From an uncultured Roseobacter sp. (GTDB lineage Bacteria; Pseudomonadota; Alphaproteobacteria; Rhodobacterales; Rhodobacteraceae): a DNA stretch of 64,000 nt. Both the position numbers and the translations under genes were made by a program. Below are positions 1 to 64,000 of the stretch, piece by piece (the stretch's first letter is position 1; each line of letters begins with the position of its first letter). Where the stretch lies: the NCBI RefSeq assembly GCF_947499265.1, contig NZ_CANMNK010000001.1:395001-459000 (forward strand), given 5' to 3'. The notes beneath the pieces were generated by a model. The model did no database searches. It saw only the letters and a list, made by a program, of their open reading frames with translations, and had not been told where the DNA came from.

Positions 1-1
1 A

Positions 2-1465
2 GAGGCGATTGCCGCAGGCACAAAGGGAGCAGACCCCGGGGAGCTTTGGCAGAAGAAAGCGGGTCAGAAAGCGCGGGACGTCATGCAAAACCTGGCCGAC
101 CACGCCGGGTTCGGCACGAGTATGAGCGCCTCCGATTACAATGATCTTGTTGGCGCGCTCTTGTCCGGCGAGGAGATCCGGGACCGGGACGCGCCACATC
201 CCAACATCATGATCTGGGGCACGCTGGAAGCGCGGGTGCAGGGGGCCGATCTGGTCATTCTGGCCGGTCTCAATGACGGCACCTGGCCCGAAGCACCACC
301 GCCTGATCCCTGGCTGAACCGGGCGCTGCGCCATCAAGCGGGGCTGTTGTTGCCCGAACGACGTATCGGGCTGTCGGCACATGACTACCAGCAGGCCATC
401 GGTGCTCAGGAGGTTTGGCTCACCCGCTCGATCCGCTCCGACGATGCCGAAACGGTCGCCTCGCGCTGGGTGAACCGGCTGCGCAATCTGCTCGATGGAT
501 TGCGGGATCAGGACGGTCCGCAAGCGCTGGCGGATATGTTGGCGCGGGGTGATGCGTGGTTGGCGCGCGTGCTTGCCTTCGAGCAAGTGGACAGGACTGA
601 CCCGGCCCCACGGCCATCGCCACGCCCTCCCGTGGCCGCACGCCCGCGGGCCCTCTCCGTGACCGAAATCAAACGCCTGATCCGCGATCCTTACGCGATT
701 TACGCCAAACATGTGCTGAAACTGACCCGCCTTGGCCCGCTTGTGCAAAGCCCTGATGCGCTGATGCGCGGGACGGTGGCCCATGACATCATGGAGCGGT
801 ACATCAAGGATACGTTGTCTGATCCATCGCTGCTGACGGCGGCTCACCTGAAGCATGTGGCGCGGCAGGTGATGGCCGAAGAGGTCCCATGGCCCGCAGC
901 CCGGGCGATGTGGCTGGCACGCATCGACAAGATCGCAGACTGGTTTGCCGCGCGCGAGGGCGCGCGCCGCGCCTACTCCGCACCGGTCGCATTTGAAGGG
1001 CAGGCAAAGGGGGAGCTGACCTGGCCGGACCTCGGGTTCACGCTCACGGCGCGCGCCGACCGCATCGACCGGACAGACGCCGGTGACGTCGTGATCTACG
1101 ACTACAAAACGGGGAAACCGCCCACAGCCAGACAGCAGGCGACATTCGACAAACAGCTCCTAATCGAGGCCGCGATGGTCGAAGAAGGCGCATTTGAAAC
1201 CCTTGGCATTTGCCACACCGCAATGGCCATTTTCATCGGGTTAGGCTCACATCCTGATGAGGTTGCCGCCCCGTTGGACGAGGAGCCGCCCCGGGAAATC
1301 CTGACCAATCTCCGCGCGCTGATCGAGGCATATCTCTCCCCCGGTCAGGGATTCACCGCGCGGCGCATGATGCAGGAAGACAAGATCGCCGGCGACTATG
1401 ATCTGCTAGCCCGGTTTGGCGAGTGGGATGCCACGGATGATCCTGTGCCCGAGGATCTGACATGA
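2..1465 (+). CDS. addB: AddB, double-strand break repair nuclease/helicase subunit (3' part only)
   Basis: This is the C-terminal part (487 residues visible) of AddB, the partner of AddA in the AddAB helicase-nuclease that resects double-strand breaks for RecA loading. The open frame continues past the left edge, so the true start and the helicase-like half are missing. The C-terminal PD-(D/E)XK nuclease motif is clear near visible residues 362-371 (VVIYDYKTGK), where D and K are catalytic by family knowledge. Only one cysteine is visible, so the four-cysteine iron-sulfur clasp of Bacillus AddB is not evident here. The gene ends in an ATGA overlap with addA, which implies translational coupling. 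Confidence 0.93.
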   Translation, partial: EAIAAGTKGADPGELWQKKAGQKARDVMQNLADHAGFGTSMSASDYNDLVGALLSGEEIRDRDAPHPNIMIWGTLEARVQGADLVILAGLNDGTWPEAPPPDPWLNRALRHQAGLLLPERRIGLSAHDYQQAIGAQEVWLTRSIRSDDAETVASRWVNRLRNLLDGLRDQDGPQALADMLARGDAWLARVLAFEQVDRTDPAPRPSPRPPVAARPRALSVTEIKRLIRDPYAIYAKHVLKLTRLGPLVQSPDALMRGTVAHDIMERYIKDTLSDPSLLTAAHLKHVARQVMAEEVPWPAARAMWLARIDKIADWFAAREGARRAYSAPVAFEGQAKGELTWPDLGFTLTARADRIDRTDAGDVVIYDYKTGKPPTARQQATFDKQLLIEAAMVEEGAFETLGICHTAMAIFIGLGSHPDEVAAPLDEEPPREILTNLRALIEAYLSPGQGFTARRMMQEDKIAGDYDLLARFGEWDATDDPVPEDLT

Positions 1466-4400
1466 CGCGCCGCGATGAGGCCACCGAAGCACAGGTGCGC
1501 GCAGCGCGCCCCGACGCTTCCACCTGGTTGGCGGCAAATGCCGGATCCGGCAAGACGCGGGTGCTCACAGATCGGGTCGCGCGGTTGCTGCTGGGCGGGG
1601 CTCAACCCCAGCAGCGAGTTCAACCACAGCACATCCTCTGCCTGACCTATACCAAAGCTGCCGCGTCAGAAATGCAGAACCGCCTGTTCAAACGGCTTGG
1701 CGCCTGGGCAATGCTGGAGGACGCCGCGTTGCATGCCTCATTGCGCACCTTGGGCGTCGAGGGGCAGATTGGCCCCGAAAGGCTGCGCGACGCCCGTACG
1801 CTTTTCGCCCGTGCGATCGAAACGCCCGGCGGGTTGAAGATCCAAACCATCCACTCCTTCTGCGCCTCGCTGCTGCGTCGGTTTCCGCTGGAGGCCCAGG
1901 TCAGCCCGCAATTCACCGAGATCGAGGACCGCGCCGCCGATCTGCTGCGGGCGGAGATTGTCGATCTGATGGCGGATGGGCCGGAGGCCGCCCTCGTGGA
2001 CGGGATCGCGCGTCATTACACCGGGGAGGATTTCAGCAAACTGACCCGCGCCATCATCGGGCACCGCGAGGCACTGGCCCGCCCCCTGACATGGCCGAAG
2101 ATCTTGGGGCTGTTTGATCGACCTGCCGACCTGTCCGAAGAGGCAATTTCCAGTTCGGTCTTTCTGGGCGGCGAGGCGGAGCTGATCGCCGACATCCTGC
2201 CTGCCATGCGCGAAAAGGGTGGGAATGACGCCAAGGCCGCTGAAAAACTGGCGCAGATTGGCGCGTTAACCTATGATGCCTTGGCGAAGCTGGAGAGCGT
2301 CTTCCTCACAGGCGCCAGCGCTAAGTCGCCGTTTTCGGCAAAACTGGGGAGCTTTCCCACCAAGCCAACGCAGGCCGTTCTGGGCGACCGAATGCCCGCG
2401 CTTGACGCGTTTATGGAACGGGTCGAGGCCGCCCGCGAGCCCAGGCTTGCCCTCGCAGCGGCACGAAAAACCAAAGCGCTGCAAGACTTCGCCGCGCGCT
2501 TCATCGCCCGTTACGAAGAACAAAAACTGCTGCGCGGATGGCTCGATTTCGACGATCTGATCTTCAAGGCGCGCGACCTGCTGAACGATCCCGCCGTGGC
2601 CGCATGGGTCCTATTCCGCATTGATGGCGGCATTGATCACATCCTCGTCGATGAAGCGCAGGATACCAGCCCAGCGCAATGGGATGTCATCCGCAAACTG
2701 GCCGCAGAGTTTTCCAGCGGTGAGGGCGCGCGCAAGGACGTGGCGCGCACCTTGTTCGTCGTGGGCGACAAGAAACAGTCGATCTATTCCTTTCAAGGCG
2801 CGGACCCCAGAGAATTCGACCGGATGGAGGCCGAGTTCAAATCCAAACTGCAGGCCGCCGAGCACGAATTTCAGAGCCTGACATTGGCCTATTCCTTCAG
2901 ATCCTCCAACGCCATTCTGAATATCGTCGACGCGGCATTTGATCATCAGACGGAGGCGGGGTTCAGCGACGACGCCAAACATATCCCCTTCAAGGGGGAA
3001 ATGCCCGGTCGGGTCGATATCTGGCCGGTGATCGAAAGACAGCCAGTGGGCGATGACCGGCTCTGGTATGACCCGCTGGACCGGCGGGGCGAGCATCACC
3101 ACGCCGTGCTGCTGGCGCGGCAAATCGCCAGCCAGATCAAACAGATGATCGACAGCAAACAGACCATTCCAATGGATGTGCCGGGCCGCGACGAGCAGGC
3201 GAAACGACCCGTGACGCCGGGAGATTTTCTGATCCTGGTGCAGCGCCGTTCAGAGCTTTTTGCCGAGATCATTCGCGCATGCAAGATGCACGATCTGCCG
3301 ATTGCCGGGGCCGACAGGCTCAAGGTCGGTGGTGAATTGGCCGTGCGGGATCTGGCGGCGCTTTTATCCTTTCTCGCCGTTGCCGAAGACAGCCTGTCGC
3401 TTGCCACGGCGCTAAGATCGCCATTGTTCGGATGGTCGGAGCAAGAGCTGTTCAGCCTGGCGCACGGACGCAGCGAAGAGCACCTGTGGCAGACGCTGCG
3501 CAACCGCGTCGATGATTATCCCGAAACGCTGGCTGTTTTAAACGATCTGCGTGCCAATGTTGATTTCCTGCGGCCCTACGATCTGATCGAACGGATTTTG
3601 ACGCGGCATCAGGGACGGCGGCGCTTGCTGTCCCGTTTGGGCACCGAAGCCGAAGACGGGATCAACGCGCTGCTGTCCCAGGCACTGTCCTACGAACGCA
3701 ACGCGGTGCCCAGCCTGACCGGTTTTCTGGTCTGGATGGAAACCGATGATCTGGAAATCAAACGCCAGATCGACAGCGCCTCGGACCAAATCCGTGTCAT
3801 GACAGTGCATGGCGCAAAGGGCCTGGAAGCCCCCATTGTGATCCTGCCCGATACGGGCAAGCGCGACGTCCAGATCAAGGACGATATCATTAAACTCGAT
3901 GGTCACGCGACTTGGAAAACCAACGCCGCCGAGATGCCGCGCGCCATGGCCGAGAGTGTCGATACGTTGAAAACGTCTCAGATCGAGGAACGTCTGAGGC
4001 TGCTATATGTGGCTCTAACACGGGCAGAAAAGTGGTTGATCATCGCGGCAGGCGGCGAGCTTTCGAGAAAGAACGACAGCTGGTACCAGATCGTTGACGC
4101 CGCATTGGACCGAACAGGCGCGGCGGAGGTGTCCTTTCAAGGGTTGGAGATCAAGCGGCACGCGCATGCGGATTGGGATGGGTTGCCCGATGCACAAACA
4201 CCCGAGATCACAGCGCCCCGCGCAACACTCGATCCGCTGTTCGGACGTGCGGCCCCCGAACATCCGGCGCTGGTTGAAATTCTCTCCCCCTCCGATCTTG
4301 GCGGTGCCAAGGCCCTGGCAGGTGAACAGGGTCAGGACGAGGAAACCGCCAAGGCCTACGGGAACATGGTCCACCTTTATCTTGAGCACCTGGCCCGCGT

Positions 4401-4857
4401 GGACAAATCAGATTGGTCAGTTGTCGCCGAAAATCTTTCAACCGGGAATGTGATGGAAAGCCAAGCCCTTGCCGAGGCTCAAACGGTGCTGGAGACACCA
4501 GCGCTGCGCGATCTCTTTGAGCAAAGCACCTTGGCCGAAGTTCCGGTTTCTGCGGCATTTGGCACCGCACGCATCCATGGCGTGATCGACCGTCTCATCA
4601 TTACGGGTGACCGGGTGCTGGCCGTGGATTTCAAAACAAACAGGATCGTGCCGGAGACTGCGGAAACCTGTCCTTCCGGACTTTTGCGACAGATGGGCGC
4701 CTACGCCCATGCGCTTGCTCAGATTTTCCCAGACAAGCGGATTGAGACGGCTATTTTATGGACAAGAACCTGCACGCTGATGCATTTGCCGCACGAAATC
4801 GTGACGGGAGCGTTACAAAGCACGCAACATCTTGACGACCGCGAGGTGGCTACATAG
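1462..4857 (+). CDS. addA: AddA, double-strand break repair helicase-nuclease
   Basis: A 1131-residue UvrD-like superfamily 1 helicase with a C-terminal nuclease, working with AddB on DNA ends. The Walker A motif (NAGSGKT) is at residues 26-32, the Walker B/DEAQ box (ILVDEAQD) near 394-402, the late helicase motifs (VMTVHGAKGLE; RLLYVALTRA) in the middle, and the RecB-type nuclease motif (VLAVDFKTNR) near 1053-1062. Length and order match alphaproteobacterial AddA. The start overlaps addB by 4 nt (ATGA), and trxA follows after 36 nt. An addB-addA-trxA order is common in this group, so the assignment is firm. Confidence 0.96.
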   Translation: MTRRDEATEAQVRAARPDASTWLAANAGSGKTRVLTDRVARLLLGGAQPQQRVQPQHILCLTYTKAAASEMQNRLFKRLGAWAMLEDAALHASLRTLGVEGQIGPERLRDARTLFARAIETPGGLKIQTIHSFCASLLRRFPLEAQVSPQFTEIEDRAADLLRAEIVDLMADGPEAALVDGIARHYTGEDFSKLTRAIIGHREALARPLTWPKILGLFDRPADLSEEAISSSVFLGGEAELIADILPAMREKGGNDAKAAEKLAQIGALTYDALAKLESVFLTGASAKSPFSAKLGSFPTKPTQAVLGDRMPALDAFMERVEAAREPRLALAAARKTKALQDFAARFIARYEEQKLLRGWLDFDDLIFKARDLLNDPAVAAWVLFRIDGGIDHILVDEAQDTSPAQWDVIRKLAAEFSSGEGARKDVARTLFVVGDKKQSIYSFQGADPREFDRMEAEFKSKLQAAEHEFQSLTLAYSFRSSNAILNIVDAAFDHQTEAGFSDDAKHIPFKGEMPGRVDIWPVIERQPVGDDRLWYDPLDRRGEHHHAVLLARQIASQIKQMIDSKQTIPMDVPGRDEQAKRPVTPGDFLILVQRRSELFAEIIRACKMHDLPIAGADRLKVGGELAVRDLAALLSFLAVAEDSLSLATALRSPLFGWSEQELFSLAHGRSEEHLWQTLRNRVDDYPETLAVLNDLRANVDFLRPYDLIERILTRHQGRRRLLSRLGTEAEDGINALLSQALSYERNAVPSLTGFLVWMETDDLEIKRQIDSASDQIRVMTVHGAKGLEAPIVILPDTGKRDVQIKDDIIKLDGHATWKTNAAEMPRAMAESVDTLKTSQIEERLRLLYVALTRAEKWLIIAAGGELSRKNDSWYQIVDAALDRTGAAEVSFQGLEIKRHAHADWDGLPDAQTPEITAPRATLDPLFGRAAPEHPALVEILSPSDLGGAKALAGEQGQDEETAKAYGNMVHLYLEHLARVDKSDWSVVAENLSTGNVMESQALAEAQTVLETPALRDLFEQSTLAEVPVSAAFGTARIHGVIDRLIITGDRVLAVDFKTNRIVPETAETCPSGLLRQMGAYAHALAQIFPDKRIETAILWTRTCTLMHLPHEIVTGALQSTQHLDDREVAT

Positions 4858-4893
4858 GTTCACCCTCCAAGCATAGCCTGTCAGGAGAGCACG

Positions 4894-5214
4894 ATGGCCA
4901 CCCTTGCTGTAACGGATGAAACTTTCGATGCCGAAGTGAAGAATTCAGATATCCCCGTTGTGGTGGATTTCTGGGCGGAGTGGTGTGGCCCCTGTAAGCA
5001 GATCGGCCCGTCGCTTGAGGAACTGTCCACCGAGATGGATGGCAAGGTGAAGATCGTCAAAGTCAACGTCGACGAGAACCCGAACTCGCCCTCGCAAATG
5101 GGGGTGCGCGGTATTCCTGCCCTGTTCATCTTCAAGGACGGTCAGGTCGTGTCCAACATGGCAGGAGCAAAACCAAAAGCCGCCTTGCAAAGCTGGATCG
5201 AGGAATCGATCTAA
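4894..5214 (+). CDS. trxA: Thioredoxin
   Basis: A 106-residue cytosolic thioredoxin that reduces protein disulfides with electrons from thioredoxin reductase. The active site WCGPC spans residues 30-34, preceded by the typical VVVDFWAEW strand. The cis-proline segment (GIPALF) lies near residue 75. Length is standard and there is no signal peptide. The start has a good ribosome-binding site (AGGAG about 7 nt upstream) and lies 36 nt after addA, so it may be co-transcribed while also having its own promoter. A hairpin after the stop probably ends the unit. Confidence 0.97.
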
Positions 5215-5238
5215 GCGCAATCGGCGCAAGAATTTCGC

Positions 5239-5270
5239 AAGGGCGTTCCATCGGGGCGCCCTTTGTCGTT
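5239..5270 (+). terminator. Probable intrinsic terminator after trxA
   Basis: AAGGGCG (5239-5245) can pair with CGCCCTT (5257-5263) across an 11-nt loop, followed by a short, broken T tract (TTTGTCGTTT). It lies 24 nt past the trxA stop. The weak T run makes it a modest terminator. Confidence 0.5.
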
Positions 5271-5315
5271 TGGCACCTATCCCGCGCAGCCCCGGGGCCT
5301 GACATATCGCGCGCC

Positions 5316-5344
5316 CTTGTACCCCCCAAAAGCCCACGCCATAT
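5316..5344 (+). promoter_or_regulatory. Sigma32 (RpoH)-like heat-shock promoter of hslV
   Basis: CTTGTAC (5316-5322), a 14-nt spacer, then CGCCATAT (5337-5344) resembles the RpoH consensus CTTGAAA-N13/14-CCCCATNT: the CTTG core is intact and the -10 differs at one specified base. It lies 26 nt upstream of the hslV start, which fits a short leader. hslVU is a classical heat-shock operon, so position and function agree. Confidence 0.6.
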
Positions 5345-5370
5345 AGAGCAGCACGAAGAAGGAGGCCAAA

Positions 5371-5928
5371 ATGGCACGAGAAGAGTTCCCCGGCTGGCAC
5401 GGCACAACGATCATTGGCGTGAAAAAGGCGGGTGAGGTTGTGATCGCAGGCGATGGCCAGGTCTCCCTGGGGCAGACCGTGATCAAGGGCACCGCGCGCA
5501 AGGTGCGCCGCCTGAGCCCTGGCGGTTTTGATGTGGTGGCCGGGTTTGCCGGATCGACGGCGGATGCCTTCACCCTGCTGGAACGTCTGGAAACCAAGCT
5601 CGAAGCGACACCGGGCCAGCTGGCCCGCGCGAGTGTGGAGCTGGCCAAGGACTGGCGCACCGACAAATATCTGCAAAAGCTGGAGGCGATGTTGATCGTT
5701 TCCGACGGCGCCGACATCTTCGTGATCACCGGCGCGGGCGACGTGCTGGAACCGGAACATGACGTCGCCGCCATCGGGTCGGGCGGCAACTATGCGCTGG
5801 CCGCCGCGCGCGGGTTGATGGACAGCGACCGATCCGCCGAAGATGTGGCCCGTGATGCGATGGCGATTGCAGCCGACATCTGTGTCTACACCAACGGTAA
5901 TCTGACGGTAGAAAAGATCACCGCATGA
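5371..5928 (+). CDS. hslV: ATP-dependent protease peptidase subunit HslV (ClpQ)
   Basis: A 185-residue proteasome-like N-terminal-nucleophile hydrolase, the peptidase core of the HslUV protease. The catalytic threonine must be N-terminal; here TTIIGV begins at residue 12, so an 11-residue propeptide (through ...GWHG) has to be removed, unlike E. coli HslV, which loses only Met. [10 protein letters not shown] and the GSGGNYA segment are family hallmarks. A very strong ribosome-binding site (GAAGGAGG) supports this start. The stop overlaps the next gene by 4 nt (ATGA). The partner hslU follows one gene later. Confidence 0.96.
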
Positions 5929-7001
5929 TTGATCAGGACGATCTTAGGGCCTCTGTCAGCGCCGGGATCGTGACGGAGGCGCAGGCCGCGGCGCTGATGA
6001 GCCTTGCGCATAGCCGCAGCGGTGCACGCGAAAATCTCGCACCTGGCGATGAACCCTTCGAGCTCTTCCGCGGCTTCAACGAAATTTTCATCGTGGTTGG
6101 CATGGTCATTCTGGCCGTGGGGTGGGTGGGTGTCGTGACCTTTGGCATGACCACCGACCCGTTGAGCATCCGCAACACGCTGATCTATTCCGGGGGCGCG
6201 GCTGCCGTTGCCCTTTGGATGATGTCGGAATACTTCATCCGCCGCCGCCGCATGGTCGCGCCTGCCATTGCGCTATCAATCATGTTTGCCATCAATGCAG
6301 CCTATGGGTTTGCCGGGGCCTTTGCCGAGATTTTCATGATCGCGCAGGGCGATAACAGCAGCCTGCCCATACCCTTCGCACTCGCGACCGTGGCTCTTTT
6401 CATCTATTGGTTCCGCTTCCGCGTGCCTTTCGCGCTAGCGCTGATCGCCGTTGCAGCCTTCGGCGTGGCCATCCTCATTGCGGGCAATAGCAGCGGATCA
6501 CCCTCCTCGACCGAGGAGCTGTTTCTGCTGTCGGCAGGCGGTCCCTTTGCCTGGATCACACTGGCGCTGGGCATCGTGGTCTTTGCTGTGGCCATGACGT
6601 TTGACATGTCCGACCCGCATCGCGTGACCCGCCGGGCCGCCAATGGGTTCTGGCTGCATGTCGTGGCCGCGCCCGCACTGGTGAACACCATCGCGCTGAC
6701 CCTGCTGGACCGCGATGAAAGCTGGTCCAATGGCATGCTGGTCGCCGTGCTCACGCTTTTCGCCCTGGTCGCCATCATCATTGACCGCCGCTCCTTCCTG
6801 ATCGCCGCCATCGGCTACACTGTGATCCTGACCGCCACGATTTTCGAAGGAAATGGTGCCGTATTCACCGTGTTTTTCCTGGGGATCGTTTTACTGTTTC
6901 TCGGTGCGCGCTGGGAGCCGATCCGCGCCCGCCTTCTGGCACTGCTGCCCGGGTTTGTCCCGCTGCATAAATTGCCACCCTCTCATGTGACAAAGGCTTA
7001 A
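5925..7001 (+). CDS. Polytopic membrane protein of unknown function between hslV and hslU
   Basis: A 358-residue protein with about 55 soluble N-terminal residues followed by roughly ten hydrophobic segments (for example near residues 45-65, 75-95, 105-125, 135-150, 160-180, 195-215, 265-285 and 295-330). It resembles the DUF2157-type membrane proteins, but no catalytic motif is visible and I assign no function. It starts in an ATGA overlap with hslV and ends 2 nt before hslU, so it must be translated as part of the protease operon. Base composition matches its neighbours, giving no sign of recent insertion. A role in membrane-linked heat stress is only a guess. Confidence 0.85.
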
Positions 7002-7003
7002 GA

Positions 7004-8308
7004 ATGACAGACCTCACGCCTCGCGAGATTGTCTCCGAACTGGACCGTTTCATCATTGGTCAAAAGGACGCGAAACGCGCTGTTGCCGTCGCCCTGCGCA
7101 ACCGCTGGCGCCGCAAACAGCTGAGCGATGATCTGCGGGATGAAGTGTACCCCAAGAACATCCTGATGATCGGCCCCACCGGCGTTGGCAAGACCGAGAT
7201 CAGCCGCCGTCTGGCCAAACTCGCGCGCGCGCCCTTTCTGAAGGTTGAGGCGACGAAATTCACCGAAGTCGGTTATGTCGGCCGCGACGTGGAGCAGATC
7301 ATTCGCGATTTGGTCGACAGCGCGATCCTGATGACCCGCGAGCATATGCGTGAAGACGTGAAAGCCAATGCGCGCCACGCGGCAGAAGAACGGGTGATTG
7401 ACGCCATCGCTGGCGAGGATGCCCGCGAAGGCACCCGCGAGATGTTCCGCAAGAAGCTAAAGGCGGGTGAGTTGGATCAGGAAATGATTGACCTTGAGCT
7501 CGCCGATACCTCCAATCCCTTTCCGATGATGGACATTCCCGGTCAGCAGGGCGGCATGGGCATGCTCAACCTTGGCGATATTTTCGGCAAGGCCATGGGC
7601 GGGCGCACCACCCGCAAACGGCTGTCAGTGGCGGAAAGCTATGACGTGCTGGTCAGCGAAGAAGCCGACAAACTGCTGGACGACGAGATCGTCAACAAGG
7701 CCGCCATCGAGGCGGTGGAGCAGAACGGCATTGTGTTTCTGGATGAGATCGACAAGGTCTGCGCCCGCTCCGACGCGCGGGGCGGCGATGTCAGCCGAGA
7801 AGGGGTGCAGCGCGACCTGCTGCCCCTGATCGAAGGCACCACCGTCAGCACCAAACACGGGCCCGTGAAGACCGACCACGTGCTCTTCATCGCATCGGGT
7901 GCGTTCCACATTGCCAAACCCTCGGATCTCTTGCCCGAATTGCAAGGGCGACTGCCGATCCGGGTGGAACTGCGCGCCCTTACAGAAGAAGATTTCGTGC
8001 GCATCCTGACCGAAACCGATAACGCGCTGACCCTGCAATACACCGCGCTGATGGGCACGGAGCAGGTCACGGTCAGTTTCGAGCCCGAAGGGATCGCAGC
8101 CCTGGCCAAGATCGCGGCAGATGTGAACCAATCCGTCGAAAACATCGGCGCCCGGCGGCTTTATACGGTGATGGAACGGGTGTTCGAGGAACTCTCCTTC
8201 AACGCGCCCGATCAGGCCGGGGATGAAGTTGTGGTCGACGCCGCATTTGTCGAGAAAAACCTTGGCGAGCTGACCCGCTCCACAGACATCAGCCGCTACG
8301 TGCTTTAA
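7004..8308 (+). CDS. hslU: ATP-dependent protease ATPase subunit HslU (ClpY)
   Basis: A 434-residue AAA+ unfoldase that feeds substrates to HslV. Walker A (GPTGVGKTE) is at residues 57-65, Walker B (IVFLDEIDK) around 244-252, and GYVGRDVE is the family pore motif. The intermediate I-domain lies between residues about 110 and 240, and sensor-2 ([12 protein letters not shown]) is near the C terminus. The protein ends in SRYVL, resembling the C-terminal tail that docks into HslV. It begins 2 nt after the unknown membrane gene, so all three genes form one operon. Confidence 0.97.
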
Positions 8309-8346
8309 GGCTTCCCATCGACGCGCGGGCCTGCGACACCGGGCGC

Positions 8347-9573
8347 ATGGGCTACCTGCGCTTTCTCGTTGAAAACAAACTGTTCCTGCTGGCCGGGTTC
8401 CTGCTGTGTTTCACGTCGTCTTTTGGGCAGACCTATTTCATTTCGCTCTTTGCGGGCGAGATTAAACAGGCGTTTGCACTGACGGATGGCGATTGGGGCG
8501 CCATCTATACCATCGGGACAACCCTCTCAGCTCTGACGATGATCTGGGTGGGGGCGCTGACCGACAGGTTTCGCGTGCGACAGCTGTCGCTCGTGGTGAT
8601 GATCCTGCTGGCGATGGCCTGTGCTGCGATGGCCCTCGTGTCCAGCGCGGTGCTGCTGGTGATGGTCATCTATGCCCTGCGGCTGATGGGTCAGGGGATG
8701 ATGTCGCAATTGGGCGCGGTTGCCATGTCGCGGTGGTTTGTGGCGGCGCGGGGGCGGGCCATCTCGCTCGCGTCAATGGGGTTTTCGGCGGGCCAGGCCC
8801 TGCTGCCCATCATCTTTGTCACGCTGCTGGTGGTTTTCGACTGGCGCGCCCTGTGGTGGATCGCGGCGCTATGCGTTGTGGCCGCCATTCCGATCATGCA
8901 GATGCTGTTGCGCCAGGAACGCACGCCCCAGTCGATGACAGAGACTTCGCAGAGCCTTGGCATGGGAGGCAAACACTGGACACGCGCAGCTCTTCTCCAG
9001 CATCCGCTTTTCTACATGATGGTGCCGCTGGTGCTGGGGCCATCGGCCTGGGGGACCGCCCTGTTTTTCCAGCAGGTGCACCTGACAGAGGTCAAAGGCT
9101 GGAGCCTGATGTCCTTTGTCGCGCTGATGCCGATTTACACGGCGGCCACCGTGATTTGCACCTTCATCACCGGCTGGGCGGTAGATCGCATCGGCGTGAA
9201 GTGGATCGTCCCGTTCCAGATGCTGCCCTTTGGCCTGTCTTTCCTGGTGCTGGCTTTTGCCGATACGATTCTGATGGCCGGTGTTGGCCTCGTGATCTTC
9301 GGGATCGGACAGGGCATGCAGGGCACCGCCACCACCGCATTCTGGGCCGTATTTTACGGGACGCGGCACTTGGGCGCGATCAAGGCGGCAGCTGCGGCAC
9401 TGATGGTCTTTGGATCCGCCATCGGGCCGGGGATCACCGGGGCGCTCATCGATCTCGGGATCAGTTTTCCAGAGCAGATGATCCCCATTGCCGCGTTTTA
9501 TCTTATCGGCGCGGTGCTTGCCGGGCTGGGGATCCTGCGGTACCAGCGCGATCTGCCTAGCGCCGCCGCCTGA
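8347..9573 (+). CDS. Major facilitator superfamily transporter
   Basis: A 408-residue integral membrane protein with about twelve hydrophobic helices in two halves and a central cytoplasmic loop near residues 195-215. The loop 2-3 signature appears as GALTDRFRVRQ near residues 71-81 and a second copy as GWAVDRIGVKW in the C half. No substrate-specific motif is recognisable, so the substrate is unknown. It follows hslU by 38 nt without a strong ribosome-binding site and could be the tail of that operon. Its 3' end overlaps the convergent smr gene by 17 nt. Confidence 0.88.
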   Translation: MGYLRFLVENKLFLLAGFLLCFTSSFGQTYFISLFAGEIKQAFALTDGDWGAIYTIGTTLSALTMIWVGALTDRFRVRQLSLVVMILLAMACAAMALVSSAVLLVMVIYALRLMGQGMMSQLGAVAMSRWFVAARGRAISLASMGFSAGQALLPIIFVTLLVVFDWRALWWIAALCVVAAIPIMQMLLRQERTPQSMTETSQSLGMGGKHWTRAALLQHPLFYMMVPLVLGPSAWGTALFFQQVHLTEVKGWSLMSFVALMPIYTAATVICTFITGWAVDRIGVKWIVPFQMLPFGLSFLVLAFADTILMAGVGLVIFGIGQGMQGTATTAFWAVFYGTRHLGAIKAAAAALMVFGSAIGPGITGALIDLGISFPEQMIPIAAFYLIGAVLAGLGILRYQRDLPSAAA

Positions 9574-10153
9574 GATAGACGTAGTAAGCGCCACCGCCAC
9601 CGTGGCTGATATGCGCCTCGCTCACCTGCATGACAACCGATGCCAGCGGCGGCGCGCTCAGCCATTGCGGCACCTGATGGCGCAACACGCCGAAGCGCAC
9701 CGGAATAGGCCCGCCCTCGTCCCGGTTTTTGCCTTTGCCGGTGATGACCAGCACCAATCGTTTGCCCGATGCATGGCCGGAGAGGATAAATTTCGTCAGC
9801 GCCGCATGGGCGCGGTCCAATGTCATCCCGTGCAAATCGATCCGCCCTTCGGGCTTGATCTTCCCACGGGTCATTTTGCCAAAGGTTTTCTGATCCATCT
9901 GCACCGGCGCGCGCCGCAGTTGATCGGGCAGGGAGGGCGCCAGATGGATGGTGTTTTTCCGCGGCTCCGGTTTGGGCGGAAACTGCGTGTTCAACTTGCC
10001 GAAATCCGGTTTTGGCCTGGGGTGATCTTTGGCGCGCGCCTGCGGAGCATAAGCTTCGGGATCAAACGTGCTGCGCTGGTCCAGTGCTTCCGTCTTGTCG
10101 GTGACTTTGCGCCAAAGGGCGACCTCGTCCGCCGACAATTTCCGGCGTGTCAC
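9557..10153 (-). CDS. Smr (MutS2 C-terminal-like) domain protein
   Basis: A 198-residue cytosolic protein with a basic, proline-rich N-terminal half and a C-terminal Smr domain (about residues 95-190). The Smr core motifs DLHGMTLDRA and the later ITGKGK are visible. Stand-alone Smr proteins are linked to nuclease or RNA-cleavage roles by family knowledge, but the exact role here is unknown. The start is GTG at 10153 in a GTGA overlap with mltA, so translation is coupled. It is the last gene of the leftward Tim44-mltA-smr operon. Confidence 0.88.
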   Translation of the reverse strand: MTRRKLSADEVALWRKVTDKTEALDQRSTFDPEAYAPQARAKDHPRPKPDFGKLNTQFPPKPEPRKNTIHLAPSLPDQLRRAPVQMDQKTFGKMTRGKIKPEGRIDLHGMTLDRAHAALTKFILSGHASGKRLVLVITGKGKNRDEGGPIPVRFGVLRHQVPQWLSAPPLASVVMQVSEAHISHGGGGAYYVYLRRRR

Positions 10154-11184
10154 AGCGCCCCCTCCGGTGCCATCGCATAAGCACGCTGGATCGGGAGCAG
10201 CACAATCATGCGGCCGGGGTCCTTGAGTTTTCCCGCAGCACGGCCCGCTTTGTCACCGGTGCCAAAGAAAACATCCGCCCGTTGGGCGCCCTTGATCGCT
10301 GAACCGGTATCCTGCGCAATCATCAGCCGTCGCAGGGGTTTTTTGCCGTCTTTTTCGATCCAGACCGGTGCGCCTAGTGGCGTATAGGCCGGATCAACCG
10401 CAATGGTGCGCATCGTCGTGACCGATCTGTTCATCGCGCCCAGCGGTCCCTGATCGGCGGGGACCTCGCTGACCTCCCGGAAAAATACATAGGATGGGTT
10501 GTGGAACAAAAGCTCCCGGCCTGCCGCCGGGTTACGCCGCACCCAATTCTTGATGACATCGGCGCTGACTTGATGCGATTGATAGGTGCCGCGACGCACA
10601 AGTTCGGCCCCAATGGACCGGTAAGTGTGCCCGTTTGCCCCCGCATACCCCACGCGCAGCTTGTCTCCATTCGGCAGGTTTACCCGGCCAGACCCCTGAA
10701 TTTGCAGAAAGAATAGCTCCACCGGATCATCGACCCAGGCAATTTCCAGACCACGCCCCTGCAAAACACCACCATCGAGAATTTGGCGGCGGGAGTACCA
10801 CAGGTCCGTGCTCTTCGCCTCCGGCGGCATGGCATAAATCGGGTAGCGGTACCGTCCAGATTTTTGCCGCGATCCACTCAGTTCCGGTTCAAAATACCCG
10901 GTGAAAAGCGCAGGCGCCCCGTCCTCGATCAGAACCGGACGGAACAACAGCTCGAAAAAGGCCTTCGGATCCGGGTTGGACGTCGCATAGGCGCAAACCG
11001 CGCGCCAATCGGGATCATCCATATCCTGACAGGTATTGCGGAACGTCTCGAAAGCCGCCGCGTGGTCATCTTTCGACCAACCATCGAGGTCTTCGAAAGA
11101 AAGGACTTCGATACTGGTGTCAGCAGATGCGGGGCCTGTCATGCTGAGCACCCCCGCAAAGAACGCCGCCAGCGCAGGCTTCAT
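10150..11184 (-). CDS. mltA: Membrane-bound lytic murein transglycosylase A
   Basis: MltA cleaves peptidoglycan glycan strands, leaving 1,6-anhydroMurNAc ends, and acts in the periplasm. I choose the ATG at 11184 (344 residues) because it forms an ATGA overlap with the upstream gene and starts a clean signal peptide (MKPALAAFFAGVLSMTGPASA); an in-frame start 24 nt upstream would spoil this. No lipobox cysteine is visible, so it is probably soluble or periplasmic rather than a lipoprotein. The MltA core (LQIQGSGRV) is in the middle and the C-terminal 3D domain shows AQDTGSAIKG and DVFFG with the conserved aspartates. Confidence 0.93.
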   Translation of the reverse strand: MKPALAAFFAGVLSMTGPASADTSIEVLSFEDLDGWSKDDHAAAFETFRNTCQDMDDPDWRAVCAYATSNPDPKAFFELLFRPVLIEDGAPALFTGYFEPELSGSRQKSGRYRYPIYAMPPEAKSTDLWYSRRQILDGGVLQGRGLEIAWVDDPVELFFLQIQGSGRVNLPNGDKLRVGYAGANGHTYRSIGAELVRRGTYQSHQVSADVIKNWVRRNPAAGRELLFHNPSYVFFREVSEVPADQGPLGAMNRSVTTMRTIAVDPAYTPLGAPVWIEKDGKKPLRRLMIAQDTGSAIKGAQRADVFFGTGDKAGRAAGKLKDPGRMIVLLPIQRAYAMAPEGAL

Positions 11185-11840
11185 GCGTCTGTGGAAACAA
11201 GCAGCCAATTTGGATCATCCGACCCCATCTTGCGCGCAAAGGCCCAGGTGTCTTTCTGGCGCTTTATGTCAGAGGCGTTGCCATCTACAATTTCGCCGTC
11301 GCTGTTGCGCACCACCGAGGTCAACTCCGCAACGAAGCGGATGGTCAGCTCCGCCTCGCTGGTATCCTCATCATAGGTCGCATCCATCAGCTTGAGCTCG
11401 CGTACCCCGATGAAATTCGCCTCAATGGTCAGGCCTTGGTCTTCACGTGCGGCGACGCCATCCACGAAGGATTCGTAGATGTCTTCGGCCAGGAACGGTT
11501 GGATGTCCGACAATTCGCCATTCTCATACCCCATCACGATCATCTCATAGGCGCTGCGGGCACCCCCAAGAAAATCGGTGACGTTGAACGAAGGCTCAAT
11601 ACGTTTCATCGCGGCCAGCGCCTGCGCGGCGCTGCTGTTTTCTTCAACATGATCCACGATATCGAGGTCGGGCCCGCCCTCGATCACCTCGAATTCCGGG
11701 CTGCCAAGGCGATCCGTTTGTGTCTTTTGCACTGGCGGTTGCTCAAACCCGTCCCGCGTGCCCAGCACGTTTTTCAGACGCAAGATCAGAAAAACAGCGA
11801 TGCCGGCCAGCACCAAAAGCTGTATCAGGGGCGAATTCAT
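11181..11840 (-). CDS. Tim44-like domain membrane-anchored protein
   Basis: A 219-residue protein with one N-terminal transmembrane helix (about residues 5-20), an acidic linker, and a Tim44-like domain in the C-terminal 150 residues (FLGGARSAYEMIVMGYENGE and EAELTIRFVAEL stretches). In mitochondria Tim44 tethers mtHsp70 to the import channel; bacterial relatives occur widely in alphaproteobacteria without a firmly assigned role. It is the first gene of a leftward operon with mltA and smr, and is divergent from fxsA-secB. Proximity to secB hints at a translocation or envelope role, but that is inference. Confidence 0.86.
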   Translation of the reverse strand: MNSPLIQLLVLAGIAVFLILRLKNVLGTRDGFEQPPVQKTQTDRLGSPEFEVIEGGPDLDIVDHVEENSSAAQALAAMKRIEPSFNVTDFLGGARSAYEMIVMGYENGELSDIQPFLAEDIYESFVDGVAAREDQGLTIEANFIGVRELKLMDATYDEDTSEAELTIRFVAELTSVVRNSDGEIVDGNASDIKRQKDTWAFARKMGSDDPNWLLVSTDA

Positions 11841-11945
11841 AGGAACCTCATGTGGGGTAATTCATGGAAACAGGTGTATAGTGTACTTATGTAGGTGTCG
11901 GGGTCGGCCAAGTCCACTCCACGCCGGACGAAAGGAAGCATCAAA

Positions 11946-12446
11946 ATGTGGCTATTTATCGCTTTTCTCGCGGTACCACTGATTGAAATCACGCTGTTCA
12001 TCCAAATTGGCGGCGCAATCGGTCTTGGCTGGACGCTTGTCACGGTCATTTTGACCGCGATCATCGGCACATGGCTGGTACGGAATCAGGGGCTTATGGC
12101 GATGAATCAGCTGAAGTCGTCCTTTTCTGATCTGCGCGACCCGACAGAACCACTGGTGCATGGGGCGATGATCCTGTTTTCCGGCGCATTGCTGCTGACG
12201 CCCGGCTTTTTCACCGATGCGGTCGGATTTCTATTGCTTGTGCCGGGGTTCAGGACCGCCGTCTTCAAGGCAATCCGCGCACGGGTGAACATTCAGACCT
12301 TCGAAACCGGCCCCGGACAAACCCGGGCAGGACCAACCGGCGCGCGACGCTCGCATCCGAATGATGATATTATCGATGGTGAATATTCCGAAGTCCCCCC
12401 GGAATATAATAAAATCAAACAGCCTTCGAAGTGGTCGGACCATTGA
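11946..12446 (+). CDS. fxsA: FxsA family membrane protein
   Basis: A 166-residue FxsA family cytoplasmic-membrane protein. I place the start at ATG 11946 because AAAGGAAG lies 7 nt upstream and the first transmembrane helix begins immediately (WLFIAFLAVPLIEITLF); an in-frame GTG at 11895 would add 17 polar residues without a ribosome-binding site. Three to four hydrophobic segments occupy residues 1-105, followed by a hydrophilic tail. The E. coli homologue is known for suppressing F-plasmid exclusion of phage T7; its normal function is unclear. It is divergent from the Tim44-like gene and 59 nt upstream of secB. Confidence 0.88.
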   Translation: MWLFIAFLAVPLIEITLFIQIGGAIGLGWTLVTVILTAIIGTWLVRNQGLMAMNQLKSSFSDLRDPTEPLVHGAMILFSGALLLTPGFFTDAVGFLLLVPGFRTAVFKAIRARVNIQTFETGPGQTRAGPTGARRSHPNDDIIDGEYSEVPPEYNKIKQPSKWSDH

Positions 12447-12505
12447 GAACCGCCCCCCAAGCTGGTAAGGCTCGCCCGATTTATTTTTCACCTCAGGAGT
12501 GACCC

Positions 12506-12988
12506 ATGGCTGAAGCCGAAGCACAACAACAAGAGCCGCAGATGCGTGTCCTCGGACAATTCATTCGCGACATGTCTTTTGAAAACATCATGGCGCAAAA
12601 AGGCGCGCCCGCGGATGTGACCCCGGATGTTCAGGTTCAGGTCAATCTGGATGCGAAAAAACGCAGTGTCGAACACCAGTATGAAACGTCGATCAAGCTG
12701 AACGTGACCTCCAAGGCCAAAGACAGCGACTCCACCCTGTTCGTGCTGGAAATCGACTATGCCGGGATCTTCCACATCGACAATGTGCCCGAAGACCAGC
12801 TGCATCCTTTCCTGCTGATCGAATGCCCGCGGATGATTTTCCCGTTCCTGCGCCGCGTGGTCAGCGATGTGACACGGGATGGTGGCTTCCCGCCGCTGAA
12901 CCTGGAAAACATCGATTTCCTGTCGCTCTACCGCAATGAATTGGCGCGCCGCCAGGCGGAAGAAGCGCCCAAGAAAGCCGACGCGTGA
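12506..12988 (+). CDS. secB: Protein-export chaperone SecB
   Basis: A 160-residue cytosolic tetrameric chaperone that keeps preproteins unfolded and delivers them to SecA. Family features are the N-terminal FIRDMSFEN stretch, alternating beta-strand sequence in the core, and the AGIFHIDNVPED and CPRMIFPFLRRVVSDVTRDGGFPPL segments near residues 90-130. The ribosome-binding site CAGGAG is about 9 nt upstream of ATG. It converges on dnaQ with a 3-nt gap, leaving no room for a separate terminator. Confidence 0.97.
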   Translation: MAEAEAQQQEPQMRVLGQFIRDMSFENIMAQKGAPADVTPDVQVQVNLDAKKRSVEHQYETSIKLNVTSKAKDSDSTLFVLEIDYAGIFHIDNVPEDQLHPFLLIECPRMIFPFLRRVVSDVTRDGGFPPLNLENIDFLSLYRNELARRQAEEAPKKADA

Positions 12989-12991
12989 TCG

Positions 12992-13678
12992 TCAGGCCTT
13001 AAGCCACAATGCGTCGTCGCCCAGTTTCGCCACAAATTCGGCGTGGGCGGCGGCTTCTTTTTCGGTCAAGCGAGGTTTGAGAGGTGTAGGCCGTGGTCTT
13101 GGCATCCAGTCTTCCTCACCAGTGCCGGAGCTGTTCTGCGCCGTGGTTGACAGGCCAAAATCGGGCTGTCGACCACCGATCAGCTCCAGATAGACTTCCG
13201 CCAGAATTTCACTGTCCAACAGCGCGCCGTGCAGCGTCCGCGAAGAGTTGTCGATGTTGAACCGACGGCACAGCGCGTCCAGTGATGCGGGTGAGCCGGG
13301 AAACCGTTTGCGGGCGATCTCCAGCGTATCGATGGCCTGCTCCCAGGGGATCTGCGGCAAGCCCATCCATTTCAGCTCGGCATTCAGGAATTTGATATCG
13401 AATGAAGCATTGTGGATCACCAGTTTCGCATCACCAATGAAATCCAGAAATGCCTGGCCGACCTGCGCAAATTTCGGTTTATCGCGCAGGAAATCATCGC
13501 CCAGCCCATGCACCTGAAACGCCTCTTCGGGCATTGAGCGTTCGGGGTTGATGTATTGATGATAGGTTTTGCCGGTCGCCATATGGCCGATCAGTTCCAC
13601 CGCGCCGATCTCGACAATCCGGTCACCGGATTGTGGATCAAAGCCGGTGGTTTCCGTGTCCAGGACAACTTCACGCAT
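12992..13678 (-). CDS. dnaQ: DNA polymerase III epsilon subunit, 3'-5' proofreading exonuclease
   Basis: A 228-residue DEDDh exonuclease. I start it at ATG 13678 because the Exo I motif follows directly (VVLDTETTG, with D7 and E9); upstream in-frame codons would add 20 residues that do not resemble the family. Exo II (VIHNASFDIKFLN) and the Exo III region (ALLDSEILAEVY with H/D) are present. The tail is basic and ends in a helix expected to bind the polymerase alpha subunit. It overlaps the end of coaE by 8 nt and closes the leftward maf-aroE-coaE-dnaQ operon. Confidence 0.95.
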   Translation of the reverse strand: MREVVLDTETTGFDPQSGDRIVEIGAVELIGHMATGKTYHQYINPERSMPEEAFQVHGLGDDFLRDKPKFAQVGQAFLDFIGDAKLVIHNASFDIKFLNAELKWMGLPQIPWEQAIDTLEIARKRFPGSPASLDALCRRFNIDNSSRTLHGALLDSEILAEVYLELIGGRQPDFGLSTTAQNSSGTGEEDWMPRPRPTPLKPRLTEKEAAAHAEFVAKLGDDALWLKA

Positions 13679-14261
13679 CGCGCAATCTCTCTCTGATTTG
13701 CCTGACCACATCCTGAACCTGCGCGCGGGCATGTTCAACCGTATCTGTGACGATCACGAAATCGGAGCGCGCGCATTTTTCGTCATTTGGCATCTGTTTC
13801 GCCCGGATGTTTTCGAATTCCGCGCGCGTCATTGTCCCTCGTTCCAGAACACGTTTTTCCTGCTCTTCAGGCGAAACAGAGACACATACGACGGCATCCA
13901 TCTGCGTCTCGCCCCCGGTTTCAAAAAGCAGGGGAATGTCGAGAACGGCGATATCAGAGATTGGATTTGACAGGAAAGCTTCGCGATCCTGCGCCACCAG
14001 CGGGTGAACGATGGTTTCAATTTTCTTCAGGGCATCTCTGTCTTTGGAAATGATGCTGCGCAGTACGGATCGCGAAATAGCACCCTCCACGATTGCGCCC
14101 GGATAAAGAGCCGCGATCGGCGTGACGGCGGCACCATCCTGACCGTATAGCCGATGCACCGCCGCATCCGCATCCCAAAGCGCGCAACCCTCGTCGACAA
14201 ACATCTGCGCGGTGGTCGATTTGCCCATACCAATGGACCCGGTCAGGCCAAGTCTGAACAC
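13671..14261 (-). CDS. coaE: Dephospho-CoA kinase
   Basis: A 196-residue P-loop kinase catalysing the last step of coenzyme A synthesis. Walker A GSIGMGKST spans residues 8-16 and the lid/substrate segment (DIPLLFETGGE) is in the middle, as expected. The start is GTG at 14261, sharing one base with the TAG stop of aroE, so reinitiation is likely. Length matches the family. Position between aroE and dnaQ is a conserved alphaproteobacterial arrangement. Confidence 0.96.
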   Translation of the reverse strand: MFRLGLTGSIGMGKSTTAQMFVDEGCALWDADAAVHRLYGQDGAAVTPIAALYPGAIVEGAISRSVLRSIISKDRDALKKIETIVHPLVAQDREAFLSNPISDIAVLDIPLLFETGGETQMDAVVCVSVSPEEQEKRVLERGTMTRAEFENIRAKQMPNDEKCARSDFVIVTDTVEHARAQVQDVVRQIRERLRDA

Positions 14262-15109
14262 TAGCGCAAAACCGCCGCGCGGGAGTCATCATCCACATCC
14301 GGTCGCGGCCCGAACCACCGTTCGAACCCGGGGACTGCCTGATGCAACAGCATGCCCAACCCGTCCACGGTCACGCATCCGCGTTCTTCGGCGACCTGCA
14401 ACAATTTTGTTTTCAGCGGGGTATAAACCAGATCAGTCACCACCGTCGATTTTTTCAACCCGTCCAGTGGCACCCGCATCTCTGGTTTGCCCACCATGCC
14501 CAGGGAAGATGTGTTCACAACCAGACTGGTCTCTTCCAGCATATTTCCAGCCTGTACCCAATCGATCACCCTGATGCGATTACCGAAATCCGACTGCAGT
14601 TTTTCCGCGCGCACCCGCGTCCGGTTCGACAGTAGGATTTCCGGCACGCCAGCATCTAGCAGCGATGCGATTACCGCGCGCGCCGCGCCGCCCGCGCCTA
14701 GAACAGCGGCGGCCCCTTTTGTCGGTATCCAGTTGGGCGCGCCAGCTTTCAGATTTTCCAGAAACCCGTAACCATCTGTATTATCAGCATGAATCTTACC
14801 ATCTTTACGAAAGATCAGCGTATTGGCTGCGCCGATCAGCGTCGCGCGATCCGTGATGAGATCCGCAATGTCCAGAACCGCTTCCTTATGTGGGATCGTG
14901 ATGTTGACACCCACAAATCCGGCCTTGGGCAAGGTAGTCAAGACGTCTCGCAAATCGCGCGCGGCCACATCCATTGGAATGTAGAACCCTTTGACGCCAT
15001 GTTTGTTGAGCCAATGGCGGTGTACCCGTGGTGACTTCGAATGCGCAATTGGGGACCCGATGACGCCCGCCAAGGGGATTTTATCCGGGGATTTTGACGT
15101 ATTCGTCAT
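14261..15109 (-). CDS. aroE: Shikimate dehydrogenase (NADP+)
   Basis: A 282-residue shikimate-pathway enzyme reducing 3-dehydroshikimate to shikimate. The substrate-binding SPIAHSKSP motif is at residues 19-27, the catalytic lysine is in NITIPHKE (K75), and the NTDGYGF aspartate follows near residue 110. The NADP-binding loop GAGGAARA is near residues 138-145. It overlaps maf by 4 nt (ATGA) and meets coaE at its stop, so all four leftward genes are tightly coupled. Confidence 0.96.
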   Translation of the reverse strand: MTNTSKSPDKIPLAGVIGSPIAHSKSPRVHRHWLNKHGVKGFYIPMDVAARDLRDVLTTLPKAGFVGVNITIPHKEAVLDIADLITDRATLIGAANTLIFRKDGKIHADNTDGYGFLENLKAGAPNWIPTKGAAAVLGAGGAARAVIASLLDAGVPEILLSNRTRVRAEKLQSDFGNRIRVIDWVQAGNMLEETSLVVNTSSLGMVGKPEMRVPLDGLKKSTVVTDLVYTPLKTKLLQVAEERGCVTVDGLGMLLHQAVPGFERWFGPRPDVDDDSRAAVLR

Positions 15110-15705
15110 CGTTCCAACTCTCCACGCAGCGTCAGGTAGGCCAGCAGCTCCAGCAGGGGCAGGCCCAGCACATTAAAGTAATCCCCTTCGATCCGGGTGA
15201 AAAGCCGCACGCCTTCTTCTTCAAGCTTATAGGCCCCGACGGCATGGCGGATGCTGTCCCAATTCCGCGCAACATAGCCGATGATGTAGTCATCCGTCGC
15301 ATCGCGCATCCGCAGACGCACCTGACCCACATGCCGCCAAACCGGCTTGCCGCCGTCATAGATTACTGCGGCTGATAACAGACTGTGCCGGTCATTGCGC
15401 AGCTGGTGCAATTGATCGATGGCCTCTTCGGGGGATTGCGGTTTTGAAAACAGCGTCCCCTGGTGATCCAACACCTGATCACAGCCCAAAACCAGCGCAT
15501 CCGGATTTTTGTCACTCACCTTGCGCGCTTTCATTTCGGCCAAGGCATCGGCGATATCACGCGGCGGCGCATTCTCTGCTAACATGGCGTCGCGCACCAT
15601 ATCTTCGTCGACCCGTCCGGGCTGAATCGTGAATTTGACGCCGGCCTGGCGCAGCATCTGGGCTCTGATTTCGGAGCCGGATGCCAATATGAGCGGCTGG
15701 GACAT
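15106..15705 (-). CDS. maf: Maf family nucleoside triphosphate pyrophosphatase
   Basis: A 199-residue house-cleaning enzyme that hydrolyses non-canonical or modified nucleotides. The N-terminal LASGSEIRAQML is the Maf signature (residues 7-18; usual form LASxSPRR), and the conserved GCDQVL and ATDDYIIGYV segments follow. The SEIRA variant of the SPRR motif is typical of one alphaproteobacterial subgroup, so I do not call it YhdE or YceF. It is the first gene of the leftward operon, and a DnaA-box-like 9-mer abuts its start codon. Confidence 0.92.
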   Translation of the reverse strand: MSQPLILASGSEIRAQMLRQAGVKFTIQPGRVDEDMVRDAMLAENAPPRDIADALAEMKARKVSDKNPDALVLGCDQVLDHQGTLFSKPQSPEEAIDQLHQLRNDRHSLLSAAVIYDGGKPVWRHVGQVRLRMRDATDDYIIGYVARNWDSIRHAVGAYKLEEEGVRLFTRIEGDYFNVLGLPLLELLAYLTLRGELER

Positions 15706-16107
15706 GTGTATAACCCTGTGAGCACCCTTAAGGATTTCTTAATAGTTTCTTCTGGGCAAAACAGCGAGATCACGCAAGAGCAAGAAGGGCTGGGGTCAGT
15801 CCAGATGTTCACGAAGATTAATACGCTGGTAGGAAGGATAACCGAGATCGTGTGAATAACAATTTCGTTGTGATCTTACCCACAGTTTTATACAGGCAAC
15901 GTGAAAAGAAAACCTATCTAACCGTTTGTTTTATATACATTATTATCCAAAATCAGAAGATATAAAATATCCGGATGAACTTTTTCCTCATCGGTAAAAC
16001 CCCGCGGATAAAATGATAATCCACAGAAATCCAAGACCCTACATAATCATCATCCTTTAATCTTTCTTTATATATTTATAAGAGAGGCAAACGGATCGGA
16101 GAGATGA
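15706..16107. other. Putative chromosomal replication origin (oriC) region
   Basis: This 402-bp stretch has no convincing gene and is far more AT-rich than anything else in the window. It holds matches to the DnaA box TTATNCACA: perfect ones on the minus strand at 15705-15713 and 15851-15859, and 8/9 matches on the plus strand at 15876-15884 (to TTATNCACA) and 15943-15951 and 16017-16025 (to TTATCCACA). AT-rich blocks lie at about 15925-15970 and 16051-16083 and could melt. Genes are transcribed away on both sides, and parS and parAB lie within 7 kb, as at other alphaproteobacterial origins. The call is inference from these signals; a GC-skew switch would confirm it. Confidence 0.72.
15728..15742. 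promoter_or_regulatory. CtrA-like motif TTAA-N7-TTAA in the putative origin
   Basis: TTAAGGATTTCTTAA matches the full CtrA consensus TTAA-N7-TTAA. It lies 23 bp upstream of the maf start inside the putative origin. In Caulobacter CtrA binds origin sites and represses initiation; whether that applies here is unknown. AT-rich sequence raises the chance of coincidence. Confidence 0.4.
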
Positions 16108-16557
16108 ATGACGGACCTACTTGCCCTTGGATATCCATGGATCAAGGCATTTCACATCATGTCCGTGATTGCCTGGATGGCGGGTTTGTTCTACCTGCCC
16201 CGGTTGTTTGTCTATCACGTAGAACAGGTCGGGCAAAGCGGGGAGACCCATGCGCTTTTTCAAACCATGGAGCTGAAATTGCTGCGGGTGATCATGAACC
16301 CGGCGATGATAGCGACCTGGGTGTTTGGTCTGTGTCTTGTTTTCACACCGGGCATTGTCGATTGGACAGCGATATGGCCCTGGACCAAGGCAGCGGGTGT
16401 TTTGGGGATGACCTGGTTTCATCACTGGCTGGGCTTGAGGCGGAAGGATTTCATTTCCGGCTCCAATGACCTGAGCGGGCGCCAGTATCGGATGATGAAC
16501 GAAGTCCCGACCTTGCTGATGGTTCTGATCGTGCTTTCGGTAGTCATCAAGTTCTGA
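16108..16557 (+). CDS. hemJ: Protoporphyrinogen IX oxidase HemJ (CopD-like membrane protein)
   Basis: A 149-residue membrane protein with four hydrophobic helices, matching HemJ, the oxygen-independent protoporphyrinogen oxidase of most alphaproteobacteria. The conserved histidine H16 and the IAWMAGLFYLPRLFVYH segment (residues 21-37) are characteristic. A GGAG ribosome-binding site lies about 6 nt upstream. It is the first gene to the right of the putative origin, transcribed away from it. The distant ferrochelatase at 50.9 kb would use its product. HemJ and UPF0093 are names for the same family. Confidence 0.88.
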   Translation: MTDLLALGYPWIKAFHIMSVIAWMAGLFYLPRLFVYHVEQVGQSGETHALFQTMELKLLRVIMNPAMIATWVFGLCLVFTPGIVDWTAIWPWTKAAGVLGMTWFHHWLGLRRKDFISGSNDLSGRQYRMMNEVPTLLMVLIVLSVVIKF

Positions 16558-16680
16558 GAATTGACTCGTGCTACACGGCGGCTTATGTACCCATCACCAC
16601 CCCGTCCGGGGATGGCGCAGACCTAAATTTTAAAATGACATCAGCTAGCGGCTTTGCTGCGGCTGAGCACAGGTATTTCC

Positions 16681-17988
16681 ATGACATCTGACATGATCGA
16701 CACACCGACAGCGCCAGAAACGCTTGAGACACTGAATCTCGCGGACCTGAAGCGCAAGAGCCCCAAAGACCTTCTGTCCATGGCTGAGGATCTGGAGATC
16801 GAAAACGCCTCGACCATGCGCAAGGGCGAGATGATGTTCCAGATCCTGCGCGAACGCGCGGATGAAGGTTGGGAAATTTCCGGGGATGGCGTGCTAGAAG
16901 TGCTGCAGGACGGTTTTGGCTTTCTGCGCTCGCCCGAGGCGAACTATCTGCCGGGCCCGGATGACATCTACGTCTCCCCCGAGATGATCCGCAAATACTC
17001 GCTGCGCACCGGCGATACCATCGAGGGCGTGATCAAGGCGCCAGATGACAGCGAACGTTATTTTGCGCTTTTGGATGTGACACAGATCAATTTTGAGGAG
17101 CCGGAAAAAGCCCGCCATAAGGTGGCTTTTGAAAACCTGACACCGCTTTACCCGGATGAGCGCCTGACGATGGAAGTCGATGATCCGACCGTCAAAGACC
17201 GGTCATCGCGTATTATCGATCTGGTTGCCCCGATCGGAAAGGGCCAGCGCTCGTTGATCGTGGCCCCACCGCGGACGGGTAAAACGGTTCTGCTGCAGAA
17301 CATCGCGAATTCCATCGAGAAGAACCATCCTGAATGCTACCTGATCGTTCTGCTGATTGACGAGCGGCCCGAAGAGGTGACGGATATGCAAAGATCGGTC
17401 AAAGGGGAGGTTGTGTCCTCGACCTTTGACGAGCCAGCGACGCGTCACGTGGCCGTGTCCGACATGGTGATTGAGAAAGCCAAGCGGCTTGTTGAGCACA
17501 AACGGGACGTGGTCATCCTGCTGGATTCCATCACGCGTCTTGGTCGGGCGTTCAACACCGTGGTGCCATCCTCTGGCAAGGTTTTGACCGGCGGTGTGGA
17601 TGCCAACGCCCTGCAACGCCCGAAACGCTTCTTTGGTGCCGCGCGGAACATCGAAGAGGGCGGGTCACTGACCATTATCGCGACGGCGCTCATCGACACG
17701 GGCAGTCGGATGGATGAGGTGATCTTTGAAGAATTCAAAGGCACCGGTAACTCGGAAATCGTTCTGGACCGCAAGATCGCTGACAAGCGCGTCTTCCCGG
17801 CGATGGACATTCTGAAATCCGGGACGCGGAAAGAGGACCTGTTGGTGGATAAGGTCGACCTGCAGAAAACATTCGTCTTGCGCCGTATTCTGAACCCGAT
17901 GGGCACAACAGATGCGATTGAATTCCTGATTTCCAAGCTGAAACAGACCAAGACTAATTCGGACTTCTTCGACTCTATGAATACATAA
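16681..17988 (+). CDS. rho: Transcription termination factor Rho
   Basis: A 435-residue hexameric RNA-dependent ATPase. I take ATG 16681 (AGG about 7 nt upstream); an in-frame TTG at 16654 and ATG at 16693 are alternatives, so the first few residues are uncertain. The N-terminal [15 protein letters not shown] helix domain and the cold-shock-like RNA-binding region ([23 protein letters not shown]) precede the ATPase core, with P-loop APPRTGKT and the Walker B segment [11 protein letters not shown]. The Q-loop and R-loop regions are present. It lies 123 nt after hemJ and 30 nt before mnmE. Confidence 0.97.
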
Positions 17989-18018
17989 CTTATTGTTTAA
18001 AAACAGTGGGTTAAATTG

Positions 18019-19308
18019 ATGAATACGATTTATGCTCTGGCATCGGCGCAGGGTAAGGCTGGGGTATCGGTCATCCGAATATCTGGGCCGGATGCCCATG
18101 CGTCGGCCCGTGTCTTGTGTGGAAAGCTGCCTGAGCTCAGGTATTCCGCGACGCGCTCCTTGAGAAATACCGCTGGCGATCTTCTCGATCATGCGCTGGT
18201 TCTTTGCTTCAAAGCACCAAACAGCTTTACGGGTGAGGACGTGGTTGAGCTACATGTCCATGGAAGCGTTTCAGTGGTTCGGGCTGTCCTAGAGGAATTG
18301 TCGAAACAGGAGGGCACCCGGTTGGCTGAGCCTGGGGAATTCACCCGGCGTGCGTTAGAAAATGAGAAACTGGACCTTGCCCAGGTGGAGGGGCTGGCGG
18401 ATCTCATCGATGCGGAAACCGAAGCGCAGAGAAAGCAGGCGGTGCGTGTTTTATCCGGTGCCCTGGGCGTGCGGGTGGATGGGTGGAGATCGAAGCTGAT
18501 CAGAGCGGCCGCCTTGCTGGAGGCCACAATCGATTTTGCGGACGAAGACGTGCCTGTTGATGTTAGCCCGGAAGTCTGTGCCTTGCTTGACGACGTGACG
18601 GCAGATCTCGAAAACGAAATCTCCGGAAGTTTTGTGGCGGAACGTATCCGTACCGGGTTTGAAGTTGCGCTTGTGGGCGCGCCAAATGCGGGCAAGTCGA
18701 CCTTGCTCAATCGTTTGGCGGGTCGTGAGGCCGCGATAACGTCGGAGATTGCCGGAACAACGCGAGACGTCATCGAGGTTCGGATGGACCTGCAGGGGTT
18801 ACCTGTGACTTTTCTCGATACCGCTGGGCTGCGTGATGCCGAGGATGAAATTGAAAACATCGGTGTTTCTCGCGCTTTGGAACGTGCGAGAGCAGCAGAT
18901 TTACGGGTCTTTTTGGCAGAGCCAGGGGAAAGCCTGATGCTGCCACCTCAGGAGAAGGATATCGTGCTGCACCCGAAGGCAGATATTTCAAACGTCGCGG
19001 GCAGTGTTGGTATCTCCGGGAAGACCGGCGCGGGCGTGCAGAAGTTGATCACACGGATCCAAGCAACGCTTCAAGACAGAACTGCACTTGCCGGGTTGGC
19101 CACGCATGAGAGGCATCGCGTTGCGATGGAGCGGGCTTTTGAGAGTTTGCAGGCCGCGCAAGCAATCTTGGGTGATGGCCCGGAGCTTTATGATATAGCG
19201 GCGGAAGAATTGCGGACGTCGATTCGAGCCCTTGAAGCTTTGGTCGGGCGTATCGATGTAGAAAACCTGTTGGATGAAATATTCTCAAGCTTTTGTCTTG
19301 GGAAATAG
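18019..19308 (+). CDS. mnmE: tRNA modification GTPase MnmE
   Basis: A 429-residue GTPase that, with MnmG, installs the carboxymethylaminomethyl group on uridine 34 of certain tRNAs. The N-terminal tetrahydrofolate-binding domain begins TIYALAS. The inserted G domain shows G1 (GAPNAGKST) near residues 219-227 and the TTRD segment. The C-terminal motif FCLGK ends the protein and carries the family cysteine (usually FCIGK). I start at ATG 18019 rather than the adjacent in-frame TTG. mnmG follows 4 nt later, so the two subunits are produced together. Confidence 0.96.
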
Positions 19309-19312
19309 CGGA

Positions 19313-21184
19313 GTGTTTCACGTGAAACATTTTGACGTTCTTGTTATCGGAGGTGGTCACGCGGGTGCTGAGGCGGCACATGCGGCGGCGCGGATGGGCG
19401 CACACACGGCCCTGGTCACCATGACCGAAGAGGGTATTGGTGCGATGTCCTGCAATCCGGCGATTGGCGGTTTGGGTAAGGGCCACCTCGTGCGTGAAAT
19501 CGATGCGATGGATGGCGTGATGGGCCGTGTTGCCGATAAGGCGGGTATCCAATTTCGCTTGCTCAATCGTCGAAAAGGTCCTGCGGTACAGGGTCCGCGC
19601 GCGCAATCAGATCGTCAGATCTATCAATCGGAAATGCTCTCGGAGATCAAATCTCGCGCCAATCTTTCAATCGTCCTGGGTGAAGTTGTTGATTTCAAGA
19701 TGCAAGGGGACCGTGTCACGGGCGTTTTCCTGCATGACGGCAGCGAGATGGATGCGACTTCTATCGTGTTGACCACAGGGACCTTTCTGCGCGGGGTAGT
19801 TCATATCGGTGACGTATCCCGATCTGGCGGTAGGATCGGTGAAAAGGCTTCCGTTAAGCTGGCTGAACGCATTGATTCCTTTGAATTACCGTTGGGTCGG
19901 CTGAAGACCGGCACGCCGCCACGTCTGGATGGAAAGACGATCAATTGGGAGGTTCTTCAGGAGCAGCCTGGGGATGAAGATCCAACCTTGTTTTCATTCA
20001 TGTCAAAGGGTGTAACCGCACGGCAGGTCAGCTGTGGCATAACGCATACAAATTCGAAAACGCACGACATCATCCGCGAAAACCTGTCGCGGTCCGCCAT
20101 GTATGGCGGGCACATTGATGGGGTGGGTCCGCGGTATTGCCCGTCGATTGAAGACAAGATTGTCCGGTTTGCAGACAAAGACTCCCACCAGATCTTTTTG
20201 GAGCCGGAAAGCCTATCCACAACCACCGTTTATCCGAATGGAATATCGACATCCTTGCCCGAATCTGTTCAGGAGGATTACGTTCATTCGATCTATGGCC
20301 TTGAAAATGCAGCGATTCTGCAGCCGGGGTATGCGATTGAATATGATTACGTTGATCCGCGTGCGTTGAGTGCCCAGTTGGCGTTGCCAAATGTGCCCGG
20401 ATTGTATTTGGCCGGACAAATTAACGGAACCACCGGATATGAAGAGGCGGCAGCGCAGGGATTGGTTGCCGGGTTGAATGCGGCGCTGGCGGCGCAGGGG
20501 CGTGACCCTGTGCATTTCTCGAGGTCTGAGAGCTATATCGGCGTTATGATCGACGACCTGACAACGCGCGGTGTGAGTGAGCCTTATCGCATGTTCACCT
20601 CGCGCGCCGAATTCCGGTTGTCTTTGCGCGCCGATAATGCGGATCAACGGTTGACGCCACTAGGCATAGATCTTGGGTGCGTTGGTGCGACGCGGGCAAG
20701 GGCTTACCTTGAGAAAGCGGAAAAGCTCGAAGTTGCGCGTGAATCGCTGAGTAAAAAGACATTTACACCGTCCCAGGCTTCTGAAGCTGGTATCAAAATC
20801 AATCAGGATGGCAGCAGAAGAACGGCCATGCAGCTTCTGGCATTCCCCGATGTATCGTTCGTGGAGATCACGGCTCTCGACGCAGGGTTCGAGGGGATCG
20901 AAGCGGAAACCCGAAAGCAAATGGAGAGAGAGGCGCTTTACGCGAATTATATTCAGCGACAACAGCGCGATATCGACCTGCTTCGTAAGGATGAGGCGCA
21001 GGTTATCCCGAGTGATTTTGCCTATGAGGGTTTGGAGGGTTTATCCAATGAGCTTAAATCCAAGTTGATCGCGGTAAAACCTTCCACGCTCGCGCAAATG
21101 TCTCGCGTGGATGGGATGACGCCGGCTGCGCTGACGCTAATTCTCGCGAAGTTAAGGCAGCGCAAGCGAAAGAAGTCAGCCTGA
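19313..21184 (+). CDS. mnmG: tRNA uridine-5-carboxymethylaminomethyl modification enzyme MnmG
   Basis: A 623-residue FAD enzyme, partner of MnmE. The Rossmann FAD motif is [12 protein letters not shown] near residues 11-22, and [15 protein letters not shown] follows. I choose GTG 19313, which aligns in length with the E. coli N terminus (MFxxxxFDV); GTG 19322 has a better-spaced GGAG, and an ATG at 19274 would overlap mnmE by 35 nt. A perfect parS site covers the first codons in every case, so the N terminus reads FHVKH because of it. The stop shares a base with the rsmG start (TGATG). Confidence 0.96.
19314..19329. promoter_or_regulatory. parS: parS centromere site 1, inside the mnmG 5' end
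   Basis: TGTTTCACGTGAAACA is a perfect 16-bp palindrome matching the bacterial parS consensus TGTTNCACGTGAAACA bound by ParB. It spans mnmG codons 1-6. Together with a second identical site and parAB 2.5-4 kb downstream it marks the centromere, about 3.3 kb from the putative origin. Confidence 0.93.
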
Positions 21185-21786
21185 TGACGTCGGATTTGAA
21201 TGTTTCACGTGAAACATTGAACCGATTGGAGTTATTCCATGGCCTTCTGAAAAAGTGGAATACGAAGATAAATCTGGTGTCCAAATCTAGTATTTCAGAC
21301 GCATGGGAACGCCATATCAATGATTCACTGCAAGTGTACCATCATGCGGGGGATGAAATAGTTTGGTCGGATATCGGAAGCGGTGGTGGTCTGCCGGGTC
21401 TTGTGGTCGCGATCTTGGCCAAGGAATTTCATCCGGATCGACATGTCACCATGGTGGAGAGTGACATTCGCAAATCCACCTTTCTACGCACCGTGATCCG
21501 TGAATTGGATTTGAAAGCTTCTGTTCTTGTATCGCGGATTGAGCAAACCACACCCATGAGCGCTGAGATCTTATCCGCACGGGCACTCGCGGATTTGGAT
21601 CAGCTGCTCCGATATGCGGAAATACATCTGACTCCGAGCGGGCGTGCGTTTTTTTTCAAAGGCGAAACCTGGGAAAAAGAGGTGGAGACAGCACGCAAGT
21701 CGTGGTCTTTTGATCTGGTTGCGCATAAAAGTAAGACGAACCCAAACGCTGCCATTCTTGAGGTGAAGGATATCCATCTTGTCTGA
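21184..21786 (+). CDS. rsmG: 16S rRNA (guanine527-N7)-methyltransferase RsmG (GidB)
   Basis: A 200-residue Rossmann methyltransferase that modifies G527 of 16S rRNA using SAM. The SAM-binding motif DIGSGGGLPG is near residues 63-72 and the family N-terminal LxxWNxKINLVSKSS helix is clear. The first residues read NVSRET because a perfect parS site is embedded in codons 6-12. The start shares a base with the mnmG stop, and the 3' end overlaps parA by 8 nt. Loss of RsmG gives low-level streptomycin resistance in other bacteria. Confidence 0.95.
   Translation: MTSDLNVSRETLNRLELFHGLLKKWNTKINLVSKSSISDAWERHINDSLQVYHHAGDEIVWSDIGSGGGLPGLVVAILAKEFHPDRHVTMVESDIRKSTFLRTVIRELDLKASVLVSRIEQTTPMSAEILSARALADLDQLLRYAEIHLTPSGRAFFFKGETWEKEVETARKSWSFDLVAHKSKTNPNAAILEVKDIHLV
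21201..21216. promoter_or_regulatory. parS: parS centromere site 2, inside the rsmG 5' end
   Basis: TGTTTCACGTGAAACA, identical to site 1 and 1887 bp from it. It is read in a different frame from site 1 (VSRET instead of FHVKH), so the DNA sequence and not a peptide is conserved. It lies 17 bp into rsmG and about 1.4 kb upstream of parB. Confidence 0.93.
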
Positions 21787-22588
21787 CCTATCACGCCCGG
21801 CTGGTCCGAAGATCATTTCGGTAGCGAACCAAAAAGGTGGCGTTGGAAAAACCACGACAACAATCAACTTGGCGGCAGCCCTGGTCGAAGCGGGGAAGCG
21901 CGTGTTGGTGGTTGATCTTGATCCGCAGGGGAATGCATCGACAGGCCTGGGTATCGAAACCGAAGATCGCGAATTAACGACCTACGAGCTTTTGCTCGAA
22001 GATATTGATCTTAAATCTGTTATTCTGCCGACTGTCACGCCAGGATTGCTCATTGTCCCCGCCACGGTGGATCTGAGCTCAGCAGATATCGAGCTGATTT
22101 CCAATGAAAAACGCAGTTTTCTGCTACATGATGCGTTGCGACAGACGGCGATGGATGCATTTGAGCTGGACTATATCCTGATTGACTGTCCGCCATCCCT
22201 GAACCTTTTGACGGTCAATGCGATGATCGCGTCGCATTCTGTGTTGGTGCCGTTGCAGAGCGAATTCTTTGCGCTGGAAGGGTTGTCGCAATTGATGCTG
22301 ACCATTCGTGAGGTGCGGCAAAGCGGAAATAAGGATTTGCGCATCGAGGGCATCGTTTTGACGATGTATGATCAACGGAATAACCTGTCCCTGCAGGTCG
22401 AGCAGGACGCGCGGGACAATCTGGGTGAGCTTGTTTTTAAAACACGGGTACCGCGAAATGTAAGGGTCAGCGAGGCACCATCTTTCGCGATGCCGGTTCT
22501 CACCTATGATACGGCATCAAAAGGCGCGCAGGCCTACCGGGCGCTGGCACGGGAAGTTCTGAGCAGAAATACAGAAAAAGTCGCATAA
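21779..22588 (+). CDS. parA: Chromosome partitioning ATPase ParA (Soj)
   Basis: A 269-residue deviant Walker ATPase that moves ParB-parS complexes along the nucleoid. The deviant Walker A KGGVGKTT is at residues 19-26 with the signature lysine K19. DLDPQGNASTGLG and the Walker B-like YILIDCPPSL follow. The start is TTG 21779, supported by GAAGGA about 8 nt upstream; it overlaps rsmG by 8 nt. parB follows after 10 nt. With two parS sites just upstream this is the chromosomal, not a plasmid, partition system. Confidence 0.96.
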   Translation: MSDLSRPAGPKIISVANQKGGVGKTTTTINLAAALVEAGKRVLVVDLDPQGNASTGLGIETEDRELTTYELLLEDIDLKSVILPTVTPGLLIVPATVDLSSADIELISNEKRSFLLHDALRQTAMDAFELDYILIDCPPSLNLLTVNAMIASHSVLVPLQSEFFALEGLSQLMLTIREVRQSGNKDLRIEGIVLTMYDQRNNLSLQVEQDARDNLGELVFKTRVPRNVRVSEAPSFAMPVLTYDTASKGAQAYRALAREVLSRNTEKVA

Positions 22589-22598
22589 GGGGGCTGAC

Positions 22599-23498
22599 AT
22601 GGCAGGTGGAGTGGATCGTAAACGAGGCCTCGGACGCGGCTTGTCTGCGTTGATGTCGGATGTTGCGGAAACGGAAAAGGTGGTCAGCACTGGACCAGCG
22701 GCAGCGGAACGCCTCATTCCGATTGAGCAGATTTCACCCAATCCGGACCAGCCCCGCAAAAGATTTGCAGAGGGTGATTTGGAGGATCTGGCAGCTTCCA
22801 TCCGCGAAAAAGGGGTCATTCAGCCGTTGATCGTGCGGGCGTTGCCAAGTGGACAATATGAGATCGTCGCGGGTGAACGTCGCTGGCGTGCGGCGCAGAT
22901 GGCCAAACTGCACGAACTCCCGGTTGTGGTGCGGTCCTTTACCGATGTCGAAGTGCTGGAAGTTGCGATCATCGAGAATATTCAACGGGCGGACCTGAAC
23001 CCGATAGAAGAGGCCGTGGGGTATCGCCAGCTGATGGACCGGTTTGGCCATACGCAGGAAAAAATGGCGGAGGCGCTTGGGAAGAGCCGTAGCCACATCG
23101 CGAACCTGCTGCGTCTGCTGAACCTGCCGGATGACGTGTTGGAGATGGTGCGCAAGGGTGATCTGAGCGCGGGACACGCGCGCGCGTTGATCACCGCTGA
23201 GAACCCATCGAAGATTGCCCAACAGATCATCAAGGGTGGTCTGTCCGTGCGCGCCGTTGAAGCGCTGGTGAAAAAAGAGCAATCCAATGGCGATGACAAT
23301 ATTTTCAGCGGGAACGCGAAGCCAAAGACCGAGACGAAGGATGCAGATACCAAGGCGCTTGAGGGAGATCTATCTGCCTCTTTAGGTATGAAAGTCGTAT
23401 TGAGCCACAAGCCAGGTCAGGAATCTGGTCAGATGACGCTACACTACAAATCCTTGGAAGAACTGGATGAACTGTGTCGGATGCTGAGCGGAAGCTAG
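22599..23498 (+). CDS. parB: Chromosome partitioning protein ParB (Spo0J)
   Basis: A 299-residue CTP-dependent DNA clamp that binds parS. The N-terminal segment (KRGLGRGLSALM) resembles the ParA-stimulating peptide, the CTP-binding box GERRWRAAQ is at residues 92-100, and ENIQR is at 126-130. The helix-turn-helix (EALGKSRSHIANLLRLLNLP) follows near 150-175, and the C-terminal dimerisation domain ends the protein. It converges on hemW with a 4-nt overlap. Confidence 0.96.
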   Translation: MAGGVDRKRGLGRGLSALMSDVAETEKVVSTGPAAAERLIPIEQISPNPDQPRKRFAEGDLEDLAASIREKGVIQPLIVRALPSGQYEIVAGERRWRAAQMAKLHELPVVVRSFTDVEVLEVAIIENIQRADLNPIEEAVGYRQLMDRFGHTQEKMAEALGKSRSHIANLLRLLNLPDDVLEMVRKGDLSAGHARALITAENPSKIAQQIIKGGLSVRAVEALVKKEQSNGDDNIFSGNAKPKTETKDADTKALEGDLSASLGMKVVLSHKPGQESGQMTLHYKSLEELDELCRMLSGS

Positions 23499-24664
23499 TC
23501 TTCCAATAGCGTTGCAATCACCGCATTCAATATCATAAACCCTTGTTCTGAAACGATAATTTTATCACCTTGGGTGCAAAGCATACCCATTTGCGTCAAT
23601 TCACCGATCTTTGTGGGTGACAGCGGTCGCCCTGCCAGCTTTTCATACCGCGCGCGACTGACGCCTTCCTTGAGCCGCAACCCCATGAGAAGAAATTCGC
23701 TCGCCTGATCACCTGTATCAAGCCGCGTTCTTTCCTTTTCAGAATTTGCCTCCTGCACGGAGTTCAGCCACCGCGCGGGGTTTGAATGGCATTCCGTGGC
23801 ATAGCGATGGCCGCGCATCGTCAGCCGACCATGGGCGCCCGGACCAATCCCAATGTAGTCGCCATACCGCCAGTAAATCAGATTGTGGCGCGATTGCGCG
23901 CCGTCCCGGGCGTGGTTCGACACCTCATACGCGGGCAGTCCATGTTCGTTGCATAGCTCTTGCGTCAGGGTGAAGAGATCCGCGCTCAGGTCCTCGTCCG
24001 GCAGCCCGCGCAGCTTGCCGGCGTTGTAGCGATCGCCAAATGCGGTGCCTTGTTCAATTGTCAGCTGATAAAGCGACAGATGATCCACGGCCAAAGACAG
24101 CGCTTGCTCCAGCTCGGCCCGCCAGGCGGCGAGACTTTGGCCTTGACGTGCATAGATCAAATCAAAGCTGACCCGATCAAAAGCGGCGCGCGCGATCTCA
24201 AAGGCTTTCAATGCTTCATCTGTGGAATGAAGCCGCCCGAGCTTTTGCAAATCTGGATCATTAAGCGCCTGAATTCCCATGGAAATTCTATTAACGCCCC
24301 CATCTCGAAAGGCCCGGAACCTGCCTGCTTCGACGGATCCCGGATTGGCTTCCAGCGTGATTTCCAGATCGTTTGCGCAAGCCCAGTTTTTGCGGATCTT
24401 CTCGATCACCTGTCCAACGGTCTCTGGCGCCATAAGGCTGGGCGTGCCACCGCCAAAGAAAACAGACCGCAGCACACGCCCGGGTGTTTCAGCCGCGGCC
24501 CGATCAAGCTCTGTCAGGTAGGCGTCGCACCAGGCTGGCTGGTCGATCTGTCGGGACACATGGCTGTTGAAATCGCAGTAGGGGCATTTGGCCTCGCAAA
24601 ACGGCCAATGGATATAAAGCCCGAAACCGCCCTGTTCCCAATCCTCAGCCAAAGCATCCCGCAA
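23495..24664 (-). CDS. hemW: Heme chaperone HemW (radical SAM, formerly annotated as coproporphyrinogen oxidase)
   Basis: A 389-residue radical SAM protein. The cluster-binding CxxxCxxC motif is at C23, C27 and C30, preceded by GLYIHWPFC. The HemW-type RHNLIYW sequence near residue 260 separates it from true HemN. By family knowledge HemW binds heme and transfers it to respiratory proteins, so the older oxidase name should be avoided. It overlaps rdgB by 20 nt and forms a leftward operon rph-rdgB-hemW. The exact start is slightly uncertain, with an in-frame TTG 12 nt further in. Confidence 0.92.
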   Translation of the reverse strand: MRDALAEDWEQGGFGLYIHWPFCEAKCPYCDFNSHVSRQIDQPAWCDAYLTELDRAAAETPGRVLRSVFFGGGTPSLMAPETVGQVIEKIRKNWACANDLEITLEANPGSVEAGRFRAFRDGGVNRISMGIQALNDPDLQKLGRLHSTDEALKAFEIARAAFDRVSFDLIYARQGQSLAAWRAELEQALSLAVDHLSLYQLTIEQGTAFGDRYNAGKLRGLPDEDLSADLFTLTQELCNEHGLPAYEVSNHARDGAQSRHNLIYWRYGDYIGIGPGAHGRLTMRGHRYATECHSNPARWLNSVQEANSEKERTRLDTGDQASEFLLMGLRLKEGVSRARYEKLAGRPLSPTKIGELTQMGMLCTQGDKIIVSEQGFMILNAVIATLLED

Positions 24665-25256
24665 TCAGTTTTGCGAAGGCATCTGCGCGGTGGCTGATCC
24701 GGTTCTTTTCCGCCGGGTCCATCTCGGCAAAGGTGATGTCATGCCCATCGGGTTGAAACATCGGATCATAGCCATGCCCGGTCTGTCCCCGCATCGGCCA
24801 GACCAGCGTTCCGTTGACTTTCCCTTCAAAGACTTCGTCATGCCCGTCAGGCCAGGCCAGCACCAGGGTTGCGCGAAACCGGGCGCGTCGCGGATGGCTC
24901 GCGCCCTTTTCCTCCAGCAAATCATGGGTCTTCGTCATCGCCATGATGAAATCGCGACCGTTCGACGTTTCCGCCCAATCTGCGGTGTAGACGCCGGGTT
25001 GATTGCCCAGGGCTTCGACTTCGATGCCTGAATCGTCGGCCAGCGCGGGCAGGCCGGTTGCCTCAACCGCGGCCCGTGCCTTGATCCGCGCATTGCCGAC
25101 AAAGGTTGTTTCAGTTTCCACCGGTTCAGCCAGGTTCATCTCAGCCGCGCCAACAACTGACACGCCATAGGGTTCGAACAGCTGTTGCATCTCTTCGAGC
25201 TTACCCGCGTTATGGGTCGCGATCAGGATACGTTTGCCGTCGAACGCCCGGGTCAT
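24645..25256 (-). CDS. rdgB: dITP/XTP pyrophosphatase (RdgB/HAM1 family)
   Basis: A 203-residue nucleotide-sanitising enzyme hydrolysing ITP, dITP and XTP to monophosphates. The N-terminal THNAGKLEE substrate loop, the [13 protein letters not shown] motif near residue 75 and the C-terminal SHRADAF are family hallmarks. Length is standard. It overlaps rph by 4 nt (ATGA) and hemW by 20 nt. The rph-rdgB pair is widespread in bacteria, which supports the call. Confidence 0.95.
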
Positions 25257-25966
25257 GCAGCGGCCGATTTCTGCATGACGGCCAATTCGGAAACGCCTTT
25301 TTCGGCCAGATCCATCAGCGCATTCATCTGATCGCGGGAGAAGACGGAGCCTTCGGCGCTCATCTGTACTTCGATCAACTGGTGCGAGCCCGTCATGATG
25401 AAATTCCCATCGACGCCCGCCTCGGAATCCTCGGGGTAGTCGAGATCCAGCACCGGCTGTCCGGCATAGATGCCGCAGCTGATCGCCGCCACCGGATCGG
25501 TCATCGGATCACTGATCACGTCACCGGCTTTCATCAACTTGTTAACCGCCAGCCGCAGGGCAATCCACCCCCCGGTGATCGACGCGCAACGGGTGCCGCC
25601 ATCGGCCTGCAGCACGTCACAATCCACGGTGATCTGACGTTCGCCCAAGGCAACCCGGTCCACACCGGCGCGCAAGGACCGGCCAATCAGGCGCTGGATT
25701 TCAACCGTGCGCCCACCTTGCTTGCCCGCTGCCGCCTCACGCCGCATCCGCGTGTTGGTCGCGCGGGGCAGCATGCCGTACTCTGCGGTGACCCAGCCGA
25801 GGCCCGACCCCTTGATAAAGGGGGGCACGCGGTCCTCGATGGTCGCAGTGCACAGCACATGTGTATCCCCCATCTTGATCAGGGCGCATCCTTCGGCGTG
25901 TTTCGTGAAATCCGTTTCAATCGAAACGGCCCGCATTTCATCTAGTGCTCGACCTGAAGGGCGCAT
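25253..25966 (-). CDS. rph: Ribonuclease PH
   Basis: A 237-residue phosphorolytic 3'-5' exoribonuclease that trims tRNA 3' ends. I set the start at ATG 25966 ([12 protein letters not shown]), which gives the family's usual length and N terminus; an ATG 54 nt upstream adds a non-conserved extension. The phosphate-binding QTDGGTR-like element appears as [14 protein letters not shown]. It is divergent from hrcA, with 111 bp between starts, and heads the rph-rdgB-hemW operon. Confidence 0.95.
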
Positions 25967-26077
25967 GGGATATCCTTTGTTTGCTACCCTCCGATACCGT
26001 TCCCGCATGCCGAGATGCAACCCCGATTGAATTCTCTTCCTTTTATGCTTTTATTCAGCACCAGCTAGGATGCCATC

Positions 26078-27142
26078 ATGAACGACGTGCCGAATATTCT
26101 GGGGGAGATGAACGAGCGCTCGCGCGAAGTGTTTCGCCGCGTGGTCGAAGGTTATTTGGCGGATGGCGCGCCGGTCGGCTCCCGGACGCTGACACGCGAT
26201 TTCAGCGAAAACGTCAGTGCGGCGACGATCCGCAACGTGATGCAGGATCTGGAATATCTCGGGTTGCTGGACAGCCCCCATGTCAGCGCGGGACGTATCC
26301 CGACCCAACAGGGCCTGCGCATGTTCGTGGACGGGCTGCTGGAGATCGGTAGTCCGGATGAGACCGACCGTGAAATGATTGACGCGACCATGGGGTCAAA
26401 CGAGCAGGACGTCAGCGGTCTGTTGGATCGCGTGGGCTCTGCGCTGTCGGGTGTCACGCATGGGGCCTCTCTGGTGCTCACGCCGAAACGCGAGGCGCCG
26501 ATCAAACATATCGAATTTGTTTCGCTGTCACCCGACCGGGCGCTGGTGGTGCTGGTGTTTGCGGATGGGCATGTGGAAAACCGGTTGTTCACGCCACCGC
26601 CCGGTCAGACACCCAGCTCCATGCGGGAGGCGGCGAATTTCTTGAATGCGCTGATCGAAGGCAAAACGCTGGGCGAGGTGCAGGGCACCATTCAACGCGA
26701 AATTGCCAGCCGGCGGCAGGAGATCGATTCGCTTGCGCAGGAGTTGGTGCAGAGTGGTCTGGCGGTCTGGGAAGGCGAGGGTGATCAGATCGAGCGTCTG
26801 ATCGTGCGGGGCCGGTCGAATCTCCTCAGCGAAGACGGCGAAACCGAGGATCTGGAGCGGATCAGACGCCTGTTTGACGACCTTGAACGCAAACGTGATA
26901 TCGCGGAATTCCTTGAGCTTGCTGAAGAAGGCGACGGTGTGCGCATTTTTATTGGTTCTGAGAACAAACTTTTTTCACTTTCGGGTTCCTCTCTGGTGGT
27001 TTCCCCATATATGAACGCTGATCGAAAGATCATTGGCGCCGTGGGCGTCATTGGTCCGACGAGACTGAATTATGGACGCATTGTGCCGATTGTGAATTAC
27101 ACGGCACAGCTGGTCGGAAAGCTGATCTCTGACCGGAGCTAG
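26078..27142 (+). CDS. hrcA: Heat-inducible transcription repressor HrcA
   Basis: A 354-residue repressor of class I heat-shock genes, normally binding CIRCE elements. The N-terminal winged-helix region (NERSREVFRRVVEGYLADGAPVGSR; SAATIRNVMQDLEYLGLL) matches the family, as does the C-terminal GPTRLNYGRIVPIVNYTA. No CIRCE element (TTAGCACTC-N9-GAGTGCTAA) is visible in the window, so its targets, probably groESL, lie elsewhere. grpE follows 9 nt later with an AGGTG-type ribosome-binding site. Confidence 0.95.
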   Translation: MNDVPNILGEMNERSREVFRRVVEGYLADGAPVGSRTLTRDFSENVSAATIRNVMQDLEYLGLLDSPHVSAGRIPTQQGLRMFVDGLLEIGSPDETDREMIDATMGSNEQDVSGLLDRVGSALSGVTHGASLVLTPKREAPIKHIEFVSLSPDRALVVLVFADGHVENRLFTPPPGQTPSSMREAANFLNALIEGKTLGEVQGTIQREIASRRQEIDSLAQELVQSGLAVWEGEGDQIERLIVRGRSNLLSEDGETEDLERIRRLFDDLERKRDIAEFLELAEEGDGVRIFIGSENKLFSLSGSSLVVSPYMNADRKIIGAVGVIGPTRLNYGRIVPIVNYTAQLVGKLISDRS

Positions 27143-27151
27143 AGGTGAATT

Positions 27152-27715
27152 ATGGCAGAGCCCAAGAACGAAGAGTTTCTGGACGACATCGAAGACGCGG
27201 AAGCGGAGGCTTTTGCAGATGAGATGGAAGAGATTGATGACGAAGCGCTGGAAATTGACCAGCTGCGCGCGGAGCGTGATGAACTGCGCGATCGGTTCAT
27301 GCGGGCGCTGGCCGATGCCGAGAATGCGCGCAAACGGTCGGATCGGGATCGGCGCGAGGCGGAAAACTACGGTGGGTCAAAACTGTCGCGTGACATGCTG
27401 CCCGTCTATGACAACATGAAGCGCGCGCTGGAAACGGTGACCGATGAGCAGAAAGAAGCAAACTCGGCTTTGATCGAAGGCATTCAGCTGACGATGCGCG
27501 AACTTTTGAGCGTCTTTAAAAAACACGGGATCGAGGTAATCGCGCCAGAAGTGGGGGATCGTTTTGATCCGCAGCACCATCAGGCCATGTTCGAAGCGCC
27601 GGTGCCCGGGACGAAGGCGGGCGATATCATTCAGGTCGCCGCAGAAGGCTTCATGCTGCACGACCGGCTGCTGCGTCCAGCGCAGGTTGGGGTGTCGTCG
27701 ACGCCTGCCGGGTAA
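27152..27715 (+). CDS. grpE: Nucleotide exchange factor GrpE
   Basis: A 187-residue co-chaperone that releases ADP from DnaK. The N-terminal 45 residues are strongly acidic and lead into a long coiled coil (RAERDELRDRFMRALADAEN), followed by the C-terminal beta domain with VGDRFDPQHHQAMF and the GF-L-DRLLRPAQV segment. It is translationally close to hrcA (9 nt). dnaK is not in the window. A hairpin after the stop serves as terminator between it and convergent mutS. Confidence 0.96.
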   Translation: MAEPKNEEFLDDIEDAEAEAFADEMEEIDDEALEIDQLRAERDELRDRFMRALADAENARKRSDRDRREAENYGGSKLSRDMLPVYDNMKRALETVTDEQKEANSALIEGIQLTMRELLSVFKKHGIEVIAPEVGDRFDPQHHQAMFEAPVPGTKAGDIIQVAAEGFMLHDRLLRPAQVGVSSTPAG

Positions 27716-27736
27716 GCCACAGCCCATAGCGTGAAA

Positions 27737-27767
27737 AGAAGGCCGTCAGGATTTGGCGGCCTCTTTT
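27737..27767. terminator. Bidirectional terminator between grpE and mutS
   Basis: AGGCCG (27740-27745) pairs with CGGCCT (27757-27762); the loop contains the mutS stop codon. A CTTTT run follows on the plus strand and a matching T-rich run on the minus strand, so it may end both convergent genes. Confidence 0.5.
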
Positions 27768-30382
27768 AGTTTGTAGAGCGTTTCAAGCGCCTGGCGCGGG
27801 GTGAGTTCATCCGGGTGAATGTCGGCAAGCACCTCTTCCACTTGCGACGTTTTCGGCGGCGCGGGCGGTGGCGTCGGTGTCGCCGAAAACAGGGGCAGAT
27901 CATCAATCAGGGTTTTCTGGGTGGCGCCGCCCTCGCGTTCGCCTTTCTCAAGCGCATCCAGAACCACGCGGGCCCGCGCAATCACGGGCGCGGGCAGGCC
28001 TGCAAGTTGTGCCACCTGAACGCCATAGGAGCGGTCGGCGGCCCCCCTTTTGACTTCATGCAAAAAGATGACCTCACCTTCCCATTCTTTCACGGTGACC
28101 GTCGCATTATCGACCCCCGGCAGTTTGCCCGCCAGCGCCGTCATCTCGTGATAATGCGTGGCGAAAAGCGCGCGGCTTTTGTTGACATCATGCAGGTGTT
28201 CCAGCGTGGCCCAGGCGATGGAAAGCCCGTCATAGGTGGCGGTGCCGCGACCGATTTCGTCCAGGATCACCAGCGCCCGGTCATCCGCCTGGTTGAGGAT
28301 CGCGGCGGTTTCCACCATTTCGACCATGAAGGTCGAGCGGCCCCGTGCCAGATCATCGGAGGCTCCGACGCGGCTGAACAACTGACTGATCAGCCCGATG
28401 TGCGCGGATTGCGCGGGCACGAAGCTGCCCATTTGGGCCAGCAGCGCGATGATCGCGTTCTGACGTAGAAAGGTGGATTTACCCGCCATGTTGGGGCCAG
28501 TGAGCAGCCAGATGTTTGCCGCGCTGTCATCGGCGCTCAGGTCACAATCATTCGCAATGAACGGCTCGCCAGAGTTGTTTTTCAACGCATGTTCGACAAC
28601 CGGATGGCGCCCGCCCGAGATGTCGAAGGCCCGGCTGTCATCGACCTTGGGCGCCGCCCAGTTTTCCGAAATCGCCAGGTCCGCCAATGCGGTTGTCAGA
28701 TCAAGCTCGGCAAGCCCGGCAGCGGCCTGCGCAATCGTTGCCGCGTTTTCCAGGACCGCATTGCGCAGCACCTCGAACAGACGTTTTTCAATCTCAAGCG
28801 CCCGACCCCCGGCATTGAGAATTTTCGTCTCCATTTCTGACAGTTCTACGGTGGTGAAGCGCACCTGATTTGCCGTGGTTTGCCGGTGGATGAAGGTTTC
28901 CGACAGGGGTGGGGACAGCATCTTGTCCGCATGTGTGCTCGGGGTTTCGACGAAGTAGCCCAGCACGTTATTGTGTTTGATCTTAAGCGAAGAAATCCCC
29001 GTGTTAGAGACGAAATCAGCCTGCATTTGGGCGATCACGCCCCGGCCTTCGTCTCGCAGTTTTCGCGCCTCATCCAGCTCCGCGTCATGGTCGGGCGCGA
29101 TGAAACCACCGTCCCGGGTGAGCAACGGGGGCTCCGCGATCAGAGCGGCGTCCAGCTGATCGATGAGGTCGGAATGACCGGCCATGTCACCCAGCGCTTT
29201 TTTCAACAGCTCGGGCAACTCCAAGGGGCTCAGGGCGTCGCAAAGTGTTTCGGCCTGCGACAGACCGTTTCGAATGGCCGCAAGATCGCGGGGGCCACCG
29301 CGCTCAAGCGACAGCCGCGACAGCGCGCGATCAAGGTCCGGCACCTTGCGCAGTTGCTCGCGGATATCCTGCCGATGCGGGGCATTTTCGGTGGCCCAAT
29401 GCACGGCGTCCAGACGATCGCGGACAAGAGACAGCACGCGTGAGGGGCTGGAGAGCCGCCGTTCCAGCAGCCGTGCCCCGCCAGCCGTCGCGGTTTTGTC
29501 GATCACCGACAGCAACGATCCTGCACGGCCCCCCGACAGCGCCTGTGTCAGCTCCAGATTGCGCCGTGTGGCGGCATCAATTTGTACCGTGCGGGCTTCT
29601 GCTTCCTTTTGCGGCGGGCGCAGGAGCGGCAGTTTGCCTTTCTGGGTGATCTCCAGATACTGCAGGATCGCGCCCATCGCGGCGACCTCTGCGCGATCAA
29701 AGGCGCCGTAGGCGTCCATCGTCTCAACTTCAAAAAGCGCGCAGAGCCGTTTTTCGCCGCCGGTGCTGTCGAAGGCCGACCGCGCCAATCCGGTCAGGGC
29801 GATGCCAAAATCCTCGGCAGTCTCTCTCAAATCCGCCTCCTTGGTCTCAGAGACGATCAATTCCGAGGGTGCAAGCCGTGCCAATTCCGGCCCCAGGCGC
29901 AAACGGGTCAGGGGCATCACATGAAACGCACCGGTGGAGATATCGACCCACGCCAATGCCTGCGCGTCCCGAACTTCTGCAAAACCCGCGAGATAATTGT
30001 GCCGCCGCGCTTCGAGCAAGGCCTCTTCGGTCAGCGTGCCGGGGGTGACCAGACGCACCACATCGCGCTTCACCACCGATTTGGAGCCGCGTTTTTTCGC
30101 CTCCGCCGGGCTTTCCATCTGCTCGCAGACAGCAACGCGGAACCCTTTGCGGATCAGCGTCAGCAAATACCCTTCGGCGGCATGCACCGGGACGCCGCAC
30201 ATCGGGATGTCGGCGCCATCGTGTTTGCCGCGTTTGGTCAGCGCAATATCCAGCGCCTGCGCGGCGGCAACCGCATCCTCGAAAAACATCTCGTAGAAAT
30301 CGCCCATGCGGTAAAACAGCAAGGCGTCCGAGTAATCGGCTTTCAGTTCGAGATATTGCGCCATCATTGGCGTGACGGTCAT
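27746..30382 (-). CDS. mutS: DNA mismatch repair protein MutS
   Basis: An 878-residue mismatch-recognition ATPase. The N-terminal mismatch domain shows the FYRMGDFYEMF motif (residues 23-33), whose Phe-x-Glu wedge form (F29-Y30-E31) contacts mismatches. Walker A (TGPNMAGKST) is near 627-636, and Walker B with DEIGRGTATYDG is near 710. The C-terminal region carries the HPDELTPRQALE tetramer-type segment. It is transcribed alone, convergent with grpE and divergent from maeB (138 bp between starts). Confidence 0.97.
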   Translation of the reverse strand: MTVTPMMAQYLELKADYSDALLFYRMGDFYEMFFEDAVAAAQALDIALTKRGKHDGADIPMCGVPVHAAEGYLLTLIRKGFRVAVCEQMESPAEAKKRGSKSVVKRDVVRLVTPGTLTEEALLEARRHNYLAGFAEVRDAQALAWVDISTGAFHVMPLTRLRLGPELARLAPSELIVSETKEADLRETAEDFGIALTGLARSAFDSTGGEKRLCALFEVETMDAYGAFDRAEVAAMGAILQYLEITQKGKLPLLRPPQKEAEARTVQIDAATRRNLELTQALSGGRAGSLLSVIDKTATAGGARLLERRLSSPSRVLSLVRDRLDAVHWATENAPHRQDIREQLRKVPDLDRALSRLSLERGGPRDLAAIRNGLSQAETLCDALSPLELPELLKKALGDMAGHSDLIDQLDAALIAEPPLLTRDGGFIAPDHDAELDEARKLRDEGRGVIAQMQADFVSNTGISSLKIKHNNVLGYFVETPSTHADKMLSPPLSETFIHRQTTANQVRFTTVELSEMETKILNAGGRALEIEKRLFEVLRNAVLENAATIAQAAAGLAELDLTTALADLAISENWAAPKVDDSRAFDISGGRHPVVEHALKNNSGEPFIANDCDLSADDSAANIWLLTGPNMAGKSTFLRQNAIIALLAQMGSFVPAQSAHIGLISQLFSRVGASDDLARGRSTFMVEMVETAAILNQADDRALVILDEIGRGTATYDGLSIAWATLEHLHDVNKSRALFATHYHEMTALAGKLPGVDNATVTVKEWEGEVIFLHEVKRGAADRSYGVQVAQLAGLPAPVIARARVVLDALEKGEREGGATQKTLIDDLPLFSATPTPPPAPPKTSQVEEVLADIHPDELTPRQALETLYKLKEAAKS

Positions 30383-30520
30383 GCGGTGCCCCCCGGCGGT
30401 TTGCGCAGACCTTACAAACGGTGCGGGGGAGGTAAAAGCCTCAAATGCTGTCTGCTTGAGGCGGCGCGCGCGCTGGGCTAGAGGTTACACGCTCGGAACA
30501 TCAGTAAAGGCCCCAGTCCC

Positions 30521-32776
30521 ATGTCAAAAACCCGCGTGACACCCGAAGAGGCGCTGGCCTTTCATCTGGAACCGACCCCTGGCAAGTTCGAGATCACGGC
30601 CACCGTGCCGATGACCACACAGCGCGATCTGAGCCTGGCCTATTCGCCTGGGGTTGCCGTGCCCTGCGAGGCGATTTTCGCCAACCCCGAGACCGCCTAT
30701 GACTATACCAATAAGGGTAATCTGGTGGCGGTGATTTCCAACGGCACGGCGGTGCTGGGTCTTGGTAATTTGGGTGCGCTGGCCTCCAAACCGGTGATGG
30801 AGGGCAAGGCTGTCCTGTTCAAGCGCTTTGCCGATGTGAACAGCATCGACGTCGAACTGGACACCGAAGACACCGACGCCTTTATCAATGCGGTCAAGCT
30901 GATGGGCCCGACCTTTGGCGGCATCAATCTGGAAGACATCAAGGCGCCCGAATGTTTCATCATTGAACAGCGCCTGAAGGAAGAAATGGACATTCCGGTC
31001 TTCCATGACGACCAGCACGGCACGGCGGTAATTTGCGCGGCGGGTCTTTTGAATGCGCTTCATATCTCCGGCAAGAAGATCGAAGACGTCCGGATTGTGC
31101 TGAATGGGGCGGGTGCAGCGGGCATTGCCTGCCTCGAATTGCTGAAAGCCATGGGCGCAAAGCACCAGAACTGCATCATGTGCGACACCAAGGGCGTCAT
31201 TTATCAAGGCCGCGCCGAGGGGATGAACCAATGGAAATCCGCCCATGCAGTGGCCACCGAGCTGCGCACGCTGGAAGACGCGATGAAAGACGCAGATGTG
31301 TTTCTGGGTGTCTCGGTCAAGGGCGCGGTGACCCAGGCCATGGTCGAAAGCATGGCGGAAAACCCGGTGATTTTCGCGATGGCGAATCCAGATCCGGAAA
31401 TCACGCCAGAAGAAGCGCATGAGGTACGACCCGATGCGATTGTGGCCACCGGGCGCAGCGATTATCCCAATCAGGTCAACAACGTGCTGGGCTTTCCCTA
31501 TCTTTTCCGCGGGGCGCTGGACATCAACGCGCGCGCCATCAATGACGAGATGAAGATCGCCTGCGCCCATGCGCTGGCCAATCTGGCGCGTGAGGATGTG
31601 CCCGATGAGGTGGCGCTGGCTTACGGCAAAAACCTGACCTTCGGGCGGGACTATATCATTCCAACACCGTTTGATCCGCGGCTCATTCACCGGGTGCCGC
31701 CCGCCGTCGCGCAGGCGGGGATGAACACCGGGGCGGCGCGGAGGCCGATCATCGACATGGAGGCCTATGAGCTGTCGCTGAAATCGCGCATGGATCCGAC
31801 GGCCAGCATCCTGCGCGGCATCAATGCGCGGGCGCGTGCCAATCAGGCGCGGATGATTTTCGCTGAAGGCGACGACCCGCGCGTGTTGCGTGCAGCCGTC
31901 ATGTACCAGCGGGCCGGGCTTGGCAAAGCGCTGGTTGTGGGGCGCGAAGACGACGTGAAGAGCAAGCTCGAAGCGGCCGGTCTGGAAGGTGCCCACCGCG
32001 AGGTCGAAATCGTCAATGCCGCCAATACGAACCATTTAGAGACATATAAGCAGTTCCTCTACGACCGTCTGCACCGGCGCGGTTTTGATGCGCAGGACAT
32101 TCACCGGCTGGCCGCGCGCGACCGGCATGTCTTCTCGGCGCTGATGCTGCAGCACGGCCATGGCGACGGTCTTGTCACGGGTGCGACGCGCAAGTCGGCC
32201 CATATTCTGGACCGGATCAACCACGTCTTCAACGCCGATAAGGAACATGGTGTGGCCGGCATCACCGCCGTTCTGAACAAGGGCCGGATCGTCTTCATCG
32301 CCGATACGATTGTGAACGAATGGCCGGATGAAGAGGACCTCGCCAACATCGCCGAGCGCGCCGCCACGGTGGCACAGAACATGGGCCTGGAACCGCGCGT
32401 GGCTTTCGTCAGCTTTTCCACCTTCGGCTATCCGGTCTCTGAGCGGGCAGAGAAGATGGCGAAGGCGGCGGATGTGCTGGATCAGCGCGGCGTGAGTTTC
32501 GAATACGAGGGGGAGATGACCGTCGATGTGGCGCTGAACACGCTCGCGCAGGATGCCTATCCCTTCTCAAGGCTCACGGGTCCGGCCAATATCCTGATTG
32601 TGCCCGCGCGGCATTCGGCCAGCATTTCGGTGAAACTGATGCAGGAGATGGCGGGGGCCACGGTGATCGGGCCGATCCTCGCAGGCGTCGACGGGTCGAT
32701 CCAGATTTGCTCCACAGTGTCGACCGCCAACGACATTCTCAACATGGCTGTGCTGGCGGCATGCAAGGTCGGATAG
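30521..32776 (+). CDS. maeB: NADP-dependent malic enzyme with C-terminal phosphotransacetylase-like domain
   Basis: A 751-residue bifunctional-looking protein. The N-terminal malic enzyme half (about residues 1-430) shows SLAYSPGVA, the HDDQHGTAVICAAGLLNAL metal/substrate segment and a Rossmann NAD(P) loop (LNGAGAAGIACLELL). The C-terminal half (about 440-750) resembles phosphate acetyltransferase, which in MaeB enzymes is regulatory (acetyl-CoA sensing) rather than catalytic. It converts malate to pyruvate, supplying NADPH. It converges on msrA with a 7-nt gap. Confidence 0.94.
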   Translation: MSKTRVTPEEALAFHLEPTPGKFEITATVPMTTQRDLSLAYSPGVAVPCEAIFANPETAYDYTNKGNLVAVISNGTAVLGLGNLGALASKPVMEGKAVLFKRFADVNSIDVELDTEDTDAFINAVKLMGPTFGGINLEDIKAPECFIIEQRLKEEMDIPVFHDDQHGTAVICAAGLLNALHISGKKIEDVRIVLNGAGAAGIACLELLKAMGAKHQNCIMCDTKGVIYQGRAEGMNQWKSAHAVATELRTLEDAMKDADVFLGVSVKGAVTQAMVESMAENPVIFAMANPDPEITPEEAHEVRPDAIVATGRSDYPNQVNNVLGFPYLFRGALDINARAINDEMKIACAHALANLAREDVPDEVALAYGKNLTFGRDYIIPTPFDPRLIHRVPPAVAQAGMNTGAARRPIIDMEAYELSLKSRMDPTASILRGINARARANQARMIFAEGDDPRVLRAAVMYQRAGLGKALVVGREDDVKSKLEAAGLEGAHREVEIVNAANTNHLETYKQFLYDRLHRRGFDAQDIHRLAARDRHVFSALMLQHGHGDGLVTGATRKSAHILDRINHVFNADKEHGVAGITAVLNKGRIVFIADTIVNEWPDEEDLANIAERAATVAQNMGLEPRVAFVSFSTFGYPVSERAEKMAKAADVLDQRGVSFEYEGEMTVDVALNTLAQDAYPFSRLTGPANILIVPARHSASISVKLMQEMAGATVIGPILAGVDGSIQICSTVSTANDILNMAVLAACKVG

Positions 32777-32783
32777 TCGCGGG

Positions 32784-33446
32784 TCAACTGCCCGCAAATG
32801 GTGCCGCACTGCCCCAAAGCTCTTTGACGCGCGCGTCCCGGCCGCAGGCTTCGCGATAGGCTTTGTAGGCCGATGCCTGGCGTTTCGGCCCAAAGCGGGT
32901 GATCACCAATTGCCGACCCTTGTAGTAATCCTGGTGGTAGGCGTCTGCGGGATAAAACTCGCCTGCTGGCAAGACCGGTGTCACAACCCGTTGGCCAAGA
33001 TCGGCTTCGGCCTTTGCCTTCGCAGCCTTCGCGGTTTTCTCTGCATTGGGGCCATCGACAAAAATGGCCGTCCGGTAGCTCTCGCCGCGATCACAGAATT
33101 GACCACCGGCATCCGTCGGATCAACGGACCGGAAAAAGAGATCCAGCAGGGTTCTCTGGTCAACCACACTGGGGTCATAGGTGATCTGGACCGCTTCATA
33201 ATGGCCGGTCCCGCCAGCGGTGACCTGCTTGTATGTCGGGTTCTGGACTATACCCCCGGCAAAACCGGAAACAGCGCCTTTGACCCCTTTGACCTTTTCG
33301 AAATCAGCCTCAACGCACCAGAAACAGCCCCCTGCAACCGTGAGCGTTTCCAGATCGGCGGCTTCTGCTTTGTGACCTTGTGTGGTCAAGGCAAAGGCAA
33401 TCATGCCGGCCAGTGCAATGGATTTCAGCGTGTCATATTTGAGCAT
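32784..33446 (-). CDS. msrA: Secreted peptide-methionine (S)-S-oxide reductase MsrA
   Basis: A 220-residue MsrA with an N-terminal signal peptide (hydrophobic core at residues 9-21, cleavage likely after AEA-A near residue 30), so it should repair oxidised methionine in periplasmic proteins. The catalytic motif GGCFWC carries C41, and additional cysteines downstream (QFCDRG, EACGRD) could resolve the disulfide. TAGGTGHYEAVQI is the family core. Typical cytosolic MsrA lacks the leader. No MsrB gene is adjacent. Confidence 0.94.
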   Translation of the reverse strand: MLKYDTLKSIALAGMIAFALTTQGHKAEAADLETLTVAGGCFWCVEADFEKVKGVKGAVSGFAGGIVQNPTYKQVTAGGTGHYEAVQITYDPSVVDQRTLLDLFFRSVDPTDAGGQFCDRGESYRTAIFVDGPNAEKTAKAAKAKAEADLGQRVVTPVLPAGEFYPADAYHQDYYKGRQLVITRFGPKRQASAYKAYREACGRDARVKELWGSAAPFAGS

Positions 33447-33596
33447 ATCGCGTCTCCTTTGGCCTCAGAATGCAGACCAGACACCCGCGCGGCAATTCAC
33501 GAGCCTGCGATGTCACGGGCTGGTGAAGACAGTTTACGGCTTGGCAATTTATGCCAGTGTTTTTAGCGTGAATTGAAACATCGGGGAGGGCGTGCG

Positions 33597-33638
33597 ATGC
33601 CTGTTGAAACAATTTTCGCCTTCTGGGGTCGCCGCTAA
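33597..33638 (+). CDS. 13-codon upstream ORF coupled to the sulfotransferase-like gene
   Basis: ATG 33597 opens a 13-codon frame (MPVETIFAFWGRR) preceded by a strong purine-rich ribosome-binding site (GGGAGG, 7 nt spacing). Its TAA stop shares a base with the ATG of the next gene (TAATG), so translating it would couple to the downstream gene. The downstream gene has no clear ribosome-binding site of its own, which supports a role for the short frame. The peptide has no known relatives that I recognise. Confidence 0.45.
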   Translation: MPVETIFAFWGRR

Positions 33639-34333
33639 TGCGCCTTGCGATGTGGTCGGGGCCGCGTAACCTGTCGACGGCGATGATGTATAGTTTTGGC
33701 GCCCGGCGCGATTTCACCGTGATGGATGAGCCGTTTTATGCGGCTTATCTTGCGGGGTCGGGGGCGGATCACCCGATGCGGGACGCGATATTGGCCAGCA
33801 ATCCCAACGATCCGGTTGCCGCCGCCGCGCAATGTGCCGCACCTGTGGCGACGCCACATCTCTACATGAAACACATGCCGCACCACATGCTGGAGGCGTT
33901 CCCGCTGGATTGGGCGCAGGATTGTGTGAACGTGCACCTGATCCGCCACCCGGCCCGTGTCATCGCCAGCTATGCCGCCAAACGGGAGGCGCCGACGCTG
34001 GAGGACATCGGGTTTGTCCAGCAGCATGCGCTCTATGAGAAACTGGGCGGGATCGTCATCGACAGCACTGACATCCGGGCCGACCCTGAGCATATGTTGC
34101 GCCTTTTGTGCGAGACCATCGATCTGCCGTTTGATCCGGCCATGTTGCGCTGGTCTGCGGGGCCGCGGGCGGAAGACGGCATTTGGGCGAAACACTGGTA
34201 CGGCGCAGTGCACAAAAGTACCGGATTCGCTGGTGCTGAAGGAGACATGCCCAAGCTAGAGCCTGATTTGACGCCGCTTTTACAAGATGCGTTGCCGTAC
34301 TACCAAGCCCTGGAATGCCACAAACTGACCTGA
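33638..34333 (+). CDS. Sulfotransferase-like P-loop protein
   Basis: A 231-residue cytosolic protein of the sulfotransferase fold. The N-terminal WSGPRNLST loop (residues 6-14) resembles the 5'-phosphosulfate-binding loop of PAPS sulfotransferases, and LIRHPARVIASY near residues 107-117 resembles the 3'-phosphate-binding motif. Similar genes are sometimes misnamed branched-chain aminotransferase. The substrate is unknown. It starts in TAATG coupling with the 13-codon upstream ORF and converges on argG with a 6-nt gap. Confidence 0.75.
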   Translation: MRLAMWSGPRNLSTAMMYSFGARRDFTVMDEPFYAAYLAGSGADHPMRDAILASNPNDPVAAAAQCAAPVATPHLYMKHMPHHMLEAFPLDWAQDCVNVHLIRHPARVIASYAAKREAPTLEDIGFVQQHALYEKLGGIVIDSTDIRADPEHMLRLLCETIDLPFDPAMLRWSAGPRAEDGIWAKHWYGAVHKSTGFAGAEGDMPKLEPDLTPLLQDALPYYQALECHKLT

Positions 34334-34339
34334 TTTCAG

Positions 34340-35557
34340 TTACTTCAACCGACGATCCCGCGCGGCCAGCAGCTTCAGGCGCAGCGCGTTGAGCTGGATA
34401 AAGCCCGCGGCGTCCTTTTGATCGTAGGCACCGGCGTCGTCCTCAAACGTGACATGGGCTTCGGAATAGAGGCTGTGATCGGACCAGCGACCCACCGTCC
34501 GCACGTGACCCTTGTAGAGTTTCAGGCGCACGGTGCCCGTGACATGGGTTTGGCTGGCATCAATCGCGGCTTGCAGCATCGTGCGTTCTGGCGAGAACCA
34601 GAACCCGTTATAAATCAGCTCGGCGTAGCGCGGCATCAGCTCGTCCTTCAGATGCATCGCCCCGCGGTCCAGCGTGATCGATTCAATCGCGCGGTGCGCT
34701 TCCAGCAGGAGCGTGCCGCCGGGCGTTTCATAGATGCCGCGGGATTTCATGCCGACAAAGCGGCCCTCGACCAGATCAAGGCGTCCACACCCGTGTTTGC
34801 CGCCCAATTCGTTGAGCTTGGTCAGGATCGTGGCGGGCGACATGGCGGTGCCATTGATGCTGACCGCGTCACCTTTTTCAAAACCGACCTCGACGTATTC
34901 CGGCGTATCGGGCGCGTCCTCGGGGCTCACCGTCCGCTGGTATACATATTCGGGGGCATCCACGGCCGGATCTTCGAGGACCTTGCCCTCAGAAGAGGTG
35001 TGCAGCAGGTTGGCATCGACGCTGAACGGCGCTTCGCCCTGTTTGTCCTTGGCAATGGGGATCTGATTTTTCTCAGCAAAATCAAGCAGTTTTGTACGGC
35101 TCGACAGATCCCATTCCCGCCAGGGCGCGATCACCTTAATCTCCGGGTTCAGCGCATAGGCGGCCAGTTCAAACCGAACCTGATCGTTGCCTTTGCCGGT
35201 CGCTCCATGCGCCACGGCATCCGCGCCGGTTTCTGCGGCAATCTCGACCAGACGTTTGGAAATGAGCGGGCGGGCAATGGAGGTGCCCAGCAGATAAAGC
35301 CCTTCATAGACCGCATTGGCCCGGAACATCGGGAAGACGAAATCGCGCACGAATTCTTCGCGCACATCCTCGATGTAGATCTGCTTGACGCCCATTTGTT
35401 CGGCTTTTTTACGCGCGGGTTCCAGCTCTTCGCCCTGCCCAAGATCGGCTGTGAAGGTCACCACTTCGCAGCCGTATTCGGTCTGCAACCACTTCAGAAT
35501 GATCGACGTATCCAAGCCACCGGAGTAAGCGAGCACAACTTTTTTGGGCGCAGCCAT
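34340..35557 (-). CDS. argG: Argininosuccinate synthase
   Basis: A 405-residue enzyme joining citrulline and aspartate with ATP in arginine synthesis. The ATP pyrophosphatase loop AYSGGLDTS is at residues 10-18 and the family [13 protein letters not shown] segment is near residue 118. Length is exactly typical. The start has a GAAGGAAG ribosome-binding site. It stands alone, divergent from ilvA with 133 bp between starts, in which a clear promoter could not be settled by eye. Confidence 0.97.
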
Positions 35558-35690
35558 TGATATCTTCCTTCGTCACTATGCGTGCTGCCGATACCGGGTT
35601 TTAACCAGCGCAGCAAGGTTGAACCGCGTTGACCGTATGCGCGCGCGGGCCTACTGATCATCAACCCGGTAAACCTGAAGGAGTGGGCGC

Positions 35691-36926
35691 ATGGCCCCGA
35701 GTGATTTCGTCCAGGCCGCGCGCGCTGCCGAGCAGGAAATGCGCGCTGTTTTTCCACCCACACCGCTCCTGCGCAACGATCATCTCTCCGACCGGTTCGG
35801 TGCGAATATCTGGCTGAAGCGCGAAGATCTCAGCCCGGTGCGATCCTACAAGCTGCGCGGCGCGTTTAATGCGATGCGCAAGGTGATCCCGGAAAAATCG
35901 GTGTTTGTCTGTGCCAGCGCGGGCAATCATGCGCAGGGCGTGGCCTTCATGTGCCGTCATTTCGGGGTGCAGGGTGTTGTTTTCATGCCGGTCACGACGC
36001 CGCAGCAGAAAATCCAGAAGACCCGCATGTTCGGGGGCGAACACGTCGAAATTCGCCTTGTTGGAGACTATTTTGACAACACGTTGTCCGAAGCGCAGGC
36101 CTTTTGCACTGCGGCCGGCGCGCATTTTTTGTCTCCCTTTGACGATGAGGATGTCATCGAAGGTCAGGCATCGGTCGCCGTGGAGATAGAAGCCCAGCTT
36201 GGGCGTATCCCTGACCGGATTATTCTGCCTGTTGGCGGCGGCGGCCTGTCGTCAGGTGCGCGCAGTTTCTTTGGAGACAGCTGCGCCTATACCTTTGTCG
36301 AGCCAACGGGGGCGCAAAGCCTCGGCTGTGCGTTGAAAGAGGGGGCGCCGGTGGATGTGTCACCGATCAACAGTTTTGTGGACGGGGCAGCCGTGGCCAA
36401 ACTGGGTGCGCGCACCTTTGACCGGCTCAGGGGTGTGGCGCCGCGTGATGTCATTCATCTCTCCGAAGATCGCATTTGCACCACGATTGTCGAGATGCTG
36501 AATGTCGAAGGTATTGTCTTGGAACCCGCTGGCGCGCTTGCGATCGAAGCGCTTTCGGACCTTGCGGAGGAGATCAGGGGCAAGACCGTTGTATGCATCG
36601 CATCTGGCGGCAATTTCGATTTTGAGCGTTTGCCGGAGGTCAAAGAGCGGGCGCAGCGCTACTCCGGGGTGAAAAAGTATTTCATTCTGCGCCTGCCGCA
36701 ACGGCCCGGCGCGTTGAAGGAATTCCTGAACATTCTTGGTCCGGACGACGACATCGCGCGCTTCGAGTACCTGAAAAAATCCGCCCGGAATTTCGGGTCT
36801 GTTCTGATCGGGATCGAGACCACCCGGCCTGAGAACTTCGCGCGTTTTCTGTCCGAACTGGACGCCGCCGGGTTCACCTATACCGACATCACCAATGATG
36901 AGACGCTGGCACAGTTTGTCATCTGA
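35691..36926 (+). CDS. ilvA: Threonine ammonia-lyase (threonine dehydratase)
   Basis: A 411-residue PLP enzyme making 2-oxobutanoate from threonine, the first committed step of isoleucine synthesis. The PLP lysine is in SYKLRGAFNA (K54), with SAGNHAQGVA and the phosphate-binding PVGGGGLSSG loop following. Only one C-terminal ACT-like regulatory domain (about 325-410) is present, as in the short Bacillus-type enzyme, not two as in E. coli IlvA. GAAGGAG lies 7 nt upstream. An SDR gene follows 9 nt later. Confidence 0.95.
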   Translation: MAPSDFVQAARAAEQEMRAVFPPTPLLRNDHLSDRFGANIWLKREDLSPVRSYKLRGAFNAMRKVIPEKSVFVCASAGNHAQGVAFMCRHFGVQGVVFMPVTTPQQKIQKTRMFGGEHVEIRLVGDYFDNTLSEAQAFCTAAGAHFLSPFDDEDVIEGQASVAVEIEAQLGRIPDRIILPVGGGGLSSGARSFFGDSCAYTFVEPTGAQSLGCALKEGAPVDVSPINSFVDGAAVAKLGARTFDRLRGVAPRDVIHLSEDRICTTIVEMLNVEGIVLEPAGALAIEALSDLAEEIRGKTVVCIASGGNFDFERLPEVKERAQRYSGVKKYFILRLPQRPGALKEFLNILGPDDDIARFEYLKKSARNFGSVLIGIETTRPENFARFLSELDAAGFTYTDITNDETLAQFVI

Positions 36927-36935
36927 GGAGGCCGC

Positions 36936-37748
36936 ATGGAGTTCACGAACAAAACGGTTGTGATCACCGGTGGTGCCGGCGGGATCGGTTTCGCCTTGGC
37001 CGCTTTGCTCAGCGCAAAGGGCGCGAAGGTCGCCATCGCCGACCTTGATGCTGAAGCGGTTCAGACGGCGGCCGCGCACATCGGGTGTTTGGGAATTCCC
37101 TGCGATGTGACCGACGAAAGCAGGGTCCAAAGCCTTGTTACATCCGTGTCGGAAAAGCTTGGAGAGATCGATATATATGTCTCTAACGCGGGCGTTTTTC
37201 ATGGCCAACCGGATCATGCGGCGTCAGCGACCGATGATGTCTGGATGCGCAACTGGTCGGTTCACGTCATGGCGCATGTCTATGCTGCGCGCGCCCTGCT
37301 GCCGCAGATGTTGAAGCGTGGATCCGGGTATTTCATCAATGTCACATCCGCGGCGGGACTGCTGAACCAAATTGGTGATGCGGCTTATTCGGCGACCAAG
37401 CAGGCGGCAGTGAGTTTTGCGGAGTCGCTGGCGATCACCCATGGTGATGCCGGGATCGGGGTTTCGGTGGTCTGCCCGCAATATGTGGCGACCCCGTTGA
37501 TTGGATTGCAGGATGCCGATGCGCAAACCCAGCCCGGGCTGCTGACGGCAGAGCAGGTTGCGGAATCAATCCTGAAGGGGGTCGAGGCCGGACAATTTCG
37601 TATCCTGCCGCATCCGGAAGTTGCCCGTTTTGCCGAGATGCGGGCGCAGAATCACGATGGGTGGATAGAAGGCATGCAAAGGCTTCGCGCCAAATCGCTT
37701 GCGAAACTTGGAGCCGAGCGTGTTGCCGAGTTGTACAGAATTCTCTAG
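36936..37748 (+). CDS. Short-chain dehydrogenase/reductase
   Basis: A 270-residue classical SDR. The cofactor loop TGGAGGIGFA is at residues 11-20, an aspartate after strand 2 (ADLDAE) suggests NAD preference, NAG is at residues about 85-87, and the catalytic Y151-x3-K155 (YSATK) follows the serine in TSAAG. The substrate cannot be read from sequence. It lies 9 nt after ilvA and may be co-transcribed, though no shared pathway is obvious. Its end overlaps the convergent HPt gene by 4 nt (CTAG). Confidence 0.88.
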   Translation: MEFTNKTVVITGGAGGIGFALAALLSAKGAKVAIADLDAEAVQTAAAHIGCLGIPCDVTDESRVQSLVTSVSEKLGEIDIYVSNAGVFHGQPDHAASATDDVWMRNWSVHVMAHVYAARALLPQMLKRGSGYFINVTSAAGLLNQIGDAAYSATKQAAVSFAESLAITHGDAGIGVSVVCPQYVATPLIGLQDADAQTQPGLLTAEQVAESILKGVEAGQFRILPHPEVARFAEMRAQNHDGWIEGMQRLRAKSLAKLGAERVAELYRIL

Positions 37749-38077
37749 CTCGCCAGTTTCAGCGAGATTTCATCGAGAAATACGCCGCGGGACTGATGGT
37801 AGGATTGCAAAATCTCATTGATATCAACGGCAGCGCTGGAATCCTGTGACAGCGCCGTCTCGCCGACCTGACACAGCCCGGAGAAATGCTCAAACCCGAG
37901 GCTGAGCGCGCTGCCTTTCAGGAAATGCAGCTTTTCTTCGAGAGCTGTCTGATTCTCCTTGATGGACAATTCATCAATCGCCGCGTCGACTTCCTCCAGG
38001 AATAGTTCGACAACCTCGTCAAAATCCTCTGCGCCGACTTCTTCCCGCAGCGTCGCAACTCTGTCCCAATCAATCAT
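37745..38077 (-). CDS. Histidine phosphotransfer (HPt) domain protein
   Basis: A 110-residue, strongly acidic all-helical protein consisting of a single HPt domain. The phosphoacceptor is H51 in HFLKGSALSLGF, the canonical HPt motif. I place the start at ATG 38077 because GGAGG lies 5 nt upstream; in-frame ATGs further up lack this. It is divergent from a response regulator-phosphatase gene, which is its most likely partner. No histidine kinase is nearby, so the input is unknown. Confidence 0.9.
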   Translation of the reverse strand: MIDWDRVATLREEVGAEDFDEVVELFLEEVDAAIDELSIKENQTALEEKLHFLKGSALSLGFEHFSGLCQVGETALSQDSSAAVDINEILQSYHQSRGVFLDEISLKLAS

Positions 38078-38146
38078 GTCGACCTCCATTGATCTGATAC
38101 GCAAGTATCATCGCAAGGTCCTAAAAGTCCGTGACCAAATAGGGCG

Positions 38147-38221
38147 AATTTGAGCAGAGTTTTTGGCTTCATCGGACCTTAAGCATTGTCGGTCTATGGA
38201 CGTAAAATAATTTGAGCAGAG
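38147..38221. repeat. 13-bp direct repeat in the HPt/response-regulator intergenic region
   Basis: AATTTGAGCAGAG occurs at 38147-38159 and again at 38209-38221, centre to centre 62 bp. The second copy ends 6 bp before the response-regulator ATG. It may be a pair of regulator sites or a remnant of a small duplication. Confidence 0.6.
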
Positions 38222-38227
38222 ACTTTG

Positions 38228-39511
38228 ATGACTGGAAACCCAACACTTCAGGATGGCACAGAGGAGACCGATACGTCGGATCGGCCGAAGCTTGTGCTGG
38301 TTGTCGATGACAGTCGGCTGCAGCGCAAGATCCTGTCCAGCTCGCTCAAGCGTTGGGGCTATGAGGTTATCGAGGCAGATTCCGGCGAAGCCGCGATGGA
38401 AGTTTGCGCGGATCATGCCCCCGAGCTGGTTTTGAGCGATTGGATGATGCCGGGCATGTCGGGCATTGAGTTCTGCAAAGCCTTTCGCGAGATGTCGGGC
38501 GACGCTTACAGCTATTTCATCCTGCTGACCTCCAAGAGCGAAAAGAACGAAGTTGCCGAAGGTCTGGATGCGGGTGCGGATGATTTTCTGACCAAGCCGG
38601 TTGATGGGCATGAGCTCCGGGCACGCATGACCGCCGGGGAACGTATCCTGGAGATGCAGCGTGAATTGACGCTCAAGAATACCGTGATCACCGAAACGCT
38701 GGATGAGCTGCAGCGCCTCTACGATTCGCTCGACAGCGATTTGATCGAAGCAAAGCAGTTGCAGCAGTCTTTGGTGCCGGAACGGTTCAAGTCCTTTGAT
38801 GGCGGTGATTTATCGCTATTCTTGCGGTCCAGCGGCCATGTGGGTGGCGATCTGGTGGGGTTTTATCCCGCCGCAGAAGGGCACCTGGGGCTCTATTCAA
38901 TCGATGTATCTGGTCATGGCATCAGCTCGGCGCTGATGACGGCGCGGCTGGCGGGGTATCTGTCTGCAAGTGCGCTGGATCAGAACATCGCATTGGAGAA
39001 ATTGCCCGATGGCAGTTTTCAATCGCGACCGCCCGAAGAGGCCATCGAAACGCTGAATGAGCTGGTTCTCGACGAGATGGAGACGGAGCATTACTTCACG
39101 CTGATGCTGGCGGATATCGACCTCAGGACCGGCAAGGTGGTGATCGGCCAGGCGGGCCACCCGCATCCGGTGATTCAACGCAAATCGGGTGCGTTGGAGC
39201 AGGATGGATCTGGCGGGTTCCCGGTGGGCCTGATGTCCGGTGTCACGTTCTCTCAATTCGAAATGCAACTCTATCCCGGGGACCGCTTATTGATTCTATC
39301 GGATGGGGTGACCGAATGCCCCTCTACCGAGGGCAATTTCATTGGTGAAGATGGTCTGGAAGAGATTTTGGCAAAACTGCACGATGTGGCGGGGCCGGCC
39401 TTGTTCGAATCGCTGATGTGGTCGCTGACTGAAATCTCCGGCCTGTCCGAGTTCCCCGACGATGTGTCGGGTCTGCTGTTTGAATATACTGGAATGGATC
39501 AGAAGAAATAA
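38228..39511 (+). CDS. Response regulator with PP2C-type (RsbU/SpoIIE-like) phosphatase output
   Basis: A 427-residue protein: receiver domain (about residues 20-140) with acidic pair D27-D28, phosphoacceptor D71 in [11 protein letters not shown]101 and K123; a coiled-coil linker near 140-185; then a PP2C phosphatase (about 195-420) with [23 protein letters not shown] and [10 protein letters not shown] metal-site motifs. Such proteins dephosphorylate STAS anti-anti-sigma factors in partner switching; the Rhodobacter RbaY protein is built this way. The neighbouring HPt gene suggests phosphorelay input. I prefer ATG 38228 to TTG 38225. No STAS or anti-sigma gene is in the window. Confidence 0.9.
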
Positions 39512-39957
39512 CGCTTCACAAACATCCGGTCCCCGTCATTGCCTAGAAGGTCAACCGCGTCATCGGCAGACAGCACCAGAGATTCGTGATCGGGTTCGGA
39601 CGGCGGACCCAATTCGTAGATCGGGCGCGCCACGAAGATGTGGCACACTTTTTCAGCGAGAATGCCGTATTCGGGCATATAGACAAACCGCCGAAAAGCG
39701 CCAAGCCTGCGCGGATTGCCAATGCGCCAACCGGTCTCTTCCAGGACTTCGCGATGCAGCGCCCGGATCGGGCTTTCGCCTGGATCGATGCCGCCGCCGG
39801 GCAGCTGAATGTCCACCTCTTCTGCGATCTGTGCGGTCAACAAGACACCCCCGGACACCGGCAAAATTGCATATGCTCCGGGACGCAGGACATACTTCTG
39901 ATCTGCAACTGGCGCATGGCCGACGCGCATCATCATTCTGGCTGCCCCTCTTTTCAT
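39499..39957 (-). CDS. Nudix hydrolase
   Basis: A 152-residue Nudix protein. The Nudix box [24 protein letters not shown] fits the GX5EX7REUXEEXGU pattern, with the metal-binding glutamates intact. The substrate is unknown. In-frame ATGs within the first ten codons make the exact start uncertain. Its 3' end overlaps the convergent response regulator gene by 13 nt, and it is divergent from hslO. Confidence 0.88.
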
Positions 39958-40016
39958 CGCTCACAAGACGTTTATATGGGGCCGGTATGCCAACCCCTTG
40001 GCGATAAGGAAACCCC

Positions 40017-41006
40017 ATGACACTCGGACACCAGATCGCGTGGGACGATACGGTCCTGCCCTTTCAACTTGATGCCAGCGACATTCGCGGCCGCGTTGCA
40101 CGGCTGGACGGTGCGTTGAATGGCATCCTGAAGCAACATGATTACCCGCCGCAGGTCGAAGCGCTGGTGGCGGAGATGGCATTGTTGACGGCGCTGATCG
40201 GGCAGACCATCAAGCTGCGCTGGAAGCTGCAATTGCAGGTTCAGTCAAAGGGTGCGGTGCGCATGATTGCCACGGATTATTACGGGCCCGAAAAGGCAGG
40301 GGATCCCGCGCATATCAGAGCCTACGCAAGCTATGATGCGGATCGTTTGACCGATGCGCCCGCCTTTGATCAGATTGGCGAAGGGTATTTCGCGATCATG
40401 ATCGATCAGGGCAAGGGCATGACGCCCTATCAGGGGATCACACCGCTGGAGGGCACGTCGCTTGCCGCCTGCGCCGAAACCTATTTTGCGCAGTCCGAAC
40501 AGCTGCCAACGCGGTTTTCGCTCAGCTTCGGGACGTCTACTGAGCCGGGTGTCGCCGAGCATTGGCGCGCCGGGGGCGTGATGCTGCAGCACATGCCCAA
40601 GGCGTCTCCTTTCGTGGCCGAAGGCGATGGGTCCGGCGAAACGCTTTCTGCGGCGGATCTGGTCCAAGGCGATGAGGCGGAAAACTGGAACCGTGTGAAC
40701 ATCCTGTTGGACACGGTTGAGGAGCTGGAACTGATCGGGCCAAAGCTGGCGCCGAACGATCTGTTGCTGCGCCTGTTTCACGAGGAACAGCCTCGCGTTT
40801 ATGATGCGCAATCCGTCCAGTTCGGGTGCACCTGCTCCGAGGACCGTGTGCGTCAGAGCCTGTCAATCTATTCGGCGCGAGACATTGAAAAGATGACCAC
40901 CGATGCGGGTCGCGTCACAGCAGATTGCCAGTTTTGCGGGGCGCATTATGACCTTGATCCGGCTTCGGTCGGGTTTGAGGCTGAACAGGGTGGCAATGAC
41001 GCCTGA
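40017..41006 (+). CDS. hslO: Redox-regulated holdase chaperone Hsp33
   Basis: A 329-residue cytosolic chaperone activated by oxidation. The C-terminal zinc site is complete: CxC at C271/C273 and CxxC at C304/C307. These cysteines release zinc and form disulfides under oxidative stress, unfolding the linker and exposing client-binding surface. The N-terminal domain fits the family. AAGGAA lies upstream of ATG. The end overlaps a CoA-type Nudix gene by 11 nt. Confidence 0.95.
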   Translation: MTLGHQIAWDDTVLPFQLDASDIRGRVARLDGALNGILKQHDYPPQVEALVAEMALLTALIGQTIKLRWKLQLQVQSKGAVRMIATDYYGPEKAGDPAHIRAYASYDADRLTDAPAFDQIGEGYFAIMIDQGKGMTPYQGITPLEGTSLAACAETYFAQSEQLPTRFSLSFGTSTEPGVAEHWRAGGVMLQHMPKASPFVAEGDGSGETLSAADLVQGDEAENWNRVNILLDTVEELELIGPKLAPNDLLLRLFHEEQPRVYDAQSVQFGCTCSEDRVRQSLSIYSARDIEKMTTDAGRVTADCQFCGAHYDLDPASVGFEAEQGGNDA

Positions 41007-41592
41007 ACTGGATATCCTGCGCGCGGCATTGGGGCGCCCGGGGCGTCCGTCGTCCGATTTTGACCTCAATCCGGAAACGGTCCTGCCTGCCGGTCGCAAA
41101 CTGCGGCCGGCAGGTGTTTTGGCGCCGATTGTTCGTAAAAACGACGACCTGCATCTGCTGCTCACCAAAAGGTCGTCGGCGCTGAAACACCACCCTGGCC
41201 AGATCGCTTTTCCCGGTGGCAAACAGGATGACACGGATACGGATGTCGTCGCCGCGGCGCTCAGGGAAGCCCGTGAGGAGATCGGGCTGCCGTCTCACAC
41301 GGTCGATGTATTGGGCACGTTGCCCGCCCATGAAACGGTCACCGGGTTCATCGTGACGCCCGTCATTGGTTTCGTTAACGAAGATTTCGCGATCAGGCCG
41401 GAGCAGGGCGAAGTGGCCGAGGTATTTTCCGTACCGTTGAGCCATGTTCTACGGGTAGAGAACTACGTGGTTGAATCGCGACGCTGGCGCGGCACCAGAC
41501 GCTCCTACTTTGCCGTGCCCTACGGCCCCTATTACATCTGGGGCGCAACTGCGCGTATGTTGCGGGCATGGACAGACCAGATCTCACAGTAA
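40996..41592 (+). CDS. CoA pyrophosphatase-like Nudix hydrolase
   Basis: A 198-residue Nudix protein of the NudL/CoAse type. The Nudix box GGKQDDTDTDVVAAALREAREEIGL is preceded by LLLTKRSSALKHHPGQIAFPGG, which is the CoA-hydrolase family signature. I take ATG 40996 with GGGTGG just upstream; the longer frame from 40903 lies mostly inside hslO. It overlaps hslO by 11 nt and cca by 25 nt, so the three genes are read as one coupled unit. Confidence 0.9.
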   Translation: MTPELDILRAALGRPGRPSSDFDLNPETVLPAGRKLRPAGVLAPIVRKNDDLHLLLTKRSSALKHHPGQIAFPGGKQDDTDTDVVAAALREAREEIGLPSHTVDVLGTLPAHETVTGFIVTPVIGFVNEDFAIRPEQGEVAEVFSVPLSHVLRVENYVVESRRWRGTRRSYFAVPYGPYYIWGATARMLRAWTDQISQ

Positions 41593-42749
41593 TCCCGCCG
41601 CAGACCCCCTGGCTGACGGACCCCGCTGTCCAATCTGTCTGCCGGGCGATCCGCGCGGAGGGCGCCGAGATCTATTTTGTCGGCGGCTGTGTACGCGATG
41701 CGCTGCTGGATCTGCATGGCTCGGACGTCGATATGGCGACAAATGCCACACCGGATGAGGTTACGCGCCTGGCCAAAGCCAAGGGCTTGAAAGTTGTGCC
41801 AACGGGGATCGACCACGGCACCGTCACCGTGGTGTCAGAGGGTAACGGATTTGAGATCACCACCTTTCGCCGGGATGTCGAAACCGATGGTCGCCGGGCC
41901 GTTGTCGCGTTTTCCGACGATATCTTAGAAGATGCCTCGCGTCGCGATTTCACGTTGAACGCGCTTTACGCGACGCCGGAGGGGGAGGTTGTCGATCCGC
42001 TTGGGCAGGGCATCGAGGACTGTCTGGCGCGCCGCATCCGCTTCATTGAAAACGCCGATGCACGGATCAAGGAAGACTACCTGCGCGCCCTGCGGTTTTT
42101 TCGGTTTCACGCATGGTATGCCGATCCTACGCAGGGCTTCGACGCAGATGCCTTGGATGCCATTGCCCGGAACACAGCCGGGTTGGAAACGCTATCTGCC
42201 GAACGTGTGGGGGCAGAAATGCGCCGGTTGCTGACGGCGCCCGATCCTACACCTGCGGTTGCAGCGATGCAGCAGGCGGGGGCCTTGCCACGCGTTTTAC
42301 CTGGCAGCGACATCACTTTTCTCGGCCCGGTCATTCATCTGGAAGCGGCACTGAGCCTCACCCCAAACTGGCGGTACAGGCTGGCGGCGCTGGGCGGTCA
42401 GGACGTGTCTGATCGATTGCGGTTGAGTGGTAAGGACACCAAGGTTCTCGATGCCCTGCGGGATGAAATCGGCAATGCCATGCCGATGCCGGAAATCGCC
42501 TATCGGCAGGGCACGGAGATCGCATTTGGCGTGCTTATTCTACGGGCGGCTATGGCCAATCGGATGCTTGAGCCCGCTGCCCTTGACCCCCTGCGATCTG
42601 CATCTCAGGAGCAGTTTCCCGTGCGTGCAAAGGACCTGATGCCTGCTTTCAAAGGCAAGGCGCTGGGCACCCGCTTGGCCCTGCTGGAGCGGCGATGGAT
42701 CGCCTCGGATTTCCGGCTGACACGTGAAGAATTGATGACACTGAAATGA
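41568..42749 (+). CDS. cca: CCA tRNA nucleotidyltransferase / poly(A) polymerase family
   Basis: A 393-residue class II nucleotidyltransferase. The head domain shows GGCVRD (39-44), the catalytic DVD carboxylates (53-55), and RRDFTLNAL near residue 125, followed by a helical tRNA-binding C-terminal half. CCA-adding activity is the likeliest role, since alphaproteobacteria usually have this one enzyme for tRNA 3'-end repair, but poly(A) polymerases look similar. It overlaps the upstream Nudix gene by 25 nt. A hairpin starts 9 nt after the stop. Confidence 0.92.
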   Translation: MDRPDLTVIPPQTPWLTDPAVQSVCRAIRAEGAEIYFVGGCVRDALLDLHGSDVDMATNATPDEVTRLAKAKGLKVVPTGIDHGTVTVVSEGNGFEITTFRRDVETDGRRAVVAFSDDILEDASRRDFTLNALYATPEGEVVDPLGQGIEDCLARRIRFIENADARIKEDYLRALRFFRFHAWYADPTQGFDADALDAIARNTAGLETLSAERVGAEMRRLLTAPDPTPAVAAMQQAGALPRVLPGSDITFLGPVIHLEAALSLTPNWRYRLAALGGQDVSDRLRLSGKDTKVLDALRDEIGNAMPMPEIAYRQGTEIAFGVLILRAAMANRMLEPAALDPLRSASQEQFPVRAKDLMPAFKGKALGTRLALLERRWIASDFRLTREELMTLK

Positions 42750-42757
42750 AGTGGTCG

Positions 42758-42778
42758 ACAAAACGGGTGCCGTTTTGT
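42758..42778. terminator. Perfect hairpin after cca, possible terminator or attenuator
   Basis: ACAAAACGG (42758-42766) and CCGTTTTGT (42770-42778) form a perfect 9-bp stem with a 3-nt GTG loop. There is no clean T run on the plus strand, so it is either a weak terminator for cca or a structure in the leader of the ABC transporter genes. Confidence 0.45.
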
Positions 42779-42789
42779 AAACAATCTGC

Positions 42790-42837
42790 ATGAACAAGGA
42801 GGAATACGAAATGTATCGCGGGATCTGGTTCGGCTGA
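42790..42837 (+). CDS. Tiny upstream ORF before the ABC exporter pair
   Basis: ATG 42811 opens an 8-codon frame (MYRGIWFG) with a near-perfect ribosome-binding site AAGGAGG (42796-42802) at 8 nt spacing; an in-frame ATG at 42790 would give 15 codons but has no such site. It lies 81 nt upstream of the first ABC gene, after a strong hairpin. It could be a leader peptide controlling the exporters. Translation is likely from the ribosome-binding site, but function is speculative. Confidence 0.4.
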   Translation: MNKEEYEMYRGIWFG

Positions 42838-42917
42838 GGCCGTCATAACCAATCTCATCTCGGCCCTGCAGCGCAGTGCCTGATCATTTCGTGTATTCTG
42901 ACTTAAGGCCTCCTGTC

Positions 42918-44756
42918 ATGTTCCGCTATTTTGAACGTCTTGTTGATCCCTACACCCCTTATGTGGAATCGGATAATCCGCCGCAACGGCTTTGGCCGTT
43001 CCTGTGGGAGTATTCGCAGCCCTTCAAAAAGGTCTTCTTCTGGGCCGGGCTGATGTCCGTCATTGTGGCTGGCATCGAGGTTGGTCTGATCTACTACATG
43101 GGTCGCGTCGTTGATCTTCTGGAAGGGGACCCCGCAGCATTCTGGAGCACTTATGGGCTCGAATTGGCCCTCGCAGCCCTCTTTATCCTGCTGGTGCGGC
43201 CCTTGCTGCAGGCGCTGGATGTGGCGATTCTGAACAACACCATCTTGCCGAATTTCGGCACATTAATCCGGTGGCGGGCCCACCGACAGGTGTTACGACA
43301 GTCGGTCGGCTGGTTTGAAAATGACTTCGCCGGACGGGTGGCCAATCGGATCATGCAGACCCCTCCGGCAGCGGGTGAGGTCGTGTTCCAGGTCTTTGAT
43401 GCGATCTCCTTTTCGTTGGCCTATCTGTTGGGAGCGGCGATTTTGCTGTCCTCCTCTGACCCCCGGTTGCTGTTGCCGCTGGCGGGGTGGTTCGTGCTTT
43501 ATATGCTGTTGTTGCGCTGGACGGTAAAGCGGGTCGGTCCGGCCTCGCAGGCGGCCTCGAACGCGCGGTCGCTGGTGACCGGCCGTGTTGTCGATGCTTA
43601 TACGAATATCCATTCGGTCAAGATGTTTGCCCATCATGAGCAGGAGCTGGAATACGCCAAGGAAGCCATCGAGGAAACGCGCAAGACCTTCCAGAGGGAA
43701 ATGCGGATTTTCACCGTGATGGACGTCACGTTGGTGATGCTGAACGGTCTGCTGATCATCGGTGTTGTGGGCTGGGCGATCCTGCTCTGGAGCCAGGGCG
43801 CGGCCAGTGTGGGCGTCGTTGCGGCGGCCACAGCACTGACCCTGCGGCTGAACGCCATGACGGGCTGGATCATGTGGGCGCTGACCACGTTTTTCCGCGA
43901 ATTGGGCGTTGTGGCCGAAGGGATGGAGACGATTGCGCAGCCGATCACCCTGACCGATGCAAAGACCGCGACACCCCTGAAGCTCAGCGATGGCACGATC
44001 GAGATCAAAGAATTGTCGCATCACTATGGCCGCGGGTCCGGGGGTCTGGACCGGATCGATCTCACCATCCGCCGGGGTGAGAAAATCGGCCTTGTGGGGC
44101 GGTCCGGTGCGGGGAAATCCACGCTTGTGAAGCTGCTCTTGCGGTTCTACGATCCCGAAACCGGTCAGATCCTGATTGACGGGCAGGACATCACGCATGT
44201 CACGCAGGACAGTCTGCGTCTGGCCATCGGCATGGTGCAGCAGGACAGTTCGCTGCTGCACAGGTCGGTGCGTGACAACATCCGTTATGGCCGCGTTGGT
44301 GCCACAGAAGAGGCGGTCATCGCGGCCGCAAAACAGGCGCAGGCGCATGAGTTCATCCTGGATCTCGAAGATCCGGAGGGGCGCCGGGGCTATGACGCGC
44401 AGGTTGGCGAGCGGGGCGTGAAACTCTCTGGCGGTCAACGTCAGCGGGTGACATTGGCGCGGGTGATCCTCAAGGATGCGCCGATCCTGCTGCTGGACGA
44501 GGCCACCAGCGCGCTCGACAGCGAGGTGGAGGCCGCCATTCAGGATACGCTTTACGGCATGATGGAGGGTAAGACCGTGATCGCCATTGCCCACCGGCTG
44601 TCCACGATTGCGCAGATGGACCGCATCCTGGTGCTCGACCAGGGGCGGATTGTCGAAGATGGCAGCCATGACGCGCTTTTGGCACGCGGCGGGCTATATG
44701 CAGAATTCTGGGCCCGGCAGTCGGGCGGATTCCTGACAATTGAGGAGGCTTCGTGA
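42918..44756 (+). CDS. ABC exporter half-transporter (membrane plus ATPase), subunit 1
   Basis: A 612-residue type IV ABC protein. Six hydrophobic helices fill residues about 35-330, followed by the ATPase with Walker A (GRSGAGKST), the signature LSGGQRQR, and Walker B LLLDEATSAL with the catalytic glutamate and an H-loop (IAHRLST). I start at ATG 42918 (MFRYFERLV); an in-frame GTG at 42876 would add a non-conserved extension. It overlaps the second half-transporter by 4 nt (GTGA), indicating a heterodimer. The substrate is unknown; lipids or drugs are the usual cargo. Confidence 0.9.
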   Translation: MFRYFERLVDPYTPYVESDNPPQRLWPFLWEYSQPFKKVFFWAGLMSVIVAGIEVGLIYYMGRVVDLLEGDPAAFWSTYGLELALAALFILLVRPLLQALDVAILNNTILPNFGTLIRWRAHRQVLRQSVGWFENDFAGRVANRIMQTPPAAGEVVFQVFDAISFSLAYLLGAAILLSSSDPRLLLPLAGWFVLYMLLLRWTVKRVGPASQAASNARSLVTGRVVDAYTNIHSVKMFAHHEQELEYAKEAIEETRKTFQREMRIFTVMDVTLVMLNGLLIIGVVGWAILLWSQGAASVGVVAAATALTLRLNAMTGWIMWALTTFFRELGVVAEGMETIAQPITLTDAKTATPLKLSDGTIEIKELSHHYGRGSGGLDRIDLTIRRGEKIGLVGRSGAGKSTLVKLLLRFYDPETGQILIDGQDITHVTQDSLRLAIGMVQQDSSLLHRSVRDNIRYGRVGATEEAVIAAAKQAQAHEFILDLEDPEGRRGYDAQVGERGVKLSGGQRQRVTLARVILKDAPILLLDEATSALDSEVEAAIQDTLYGMMEGKTVIAIAHRLSTIAQMDRILVLDQGRIVEDGSHDALLARGGLYAEFWARQSGGFLTIEEAS

Positions 44757-46585
44757 GGATAGGAGACTTGATTGATGCGTTTCGTGCCGCCGAAGGTCCG
44801 CCGCCGCAAACACTTGGCGCTTTCATGCGCTGGTGCCTGTCAGGCTCCTGGCCCGCGCTCTGGCTGGCTGCGTTTTTCTCCGCCGCTGCCGGCGCGATGG
44901 AGGCGGGCACGGCGCTTATCCTCGGGCTGGTCATCGATGCCACGTCAAATGCGGGGCCGGAGGCGTTTTTTGACGGCGGCAATATTGGTCTGATCGTCGC
45001 TGCCGTGGGCTTCTTTCTGGTCGCACGCCCTGTGCTCTTTGGCCTCTCGGCCTCGGCAAATTCAATCATCGTCGGGCCCAATGTGAACCCGCTGGTGCTG
45101 TCACGTCTGCACCGCTGGACGCTGGGCCAGACGGTCGGGTTCTTTGACGACGATTTCGCAGGCCGGATTGCGCAAAAACAGATGCAGGCGGCCCGCGCCG
45201 TTACGGATGTGGTGGTGGAGGTGATCAACGTCGTGGCCTTTGCGCTGGCCTCGCTGGTCGGCTCGGTTTTGCTGCTGCTGGCCATCGATTGGCGGGTCGC
45301 GCTGGGTTTTGCGGTCTGGCTGGTCTTCTACTTCGTGATGATCAACTGGTTTTTACCGCGTGTCCGCCAACGATCTGCCGGGCGGGCCGCTGCGCGCGCC
45401 ATGGTGTCGGGGCAGGTTGTCGATACGATCACCAATATCAAGACGGTCAAGCTCTTTGCCCATGCCGATCACGAAGACCGCGCGGCACTGGGCGCGATGC
45501 AGACCTTTCGGGCGCGGGCGCTGGAATTTGGCTATCTGGCGGCGGGGTTTCGCTTTGCACTGATGACGCTGGCCGGGCTGCTGCCGGTGCTGTTGCTTGG
45601 TGGAACGATTGTGCTCTGGCAGGCCGGGCAGGCGTCTCAGGGCGATATTGTCGCGGCAGGGGCGGTGGCGATCCGTATTGCGCAGATGACCGGTTGGGTC
45701 AGTTTTACGCTGATGGCGATCTATTCGAACATCGGCGAGATCGAAGACGGCATCCGCACGCTCACGCCGCGCAACCGGGTGGAGGATGACACGGATGCGA
45801 GGGGTCTAAACGTGCCAGAGGGAGAGATCGTGCTGCGCGATCTTGGCTTTGCCTACGGGCGGGACAAGGGCGGCGTGCAGGGGATTAACCTGACCATTCA
45901 TCCGGGCGAAAAGCTGGGCATCGTCGGGGCGTCCGGCGTTGGCAAATCGACCCTCGTCGCCCTGCTGTTGCGGCTCTATGACGCCGAAGAAGGCGTGGTT
46001 GAGATCGACGGACAGGACATCACCGCCGTCACGCAGGAAAGCCTGCGGCGCAACATCGGCATGGTCACGCAGGAAACGGCGATGTTCAATCGGTCGGCTT
46101 TGGACAATATCATGTATGGCCGCCCCGATGCCACACCTGACGACGTGATCGCCGCGGCGAAAAAGGCAGAGGCGCATGAGTTCATTCAGGAGCTGGTCGA
46201 TCATAGAGGGCGCACGGGCTATGACGCGCATCTGGGGGAGCGGGGGGTCAAGCTGTCCGGCGGGCAGCGGCAGCGGATTGCCCTGGCCCGCGCGATTCTG
46301 AAGGATGCGCCGGTTCTGGTGCTGGATGAGGCGACAAGCGCGCTCGACAGCGAGGTGGAGGCGTCGATTCAGGCAGCACTTGAGCGGGTCATGGAGGGTA
46401 AAACCGTTCTGGCCATTGCGCACCGCTTGTCGACGCTGACGGAGATGGACCGGATCATTGTGATGGACGCAGGCCGCATCGTTGAGAGCGGCAGCCACGA
46501 TGCGCTGCTCGCCGAGGGTGGCCGCTACGCACAGTATTGGGAGCGGCAATCAGGCGGGTTCATCCGCACACAGGCCGCGGAATAG
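44753..46585 (+). CDS. ABC exporter half-transporter (membrane plus ATPase), subunit 2
   Basis: A 610-residue partner of the preceding half-transporter, with the same layout: membrane domain (residues about 35-320) and ATPase with GASGVGKST, LSGGQRQR, LVLDEATSAL and IAHRLST. Both subunits keep the catalytic glutamate, so unlike many heterodimers neither ATP site is obviously degenerate. The start is GTG 44753 with GAGGAGG about 6 nt upstream, inside a 4-nt overlap with subunit 1. A methyltransferase gene follows 40 nt later. Confidence 0.9.
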   Translation: MRIGDLIDAFRAAEGPPPQTLGAFMRWCLSGSWPALWLAAFFSAAAGAMEAGTALILGLVIDATSNAGPEAFFDGGNIGLIVAAVGFFLVARPVLFGLSASANSIIVGPNVNPLVLSRLHRWTLGQTVGFFDDDFAGRIAQKQMQAARAVTDVVVEVINVVAFALASLVGSVLLLLAIDWRVALGFAVWLVFYFVMINWFLPRVRQRSAGRAAARAMVSGQVVDTITNIKTVKLFAHADHEDRAALGAMQTFRARALEFGYLAAGFRFALMTLAGLLPVLLLGGTIVLWQAGQASQGDIVAAGAVAIRIAQMTGWVSFTLMAIYSNIGEIEDGIRTLTPRNRVEDDTDARGLNVPEGEIVLRDLGFAYGRDKGGVQGINLTIHPGEKLGIVGASGVGKSTLVALLLRLYDAEEGVVEIDGQDITAVTQESLRRNIGMVTQETAMFNRSALDNIMYGRPDATPDDVIAAAKKAEAHEFIQELVDHRGRTGYDAHLGERGVKLSGGQRQRIALARAILKDAPVLVLDEATSALDSEVEASIQAALERVMEGKTVLAIAHRLSTLTEMDRIIVMDAGRIVESGSHDALLAEGGRYAQYWERQSGGFIRTQAAE

Positions 46586-46625
46586 GGGCTTTTGCGCGGG
46601 CGCGTCCTGCCGTAAGCCAAGCGCC

Positions 46626-47855
46626 ATGACAGAGATTACAATCAAGCGCCTCGGCCTTCAGGGGGACGGTGTTGCCGATGGTCCGATCTACGTGCCGCTG
46701 ACCCTGCCCGGGGAAGTGGTGGAGGGGACAATCGACGGCACAGTGCTGCGCGATCCAAAGATCATCCAGCCCTCGGACCGCCGCGTTGCCGCCCCGTGTC
46801 GCCATTTCAAATCCTGTGGCGGTTGCCAGTTGCAGCACGCGGATGATGCATTTGTTGCCGCGTGGAAAGTGGAGGTGGTGCGCAAAGTGCTGGAAGCGCA
46901 AGGGGTAGAGACGGTTTTCAGGCCGATCCAAACCTCACCGCCACAGTCTCGCAGACGGGCGGGATTTGCCGCGCGCCGCACCAAGAAGGGCGCGATGGTC
47001 GGATTTCACGGGCGCGCGTCAGACACCATCATCGCGATTCCCGACTGCCAGCTGCTGGACCCGTTGGTGCTCGCGGGGGTTCCTGTCGCCGAAGCGCTGG
47101 CCGTGATCGGGGCGAGTCGCAAAACCGCCTTGTCCGTCCTGGTGACCACGACCAAAACCGGTCTGGACGTCGCCGTCACCCATGGCAAACCGTTGGACGG
47201 TCCTTTGCGGCAACAACTGGCGGCGGTCTGCGATCAGTTTGGCCTTGCGCGACTGTCCTGGGACGCAGAAGTTGTGGCCATGCAATCACCGCCCGTGCAC
47301 ATGCTGGACGGTGCCCAGGTTACGCCACCGCCGGGCGCATTCCTGCAGGCAACGGCGCATGGTGAAGCAGCCCTCACCCAGGCGGTGCAAGAGATCGTGC
47401 AAGAGGCGCGTCAGGTGATCGATCTCTTTGCCGGTTGCGGGACGTTTTCGCTGCCGCTGGCCCGGCGTGCAGAAGTGCATGCGGTGGAGGGTGATGCAGA
47501 GATGGTCGCGGCGCTGGATCAGGGCTGGCGGATGGCGCAGGGGTTAAAAACCGTCACGACAGAAGCGCGGGACCTCTTTCGCCGACCGCTGATGCCGGAT
47601 GAGATGCGCAAGGCGCAGGCCGTGGTGCTGGATCCGCCGCGCGCCGGGGCCGAGGCGCAGATTGCCGAACTGGCGCGGTCCAAGATCCCGCGCATTGCCT
47701 ATGTTTCGTGCAATCCGGTGACATTTGCGCGGGATGCGCAAACCTTGGTAAACGCAGGCTTTACTCTTGATTGGGTACAGGTTGTGGATCAATTCCGCTG
47801 GTCCGCGCATGTGGAGCTTGCCGCCAGCTTCACCGCATCCCATATGCGCGGATAG
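46626..47855 (+). CDS. Class I SAM-dependent RNA (uracil-5)-methyltransferase, RlmD/TrmA-like
   Basis: A 409-residue protein with an N-terminal TRAM-like beta domain (residues 1-48), an iron-sulfur-type cysteine cluster (C58, C64, C67 in CRHFKSCGGC, with a later DCQLLD cysteine), and a methyltransferase domain. SAM motif DLFAGCGTFSLPLA and DPPRAGAEAQ are clear. The catalytic nucleophile is C362 in VSCNPVTFARD. RlmD-type rRNA methylation of m5U is the likely role but the exact base is unknown. I start at ATG 46626 because the longer in-frame extension overlaps the ABC gene. Confidence 0.88.
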   Translation: MTEITIKRLGLQGDGVADGPIYVPLTLPGEVVEGTIDGTVLRDPKIIQPSDRRVAAPCRHFKSCGGCQLQHADDAFVAAWKVEVVRKVLEAQGVETVFRPIQTSPPQSRRRAGFAARRTKKGAMVGFHGRASDTIIAIPDCQLLDPLVLAGVPVAEALAVIGASRKTALSVLVTTTKTGLDVAVTHGKPLDGPLRQQLAAVCDQFGLARLSWDAEVVAMQSPPVHMLDGAQVTPPPGAFLQATAHGEAALTQAVQEIVQEARQVIDLFAGCGTFSLPLARRAEVHAVEGDAEMVAALDQGWRMAQGLKTVTTEARDLFRRPLMPDEMRKAQAVVLDPPRAGAEAQIAELARSKIPRIAYVSCNPVTFARDAQTLVNAGFTLDWVQVVDQFRWSAHVELAASFTASHMRG

Positions 47856-47872
47856 CTTACGAGGAGACGCAG

Positions 47873-48652
47873 ATGAGTTTGCGCCAAAAACTGGATGTCT
47901 GGCTGGACCAGCCATGGGTGATCAACCTGGTGATGGGGGTGATCGTGTTCAACGCGATCCTGCTCGGCATGGAAACCTCGCCCGAGATGATGGCGCGGGC
48001 CGGTGGCATCATCGTTGCGCTGGACACCGCATGCCTTGGGTTCTTCGTTGCTGAAATTCTGCTGAAGATCTTCGCGCGCGGGACGAAGTTTTTCCGCAGC
48101 GGCTGGAACTTATTTGATCTCGCCATTGTCGGGGCGGCCCTCGTGCCGGGATCGCAAACCATGTCCGTGTTGCGGGCGCTGCGGATCTTGCGGGTGCTGC
48201 GAGTCATCTCAGTGGCGCCGCGTCTGCGCCGCGTGGTCGAAGGCTTCGTGACCGCGCTGCCCGGCATGGCCAGCGTCTTTCTGTTGATGGCGATCATTTT
48301 CTACATCGGTGCGGTCATCGCCACCAAGCTCTTTGCTGCCAGTTTTCCGGAGTGGTTCGGCTCCCTGCCGCTCAGCGGATATACCTTGTTCCAGATCATG
48401 ACGCTGGAAAGCTGGTCCATGGGCATCGTGCGCCCGGTGATGGAGGTGTATCCCTACGCCTGGGTATTCTTTGTGCCCTTCATCATGATCACGACCTTCG
48501 CGGTGGTGAACCTGCTGGTCGGTTTGATCGTGAATTCGATGCAGGATGCGCATCAGGAAGAGGCGGGTGCGGTTACCGATGCCTACCGGGATGAGGTTCT
48601 GACGCGCCTGATCGCAATTGAGAAACATCTGGAGGAAAAAACGCGTTCCTGA
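47873..48652 (+). CDS. Bacterial voltage-gated sodium channel (NavBac family)
   Basis: A 259-residue six-helix channel subunit that should tetramerise in the cytoplasmic membrane. S4 carries gating arginines every third residue (R101, R104, R107, R110 in LRALRILRVLR). The selectivity filter TLESWSM (177-183, with E179) is identical to that of NavAb and related sodium channels, which argues for Na+ rather than K+ or Ca2+. S6 is followed by a charged C-terminal coiled coil (DAYRDEVLTRLIAIEKHLEE). ATG 47873 has GAGGAG upstream. Such channels are common in marine and alkaliphilic bacteria. Confidence 0.93.
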   Translation: MSLRQKLDVWLDQPWVINLVMGVIVFNAILLGMETSPEMMARAGGIIVALDTACLGFFVAEILLKIFARGTKFFRSGWNLFDLAIVGAALVPGSQTMSVLRALRILRVLRVISVAPRLRRVVEGFVTALPGMASVFLLMAIIFYIGAVIATKLFAASFPEWFGSLPLSGYTLFQIMTLESWSMGIVRPVMEVYPYAWVFFVPFIMITTFAVVNLLVGLIVNSMQDAHQEEAGAVTDAYRDEVLTRLIAIEKHLEEKTRS

Positions 48653-48739
48653 CAAAGTTGTGAGGTTGATTAACCTTTCATCCATGGTACCTGTGCAAAA
48701 AAGAGCAGAACGTCGAAAAGACATACGGGACAGCAGAAA

Positions 48740-49240
48740 ATGCGTCGCAGAGATTTGATTTTATCAACCGCCGCCGCCGTGGCGTTGGCCGGTTGTTCAG
48801 GCAGTTCGAAATTTCGTCGATATGACGGTCCAGATGTGACCTTTGTCGTGGTGAACAAGGGCCAGCGGCGCATGCATCTGTTGCATCATGTATCGTTGCT
48901 GAAAAGCTATGATATCAATCTGGGGTTTGCGCCCATCGGCCACAAGCAGATCGAAGGAGACGGGCGCACGCCGGAAGGGGTCTACCGGATCGACCGCCGC
49001 AACCCAAATTCGCAGTTCCATCTTTCATTGGGCATTTCATACCCCAATGTGAACGATGTGGCGGCGGCCAAGGCGATGGGCAAATCCGCTGGTGGTGACA
49101 TCTTTATCCACGGTCAAAAGAACCCGTTCAGAGCGGACAAGAAGGATTGGACATGGGGCTGTATCGCCGTCTCCAACGATGAGATGGAAGAGATTTACGC
49201 GATGGTTCCAAACGATACCCTGATCGCTCTGAACCCCTGA
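48740..49240 (+). CDS. L,D-transpeptidase (YkuD) lipoprotein
   Basis: A 166-residue lipoprotein. The leader ends in a lipobox LAGC with C19 as the acylated residue. The YkuD domain covers about residues 30-165 with the catalytic histidine near H124 (IFIHG) and catalytic cysteine C141 in WTWGCIAVSN. It probably forms 3-3 crosslinks or attaches proteins to peptidoglycan at the cell envelope. It converges on a CAP-domain lipoprotein gene with a 3-nt gap, starting a small envelope cluster. Confidence 0.9.
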   Translation: MRRRDLILSTAAAVALAGCSGSSKFRRYDGPDVTFVVVNKGQRRMHLLHHVSLLKSYDINLGFAPIGHKQIEGDGRTPEGVYRIDRRNPNSQFHLSLGISYPNVNDVAAAKAMGKSAGGDIFIHGQKNPFRADKKDWTWGCIAVSNDEMEEIYAMVPNDTLIALNP

Positions 49241-49243
49241 AAT

Positions 49244-49771
49244 CTAGACTGCGCCGGCACCAGCACTCAAACCGGTGCTGCCGGTGACCATGGTCCACCA
49301 GATCTTGCCATTGGTCTCCTGAAACCAGGCAAACCCCATCTGCGTTGCATCGGGCGACAACACAACACGGCGGGTGTCGGGCTGTTCCATCCAGGCGGCC
49401 AGTGTTTCCAATTCGGACTCGTAGGTTTCGGAGATGTTTTCGCCGACCAGCGTGCCCTGATACCCAACGCGTTGTGCCCGATCAATGGGCGATGAGCCGT
49501 CAGATCCGAAATGCCAGGGGCGATTCTGGATCGACATGTCGCGCGAATGGGTTGCGGCGGCAGCGTTCAGTTGCGGGTTCAGCTCCAGCGGTGCCTGCCC
49601 GGAGGCGCTGCGCAGCGCATTGACCGCATCCAGCATGCGGAACTGTATCTTTCCGGTATCGCTCCTACCGATTCGATAGATGTTGGCTGATCCATCGTTG
49701 AACGACCCCGAAGACCCGCAAGCGGCCAAAGCCAGGCCCATTACCAGAAAAATCGAAAACAAACGGATCAT
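49244..49771 (-). CDS. CAP/SCP-like domain lipoprotein
   Basis: A 175-residue lipoprotein with lipobox LAAC (C18). After a short linker it has a CAP-superfamily domain recognisable from LRSASGQAPLELNPQLNAAAATHSRDMS, a conserved pattern with the HSRDM histidine, and a GENI/WMEQPDTRRVVLSP-type core. CAP proteins have been linked to lipid binding or proteolysis, but bacterial roles are poorly known. AAGGAG lies about 8 nt upstream of ATG. It is divergent from a Tat-exported L,D-transpeptidase. Confidence 0.85.
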   Translation of the reverse strand: MIRLFSIFLVMGLALAACGSSGSFNDGSANIYRIGRSDTGKIQFRMLDAVNALRSASGQAPLELNPQLNAAAATHSRDMSIQNRPWHFGSDGSSPIDRAQRVGYQGTLVGENISETYESELETLAAWMEQPDTRRVVLSPDATQMGFAWFQETNGKIWWTMVTGSTGLSAGAGAV

Positions 49772-49867
49772 TTTGCACTCCTTAAGCGTTACTTTACCGA
49801 ATATATTGCAATGCGTTGTAATTCAAACGCACATCAGCGACTGAGTGCCATATGACAAGTGTTTGAT

Positions 49868-49896
49868 TTGCGACTGCGACTTTCGCGCAATAAAAT
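49868..49896 (+). promoter_or_regulatory. Sigma70-type promoter of the Tat-exported L,D-transpeptidase gene
   Basis: TTGCGA (49868-49873), a 17-nt spacer and TAAAAT (49891-49896) match the -35/-10 pattern at 4/6 and 5/6. It would start transcription near 49903, about 35 nt upstream of the gene. Confidence 0.5.
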
Positions 49897-49937
49897 GCGT
49901 GAAATTCCCTACCAGCCTGTACTTATGGAGGCATCTG

Positions 49938-50549
49938 ATGTCTGACAAACGTTTCCAATTACCCAGCCGCCGTTCCTTTTTAGCGGGCAGCGCTGCCATG
50001 CTTGCCACACCAGCGATCGCGCAAGACGCGGCATCGGTCAACTCATCCGCAACCACGCAAGTGGAGCGCGATTTGACGGAAGTGGTGCGCCGTAACATTT
50101 CCAGCTTCCGGACGCTGGACTGGCAGCCCTATTTTTCCAATCTGAACAATGGCGCCATTCTGGTCGATATCGACAGCCGTGCGCTGCACTATTGGGCCGA
50201 GGACGAAAGCTTTTACAAGCTATACCCCTCCAGCGTGCCGCTGACCGAAGACCTGACGCGCCGTGGCCGGACAAAAGTGATCCGCAAGGTCGAGGGCCCA
50301 AGCTGGCGCCCGACACCCTCAATGCTCAAGCGAAATCCGGAGTGGCCAGAATTCATCGGGCCCGGCCCGGACAACCCGATGGGGACGCATGCGCTCTATC
50401 TGAGCTGGACCTATTATCGCATCCACGGCACCCACGATACGCGCAAAATCGGGCGCCAATCGTCCAATGGATGCATCGGTCTGTACAACGAGCATATTTC
50501 CGAACTCTTCGCGCTTTCGAAGGTCGGAACACAAGTGTTGCTTATTTGA
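49938..50549 (+). CDS. Tat-exported L,D-transpeptidase (YkuD family)
   Basis: A 203-residue periplasmic enzyme. The N terminus is a twin-arginine signal (SRRSFLAG, R11-R12; cleavage likely after AIA near residue 28), so it should be exported folded. The YkuD core follows, with HALYLSW, the YRIHGTHD histidine and catalytic C179 in SSNGCIGL. ATG 49938 has GGAGG 7 nt upstream and is preferred over an ATG at 49845. It is the second L,D-transpeptidase within 1.2 kb, differing from the first in anchoring (soluble instead of lipidated). Confidence 0.92.
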   Translation: MSDKRFQLPSRRSFLAGSAAMLATPAIAQDAASVNSSATTQVERDLTEVVRRNISSFRTLDWQPYFSNLNNGAILVDIDSRALHYWAEDESFYKLYPSSVPLTEDLTRRGRTKVIRKVEGPSWRPTPSMLKRNPEWPEFIGPGPDNPMGTHALYLSWTYYRIHGTHDTRKIGRQSSNGCIGLYNEHISELFALSKVGTQVLLI

Positions 50550-50689
50550 CGACATCACAATTCATCTGAGAATTGAATTCCGAATCCGGTTGGCAATGGC
50601 ATAGGTATGATGCTTTACAATCAGTTACGAGGTAAGTCTTGGGTGCGTGCTATCGCTTTGCGTGGCACGCCGTTTCTGGAGGTTATGAT

Positions 50690-50866
50690 ATGAAAAAACT
50701 CGTTCTCGCAGCTGCTCTGACAGCCGCCGCATCGACAGCTTACGCAGGTTCGCTTGCCGAGCCAGTTGTTGAAGCACCAGTTATTGTTGAAGAAGCAGAA
50801 AGCTCGTCCGCAGGCGTGCTGCTGCCAATCCTTCTTCTGATCATTGCTGCTGCAGCACTCAGCTAA
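50690..50866 (+). CDS. Small 58-residue exported/membrane protein of unknown function
   Basis: A 58-residue protein with a signal-like N terminus (MKKLVLAAALTAAASTAYA, cleavage likely near residue 19), a short acidic and proline-containing spacer (EPVVEAPVIVEEAESSS), and a C-terminal hydrophobic segment (residues 42-57) that would anchor it. GGAGG lies 7 nt upstream of ATG 50690, and a strong intrinsic terminator follows, so it is an independent and probably well-expressed unit. I recognise no function. The mature part would be a tiny periplasmic membrane-anchored peptide. Confidence 0.75.
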   Translation: MKKLVLAAALTAAASTAYAGSLAEPVVEAPVIVEEAESSSAGVLLPILLLIIAAAALS

Positions 50867-50891
50867 TTAGCTGCGTTCATGCAAAGACACT

Positions 50892-50919
50892 AAAAGGCGG
50901 CGTATTGCGCCGCCTTTTT
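50892..50919. terminator. Strong intrinsic terminator between the 58-residue gene and hemH
   Basis: AAAAGGCGGCG (50892-50902) pairs perfectly with CGCCGCCTTTT (50908-50918), 11 bp with a 5-nt loop and a T run. The A run on the other side makes it bidirectional, so it can also end hemH on the minus strand. Confidence 0.88.
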
Positions 50920-50945
50920 ACGTTCCGGATCGGCAGTGACGGGCC

Positions 50946-52016
50946 TTAGCCGATCCAGCCTTTGAGATTGTCGTCGATGACATTCGACAGCGCATGGATA
51001 TGCGTGTCATCATCGTTCAGGCAGGGGATGTAGGTGAAGTTTTCGCCGCCCGCCTCTTCAAAGCTTTCCTTGATCTCTTCGTTGATCTCTTCAAGCGTTT
51101 CGATACAGTCGGCGGAAAAGGCAGGCGCACAGACAGCGATGTTCTTTTTCCCGGCCTCCGCCAGTCTCGCAACCTCCTCGACGGTATAGGGCTGCAGCCA
51201 CTCTTCGGGACCGAATTTGGATTGGAACGTGGTGGTGATTTCCGTGTCCTCCCACCCAAGCCGTTCCTTCAGCAGCCGCGTCGTCTTCTGGCATTGGCAA
51301 TGATAGGGGTCGCCTTCCATCAGATAGCGAATGGGCACACCGTGATAGGAACAGACCAGAATGTCGGGCTTGGTTTCCATCCGCGCATATGCGCGCTCAA
51401 TCGATTGCGCAAGCGCCTCGATATAGTCCGGGCGATCAAAATACGGCTCCACGGTTCGGGTCACCGGCTGCCACTTCTCATAGGTCAACGCGCGGAAGAA
51501 TTCATCATTTGCGGTCGCCGAGGTTGCCCCAGCGTAGTGTGGATAAAGTGGGAAAAACAATATCTTACGGCATCCTGCGGCGGTCATTTCAGCAACTTTT
51601 GACCGCGTCGATGGATTGCCATACCGCATGCAGAAATCGACCATGACCTCATCGCCGTGACGCTTGTGCATCTCGGTCGTGATCTTGGCGGCCTGCGCCT
51701 TGGTGATGGTCATCAGGGGGCTTTCACCCTCGGCCTCGTTCCAGATGGATTTATAGGCGGCACCGCTGGAAAACGGGCGTTTGCTGAGGATGATCAACTG
51801 CAGCAGCGGCTGCCAGATCCAGGGGCTGTAATCGATCACGCGGCGATCCGAGAGGAATTCGTTCAGGTAGCGCCGCATCGACCAGTAATCGTAGTTGTCG
51901 GGCGTTCCCAGATTGGCCAGCAAAATTCCCACCTTTGGCGTCGCAATCGCAGGGTGATCGTCCTTGGCATGAGCCGGGCGAACCGTCACGGGCGCAGAGG
52001 CGCTGCTGTCCAGCAT
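50946..52016 (-). CDS. hemH: Ferrochelatase
   Basis: A 356-residue enzyme inserting Fe2+ into protoporphyrin IX, the last heme step. Family marks include ANLGTPDN, PLYPHYAGATSA, the metal-binding histidine in SYHGVPIRY, and PEEWLQPYT. An N-terminal extension of about 27 residues precedes the core. A later cysteine cluster (HCQCQKT; VCAPAFSADCIE) could bind an iron-sulfur cluster as in some ferrochelatases, which I only infer. It would use the product of hemJ (16.1 kb) as substrate. Confidence 0.96.
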   Translation of the reverse strand: MLDSSASAPVTVRPAHAKDDHPAIATPKVGILLANLGTPDNYDYWSMRRYLNEFLSDRRVIDYSPWIWQPLLQLIILSKRPFSSGAAYKSIWNEAEGESPLMTITKAQAAKITTEMHKRHGDEVMVDFCMRYGNPSTRSKVAEMTAAGCRKILFFPLYPHYAGATSATANDEFFRALTYEKWQPVTRTVEPYFDRPDYIEALAQSIERAYARMETKPDILVCSYHGVPIRYLMEGDPYHCQCQKTTRLLKERLGWEDTEITTTFQSKFGPEEWLQPYTVEEVARLAEAGKKNIAVCAPAFSADCIETLEEINEEIKESFEEAGGENFTYIPCLNDDDTHIHALSNVIDDNLKGWIG

Positions 52017-52070
52017 ATATTGATCCTTGTGAAGCAGTTTGAGCCTGAGATAGACGGTTTTGCGCGGGCG

Positions 52071-52883
52071 TCAATCGGGCAAAGGGGTTTCAGGAACGGC
52101 GAGTGCGTCGGCGAGCCGCTGTTTTGCGGATCCGGGCCGCAGGGGTTTTTGCTGGCTCTCGTCCGGCGCCCAGCCCGTCAGGAAAACCATCTCGAAGGTC
52201 GCTCTGACGCGCCCATCCTGCGTTGAAAAGTGGTCTCTATAAAGACGTGTGGTCTCTTCAAAGAGTTGTCGGGACCCGTTGGTACGCTGCCGCGCGGCAA
52301 GTGCGTTGGCCTCACCCATGGCGCGCAGATCACGCATCAGATGCCAGGCGTCGCGATATTCGACGTCCAAACTGAGACCATCCGCCACAGGTAAGGCGAG
52401 CCCCGCGCGTTGCAGCAGAGCGCCCAGATCGCGAATCTCTCCCATGGGCGCGATGCGGGGGGACAACCCACCCGATACCGCGATTTCGGCCTGTCCAAGG
52501 CAGCTGCGCAATTCCTCCAGCGTCCGACCCCCGAGGCAAGCGACGATCAATAGCCCGTCTGGTTTCAGGGCGCGGCGACATTGAATCAGTTGCCCGACGG
52601 GATCATTAGCCCAATGCAAGCCCATGGCATGGATCACTAAATCATGCGCCTGTTCCGACAGGGCCAGCGTTTCTGCATCGGGGCAAATCCGGGCATCCGA
52701 CATGCGCCCGGCCCAGACCTGGTGAAAAGGTGTCACGATGGCGGGTTTCGTAAACGACCTGTTAACCATGCCCAGGCGATCCTGGATTTCGTCCGCTGCG
52801 GCCTCCTGCAAAAAGAAGGTGGAGGCGCGGGCGCGGTGCAGGTGAAGCGCATGGGTATCGGTCAGCGGAGCGGGTGTGGTCAT
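52071..52883 (-). CDS. BioC/NDUFAF5-like methyltransferase-fold protein with degenerate SAM motif
   Basis: A 270-residue protein. DLVIHAMGLHWANDP and the C-terminal APDESQQKPLRPGSA segment match the alphaproteobacterial BioC/NDUFAF5-like family, whose mitochondrial member acts in complex I assembly. The expected glycine-rich SAM motif I (DxGxGxG) is not visible; its place holds IVTPFHQVWAGR, so SAM binding is doubtful. It is divergent from comF (15 bp between starts), so the two may share a regulatory region. The role is unknown. Confidence 0.75.
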   Translation of the reverse strand: MTTPAPLTDTHALHLHRARASTFFLQEAAADEIQDRLGMVNRSFTKPAIVTPFHQVWAGRMSDARICPDAETLALSEQAHDLVIHAMGLHWANDPVGQLIQCRRALKPDGLLIVACLGGRTLEELRSCLGQAEIAVSGGLSPRIAPMGEIRDLGALLQRAGLALPVADGLSLDVEYRDAWHLMRDLRAMGEANALAARQRTNGSRQLFEETTRLYRDHFSTQDGRVRATFEMVFLTGWAPDESQQKPLRPGSAKQRLADALAVPETPLPD

Positions 52884-52898
52884 GAATGGGAGAATAGG

Positions 52899-53630
52899 GT
52901 GTCGGAACTAAGTTTTCAAACAGCGGTCTCGCTGATTTATCCGCCGCGGTGTCTGGGATGTGGCGGCAAGGTGATGAGCGACTTTGGCCTGTGTGGGCCT
53001 TGCTGGCGCGACACGTTGTTTATCGGCGGATCGATCTGCGATTGTTGTGGTGCGCCACTGCCGGGTGACGACAGGGCGGATACACTAAAATGTGATGACT
53101 GCATCAAGACGCCGCGGCCCTGGAAAAGCGGCAGGTCCGCCCTGATCTACAAGAACAACGGTCGGCGGCTGGTGCTTGCCCTGAAACACGGTGACCGACA
53201 AGAAATCGCTACACCTGCCGCCAAGTGGATGGCGCAGGCCATCTCCGATATTCCGCAGGACAACATGATCATCGCGCCGGTGCCCCTGCATTGGACGCGG
53301 ATGGTGAAACGCCGCTACAATCAGTCGGCGTTATTGGCGCAAGCCCTTGCAAAACAAACCGGTTTACCCGTTTGTCCCGATTTGTTGATGCGCCAGAAAC
53401 GTACCAAGCCCATGGAAGGCATGACCAAAGAAGTGCGGTTTTCCTCGGTGAAGGGCGCGATCTCCATCCATCCGCGCCGTCGGCACCGTCTGGTCGCGCG
53501 CCCGGTTCTGATCGTGGATGATGTTCTCACGTCCGGGGCGACCTTGGCGGCATCCGCGGATGCCTGCATTGCAGCAGGCTCAGGTCCGGTATACGTCGTC
53601 ACCCTAGCGCGCGCGGTCAAGGATGCCTAA
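52899..53630 (+). CDS. comF: ComF family phosphoribosyltransferase-like protein
   Basis: A 243-residue ComF-type protein. An N-terminal zinc-binding region holds cysteine pairs (C18/C21, C32/C35, C47-C50, C65/C68), followed by a phosphoribosyltransferase fold with VLIVDDVLTSGAT near residue 205. ComF proteins support DNA uptake in competent bacteria; the function in this group is unproven and no other competence gene is here. The start is GTG 52899 with GGGAG about 6 nt upstream. grxC follows 39 nt after the stop. Confidence 0.88.
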   Translation: MSELSFQTAVSLIYPPRCLGCGGKVMSDFGLCGPCWRDTLFIGGSICDCCGAPLPGDDRADTLKCDDCIKTPRPWKSGRSALIYKNNGRRLVLALKHGDRQEIATPAAKWMAQAISDIPQDNMIIAPVPLHWTRMVKRRYNQSALLAQALAKQTGLPVCPDLLMRQKRTKPMEGMTKEVRFSSVKGAISIHPRRRHRLVARPVLIVDDVLTSGATLAASADACIAAGSGPVYVVTLARAVKDA

Positions 53631-53669
53631 GTTCCGTCCCAACGCCGCGTGGATCAAGGATCGGAAGAC

Positions 53670-53927
53670 ATGCAGAACGTCGAAATTTACACATCACCCC
53701 TTTGCGGGTTCTGTCACGCAGCCAAACGCCTGCTGAAACAAAAAGGCGTGAAATTCGCTGAAGTGGACGTCTGGGCGAACCCGGATCGCAAGCCCGAGAT
53801 GATCCAACGCGCCAGTGGTGGCCGCACGGTGCCACAAATTTTTGTGGGTGAGACCCATGTCGGTGGCTGTGACGATCTATATGCGCTGGAGCGCGCTGGC
53901 AAACTTGACGCCCTTCTGGCGGCCTGA
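53670..53927 (+). CDS. grxC: Glutaredoxin 3
   Basis: An 85-residue dithiol glutaredoxin using glutathione. The active site is C12-G-F-C15 instead of the classical CPYC, a variant seen in alphaproteobacteria. GGRTVPQIFV with its cis-proline and the glutathione-binding GGCDDLYAL follow. ATG 53670 has GGAAG 5 nt upstream; an in-frame start 21 nt earlier is less likely. The stop shares a base with the next start (TGATG), so it is coupled to the nitrilase gene. Confidence 0.93.
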   Translation: MQNVEIYTSPLCGFCHAAKRLLKQKGVKFAEVDVWANPDRKPEMIQRASGGRTVPQIFVGETHVGGCDDLYALERAGKLDALLAA

Positions 53928-54760
53928 TGAAAACGGCGCTGCTGCAGCTGAACGTATCAGATGACCCGGTGGCCAACCTTGAGGTGACGCTGGGCTATTT
54001 TCGTCAGGCAGTGGCTGAGGGGGCTGAATTCATTCTGACGCCGGAGGTCACCAATTGCGTGTCCACCAGCCGCAAACATCAGAATGAGGTCCTGCAGCAC
54101 GAAGCGGATGACATCACGCTGGCCGCTTTGCGTGCGGAAGCGCAGGCGCAGGGTGTCTGGCTGCTGATCGGGTCGTTGGGATTGAAAACTGGCGATGCGG
54201 ACGCTCGTTTTGCCAACCGCTCCTTCATGATCTCGCCGCAGGGGGAGATCACGGGAAGATACGATAAAATCCACATGTTCGATGTCTCCGTGACGCCGGA
54301 GGAGACCTGGCGCGAATCCGAAGGATACCGCCCCGGAACGCAGGCAGTGGTGGCGCAGACCTCTTTTGCGCCCGTGGGCATGACCGTTTGCTATGATGTG
54401 CGGTTTCCGAAACTGCACGCAGCGCTCGCCAATGCCGACGCGCAGATCCTGACCGTGCCTGCGGCGTTTTCGCCGGTTACGGGGGCTGCGCATTGGCACA
54501 CCTTGCTGCGGGCGCGTGCCATTGAAACGGGCTGTTACGTGCTCGCGCCCGCACAGACCGGCACGCATGCTAGTGCTGCGCATAAAACGCGGCGGACTTA
54601 CGGGCATTCGCTGGTGGTGACCCCCTGGGGAGAGGTCCAAATGGACGCAGGTGTGGTGCCTGGCGTTTACACGACAGACCTCGATATGGGAGAAGTGGCC
54701 AAGGCGCGAAGCCGTGTGCCCAGCTTAGAGAATGCGCGCCCCTTTGATGGACCGGGATGA
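53927..54760 (+). CDS. Nitrilase-superfamily carbon-nitrogen hydrolase (Nit1/Nit2-like)
   Basis: A 277-residue amidase with the complete catalytic triad: E40 (TPEVTN), K114 (YDKIHMFD) and C155 (TVCYDVRFP). The arrangement fits the Nit1/Nit2 branch, members of which repair deaminated glutathione or act as omega-amidases; proximity to a glutaredoxin gene makes the glutathione link attractive but unproven. It overlaps grxC by 1 nt and the MarR gene by 4 nt (ATGA). Confidence 0.9.
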   Translation: MKTALLQLNVSDDPVANLEVTLGYFRQAVAEGAEFILTPEVTNCVSTSRKHQNEVLQHEADDITLAALRAEAQAQGVWLLIGSLGLKTGDADARFANRSFMISPQGEITGRYDKIHMFDVSVTPEETWRESEGYRPGTQAVVAQTSFAPVGMTVCYDVRFPKLHAALANADAQILTVPAAFSPVTGAAHWHTLLRARAIETGCYVLAPAQTGTHASAAHKTRRTYGHSLVVTPWGEVQMDAGVVPGVYTTDLDMGEVAKARSRVPSLENARPFDGPG

Positions 54761-55200
54761 ACGAAGACAGAAATGCTCTGGCAATTGCGCTTTTCAGCGA
54801 AGTGCTCGCCGCCGATCAAATGGTGCGCGCGCGCCTGAGTAGTGTCCTGCCCAAAGGCATGGAAATCTCGCATTTTTCGGTTCTGAATCACCTGGCGCGC
54901 AACATGGTGGAACGCACGCCCGCGCAATTGGCAGAGACGTTTCACGTCACGCGCGGGGCGATGACCAACACGCTGAGCAAGCTTGAATGGGCCGGATACG
55001 TACACATTCGCCCCGATTGGGATGACGCACGGCGCAAGATGGTCGCGATCAGCCCGGCGGGTCGGCAGGCACGGGATCAGGCCGTGGGCTCAATCACGCC
55101 GGTGATCAATCAGGTGGTGGAAAAGCTGGGCGATGAAAAGGTGCGGGAGGCGCTGCCAATACTCCGGGAGCTGCGTTTGCGCTTGAGCGAAAAGCCCTAA
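54757..55200 (+). CDS. MarR family transcriptional regulator
   Basis: A 147-residue winged-helix dimer. The helix-turn-helix ([27 protein letters not shown], residues about 55-82) and the wing [16 protein letters not shown] are typical of the family. A ligand cannot be predicted. It is coupled to the nitrilase gene by an ATGA overlap and converges on ubiG with a 3-nt overlap. No obvious MarR operator palindrome was noticed nearby. Confidence 0.92.
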
Positions 55201-55943
55201 GCAGGCTTCAGGCTCGCGGTGACGTAGTTCACGCTCAGATCCCGATCCGACAAACGCCAGGACCAGGTCAGCGGGTTGAAAACAAACCCTTTGCGATCCA
55301 CCGGATCGAGCCCCGCATCCTGCATCAGATCGTAAAGCTCATCGGGGGTGATGAATTTCGACCATTCATGCGTGCCTTTGGGCAGCCAGCGCATCACATG
55401 TTCCGCGCCGATGATCGCCATCATGTAGGATTTCGGGTTCCGGTTGAGCGTCGAGCAAATGTGCAGCCCGCCGGGTTTCAGCAGTTTGCGGCAGGCGATC
55501 AGGTAGTCGATGGGCGACGCCACATGTTCAACCACTTCCATATTCAGTACGACATCGAATTGTTCGCCCGCCTCGGCCATATCCTCCGCCGTGGTATGGC
55601 GGTAATCGATGTCCAGTCCGGATTGCTCTGCATGGATGCGCGCGACCGGAATATTGCGCTCGGCGGCATCGGCCCCCACCACTTCTGCACCAAGCCGCGC
55701 CATGGGTTCCGCCAACAGCCCGCCGCCGCAGCCGATGTCGAGGATGCGCAGGCCCGCAAACGGCTTGGCGGTTTTCAGGTCTCGGTCGAATTCTCCGGCG
55801 ATCTGGGTGGTGATATAGTCCAACCGGCAGGGGTTGAGCATGTGCAACGGCTTGAATTTACCGTTCTCGTCCCACCATTCCGCAGCCATCGCCTCGAATT
55901 TCGCGATTTCCGAGGGGTCAACAGTGGTTTGAGGCGCTTGCAT
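55197..55943 (-). CDS. ubiG: Ubiquinone biosynthesis O-methyltransferase UbiG
   Basis: A 248-residue SAM methyltransferase carrying out both O-methylation steps in ubiquinone synthesis. The SAM motif [12 protein letters not shown] is at residues 69-80, and EHVASP with the family [12 protein letters not shown] segment follow. ATG 55943 has GGAG 6 nt upstream and gives the usual length; in-frame ATGs at 55949 and 55955 are possible. It is divergent from pip with 48 bp between starts. Confidence 0.95.
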
Positions 55944-55991
55944 TCTCATCTCCATATGCTCAAGTGCGTATTCGTATGATATAGGCCTGTA

Positions 55992-56963
55992 ATGGACAAA
56001 TTCTCGGACCAAAAGCGCGCAGTACAATATCTGTACCCGCCGATCGATCCTTTCGATCAGCGAATGCTCGACGTGGGCCAGGGTCACAAGGTCTATGTGG
56101 AGCAATGCGGTAACCCAAACGGCATTCCGGTGATCGTGCTGCACGGGGGCCCGGGCGGGGGATGCAGCCCGGCGATGCGGCGGTATTTCGATCCCGAAGT
56201 CTATCGGGTGATTCTTTTTGATCAGCGCGGCTGCGGCAGGTCCCGGCCTCATGCCAGCGTGACGCACAATACGACATGGCATCTTGTAGCGGATATCGAA
56301 ACAATCCGCCGCGAAATGGACATCGAGCATTGGATCGTCTTTGGCGGCAGTTGGGGGGCGACGCTGGCGTTGATTTATGCGCAATCGCATCCCGATCACG
56401 TGCGCCACATTGTGTTGCGCGGTGTGTTCCTGATGACCCAGCGCGAGCTTGACTGGTTTTACGGTGGCGGTGCCGGTCGGTTCTGGCCCGAGGTCTGGGC
56501 GCGGTTTACGGCGTTGATCCCTGAAGACGAACAGGGTGACCTGATCGAAGCCTATCGGCGCCGGTTGTTCTCGGGTGACATTGCGCTGGAGACGCGGTTT
56601 GCCAAGGCGTGGTCAGCCTGGGAAAACGCGCTGGCCTCGATTCATTCCTCCGGTTCAACCGGTGAAAGTCCCGGAGAATATGCGCGGGCCTTCGCACGGC
56701 TGGAAAATCATTATTTCTCAAACGCGGGTTTCCTGGATTTCGATGGTCAGATTCTCGCGCATGTGGGGCGGATCGCCCATATCCCCGGCGTGATTGTGCA
56801 GGGTCGCTATGATATGATCTGCCCGCCCGACAGCGCCTATGCGCTGGCGGAGGCTTGGGATCATTGTGAGCTGAAGATGGTGCGCAACGCCGGGCACGCC
56901 CTGTCGGAGCCGGGCATCAGCGCGGAACTGGTGCGCACCATGGATCGGATCGGCGGCAGATGA
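55992..56963 (+). CDS. pip: Prolyl aminopeptidase (proline iminopeptidase)
   Basis: A 323-residue alpha/beta hydrolase removing N-terminal proline from peptides. The oxyanion HGGPGGG is at residues 51-57, the nucleophile S120 in [10 protein letters not shown], and the C-terminal histidine in [18 protein letters not shown] is a family signature. Length is typical of the cytosolic enzyme. The end overlaps the next gene by 4 nt (ATGA), which codes for a peptide-binding protein, hinting at a peptide-use link. Confidence 0.93.
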
Positions 56964-57856
56964 GCGCACGGCGGCCCCATATCGACAGACGGGCGCTTTT
57001 TGCCTCCGGTGCTGCCGCGGCCTTGCTGGCCGCCACCGGGCTTTCGGCGCAGACCGCACCGCAACAAGGCGGCAGGTTGCGCATGGCCTTGTCCGGCGCC
57101 TTGCGCAGCGACCGCTTTGATACCCGTGACCAACAGGGACTGTTCATGCAGGTCGCAACAGTGGGCGCGGCCTTTGAGACCCTCACCGAGGTTGCCGCAG
57201 ACGGTACTCTGCGCGGCGAGCTTGCGACGCAGTGGCAAGGCAGTGCGGATGCGCGCGTCTGGGAGTTCCGCCTGCGCAAGGATGTGATTTTTCACAACGG
57301 CAAAACGTTCACCGCCGACGATGTGGTGGCCTCCTTCGCGCTGCACGCCGAAACCATCCTGTCGGACATTGACCGCATCGAGACACCGGGCACCCATCGG
57401 CTGAAAATCACCCTGTCTGATGCGGATGCGGATTTCCCCTATCGGCTCAGCGGGCCGCAGATGGTCATCTACCCCGGCGACAACATCGAGGACGCCATGG
57501 CACATGGCATTGGGACCGGCCTCTACCGGACGCATCGGTTTCTGCCCGGTCGGCAATTTGTCGGTCACCGCGTCGATGGGCATTACAAGGATGGTCAGGC
57601 GGGCTGGTTCGACAGTGTCGAGCTGGTATCGCTGCCCGCAGACACCGTTCGTGCCGAAGCGTTGCGGGATCATTTTGTCGATGCGGTCGATCTGACCCAT
57701 TCGGCGGACCTGGGGGTTTTGAAAGAGATCACCCTGCTGCCCGAAGAGCACTTCATGACCTGTGCCGTCCGCAACGAAATCGCCCTGCCGCAGAGCATTG
57801 GCACGCGCTGGCCGCTGGACAATCTGCGGGCCGCGGAACGGTGGTGGATCACGTAA
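56960..57856 (+). CDS. Short family-5 (peptide/dipeptide) extracellular solute-binding protein
   Basis: A 298-residue protein with a twin-arginine-like leader (DRRALFASGAAAALLAATGLSA). The start of a family-5 substrate-binding domain is clear (LATQWQGSADARVWEFRLRKDVIFHNGKTFTADDVVAS). Family members are usually about 500 residues; this one lacks much of the C-terminal lobe yet ends cleanly without frameshift traces, so it is either a stably shortened form or degraded. No ABC permease or ATPase is adjacent. It is coupled to pip by an ATGA overlap. Confidence 0.8.
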   Translation: MSARRPHIDRRALFASGAAAALLAATGLSAQTAPQQGGRLRMALSGALRSDRFDTRDQQGLFMQVATVGAAFETLTEVAADGTLRGELATQWQGSADARVWEFRLRKDVIFHNGKTFTADDVVASFALHAETILSDIDRIETPGTHRLKITLSDADADFPYRLSGPQMVIYPGDNIEDAMAHGIGTGLYRTHRFLPGRQFVGHRVDGHYKDGQAGWFDSVELVSLPADTVRAEALRDHFVDAVDLTHSADLGVLKEITLLPEEHFMTCAVRNEIALPQSIGTRWPLDNLRAAERWWIT

Positions 57857-57868
57857 CGCGATCGGGGG

Positions 57869-57897
57869 TTGCAGACTCAGTCCGCCATGCGTATATC
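57869..57897 (+). promoter_or_regulatory. Sigma70-type promoter of the rimP-nusA-infB operon
   Basis: TTGCAG (57869-57874), a 17-nt spacer and TATATC (57892-57897) fit a housekeeping promoter. Transcription would start near 57904, leaving an 85-90 nt leader before rimP that contains an intrinsic terminator. Confidence 0.55.
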
Positions 57898-57952
57898 CTG
57901 CGATAACAGCGGCGCGTTCGGGTCCACACCAAACGCACCACCGAAACACGAT

Positions 57953-57975
57953 ACGGGCCGCGCGCCCGTTTTTTT
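57953..57975 (+). terminator. Intrinsic terminator in the rimP leader (possible attenuator)
   Basis: ACGGGC (57953-57958) pairs with GCCCGT (57964-57969) across a 5-nt loop, followed by a run of seven T (57969-57975). It ends 15 nt before the rimP ATG. GGCGCG at 57911-57916 could pair with CGCGCC (57961-57966) instead, forming a competing structure. No promoter fits between it and rimP, so reads into the operon must pass it. Confidence 0.7.
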
Positions 57976-57990
57976 GTGCCTGAAAGCCTG

Positions 57991-58581
57991 ATGACCAACG
58001 ATCTGATTGCAAAAGCTGCCATTGACCGCCGCATGGCCGAGATCATCACCCCGGTGATCGAGGATATGGGGTTTGAACTGGTGCGTGTGCGCCTGATGTC
58101 TGGCAAATCGACAATCCTGCAGATCATGGCGGATAAGCCCGAGGGCGGCATCGAGGTTGATGATTGTGCCGAGATCAGCCAGGCGGTAAGTGCTATCCTG
58201 GATGTCGAAGACCCCATTCTGGACGAATACACGCTGGAGGTTTCCAGCCCCGGGATCGACCGTCCCCTGACGCGGCTCAAGGATTTCGAGATGTTCGAGG
58301 GCTATGAGGCCAAGATTGAAACAGGCGAGATGATTGACGGCCGCCGCCGATTCAAAGGGGAACTGGCAGGGATTGAGGATGACGAAGTTCTGATCAATGT
58401 CGCGGAAGGCACGATTGGCCTGAAGTTCGACTGGCTCAGCGACGCCAAGCTGGTGCTGACGGATGATCTGATCAAGGAAATGCTGCGCCAGCGCAAGGCG
58501 AGCGGTGCAATTGACGAAACGAAGTTTGACGAAATTTCCGATGAGGTAGACACGGATATTTCCGCTGAGGGAGACCCATAA
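57991..58581 (+). CDS. rimP: Ribosome maturation factor RimP
   Basis: A 196-residue protein needed for 30S subunit maturation. Characteristic segments are [10 protein letters not shown], the [14 protein letters not shown] helix and [12 protein letters not shown] (residues about 82-93). I choose ATG 57991; GTG 57976 lies in the terminator tail and lacks a ribosome-binding site. The C-terminal 40 residues are acidic. nusA starts immediately after the stop (TAA-ATG), making the rimP-nusA-ylxR-infB operon. Confidence 0.94.
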
Positions 58582-60201
58582 ATGGCAATTACATCTGCAA
58601 ACCAGCTTGAGCTGTTGCAAACCGCTGAGGCTGTGGCCCGCGAAAAGATGATCGACCCCAATCTGGTGGTTGAGGCGATGGAAGAATCGCTCGCCCGTGC
58701 GGCGAAGTCCCGCTACGGCGCAGAGATGGACATTCGTGTGGCCATCGACCGCAAGACAGGCCGCGCCACGTTTACCCGCGTGCGCACCGTGGTCGAAGAT
58801 GAAGAGCTGGAAAACTACCAGGCCGAGTTCACCGTGGAACAGGCCAAGCAATATCTGGATGACCCCAAGATCGGTGACACCTTTGTCGAGGAAGTCCCGC
58901 CTGTGGAAATGGGCCGGATCGCCGCGCAATCGGCCAAGCAGGTCATCCTGCAAAAGGTCCGCGAAGCTGAGCGGGACCGTCAGTTCGAAGAGTTCAAGGA
59001 TCGCGCCGGCACGATCATCAATGGTCTGGTCAAGCGCGAAGAATATGGCAACGTCATCGTCGATGTGGGCGCCGGTGAGGCGATCCTGCGCCGCAATGAG
59101 AAAATCGGCCGTGAAAGCTACCGCCCGAACGACCGGATCCGCGTCTACATCAAGGATGTGCGCCGTGAGCAGCGTGGGCCGCAGATTTTCCTCAGCCGCA
59201 CCGCGCCGGAATTCATGGCCGAGCTTTTCAAGATGGAAGTGCCTGAAATTTATGACGGCATCATCGAGATAAAGGCGGTTGCCCGCGATCCCGGAAGCCG
59301 CGCGAAGATTGCCGTGATTTCCTATGACAACTCGATTGACCCTGTGGGGGCTTGCGTCGGGATGCGTGGCTCTCGCGTGCAGGCGGTTGTGAACGAGCTG
59401 CAGGGTGAGAAAATCGACATCATCCCGTGGAACGAAGATCAGCCGACCTTCCTTGTGAACGCTTTGCAGCCTGCAGAGGTCAGCAAGGTGGTTCTCGACG
59501 AAGAAGCCGGAAAGATCGAAGTTGTCGTGCCCGAAGAGCAGCTAAGCCTCGCCATTGGCCGTCGTGGTCAGAACGTGCGTCTGGCGTCACAGTTGACGGG
59601 CCTCGACATCGACATCATGACCGAGGAGCAGGAAAGCGCGCGCCGTCAGGCCGAGTTCGAACTGCGCACCAAGCTCTTTGTCGACAACCTCGATCTCGAT
59701 GAATTCTTTGCCCAGCTGTTGGTGTCCGAAGGATTCTCCAACCTCGAAGAGGTTGCCTATGTCGAGATTGACGAGCTGTTGGTCATCGATGGCGTGGACG
59801 AAGACACCGCCAACGAATTGCAGGCCCGTGCCCGCGATGTGATTGAGGCGCAGAACAAAGCGGCCCTTGAAAATGCCCGTGCCCTGGGTGTTGAGGACAG
59901 CCTGGTTGAATTTGAGGGTCTGACACCCCAAATGATTGAGGCGCTGGCCAAGGATGATGTGAAGACATTGGAAGACTTCGCAACCTGCGCGGATTGGGAA
60001 CTGGCCGGGGGCTGGACCACAACCGATGGCGAGCGCACCAAGGACGATGGCGTTCTGGAACCCTTCGACGTGTCACTGGAAGAAGCGCAGACCATGATCA
60101 TGACCGCGCGGGTGATGCTGGGCTGGGTCGATCCTGCGGATCTTGAGGCGGATGCCGAAGAAGAGCTGGACGCTGAAGAAACGGAGGAAGCCGAGGTCTG
60201 A
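58582..60201 (+). CDS. nusA: Transcription termination/antitermination factor NusA
   Basis: A 539-residue RNA-polymerase-binding factor. The N-terminal polymerase domain (about 1-130), S1 domain (about 135-200; [17 protein letters not shown]) and two KH domains (about 230-345; [17 protein letters not shown] and [13 protein letters not shown]) are followed by helix-hairpin-helix AR-like repeats (about 365-530) and an acidic tail. In E. coli NusA feeds back on its own operon, which is relevant to the terminator upstream of rimP. It starts directly after the rimP stop. Confidence 0.96.
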
Positions 60202-60223
60202 TTTCAGGCCTCGGGGTCTCCTG

Positions 60224-60844
60224 ATGGGTCGCGGTGGCGCTCCCAAAGACCGCGCAGACGGTCCCGAACGCAAGTGCATTGCCACGGGCGAGGTGCAGCC
60301 AAAATTTGGGCTGATCCGTTTTGTTGCTGGCCCGGAGGGGCAGATTGTCCCGGATGTTCTGGGAAAACTGCCGGGACGCGGAATTTATGTGGCAGCAGAC
60401 TGCGTCGCGTTGGAAACGGCCTTGAAAAAGCGCCTGTTTGCCCGTGGCGCAAAACAGCCGGTCACGGTGCCGGATGATTTGGTGGCAGAGGTTGAGCGGC
60501 AACTGGTGCGGCGCGTGGTGGAGCTGATTTCGCTTCAGCGCAAGTCGGGTAAGGCGGTTGCCGGATATGAAAAGGTAAAAAACTGGCTTCAGATTGAAGA
60601 AGCCGAGGTTCTGATTCAGGCATTAGACGGGTCAGGCCGGGGAAAATCAAAACTGAGTACGCCCCACTATGGGTCGTACATTGGCTGTTTGACAGCGGAT
60701 GAATTGGGTTTGGCATTTGGGCGTCAAACTGTGATACATGGGGCGCTCGCCTCTGGTGGACTCACGCAACGTGTTGTAGAGGAAGCCAACCGACTTAAAG
60801 GCGTGCGCGTAAAGGAGGGTGGCAGCGGCCACTCGAAAGGATAG
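60224..60844 (+). CDS. RNA-binding protein with YlxR and L7Ae-like domains
   Basis: A 206-residue basic protein combining an N-terminal YlxR (DUF448) domain (residues about 10-90; RKCIATGE, LIRFVAGPEG, LPGRGIYV) with a C-terminal L7Ae-like ribosomal fold (about 95-190; SGKAVAGYEKVKN). In Firmicutes these are separate genes in the nusA-infB operon; the fusion is common in alphaproteobacteria. ATG 60224 is the best start, 22 nt after the nusA stop; upstream codons would overlap nusA. infB follows 9 nt later. Confidence 0.88.
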   Translation: MGRGGAPKDRADGPERKCIATGEVQPKFGLIRFVAGPEGQIVPDVLGKLPGRGIYVAADCVALETALKKRLFARGAKQPVTVPDDLVAEVERQLVRRVVELISLQRKSGKAVAGYEKVKNWLQIEEAEVLIQALDGSGRGKSKLSTPHYGSYIGCLTADELGLAFGRQTVIHGALASGGLTQRVVEEANRLKGVRVKEGGSGHSKG

Positions 60845-60853
60845 ACGAGCTTC

Positions 60854-63331
60854 ATGAGCGATACTGACGGCAAGAAAACATTGGGTCTGCGTGGCGGTGG
60901 CGCGCGTCCGGGCAACGTAAAGCAAAGCTTTAGCCACGGACGGACCAAAAACGTCGTGGTGGAGACCAAACGCAAGCGCGTTGTGGTGCCAAAACCGGGT
61001 GCGGGTAAGTCCGGATCAGGTGTGGCCACGGCAGGTGATCCTTCGAGACGTCCCGCGGGCATTTCCGATGCGGAGATGGAACGTAGGCTGAAAGCGGTTC
61101 AGGCCGCGAAAGCACGTGAGGTCGAAGAAGCGGCCGCGCGCGAAGCCGAAGAGAAGGCGCGCGCCGAAGAGCGGGAGCGCCGCCGGGCCGAGATTGAAGA
61201 GAAAGAGCGCGTCGAGCGCGAACGCGAGGAAAGTCTGAAGGCGAAGGCCGAAGAGGACGCGCGGCGCAAGGAAGAGGCGGAGGCCGCGGCAAAAGCTGCA
61301 GCCGCCCCGGCGGAAGAACCCGTTGTTGCCCGCCCGACGAGCACCAAGGCGCCGGAAGCCGCCCCGCGAAAACAGCAGGACCGCGACCGCGACAACAACA
61401 AGCGTGGCGGCAAGGGCGGCGAAGACAACCGTCGTTCCGGCAAGCTGACCCTGAACCAGGCGCTTTCGGGCGGCGAAGGCGGGCGTCAGCGGTCCATGGC
61501 GGCGATGAAGCGCAAGCAGGAGCGGGCGCGTCAGAAAGCAATGGGCGGTTCGGTCGAGCGCGAAAAGGTTGTGCGTGATGTGCAGTTGCCGGAAGCGATT
61601 GTCGTTTCTGAGCTGGCGAACCGGATGGCGGAGCGTGTGGGCGAGGTCGTCAAGGCGCTGATGAACAACGGCATGATGGTCACGCAGAACCAAACCATTG
61701 ACGCGGATACCGCCGAGCTGATCATCGAAGAATTCGGCCACAAGGTGGTGCGTGTTTCCGATGCTGACGTTGAGGATGTGATCAAAGAGGTTGAGGACGA
61801 CGACAAAGACCTCAAATCGCGGCCACCAGTCATCACCATCATGGGCCACGTTGACCACGGTAAGACATCGCTGCTGGATGCAATCCGCAATGCCAAGGTT
61901 GTCGCAGGTGAGGCTGGTGGCATCACGCAGCACATCGGTGCCTATCAGGTGAAAACCGATGGCGGTCAGGTGCTAAGCTTCCTCGACACTCCTGGCCACG
62001 CGGCGTTCACCTCGATGCGATCCCGCGGTGCGCAGGTCACGGATATCGTGGTTCTGGTTGTCGCGGCGGATGACGCGGTGATGCCGCAGACCATCGAGGC
62101 GATCAACCACGCGAAAGCGGCGGAAGTGCCGATGATCGTGGCGATCAACAAGATCGACCGCCCAGCGGCTGATCCGGACAAGGTCCGGACGGACTTGTTG
62201 CAGCACGAAGTGATCGTGGAAAAGATGTCCGGCGACGTGCAGGACGTCGAAGTGTCTGCCATCACCGGTCAGGGTCTGGATGAACTGCTGGAAGCCATCG
62301 CGCTGCAGGCGGAAATCCTTGAACTCAAGGCCAACCCGGATCGTGCCGCACAGGGTGCGGTGATCGAAGCGCAGCTTGATGTGGGTCGTGGACCGGTTGC
62401 AACCGTTCTCATTCAGAACGGCACGCTGCACCAGGGCGATATCTTCGTTGTGGGTGAGCAGTACGGTAAGGTCCGGGCGCTGATCGACGATCAGGGCAAT
62501 CGCGTGAAGGAAGCGGGCCCCTCGGTGCCGGTTGAGGTTCTGGGTCTGAACGGAACGCCCGAAGCGGGTGATGTTCTGAACGTGACATCGACCGAAGCGC
62601 AGGCCCGCGAGATTGCCGCCTATCGTGAGAATGCTGCGAAAGACAAACGCGCAGCCGCGGGTGCCGCAACGACGCTTGAACAGCTGATGGCCAATGCCAA
62701 GGCAGATGAGAATGTCAGCGAGCTGCCCATTCTTGTGAAAGCGGACGTGCAAGGGTCTGCCGAAGCCATCGTTCAGGCGATGGAGAAGATCGGCAACGAT
62801 GAAGTGCGCGTGCGCGTGTTGCATTCGGGCGTGGGTGCGATCACGGAAACAGACGTGGGTCTGGCCGAAGCCTCCGGCGCGCCGATCATGGGCTTTAACG
62901 TGCGGGCAAATGCCTCCGCGCGGAATACGGCCAATCAGAAGAGCGTCGAGATCCGCTATTATTCGGTGATCTACGATCTTGTGGATGACGTGAAAGCGGC
63001 GGCCTCCGGGCTGCTCAGCGCGGAAATTCGCGAGAACTTCATCGGCTATGCGACCATCAAGGAAGTCTTCAAGGTCACGGGCGTCGGCAAGGTTGCCGGT
63101 TGTCTGGTCACCGAAGGCGTCGCAAGAAGATCCGCTGGCGTACGGCTGCTGCGTGACAACGTGGTGATCCACGAAGGGACGCTGAAAACGCTGAAGCGCT
63201 TCAAGGATGAAGTGGCGGAAGTTCAGTCCGGTCAGGAATGCGGTATGGCATTCGAGAATTATGACGACATCCGCGCCGATGACGTGATCGAAATCTTCGA
63301 GCGTGAAGAGATTACGCGGACGCTCAGCTAA
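60854..63331 (+). CDS. infB: Translation initiation factor IF-2
   Basis: An 825-residue GTPase that places initiator fMet-tRNA on the 30S ribosome. The N-terminal third is low-complexity, rich in Glu, Arg, Lys and Ala (residues about 70-150), typical of IF-2. The G domain has G1 GHVDHGKT (331-338), the DTPGHAAF switch (G3) and NKIDRP (G4). Beta-barrel and C-terminal tRNA-binding domains follow. It closes the rimP-nusA operon before a strong terminator. Confidence 0.97.
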
Positions 63332-63352
63332 GCGGATGCACCTCTGAAACAG

Positions 63353-63385
63353 AAAAAGGGACAGCCCTCAGCTGTCCCTTTTTTT
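63353..63385. terminator. Strong intrinsic terminator after infB (bidirectional)
   Basis: AAAAAGGGACAGC pairs perfectly with GCTGTCCCTTTTT (13-bp stem, 5-nt loop CCTCA) and ends in seven T. It lies 21 nt after the infB stop. The A run on the other side gives a T run for the minus-strand small gene that converges on it. Confidence 0.93.
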
Positions 63386-63399
63386 CGGGTCGCGCGTAT

Positions 63400-63534
63400 T
63401 CAGGCGGCCTTGGTGACCGGTGCGCCCACATAGCTCGTATCGTCAACTTTCACAACAATGCGTCCGTCTGGTAATGCTCGAACGTAAATGCCTTGTATCG
63501 AAACGGCGCTTCCCAAAGTGATTGTCCGTAACAT
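63400..63534 (-). CDS. 44-residue small protein of unknown function
   Basis: A 44-codon frame (MLRTITLGSAVSIQG...VTKAA) with a near-consensus ribosome-binding site (GGAGG about 8 nt upstream, inside GGGGAGGAAAGGGC). The sequence alternates hydrophobic and polar residues (VSIQGIYVRALPDGRIVVKVDD), suggesting a small beta-strand-rich cytosolic protein with no signal or membrane segment. It has its own strong initiation site and converges on the infB terminator. I recognise no function. Confidence 0.65.
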   Translation of the reverse strand: MLRTITLGSAVSIQGIYVRALPDGRIVVKVDDTSYVGAPVTKAA

Positions 63535-63579
63535 GCCCTTTCCTCCCCAGGATCATGACTAACAAATCGTTACCTTAGA

Positions 63580-63595
63580 ATGGTTAAATTACCAT
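63580..63595. repeat. Inverted repeat upstream of the 44-residue gene
   Basis: ATGGT (63580-63584) and ACCAT (63591-63595) form an AT-rich inverted repeat 46 bp upstream of the small gene start. It could be an operator or a promoter-associated element; the evidence is only symmetry and position. Confidence 0.3.
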
Positions 63596-63610
63596 AAACA
63601 AAATTTGCCT

Positions 63611-63629
63611 ATTCGCCTGATAGGCGAAT
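63611..63629. terminator. Perfect hairpin downstream of the mutT-like gene
   Basis: ATTCGCCT (63611-63618) and AGGCGAAT (63622-63629) form an 8-bp stem with a GAT loop, 35 bp beyond the minus-strand mutT stop. A weak T-rich stretch follows on the minus strand, so it may be the terminator for that gene. Confidence 0.45.
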
Positions 63630-63663
63630 TTCCGCAGATGGCCTCGCCTTTACCATGAGTCGG

Positions 63664-63999
63664 TCACAACCAATCCCGTAAAACTGGAATTAATGGGATA
63701 TCTGCAGCGGGCATGGGGTAGTCTTTCAAGGCCTGCGGACGCACCCATTTCAGCGTTTGATTTTCACGTGAGACCGGCGTGCCCTCCCATTTTCGACAGG
63801 CAAAAAGCGGCATGAGCAAATGGAAATCGTCGTAACTGTGGCTCGCGAAGGTCAGCGGTGCCAGACAGGATTCCCAGGTATTGATGCCAAGTTCTTCTTC
63901 CAGTTCGCGGATCAGCGCGACCTCGGGTGTTTCGCCGGGCTCAACCTTGCCGCCCGGAAATTCCCAGAGACCGGCCATTGATTTGCCCGCCGGTCTTTG
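63664..63999 (-). CDS. mutT: MutT-like 8-oxo-dGTP pyrophosphohydrolase (5' end beyond window)
   Basis: The visible 111 residues are the C-terminal portion of a Nudix hydrolase; the frame continues past the right edge, so the start is missing. The Nudix box GGKVEPGETPEVALIRELEEELGI is complete and preceded by QRPAGKSMAGLWEFPGG, the MutT signature for 8-oxo-dGTP clean-up. The end shows the usual LKWVRPQAL/YPMPAADIPLIP segment. The symbol mutT is a likely rather than certain assignment. Confidence 0.88.
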   Translation of the reverse strand, partial: QRPAGKSMAGLWEFPGGKVEPGETPEVALIRELEEELGINTWESCLAPLTFASHSYDDFHLLMPLFACRKWEGTPVSRENQTLKWVRPQALKDYPMPAADIPLIPVLRDWL

Positions 64000-64000
64000 C

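Follow-up and report, generated by a model that had tools for sequence, protein, structure and literature searches.

The replication origin of Caulobacter crescentus (Cori) was mapped experimentally at hemE/COG1806 (PMC1914354). Cori combines DnaA, IHF, and CtrA sites in a single intergenic stretch close to heme genes, with parS within 8 kb (PMC1914354, PMC4468827). A marker-frequency maximum close to hemE is described for Hyphomonas (PMC6650430), and a hemE-linked origin was predicted for Sphingopyxis, in a gene cluster that is itself conserved and with both a putative unwinding element and conserved DnaA boxes in the gap (PMC4741004). Within the Rhodobacteraceae, oriC was predicted in 101 strains using Ori-Finder and manual curation (PMC6699656). 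The basal unwinding system (BUS) of Bacillus subtilis and other bacteria contains a DnaA box, a GC-containing spacer, and triplets with a lower-strand middle A, followed by an unwinding region, and that study predicts such unwinding modules throughout bacteria, Proteobacteria classes included (PMC8287927).

The window analyzed here is a 64-kb stretch of DNA (C1:395001-459000) from contig C1 of a 5.23-Mb draft assembly of 28 contigs. The nearest named relatives of its HemJ (87% identity) are Roseobacter, and the label "Roseobacter group" is therefore used. A sequence-only reading had proposed the gap between maf and hemJ as the chromosomal origin, and the skew minimum, a box cluster, unstable DNA, parABS, a fixed layout in relatives, and a class-wide module all agree with it. 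The maf/hemJ gap is very probably the oriC of the main chromosome. The features of the locus, in window coordinates, are as follows.

15106-15705, minus strand: maf, left flank (NCBIfam TIGR00172, 118.3 bits, cut-off 117.15)
15705-15713, minus strand: DnaA box 1, TTATACACA, perfect; within 3 bp of this place in 33/74 gaps
15706-16107, no strand: maf/hemJ intergenic region, proposed oriC (skew minimum, box density, AT content, synteny)
15728-15742, no strand: putative CtrA-type site TTAA-N7-TTAA, TTAAGGATTTCTTAA, one of 8 perfect copies in C1
15851-15859, minus strand: DnaA box 2, TTATTCACA, perfect; same place in 27/74 gaps
15876-15884, plus strand: DnaA box 3, TTACCCACA, 8/9 match; same place in 20/74 gaps
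15910-15969, no strand: least stable 60 bp of C1 by nearest-neighbor energy, first of two candidate unwinding regions; holds the mean AT peak of 80 gaps at 15917-15936
15919-15931, minus strand: putative IHF site, one mismatch to the IHF consensus WATCAANNNNTTR; same place and strand in 26/74 gaps
16017-16025, plus strand: DnaA box A, TAATCCACA, 8/9 match to TTATNCACA; invariant in 12 aligned Roseobacter-group gaps
16027-16035, plus strand: second box B in degenerate form, AAATCCAAG, differing from TTATCCACA at 4 positions
16036-16042, plus strand: spacer ACCCTAC, with the conserved CCCTAC
16043-16057, plus strand: five DnaA-trio-like triplets, ATA ATC ATC ATC CTT (other strand 3'-TAT TAG TAG TAG GAA-5')
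16058-16083, no strand: conserved T/A-rich stretch past the triplets, second candidate unwinding region; kept in 12 gaps
16108-16557, plus strand: hemJ, right flank (NCBIfam TIGR00701, 141.6 bits, cut-off 138.05)
19314-19329, no strand: parS, perfect TGTTTCACGTGAAACA
21201-21216, no strand: parS, perfect TGTTTCACGTGAAACA
21779-22588, plus strand: parA, with ParA/MinD-family matches, none above an NCBIfam cut-off; named from these matches and its place before parB
22599-23498, plus strand: parB (TIGR00180 parB_part, 197 bits, cut-off 58.45)

The kind of origin is well known, and origins of the Rhodobacteraceae were already predicted by the same criteria (PMC6699656). As far as the text of that study goes, its origins and the present gap share DnaA boxes, a local GC minimum, and closeness to the skew minimum and parAB; that text gives neither flanking-gene names nor an element map, whereas here the flanks are maf and hemJ and the elements are mapped. 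Cori resembles the gap in its combination of sites near heme genes and in its parS distance, but it is flanked by hemE and COG1806 and carries five CtrA sites against one full site here (PMC1914354, PMC4468827). The Sphingopyxis origin shares the conserved gene cluster, the conserved DnaA boxes, and the putative unwinding element, the likeness being one of description rather than of element letters; unlike the gap it lies beside hemE, and it is a prediction only (PMC4741004). In the origin literature searched, supplements apart, maf and hemJ are not named as origin flanks.

The gap is 402 bp long with 61.7% AT and is the most AT-rich 400-bp stretch in the window; AT is 48.7% and 50.3%, respectively, in two further gaps measuring 396 and 332 bp. 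The earlier description of a long AT-rich noncoding stretch is accurate. So is its placement of parS and parAB 3-7 kb away: the distances run from 3.2 to 7.4 kb, and the two perfect parS sites at 19314 and 21201, which are followed by parA and parB, are the only ones in C1. The genes were also said to run away from the gap on both sides. This holds for maf on the left and hemJ on the right, but secB (12506-12988, plus strand), further to the left, points toward the gap. The window has no Rfam match at the gathering threshold and no tRNA, and an RNA element in the gap was rejected.

Cumulative GC skew was calculated for C1 joined from 49 stretches (970,416 bp, 2500 masked). The curve forms one V with its minimum at C1:410618, which is window position 15618, within maf and 88 bp to the left of the gap. 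A skew minimum at this locus had been named in advance as a supporting result, and on C1 this is where the minimum falls, the other contigs being covered by samples of C2-C11. All 20 of the 20-kb bins to the left of it are negative and 23 of the 27 to the right are positive. Permuting the 10-kb blocks of C1 2000 times never produced a V as deep. The motif GGGNAGGG, which we take to be KOPS, changes its strand preference at the same point, from 17 plus/36 minus on the left to 47/14 on the right. The least-squares change point is at 411 kb with a wide 95% bootstrap interval of 374-458 kb; skew alone therefore places the origin to about ±40 kb, and the 88-bp agreement is closer than the method can promise. 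The fine placement follows from the box clustering, the helix stability, the synteny among relatives, and the conserved module.

The other contigs were represented by 91 stretches (1.82 Mb) from C2-C11, with C12-C28 outside the sample. Each of C2-C7 has one dominant sign of the skew, and in C2, C5, and C6 it is uniform. A single bin of C3 is zero, and small bins of opposite sign number two in C4, one in C7, and one in C8, that of C8 being its last (-13). C10 gave -802 and then +264 in its two 20-kb samples and may be a separate replicon or contain a rearrangement; C11 is represented by one sample.

Perfect copies of TTATNCACA occur at 15705 and 15851 on the minus strand, as had been claimed. 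The 8/9 matches previously listed at 15876, 15943, and 16017 were found on the plus strand, but that list was incomplete, since 15931 (plus strand) is also an 8/9 match. The number of matches with at most one mismatch in the whole window (24 observed, 21.9 expected) is unremarkable. Their clustering is unusual: the stretch 15700-16110 has six of them, whereas its 500 mononucleotide shuffles gave 0.52 on average and never as many as six. The gap is also the densest 420-bp DnaA-box window of C1, with six boxes at no more than one mismatch, two of them perfect, against at most four elsewhere. Nowhere in the sampled parts of C2-C11 do two perfect boxes fall within 420 bp of sequence. A lone perfect box, TTATCCACA, lies at 51538-51546 (minus strand) inside the open reading frame 50946-52016.

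The gap holds the least stable 60 bp of C1 and is surpassed in AT content by only one other 400-bp window of that contig. The latter (64% AT) is at C1:793529-793928 and has a perfect TTAA-N7-TTAA inside it at 793735. Among the features by which an oriC is recognized, the gap has a DnaA-box cluster and AT-rich unstable DNA, with parABS nearby; it does not have the hemE-COG1806 flanks of the Caulobacter/Rickettsia type.

Eighty named loci, mostly titled Rhodobacteraceae or its genera, were gathered with a HemJ query, so that the choice hinges on HemJ likeness. Divergent maf and hemJ surround a gap of 359-478 bp in 79 of the 80; the remaining locus (L139) ends before maf and was left out of all gap comparisons, and the 80 gaps compared below are the window plus the 79 loci. 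Where a locus reaches far enough, the gap usually has dnaQ-coaE-aroE-maf to one side and rho-mnmE-mnmG-rsmG to the other. In L117, a Gemmobacter MAG, aroE and maf stand about 3.7 kb apart (1343-5076), whereas little DNA separates them elsewhere, and this suggests an insertion or an assembly fault.

Site positions were counted in the 74 gaps with lengths of 385-440, the six others of the 80 falling outside this range. DnaA boxes recur at offsets -1 (minus strand, 33 gaps), 145 (minus, 27), 169 (plus, 20), 289 (minus, 18), and 311 (plus, 24); an IHF-type site recurs at offset 214 (minus, 26 gaps) and TTAA-N7-TTAA at offset 20 (16 gaps). In shuffled gaps, a procedure that ignores kinship, the best place was reached at most three times for a minus-strand box and at most four times for any of these sites, the IHF and CtrA types included. 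In the 12 aligned Roseobacter-group gaps, conservation is higher over 16016-16085 (mean 1.54 bits) than over 15720-16014 (0.80 bits). The motif TTCTGRGCAAA (window 15750-15760), kept in most of the 12, corresponds to no site known to us. GANTC methylation sites are absent from the gap of the window and number none or one in the 12 Roseobacter-group gaps. Three loci from Donghicola and a related MAG (L075, L076, L078) have 11 GANTC (CcrM) sites in 445-447 bp (gap plus 50 bp), where 0.85-0.93 are expected from the flanks, and this pattern of sites suggests a methylation-controlled origin in the Donghicola line.

The most conserved part of the gap consists of the box TAATCCACA at 16017, CCCTAC, the trinucleotides, and a T-rich run. 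The most constrained DnaA box is this one and neither of the perfect 9-mers. Cori has instead the G-box, whose letters we take to be TGATCCACA. Across the 80 gaps the module reads as box A (approximately TAATCCACA), box B (approximately TTATCCACA) about 9 bp further on, a GC-containing spacer ending in CCCTAC, triplets such as ATC ATC ATC, and the T-rich run. The place of box B has 1-2 mismatches in 38 of the 80 gaps and 4-6 in all 12 of the Roseobacter group. Box A is the stronger in 34 gaps and box B in 37, and they are equal in 9. Mapped onto a tree that covers 73 of the 80 gaps, the stronger-box label changes 8 times, compared with 29 for shuffled labels; A is usually the stronger in the Roseobacter part of the tree and B in the Rhodobacter part, with exceptions including L086 and L127. 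A position-weight scan placed 78 of the 80 gaps above all 400 shuffles, a result that is partly by construction, the weights having been trained on the same gaps.

Mean AT over the 80 gaps peaks twice, near 15917-15936 and at 16057-16076, where it is 84%. The most AT-rich 60 bp of a gap falls in the first block in 18 of the 80, in the second in 25, and outside both in 37. There are two candidate opening sites.

The module resembles the BUS (PMC8287927) in its DnaA box, GC-containing spacer, triplets with a lower-strand middle A, and unwinding region beyond, and many relatives have BUS-like tandem boxes. In contrast, the triplets here are mainly 3'-TAG-5' rather than 3'-GAT-5', and the downstream box is degenerate in the Roseobacter group. 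The strict rule published for the BUS requires a DnaA box (at most 2 mismatches) 0-16 bp from at least 3 NAN triplets (PMC8287927). The window has the box and five triplets with a spacer of 17, one base over the limit of 16. The rule holds at the module in 24 of the 80 gaps and anywhere in the gap in 46 of the 80, compared with a mean of 10.5 and a maximum of 14 for shuffled gaps.

For a sequence-only model of the module, 75 of the 80 gaps, among them that of the window, served as the training set; L085, L117, L134, L137, and L140, with module scores of 20 or less, were dropped. In its own genome it gives 60.3 bits at the gap, which as a training sequence scores partly by construction, and 15.8 bits at the next best place. 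Matches at E ≤ 0.01 occur in 97 of 289 genomes of the class. The loci of the best 30 of these 97 were inspected; many of the matches in the 67 genomes with weaker scores may be due to chance. Flanks were identified by Pfam checks of 20 flanking frames and otherwise by tblastn. Excluding the own genome, 28 of the best 29 matches adjoin hemE, COG1806, maf, hemJ, or rho. Four are of the same family, with maf/hemJ. Among the 25 loci outside the family, 22 have hemE as a neighbor, and 16 of those 22 also contain COG1806. Of the remaining three, one is located between COG1806 and rho, another between maf and rho, and L258 at none of these genes. The hemE, COG1806, and maf loci with a match come from the genomes of the class that were searched (Caulobacter and Rickettsia lay outside the test). 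In the own genome hemE is at C7:198654 and COG1806 was not found in the assembly; neither gene was found in the 80 relative loci as fetched. From these neighbors, the simplest reading suggests that the origin kept its place while hemE moved away and COG1806 was lost. The module is not claimed as unreported because a hemE-linked origin (PMC4741004) and bacteria-wide predictions (PMC8287927) are already described.

The CtrA-type site occurs at the same place with at most one mismatch in 16 of the 74 gaps, mainly in Roseobacter and Roseovarius, and in 11 of the 12 Roseobacter-group gaps (the exception is L070). Four Roseovarius loci (L083, L086, L109, L122; not L114) keep the half-sites with a different spacer, and the site is also present in single other loci, L141 and, a few bases off, L103. 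The site label changes 5 times on the tree of 73 of the 80 gaps, compared with 14.6 for shuffled labels. A CtrA gene scores above cut-off in the own genome at C2:581491. In a review, CtrA sites in origins are said not to have been seen beyond Caulobacter species and possibly Rickettsia prowazekii (PMC4468827), and a further account reports them in the origins of Wolbachia and relatives (PMC1914354). In Dinoroseobacter, the CtrA phosphorelay is described as tied to quorum sensing (PMC6473078). The CtrA-type site and the clade-wise switch of the stronger box are the less expected features of a known kind of origin. A two-part proposal is offered on these patterns tentatively, with more doubt than confidence. 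The Roseobacter/Roseovarius site beside the leftmost DnaA box would allow the CtrA phosphorelay to act directly on the start of replication, and the stronger box, either B next to the triplets (mostly Rhodobacter side) or A about 9-10 bp further out (mostly Roseobacter side), would force DnaA to enter the triplets in a different register. From its position, CtrA might instead act on maf, the start of which is 22 bp away.

The analysis establishes where the skew switches, that the boxes cluster and the helix is weak, that the layout is fixed in relatives, and that a homologous module lies at origin-type loci elsewhere in the class. Every binding and opening step, and the restraint of initiation by CtrA, we infer as follows. 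DnaA, whose gene is about 56 kb to the left, would bind the spaced boxes at 15705, 15851, 15876, and 16017. IHF would bend the DNA at 15919-15931 and bring the left boxes to the right-hand module. DnaA would then pass from box A at 16017 onto the single-stranded triplets at 16043-16057 and, to let the helicase load, open either the T/A-rich stretch or 15910-15969, where the helix is weaker still. CtrA at 15728-15742 would restrain initiation, and ParB-parS, 3-5 kb away, would separate the copied origins.

The gap could be a mere divergent promoter region in which the DnaA boxes regulate maf and hemJ. In its favor, some 22 bp separate the end of the conserved block from the hemJ start, and the CtrA-type site is 22 bp upstream of the maf start. 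Of the 25 matches inspected outside the family, however, 22 have the module next to hemE rather than hemJ and two more have it next to rho, and the switch in skew and KOPS would be left unexplained. That the gap is only a promoter region is very unlikely, and a plain hemJ or maf promoter was rejected on the module's other neighbors across the class. The probability is lower again, at the level of a slight chance, that the true origin is near dnaA (C1:353915), about 56 kb to the left, with the gap serving as an accessory cluster that titrates DnaA. The bootstrap interval (374-458 kb) approaches dnaA to about 20 kb without reaching it; the skew rises slightly to 360 kb and then falls to its minimum at 410.6 kb, and 420-bp windows near dnaA have at most one perfect or two imperfect boxes. 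An origin beside dnaA was rejected on this course of the skew and the few boxes there.

Skew presumably reflects history rather than current use, and a recent switch of origin could have left the gap inherited but idle. The elements in the gap are nevertheless intact and conserved, C1 has no second box cluster of equal strength, and the sampled parts of C2-C11, the rest of which could hold one, lack a pair of perfect boxes within 420 bp; we regard an idle origin as the most improbable of these explanations and give it hardly any weight.

The analysis places the origin in a draft genome and provides a testable map of its elements. Despite the exchange of neighboring genes, the likely unwinding module can still be recognized in some members of the class (E ≤ 0.01 in 97 of 289 genomes), and it could help to locate origins in draft alphaproteobacterial genomes in which the flanks differ. 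The box switch and the CtrA-type site bear on the tolerance of unwinding to spacing and on the action of CtrA at the origins of the Roseobacter group.
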